Assembly: GCA_003646935.1 (NCBI GenBank)
Contig: QMLW01000108.1
Span: forward strand, 1 to 6,698
Length of the DNA stretch: 6,698 bases
Direction of reading: 5' to 3'
DNA from: Deltaproteobacteria bacterium
GTDB taxonomy: Bacteria > Desulfobacterota > DSM-4660 > Desulfatiglandales > B25-G16
Under the pieces are notes generated by a model. It had not been told where the DNA came from, ran no database searches, and saw only the letters and a program-made list of their open reading frames with translations. Below are positions 1 through 6,698 of the stretch, piece by piece. The position numbers and the translations under genes are program-made. How positions within the stretch are numbered: position 1 is the stretch's first letter; every line of letters starts with the position of its first letter.

Positions 1-375
1 CTTATAACCCATCCTTTGAATGCTACAGCATGCAAGGGAGGCACGGCCACCAGACTTGCAATACATTACAACCGGCGTATTCTTATCAGAGATCTTCTTG
101 CCAATCTTGAACTCAAGGAGACCCCTGGGGATATTTATTGCTCCCGGTATGTGTCCTGACTTATATTCCTTTGGCTCACGGCAATCGAGGAATATAACAT
201 CACCCTTATCAAACAAGGCCTTGGCCTCCGACACAGCGATCGTAGTGATATTTTTCTTTGCCTCGGCTACTAGATCTTTGGCAGTCATATCCTCTGCCAA
301 TGCCAGAGAGCCTTGGAGGGCAAAGACGGCACTAATCATCAGCATAACCAATATTAATAGACTTTTTCTTTTCAT
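1..375 (-). CDS. Exported rhodanese-like domain protein (partial, C-terminus beyond the window)
   Basis: The visible 125 codons begin at ATG 375, preceded by a good ribosome binding site (AAAGGAGAG, about 8 nt upstream). Residues 1-27 form a Sec-type signal peptide: basic MKRK, a hydrophobic core, then ALA before ED. The rest is a rhodanese domain. It has a CH2A-like motif DCREPKEY followed by GHIPGAINIP (about 63-83) and an active-site loop C-K-S-G-G-R-A with the candidate catalytic cysteine at about 106. Rhodaneses carry persulfide (or perselenide) sulfur on that cysteine, and this one would act in the periplasm. The frame is still open at base 1, so the end of the domain is not visible. 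The gene follows the multiheme cytochrome on the same strand about 160 nt downstream, so the two are probably co-transcribed and may share sulfur or selenium redox chemistry; that link is inference. The domain call is firm, the substrate unknown. Confidence 0.9.
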   Translation of the reverse strand, partial: MKRKSLLILVMLMISAVFALQGSLALAEDMTAKDLVAEAKKNITTIAVSEAKALFDKGDVIFLDCREPKEYKSGHIPGAINIPRGLLEFKIGKKISDKNTPVVMYCKSGGRASLACCSIQRMGYK

Positions 376-378
376 TTA

Positions 379-492
379 TTACTCTCCTTTATTGTTTGCA
401 TTGTATTCCCTATTGTTTAATATATGAACCACGATATCTCTCACACGATACATGCCTTGTCTATCCCTATCGTTTGCCTCACCTCCTTTCAT
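379..492 (-). CDS. Possible small protein of 37 residues between cytochrome and rhodanese
   Basis: An ATG at 492 opens a 37-codon frame ending in TAA at 381-379. It is directly followed by a second TAA and then the rhodanese ATG, all in the same frame. An AGGTGA at 505-500, seven bases upstream of the ATG, is a good ribosome binding site. The peptide starts MKGGEAND and is hydrophilic and rich in Asn, Arg and Asp, with no signal peptide, membrane segment or cysteine. I recognise no family. The tight junction with the rhodanese start would fit translational coupling. It could equally be untranslated spacer with a chance frame, since 37 codons is short and no homologue can be tested here. A second ATG at 453 would give 24 residues but has a worse ribosome binding site. 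Confidence 0.3.
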   Translation of the reverse strand: MKGGEANDRDRQGMYRVRDIVVHILNNREYNANNKGE

Positions 493-536
493 GAGGGTTT
501 CACCTATCTTATGTTATCGTGAGTAACCGGCAACTC

Positions 537-1871
537 CTATTTGGGCTGCCATTTTTGCTTTCTCGGGATCAAATTGGCGGGAACAATAACCCCCTTGTTC
601 GCCTCTTTTTCCTTGTCCACCACGTCCTTGTCCAGCAGGAACAGAGACTCGTTTCCGTGACATGCGTTGCAGCTCGCATTCTGCGGCGTCTTCAGCTGGA
701 TATTATGAGGTGTAGACAGCTTCCAGGTAGGCAATGCATTAAATGACCTTAATGCTTTTTTTTCGTAAAAATCGAATAATTTTGGATCAACAGGGTTATG
801 CCGCACCGTGACGAATTTTTCAGGCCTCTTCTCCGATTGTATAGGATTGAGTCCGATCTTGAAATCAAACCATGAAGACTCTGTCTTGTAGAAGGCGAGT
901 CCCTGTTTGTCCTTTCCCACATGGCAGGTAGAGCAATTATTATACGGCTGGGAATGGCAGACATGACAACTTGCCTTATCCTTATGAATCCTATGTGTTA
1001 TTACATTCTTCGCCTCCTTGTCATAGATCTTCTCATGACAAGCTATGCATTTAGGCCCGTTTTCTACCTCGTAGCGGTTAGCGTATTCCTTTCCATCGCC
1101 GTGCATCTCTTCACCGGTATGGCACTTATCGCATTTCATGTATTTTTTCCTATGAATGCTTGGCAGGGTCCCCTCTTGCTCACCAAAATACTCTTTGTGA
1201 ACACGGCTCCCGTGACAAGCGGTACAAACCTCTTCCATAGGGGGTTTTCTTTGAAACAAATGACCGTCCAGAAATCCACCTTCTACCGAATCTGGCCTGC
1301 TGATATGACACTGTCCGCAGCTGCTGTGGCATTGAAAACAGTGGTTATTCATAGCGCCAGCTACCTTCTTGCTAATGATTGCCTCGGGATTTGCCCTTTT
1401 TTCGATAATTAGCCTATAGGGCCTGAGGCTTACATGAAGACTCTTTTGATAATGCTCATTGATCTCATCGTGGCAATCCCCACAGGCCGTGGTTGCATCG
1501 GGATAGGTGGGATCCTTAACAACCCCCTTGTGTGCGGTCTTCCAGTTAGGGTCATCAGGATTACCGCCGTGGCATTCGTGGCAGGCAAGCTCGCCGTGGT
1601 TTTCATCGTCTAGAATCTCGCTGTCAACGAAGATCTTCTCGTGCGGAGCCAACGGCTCCACAGCGCCGCCTCACCCCTCACCTTCTATTTCTGAAGACTT
1701 CAGTGCCGGCCTCATTTTGGCAATCTCCCGGGTTGCCTCAATCAATTTCTTGGCGCTGGTATGGCATTGAAAGCACTGGGTATCTTCGTAGGCCTGGCTC
1801 GTAAGAGGTGCGCTTGGGATAAGGAAAAGACTGAAGACTATAGCAATGCTAATCAGTCGCGCATAGTTCAT
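537..1871 (-). CDS. Selenocysteine-containing 11-heme c-type cytochrome (in-frame UGA at codon 67)
   Basis: Read as one gene of 444 residues from ATG 1871 (ribosome binding site AGGGGG at 1884-1879, 7-nt spacing) to TAG 539-537. Residues 1-27 are a signal peptide ending near SQA, so the protein acts in the periplasm. Heme motif 1 (CFQCH) starts at residue 33. A UGA follows at codon 67 in the context G-E-G-(UGA)-G-G-A-V. The same frame then stays open for 377 codons with ten more CXXCH motifs, starting at about 97, 130, 178, 185, 216, 247, 275, 302, 313 and 401. Motifs 4 and 5 are packed as CFQCHSSCGQCH. All 22 cysteines lie in heme motifs. A hairpin with bacterial SECIS geometry follows the UGA. 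If split, the downstream part would start at GTG 1661 without a signal peptide, and its hemes could not be attached in the cytoplasm, which argues for readthrough. Likely role: periplasmic electron transfer or oxyanion reduction, substrate unknown. A nonsense mutation or sequencing error remains possible. Confidence 0.8.
1642..1662 (-). promoter_or_regulatory. Candidate bacterial SECIS hairpin downstream of the UGA
   Basis: On the mRNA, arm UGUGGAGCC (1662-1654) pairs with GGCUCCGCA (1650-1642) over nine base pairs, eight Watson-Crick and one G-U, closing a GUU loop (1653-1651). The loop begins 17 nt after the UGA. Known bacterial selenocysteine insertion elements lie inside the coding sequence just 3' of the UGA and present a G (often GU) at the start of a small apical loop to SelB. 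Spacing, stem length and loop all agree with that pattern. There is no bulged U as in the E. coli fdhF element, and folding energy was not computed. Confidence 0.65.
1671..1673 (-). other. In-frame UGA, predicted selenocysteine codon
   Basis: The TGA sits between GGG and GGC codons in the cytochrome frame. It separates the exported, heme-1-bearing N-terminus from the ten-heme remainder without any shift of frame. Elsewhere in the window TGA ends genes normally (4334-4336 and 6462-6464) and Trp is written TGG, so a genome-wide UGA-to-Trp code is unlikely. The glycine-flanked position lies about 30 residues after heme motif 1 and 30 before heme motif 2. Confidence 0.7.
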
Positions 1872-2032
1872 ACGTGAACCCCCTGGTTATGGTTTCTGAT
1901 ACAAGTTTGCGTTTTTAACCTTGTGGATTCGAGAACCCTGTGATCTGGCACCCCATAGCAGATTTGCCAGGAGATGTCAAAAGGATTTTCCCACCCATGA
2001 GACCAAAAATCGTTACTGCGGAAGGGCCCAAT

Positions 2033-2056
2033 GGGTCACAATGTACTCTCTGACCC
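2033..2056. promoter_or_regulatory. Operator-like dyad GGGTCA-N12-TGACCC
   Basis: A perfect 6-bp inverted repeat (2033-2038 and 2051-2056) is separated by 12 bases. It lies about 160 bases upstream of the cytochrome start and just downstream of a weak minus-strand TATAAC box. The geometry resembles a binding site for a dimeric regulator, but a 6-bp dyad can arise by chance and no regulator gene is visible in the window. Confidence 0.25.
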
Positions 2057-2142
2057 TCATTTAGTGTTATATCCCAATGATGACTTAAAGAAATCTTTAC
2101 ACCGTTTTTCTCTAATTAGTATGTGCATAAAATCATAAGCAC

Positions 2143-2265
2143 GAAATCCGAAATCCTAAACAATTTCAAAATTCAAATATCCTAAAAATCTTTTGGATTT
2201 CGGTCGTTTGACATTCGGATTTGTTTCGGATTTCTATATTCGAATTTCGGATAAAAAATATTTTT
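2143..2265. repeat. AT-rich inverted and direct repeat block (core TTTCGGATTTC)
   Basis: GAAATCCGAAA at 2143-2153 is the exact reverse complement of TTTCGGATTTC at 2224-2234. Degenerate direct copies of the same core occur as GGATTTCGG near 2195, TCGGATTTG near 2215 and AATTTCGGAT near 2243. The block ends in a palindrome AAAAATATTTTT (2254-2265). It has no coding potential. It resembles dispersed intergenic repeats rather than a single regulatory site; whether it recurs in the genome cannot be seen here. Confidence 0.55.
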
Positions 2266-2333
2266 CTAACGATATATATTGCATTAAGTATAACAAGTGT
2301 GAAAATTATGAAAGGTATTTCTAGGACAGGATA

Positions 2334-3530
2334 CTAGGTATAGCTCTTAAAGAGCTCCCTTGAGATAATCATCTTCTGAATGCTCGAAGTTCCCTCCAGA
2401 TACTCCATACCCCTCGCGTCCGCACTGAATATCCCGATGATATTGTCCTTGAAGTAGCTCCTGCCGCCCATGATCATCAGCCCCAATTGAGCCACCGACA
2501 TCACCATCTGCGTAGCAAAAAGCTTGGCCTGAGATGAGGCACTCCTGTAGTACGGGGTGTGTGCCTGTTTCAGGGCATAGAAGCACAAGCCCCGTGCCGC
2601 GTTGATCTGGGTATACATATCGGCCATCTTAAAGGCGATGTCCTGGCTGCTGGTAAGGGGTCGATCGAATTGAACCCTCTTGCGGGAGTAAGCGAAGAGC
2701 TCATCCAAGATTCGACAGGCAAGGCCGCAGGAGATGCCAGCAAGCAATATCCGCCCCCTGTCTATTGCATCAAGGGCCAGGAGCAAGCCCCTGCCCTCAT
2801 CACCCACGAGATTCTCCCTCGGAACCATACAATCCTTGTAGATGAGCCTCCCCGTCGGAAGGAGCTTCAGCCCGTCCTTTTCAGGCAACAGTACCACCCT
2901 GAATCCCTCTATACTACCGTCAACGGCAAAGACGCTCAGCGACCTGGCCGCTCTCCTGCCCTTTGTATTCACCAGGATTGTGTAAATGTCGGCGAGACCT
3001 GCATTGGAGATGAAGATCTTCTCCCCGTTAAACACATAGTGATCCCCGACGGGCCTGGCGGTGAATTCAATAGCGCTTGCATCGGTACCGGCCTTTTCCT
3101 CGGTCATGGCAATAGCGCCGAACTCCCCCTCCCGTAATCTGGAGAGGAACCGCTCCTTCTGCGACTCGTCCTCTCCTGCGAGGATGAGGTCCACAGCACG
3201 ACTATGAGCAACGAATATAATTCCCATGCTCGGGCAGGTGTAGCCCAACAGCTCCATGATAAAATAGATGTTCTCCTCGCTCGTCTTGGTCCCCCCGTAC
3301 TCGACGGGAATAAACCGTTCAAAGAACCCGATTTCCCGCAAACCAGAATAGATAGGCCCCCACGAAGAGGGGAAGACCACCTTGTTGTTCTGCAACATGA
3401 GCCCGTGCTCGTACATGCCCGGCACATTGCACATTACCTTATCCCTGAGAAGTTGAGTAAAACTCTCGGTGAAGGTAGAATCCTCTTCGCCCTCGCTAAA
3501 TGAGCGAAGTATCATGATCAGGTTATCCAC
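2334..3530 (-). CDS. Acyl-CoA dehydrogenase family flavoprotein
   Basis: 398 residues, a typical length for the family. These cytoplasmic FAD enzymes form the alpha,beta double bond of an acyl-CoA and pass electrons to ETF. The N-terminal helical domain contains IPVEYGG (74-80). The middle beta domain contains AMTEEKAGTDAS (141-152) and NGEKIFISNAG (168-178), the usual flavin- and substrate-contacting segments. The C-terminal domain contains GRILLAGISCGLA (259-271), YSRKRVQFDRPL (281-292) and KMADMY. Glu379 in YLEGTSSIQ aligns with the catalytic base of medium- and short-chain enzymes. The start is GTG 3530 with GAAGGG upstream; ATG at codon 6 is an alternative. Conservation of the core motifs suggests an active enzyme. 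The acyl substrate cannot be read from sequence alone. It is divergent from a thioesterase, and no ETF genes are in the window. Confidence 0.93.
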   Translation of the reverse strand: MDNLIMILRSFSEGEEDSTFTESFTQLLRDKVMCNVPGMYEHGLMLQNNKVVFPSSWGPIYSGLREIGFFERFIPVEYGGTKTSEENIYFIMELLGYTCPSMGIIFVAHSRAVDLILAGEDESQKERFLSRLREGEFGAIAMTEEKAGTDASAIEFTARPVGDHYVFNGEKIFISNAGLADIYTILVNTKGRRAARSLSVFAVDGSIEGFRVVLLPEKDGLKLLPTGRLIYKDCMVPRENLVGDEGRGLLLALDAIDRGRILLAGISCGLACRILDELFAYSRKRVQFDRPLTSSQDIAFKMADMYTQINAARGLCFYALKQAHTPYYRSASSQAKLFATQMVMSVAQLGLMIMGGRSYFKDNIIGIFSADARGMEYLEGTSSIQKMIISRELFKSYT

Positions 3531-3560
3531 GGTAGCCCTTCCCTGTGAAATGTACCCCCT

Positions 3561-3594
3561 ATCTTAGATAATCGGCTATCCTGAATCAAGGATA
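3561..3594 (-). promoter_or_regulatory. Putative sigma-70-like promoter with overlapping dyad for the acyl-CoA dehydrogenase
   Basis: On the minus strand, TTGATT (3589-3584) and TAAGAT (3566-3561) are spaced by 17 bases and lie about 30 bases before the GTG start. Each matches the consensus at four of six positions. An inverted repeat TATCCT / AGGATA (3577-3582 and 3589-3594, 6-base loop) sits over the -35 and the start of the spacer, where a repressor would block polymerase. Acyl-CoA genes are often controlled by TetR- or GntR-type repressors, but assigning one here would be speculation. Confidence 0.35.
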
Positions 3595-3666
3595 ATCCGC
3601 ACATCCAGGCATGCACCATAGAGCCTTCTTTTGCCCGAGCAACAGGGTAAACCACGTTGGAATCTC

Positions 3667-3689
3667 GCGCGGGGCATGAGATCCCGCGC
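3667..3689. repeat. GC-rich hairpin followed by an A-tract
   Basis: GCGCGGG (3667-3673) pairs perfectly with CCCGCGC (3683-3689) across a 9-base loop, and seven A residues follow on the plus strand (3690-3696). No T-tract lies 3' of the stem on either strand, so it is not a classical intrinsic terminator. It could be a repeat-type palindrome or act in the leader of the thioesterase region. The function is unknown. Confidence 0.4.
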
Positions 3690-3798
3690 AAAAAAAGAAC
3701 ACGTCAAAATCCATCATCACCCTCCTCCCATTTTGGGCTTTCCTGCGGGCTAGACGCGGGAGGCAGGGCGCACGAACGGCGGCCGGGTGACAAAAGGA

Positions 3799-3827
3799 TT
3801 GATCAGCCAGCGTCATTTCTGTACTAT
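3799..3827 (+). promoter_or_regulatory. Putative sigma-70-like promoter for the thioesterase
   Basis: TTGATC (3799-3804) and TACTAT (3822-3827) are separated by exactly 17 bases, each matching the consensus at four of six positions. The site is about 60 bases upstream of the GTG start. The plausibility rests on spacing and position only. Confidence 0.3.
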
Positions 3828-3889
3828 GAGCTAACGCTGAGAAGTTCTCTCATCGCCATGTAGTATCAAAACGCAATAGAGGTGCAACG

Positions 3890-4336
3890 GTGCGTACTTC
3901 GCTTTCCCGAGAGAGGCTTGAGTTTCTAGCAAAGGATTATCGTCGTGGATTCATCAAGCATTGCGGCTTGGAGGCCGTGCGCGTAAAGAGGGGCTTGTTC
4001 GAATCACGCGTTCTGATCGGAGAAAACCATAGAACGCAAGACAACTTTATTCACGCCGGGCTTATGGCTACCATGGCAGACCACACCGCCGGTTACGCAG
4101 CCTTTACGGTGGTTTCCGAGGAGTTCCGAATACTGACGATTGAGTTTAAGATCAATTTCCTAAAACCCGCTTTCGGCAATGCGCTGCGCTGTCGTTCCAG
4201 GGTAATGAGCCAAGGCAAACAGATCATCGTGGCCGAATCCAAGGTCTATGATGTAAGAGAAGACCGCGAAACACAGGCGGCTGCGGCGCTCGTCACCCTC
4301 ATGGCAGTACCAGCGGAGAAGTTAGCCGTTGCGTGA
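3890..4336 (+). CDS. PaaI-type hot-dog fold acyl-CoA thioesterase
   Basis: 148 residues, the normal size for a single hot-dog domain. The signature segment is QDNFIHAGLMATMADHTAGYAA (about 50-71) around the central helix. It matches the family pattern H-x-G-x(4)-hydrophobic-A-D with His55, Gly57 and the likely catalytic Asp64. The following strands include TIEFKINFLKPA, equivalent to the usual strand after the helix in PaaI proteins. The expected reaction is hydrolysis of a cytoplasmic acyl- or aryl-CoA thioester. The GTG start at 3890 is chosen because AGAGGTG lies about six bases before it. It is divergent from the acyl-CoA dehydrogenase, which supports a shared acyl-CoA role, and convergent with the zinc-ribbon gene 16 bases after its TGA. 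The substrate is not predictable. Confidence 0.88.
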   Translation: MRTSLSRERLEFLAKDYRRGFIKHCGLEAVRVKRGLFESRVLIGENHRTQDNFIHAGLMATMADHTAGYAAFTVVSEEFRILTIEFKINFLKPAFGNALRCRSRVMSQGKQIIVAESKVYDVREDRETQAAAALVTLMAVPAEKLAVA

Positions 4337-4352
4337 TCGTGGGGGCATCATG

Positions 4353-4643
4353 CTACTTCTTTTTAAAGAGGTTATCCAATGACTGTCTCGCTAGTGCCTC
4401 TTTCCCGGACACACTCTCCCTTGCTCCCTTGATAATGAAATAATCGCAAAAATTGGCCCGCTCCTTGTCCATTACCCTCTCGGCTGAGACCTCCTTACAC
4501 TCGTTATATGATCCGGGATCGTAGAATTTGCATTGCACGCAGCACCGGAGATCGCGCCCGCAATGGGGGCAGGTATCACTACGTGTGACCGTGCCCGTTA
4601 TTTCTATCTCCTTATTACAAAAACTACATCGTATCATATGCAT
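4353..4643 (-). CDS. Small Cys-rich zinc-ribbon-like protein of unknown function
   Basis: 96 residues with nine cysteines in a metal-binding arrangement: CSFC (6-9), CPHC (25-28), CCVQC (34-38), C49 and C66. The first two pairs make a zinc ribbon with a short beta hairpin between them. The CVQCKFYDPGSYNEC segment and RANFCDYF give a second probable metal site. The C-terminal 25 residues are polar and end in Lys. I believe this is a conserved hypothetical family frequent in Desulfobacterota, but I know no function and cannot search. AGGA lies 4 nt before ATG 4643 and 10 nt before the in-frame ATG at 4637, so either start is possible. No signal peptide is present, so it is probably cytoplasmic. 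It is convergent with the thioesterase. Confidence 0.75.
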   Translation of the reverse strand: MHMIRCSFCNKEIEITGTVTRSDTCPHCGRDLRCCVQCKFYDPGSYNECKEVSAERVMDKERANFCDYFIIKGARESVSGKEALARQSLDNLFKKK

Positions 4644-5114
4644 ACCATCCTATGACTACCATAAAAATAGCAGTCCGGGTAAAAGATAAAGATTCGTTGT
4701 CCTGTCATTTCAGTGTTTTTGGAATGATGGAATAATGGAGTAATGGAACAATGCTAGAAAGGTAAAAGAAACGTAGCATAATCATCTGTTTCCATTCCAA
4801 TACTCCAGTTCTCCAAGGCTCCCTTATTGTATCTCCAGGCATAGCCAAAGAACTCTGACCACACCCATGCAGGACGTGGTTTACTTATGCGGCATAAAAA
4901 AGTGAATAGCGCCGGGATGAACGATGCAAACCTCCCGATTTCCAGTTCACCTTTACAATATTTGGCACGGGGATGTAAAGCGAAATACACTTGTTTTTTT
5001 CCCTCGAATACCGTAGGTAATGGAGTCGGGCCGATTTTACTCCATGTTTTCCTCCATCCCCTCTCCGAGGCAGGAGTGGATTATGGCCTTCTCGTCTTAG
5101 ACCCTAGCTAAGCC
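4644..5114. other. 471-base spacer without a convincing gene
   Basis: The spacer holds the inverted repeat at 4721-4807 and a smaller dyad ATGGAGT / ACTCCAT (5020-5026 and 5039-5045). Frames across 4754-4990 (minus) and 4887-5111 (plus) overlap each other, lack ribosome binding sites and have no recognisable domain. It is the expected location of promoters for both flanking genes, but no strong -35/-10 pair was seen. Confidence 0.5.
4721..4807. repeat. Nested inverted repeat with short tandem TGGAATAA-like units
   Basis: The plus strand reads as degenerate tandem units (GGAATGAT, GGAATAAT, GGAGTAAT, GGAACAAT). Arm TGGAGTAATGGAA (4736-4748) pairs with TTCCAATACTCCA (4795-4807) with one mismatch. 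Inside it, ATGCTA (4751-4756) pairs with TAGCAT (4774-4779). The whole could fold as a long imperfect hairpin. It has no coding content and resembles a dispersed palindromic repeat; copy number cannot be judged from one window. Confidence 0.55.
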
Positions 5115-5372
5115 GTGGCAGAGGACATGAAGGAGGATTATAAAAAGGTTGCAACCCTGGAACATGAGATCGAGGCCCGGCTCCTGGACTCCATACTCAA
5201 CGAGAGAAACGTGCCCCATCTCATCACGTCATATTACGATACTGCCTATGACGGCCTTTACCAAACCCAGAAGGGATGGGGTTATATCAGTGCTCCAGAT
5301 GCCTATCTCGAGGAGATACTCGAAATTATCGCCATCGTGAGGAAGGAATCCCAAGGTCGGTCCCCGGAATAG
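5115..5372 (+). CDS. Small DUF2007-like protein (putative signal-transducing family)
   Basis: 85 residues from GTG 5115 or 81 from ATG 5127; neither has an ideal ribosome binding site, and an in-frame TAA lies just before the GTG. The protein runs VATLEHEIEARLLDSIL, then NVPHLITSYYDTAYDGLY, QKGWGYI and a C-terminal acidic helix LEEILEIIAIV. The order of an EA-rich helix, a turn into a short strand, and a final helix resembles DUF2007/GlnB-like small domains, in which the helix-one glutamate-alanine pair is characteristic. The biochemical role is unknown. It has no signal peptide and is probably cytoplasmic. It is the first gene of a plus-strand run, followed after 67 bases by the B12-binding protein, so an operon is likely. 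Confidence 0.65.
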   Translation: MAEDMKEDYKKVATLEHEIEARLLDSILNERNVPHLITSYYDTAYDGLYQTQKGWGYISAPDAYLEEILEIIAIVRKESQGRSPE

Positions 5373-5439
5373 CTAGCTTCGGGGACTACCGCCTGTGATA
5401 AGGACATCTGGAGTATGTACAATCAGGGGGGTTTGCTAG

Positions 5440-5838
5440 ATGGGTGAGAGGAAAATCCGTATTCTCCTTGGGAAACTCGGAGAGGGCCATAAAGAGGCCC
5501 AGCTAGCCTTGGCGAGGAGCTTCAGTGAAGCGGGGTTCGAGGTGATCTACACGGAACTGCAGGAACCGGAAGCGATCATCCGATCGGCCCTGCAGGAATC
5601 AGTGGATCATATCGGCATTACCGTGCTGCCAGGGGCAGACATTCAGGCATTTGGGGAAATACAAAGACTCCTTAAACAGGAGGACAGCGCTTATATTACC
5701 GTAACAGCCGGCGGGATTCTGGATGAGGCCGACATCGCCTCTCTAAGGGATATGGGAGTTATGAAGGTCTTCGAAAAAGGCACCTCATTCGAGGAGCTCA
5801 TTGCGTGGTCCAAGAAATGCATTACCCCAAAGACGTAG
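5440..5838 (+). CDS. Stand-alone cobalamin-binding domain protein, methylmalonyl-CoA mutase C-terminal type
   Basis: 132 residues, the size of one Rossmann-like B12 domain. It resembles the small, B12-binding part of methylmalonyl-CoA mutase: RILLGKLGEGHKEAQ (7-21), AGFEVIYTEL (31-40), VDHIGITVLPGAD (55-67), TVTAGGILDEADI (87-99) and GVMKVFEKGTS (106-116). In the classical DxHxxG motif the histidine is the lower cobalt ligand. Here the motif reads E-G-H-K-E-A: His17 is kept, but Asp becomes Glu and the last Gly becomes Ala. The Gly-Gly (91-92) near the nucleotide tail is kept. Cobalamin binding is therefore plausible but unproved. The start is fixed by AGGGGGG 8 bases before ATG 5440. No mutase catalytic subunit is in the window; the partner could be encoded elsewhere, or the domain could be a sensor. 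Confidence 0.85.
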   Translation: MGERKIRILLGKLGEGHKEAQLALARSFSEAGFEVIYTELQEPEAIIRSALQESVDHIGITVLPGADIQAFGEIQRLLKQEDSAYITVTAGGILDEADIASLRDMGVMKVFEKGTSFEELIAWSKKCITPKT

Positions 5839-5960
5839 GGATCCATCAAATCCATGCTGCCTCTCATATCTCCTGCTATCCGGATAGGCCCTGTGAGATT
5901 TCCCTCCAGAACATACGCCAGTAAGCAATGGAGCTTGCATTTGAGAACCCAGGAAACAGC

Positions 5961-6464
5961 ATGAAAAGGGATTTTCTCACCTGCTCTCAGTGTGGAAAGC
6001 GGGTTGAAGTCAGCCGCGTCATTCCCATTGATGGGAGGCCGGTCTGTAGTACCTGCCTGTATGGAGTCGCAGCGCCATTGAAGGTGTACCCGATCGGCGT
6101 GGTACGAACAACGCTCCGGGAAGAGGAGAAGGAGGGGCTCGGCCACACAGGCCTCCAGGAGATCTCCTGCATCGATCTGCTCCCCACCCAGAGACGATTC
6201 ATGTATAAGCTAGAGGAAGAGGAGTTCCTCACTATCGTGTATTACCTCCACAAGGTAGCATCCGTGAAATCGATCTTTCGCAGGCGCCTCGATGGAAAAG
6301 AGGTGGGGGTCTTCGCCTCGCGCACACCCCATAGGCCCTCCAAGATCGCCATCCAGGATGTTCGGTTGATTACCATTAGAGAAACAACACTCTACGTCTC
6401 AGGGCTCGATGCCATCGAGGGGAGCCCTGTGCTCGATATTAAATTGAGATTGAGAAATCCTTGA
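5961..6464 (+). CDS. Zinc-ribbon plus TrmO-like (TsaA/UPF0066) domain protein
   Basis: 167 residues from ATG 5961, chosen because AGGA lies six bases before it; the in-frame ATG 5928 lacks a ribosome binding site. Residues 8-32 form a zinc ribbon (C8, C11, C29, C32). From about 42 a TrmO-type beta-barrel domain follows: YPIGVVRT (43-50), GVFASRTPHRPSKIAIQDVRLI (116-137) and GLDAIEGSPVLDIK (148-161). TrmO proteins are SAM-dependent methyltransferases acting on N6-threonylcarbamoyladenosine 37 of tRNA. The usual signature RPNPIGLS reads RPSKIAIQ here, and the DIKPY end reads DIKLRLRNP, so the canonical activity is doubtful. The fold assignment is good, the function uncertain. It lies downstream of the B12 domain gene in the same orientation after 122 bases. 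Confidence 0.8.
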   Translation: MKRDFLTCSQCGKRVEVSRVIPIDGRPVCSTCLYGVAAPLKVYPIGVVRTTLREEEKEGLGHTGLQEISCIDLLPTQRRFMYKLEEEEFLTIVYYLHKVASVKSIFRRRLDGKEVGVFASRTPHRPSKIAIQDVRLITIRETTLYVSGLDAIEGSPVLDIKLRLRNP

Positions 6465-6532
6465 CAAGGGGATGATTTCAGGTCACTATCCTTAATTGGC
6501 ATTGGGCGTAACAAGGCGGACTGTGAGCAGGA

Positions 6533-6698
6533 ATGAGCTGGAATATCTTTAAGCCCCGGAGTCAGAGTAAGGGCCATGAGCCCGATGATGATCTCCAGGT
6601 GGTGATAAACCGCATTGAGAAGTTTGCACCCAGACAGTACCGCGAGCAACGAGAGATGTACTACTACCACTACCGACAGATCAACATGTATCTCAAAC
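6533..6698 (+). CDS. Unrecognised protein, N-terminal fragment (runs off the right edge)
   Basis: ATG 6533 opens a frame still open after 55 codons at the window end. The peptide starts MSWNIFKPRSQ, continues with an acidic patch EPDDD and a likely helix LQVVINRIEKFAP, and ends in an Arg/Tyr-rich stretch (REMYYYHYRQ). No signal peptide or known motif is visible. The ribosome binding site is poor: AGGA abuts the ATG, and AAGGCGG lies about 13 bases upstream. It is in line with the preceding plus-strand genes (68-base gap), so probably the same operon. I do not recognise the family. Confidence 0.55.
   Translation, partial: MSWNIFKPRSQSKGHEPDDDLQVVINRIEKFAPRQYREQREMYYYHYRQINMYLK

Follow-up and report, generated by a model that had tools for sequence, protein, structure and literature searches.

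A predicted selenocysteine within an eleven-heme cytochrome c encoded beside a rhodanese

When a UGA codon interrupts the reading frame of a multiheme cytochrome, does it mark the border between two genes, or is it read as selenocysteine (Sec) within one protein? This question is raised by a 6,698-base contig (G000:C108), the whole of which was analyzed and is referred to here as the window. The UGA, at codon 67, is almost certainly a Sec codon, as predicted from the sequence; the wider account, in which a single eleven-heme cytochrome with Sec67 is decoded by way of a downstream hairpin and likely works with a rhodanese in periplasmic sulfur chemistry, is probably correct. The features on which we rely are collected in Table 1.

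Table 1. Location of the cytochrome gene, its parts, and its neighbors in the window.
Feature	Position	Strand	Remark
Whole gene, 444-residue 11-heme c-type cytochrome, predicted Sec67	537..1871	-	ATG 1871-1869, TAG 539-537
In-frame UGA, codon 67, predicted Sec codon	1671..1673	-	TGA in 50/51 loci covering the codon
SECIS-type hairpin, 8 bp stem, GUU loop 1651-1653	1643..1661	-	loop G at +18 from UGA
Heme motif 1 (CFQCH), ahead of the UGA	1761..1775	-	C33, C36, H37 invariant
Likely signal peptide, residues 1-27	1791..1871	-	judged by eye
Residues 123-312, aligned with octaheme tetrathionate reductase homologues (hemes 3-9)	936..1505	-	
Rhodanese gene downstream, cut by contig end, loop CKSGGRA	375-1	-	Pfam PF00581, 7.3e-19
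Acyl-CoA dehydrogenase	2334-3530	-	unrelated neighbor
4HBT thioesterase	3890-4336	+	unrelated neighbor
B12-binding domain protein	5440-5838	+	unrelated neighbor
TrmO_N protein	5928-6464	+	unrelated neighbor

The 1871-537 frame is interrupted at TGA67 only. ORF 1, with 66 codons, holds a hydrophobic N-terminus and the CFQCH motif; past the TGA come the codons GGC GGC GCT and then the GTG that starts ORF 2, which is 374 residues long counted from that GTG and contains ten CxxCH motifs. The first-pass annotation had described an 11-heme cytochrome interrupted by an in-frame UGA, with its signal peptide and first heme in one ORF and ten hemes in another of about 374 codons in the same frame; rereading on the minus strand found its coordinates and counts to be correct and confirmed the two ORFs, with the signal peptide recognized by eye. 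Cytochrome_C7, Cytochrom_c3_2, and Cytochrome_C554 are the cytochrome Pfam matches. Across 45 aligned sequences the Cys and His columns of the 11 CxxCH motifs are all invariant, and the last heme motif takes the form CxxxCH in L072 and L076. The product is likely an exported multiheme c-type cytochrome, export being judged by eye. Eight further His residues outside the motifs are invariant (H92, H114, H146, H204, H240, H257, H293, and H389), and H296 is kept at 96%; the eleven hemes outnumber these residues, so that a heme could have a different ligand, although the count is no proof of this. Upstream, the neighbor clusters that include the acyl-CoA dehydrogenase and the 4HBT protein recur in 8 and 7 loci, respectively, the window included.

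The codon itself was read in 61 fetched loci from relatives across the phylum, which amount to 52 distinct sequences. TGA stands at the equivalent position in 50 of the 51 distinct loci that cover it, down to 31-33% identity; the exception, L069 (genome G410), has TAC (Tyr), and L068, the remaining member of the 52, has a sequence from which the site region is absent. A gap in L058 shifts the local alignment beside its TGA. Most loci have GEG-U-(G/A)G around the site; a single distant clade has VAG-U-GV. In L004 (identical to L023), alone among the 50, TGC comes after the UGA, giving a vicinal Sec-Cys pair, GEG-U-C-G. Three genome searches, which overlap in genomes and in which the codon was read only where the locus was fetched, agree with this picture: all 19 strong matches of one search (own genome included) contain a single TGA, its 12 weak local matches (E of 5.7e-11 or more) contain none, and all 23 matches of a second at E 1e-60 or better again contain one. 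In the third, TGA is present in 50 of 52 places, three of them also with TAA. The remaining two are in G085, whose match lies at a contig end and begins at residue 154, and in G410, which has no stop.

The protein database carries the mark of the same codon. Of the best 120 of 989 homologues, 118 are 337-379 residues long; 103 of these begin at the ORF 2 start codon and 15 at it or a few codons later, a common start that is expected if the stop codon is shared. The two full-length members of that 120 are P0003, with Trp67, and P0004, with Cys67, the one cluster with Cys at the site found by word-based searches, which can miss distant homologues. Together they make up a single clade that branches from within the Sec forms (support 100/100), and we read them as losses of Sec; the Trp of P0003 and the Tyr of L069 imply that the protein tolerates other residues at the site. 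The named records among the relatives are mostly titled Deltaproteobacteria, Desulfobacterales, or Desulfobacteraceae. The expectation in the first-pass annotation that homologues would again have UGA, or Cys, in a conserved context was borne out, mostly as G-E-G-U-(G/A)-G with Cys in one homologue; unrelated residues, which it had taken to speak against Sec, are largely absent but do exist in P0003 and L069.

In bacteria, SECIS elements fall within a distance range of 16-37 nt from the UGA. Here the sequence 3' of the UGA reads GGCGGCGCU, then GUGGAGCC-GUU-GGCUCCGC, with the stem starting 9 nt past the UGA. The fold energy of this hairpin taken alone is unexceptional (z -1.18; 27 of 200 shuffles as good), and it is comparison across relatives, not folding energy alone, that singles it out. 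In a 45-nt piece, the minimum-energy hairpin has its loop at 17-21 nt in 45 of the 50 TGA loci; L007, L026, L061, L063, and L066 fold otherwise. For covariation we used the 37 sequences (36 distinct) with the loop at +18, leaving out L005, L024, and L058 (loop at +21), ten distant-clade loci, and L068 and L069. Pair cells are paired in 95.5% of cases against a shuffled mean of 83.5, cells changed on both sides number 27 against 7.9, and the covariation score is 0.362 against 0.179—none of 500 shuffles reached any of these values. Slid versions of the stem are at most 48.6% paired. Two further counts differ weakly from shuffling: pairs with both-sided change (4 versus 2.8; 84/500 as high) and further pair types (10 versus 7.8; 18/500 as high).

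The changes can be followed in the stem, where AGCC/GGCU becomes CUCC/GGAG in other clades and the encoded residues differ too; in the ten distant-clade loci the hairpin differs in sequence, and its loop lies at 17-21 nt. The loop codons are CCG-TTG in 37 of 37 sequences, whereas in the rest of these genes the two codons account for 24% and 19% of their respective families. This constancy is not absolute, as the truncated database proteins P0025 and P0027 have Gln for Pro at the loop position. The Cys form P0004 has Gln in place of the loop-encoding Leu (VEPQAP), so its loop cannot match that of the Sec forms, and the Trp form P0003 keeps the Leu. An Rfam scan of the window returned nothing at the gathering threshold. 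The bacterial SECIS rule, as given in the available text of PMC1088965, asks for a stem-loop directly past the UGA with a small apical loop containing G; the window agrees in the G of its GUU loop and in its compensatory changes. That the UGA is instead a true stop, leaving two separate proteins, a pseudogene, or a sequencing error, is scarcely credible: gene callers do list what follows the UGA as a separate protein, and one homologue has Trp at the site, but the TGA recurs in distinct loci from many assemblies, the frame is open on both sides, with heme 1 and a signal peptide (by eye) encoded upstream of it and ten hemes downstream, and the hairpin has changed in a compensatory manner.

The genome holds most of the machinery needed to decode Sec. 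A tRNA-Sec lies in G000:C259 (73.8 bits); the model for it also matches ordinary tRNAs at lower scores, so the anticodon was checked by ARAGORN, which gave UCA. SelA scores 600.7 bits and SelD 394 bits, the latter with an in-frame TGA of its own in the context GAG-U-ACK. The first-pass annotation had pointed to the sel genes as a check, and on this point the outcome is mixed: selA, selD, and tRNA-Sec are present, but selB was not found in an assembly that is 73.88% complete, where SelB has weak matches only (best 40 bits versus a cut-off of 242). SelB exceeds that cut-off in 49 of 61 genomes searched (own included). Among the 19 genomes that matched the family strongly, 15 are above it; the four that are not are G000 (74% complete), G007 (80%), G012 (88%), and G018 (94%), all of which have a tRNA-Sec of at least 69.9 bits. 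Because 355 of the 395 genomes sampled from the phylum have selA, its occurrence in 44 of 48 family genomes is uninformative. The gene was not found at E 1e-70 in G001, G152, G232, and G294, of which G152 and G232 are about 98% complete.

Could the UGA be read as Trp or another standard residue, through a change of code or a programmed read-through free of selenium? P0003, with Trp at the site, is what such a reading would lead one to look for; however, two other genes of the window, those of the 4HBT and TrmO_N proteins, end in TGA, which means that UGA functions as a stop in this genome. The same genome has a tRNA-Sec(UCA), selA, and a UGA-containing selD, and the covarying hairpin lies at a bacterial-SECIS distance from the UGA. 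We regard this reading as very improbable. The proposal that one Sec-containing protein explains both ORFs is, in turn, strongly supported by the recurrent UGA, the covarying hairpin, and the presence of selA, selD, and tRNA-Sec.

What such a protein might do is suggested by its neighbor. A same-strand rhodanese frame lies downstream in 47 of 52 loci, the open frame beginning 0-451 nt past the cytochrome. In two further loci the cytochrome is fused to rhodanese domains—L069 (252-2387), with two Pfam stretches, and L068 (2-1717), by reading. L002 has only 164 nt downstream, without a rhodanese, and none was seen in about 2 kb downstream of L006 and L012. A rhodanese profile built from the cytochrome family's own rhodaneses had no match among 31 cytochrome loci taken as controls, of which 11 were weak relatives and 20 octaheme tetrathionate reductases. 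Among neighbor clusters the rhodanese is the commonest, present in 42 loci against 14 for the next. The rhodanese of the window is likely exported, again judged by eye. A distant clade (L071, L073, L074, and L075) has CNTAQ[LF]A in its downstream rhodanese frame and, about 1 kb further on, another frame that resembles a rhodanese.

Our proposed sequence of events begins with SelB, which would read the hairpin and insert Sec at UGA67, as established selenoprotein biology leads one to expect. The protein would then be exported and eleven hemes c attached, as its motifs suggest. The rhodanese might take sulfane sulfur from thiosulfate or polysulfide and pass its persulfide sulfur to the Sec67 selenolate, forming an Se-S intermediate; electrons from the hemes could reduce this intermediate and release sulfide, making the system a thiosulfate or sulfane-sulfur reductase. 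Alternatively, it could run in the reverse direction, as sulfide oxidation. The proposed sulfur chemistry is drawn entirely from the rhodanese linkage, and a joint role of rhodanese, Sec67, and hemes in it is offered tentatively. Equally tentative is the broadest form of the idea: a phylum-wide, nearly all-Sec family in which Sec, fed by a dedicated rhodanese and wired to an eleven-heme chain, may serve as a periplasmic sulfane-sulfur or thiosulfate oxidoreductase.

A different function is possible, if on the unlikely side: Sec may be real in a cytochrome that transfers electrons or reduces selenite, tellurite, or other metals and metalloids, with the rhodanese handling selenium or sulfur traffic instead of the cytochrome's substrate. 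The precedent is the ext cluster of Geobacter, in which, according to the portions of PMC5877670 available, the predicted Sec cytochrome ExtKL is accompanied by ExtH, a rhodanese-like protein, and reduction of both selenite and tellurite is impaired when ExtI is lost. Several family members also weakly match two Ext cytochrome models, at best 42.4 bits for ExtN (NF040967; cut-off 200) and 45.8 bits for ExtM (NF040943; cut-off 800); the best-scoring stretches start at residue 88 or later, with heme 1 and Sec outside. Against this reading stand the matches to the ExtKL model listed in 27 family genomes, none of which is on the contig of the family locus, as well as the first rank of the rhodanese among neighbors and its fusion to the cytochrome in two loci.

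The first-pass annotation had called a Sec-bearing multiheme cytochrome an unusual combination. The kind has in fact already been predicted in print, as ExtKL and as an octaheme TIGR04315 entry (PMC5877670, PMC6148476, and PMC13188914, each in the parts available), the latter being GenBank-annotated according to the accessible text of PMC13188914; the 11-heme family is what we did not find described in the literature searched, which includes the available portions of PMC13188914, PMC9312934, and PMC12013277. The words 'selenocysteine' and 'selenoprotein' are absent from the part of the cable-bacteria paper PMC13047784 that was available. In excerpts, a 2022 review (PMC9312934) includes a 'cytochrome c family protein', WP_013164579.1, and a 2026 review (PMC13188914) gives a different accession in its line 'ExtKL (cytochrome c family protein)'. 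From that line, and from an ExtKL homologue that also matches PF13435, we take WP_013164579.1 to be ExtKL, although a link to the 11-heme family is possible. Published selenoprotein screens required Cys homologues (PMC1088965), a limit that deep-Sep states (PMC12013277), as far as the available texts go; the family may have stayed unlisted owing to its few Cys homologues.

If our reading is true, this is a widespread selenoprotein family whose genes are split at the UGA by gene callers and which tends to drop out of screens for Cys/Sec pairs. No fewer than 118 protein clusters in the database seem to have been cut off at this codon and would have to be corrected. One periplasmic protein would then combine the redox chemistry of selenium and heme, and would be a candidate for redox conversion of sulfane sulfur outside the cytoplasm. 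Cytochromes resembling octaheme tetrathionate reductase (OTR) would also use Sec at two different places.

How the family stands to known systems can be seen from the two Sec cytochromes already in print. ExtKL (NF040886) is likewise a periplasmic multiheme cytochrome with one in-frame UGA and a rhodanese gene in its cluster, as described in the available parts of PMC5877670 and PMC6148476. In contrast to the 11-heme family, where the UGA falls between hemes 1 and 2, ExtKL has five hemes, and its UGA, read in L082 within the context DGUPS, lies beyond the last of their motifs. Membership in ExtKL was rejected, as only one of the 27 family genomes searched, G033, exceeds the cut-off of 250 bits, and does so at another locus; it has an ExtKL gene and a family gene on separate contigs. 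Upstream of the G033 ExtKL homologue, at L082:162-713, lies an exported-looking frame that is rhodanese-like by eye, and both Sec cytochrome families may therefore share this kind of partner.

The core of the 11-heme family resembles OTR (TIGR04315; PDB 1sp3) in sequence. Membership was again rejected: the cut-off of 375 bits was not reached, P0001 was not listed at E<=10, and of seven family members set against the model only L067 was listed, at 37.8 bits. A PDB search with the family profile returned weak partial matches only (best E 8.8e-06, cytochrome c552), and a PDB sequence search with L067 alone returned no match. OTR has eight hemes, whereas the family has eleven. The 20 OTR homologues that we read have Cys or Sec in N[NS][FY][C/U] just ahead of heme 2; in the family the stretch aligned to this motif is without either, and its Sec sits in an N-terminal part added relative to OTR. 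Eleven of the 20, octaheme proteins from the phylum of the window, have TGA at that place (L092, L095, L098, L099, L101, L103-L107, and L109) and the other 9 have Cys—a clean Sec/Cys pair at what we take to be the active-site Cys64 of OTR. Unlike the family, the OTR loci had no rhodanese match in their flanks (0 of 20, up to about 1.5 kb each side). By these comparisons of sequence, the 11-heme family is apart from both ExtKL and TIGR04315, with Sec in another place, a near-constant rhodanese, and few Cys homologues seen.
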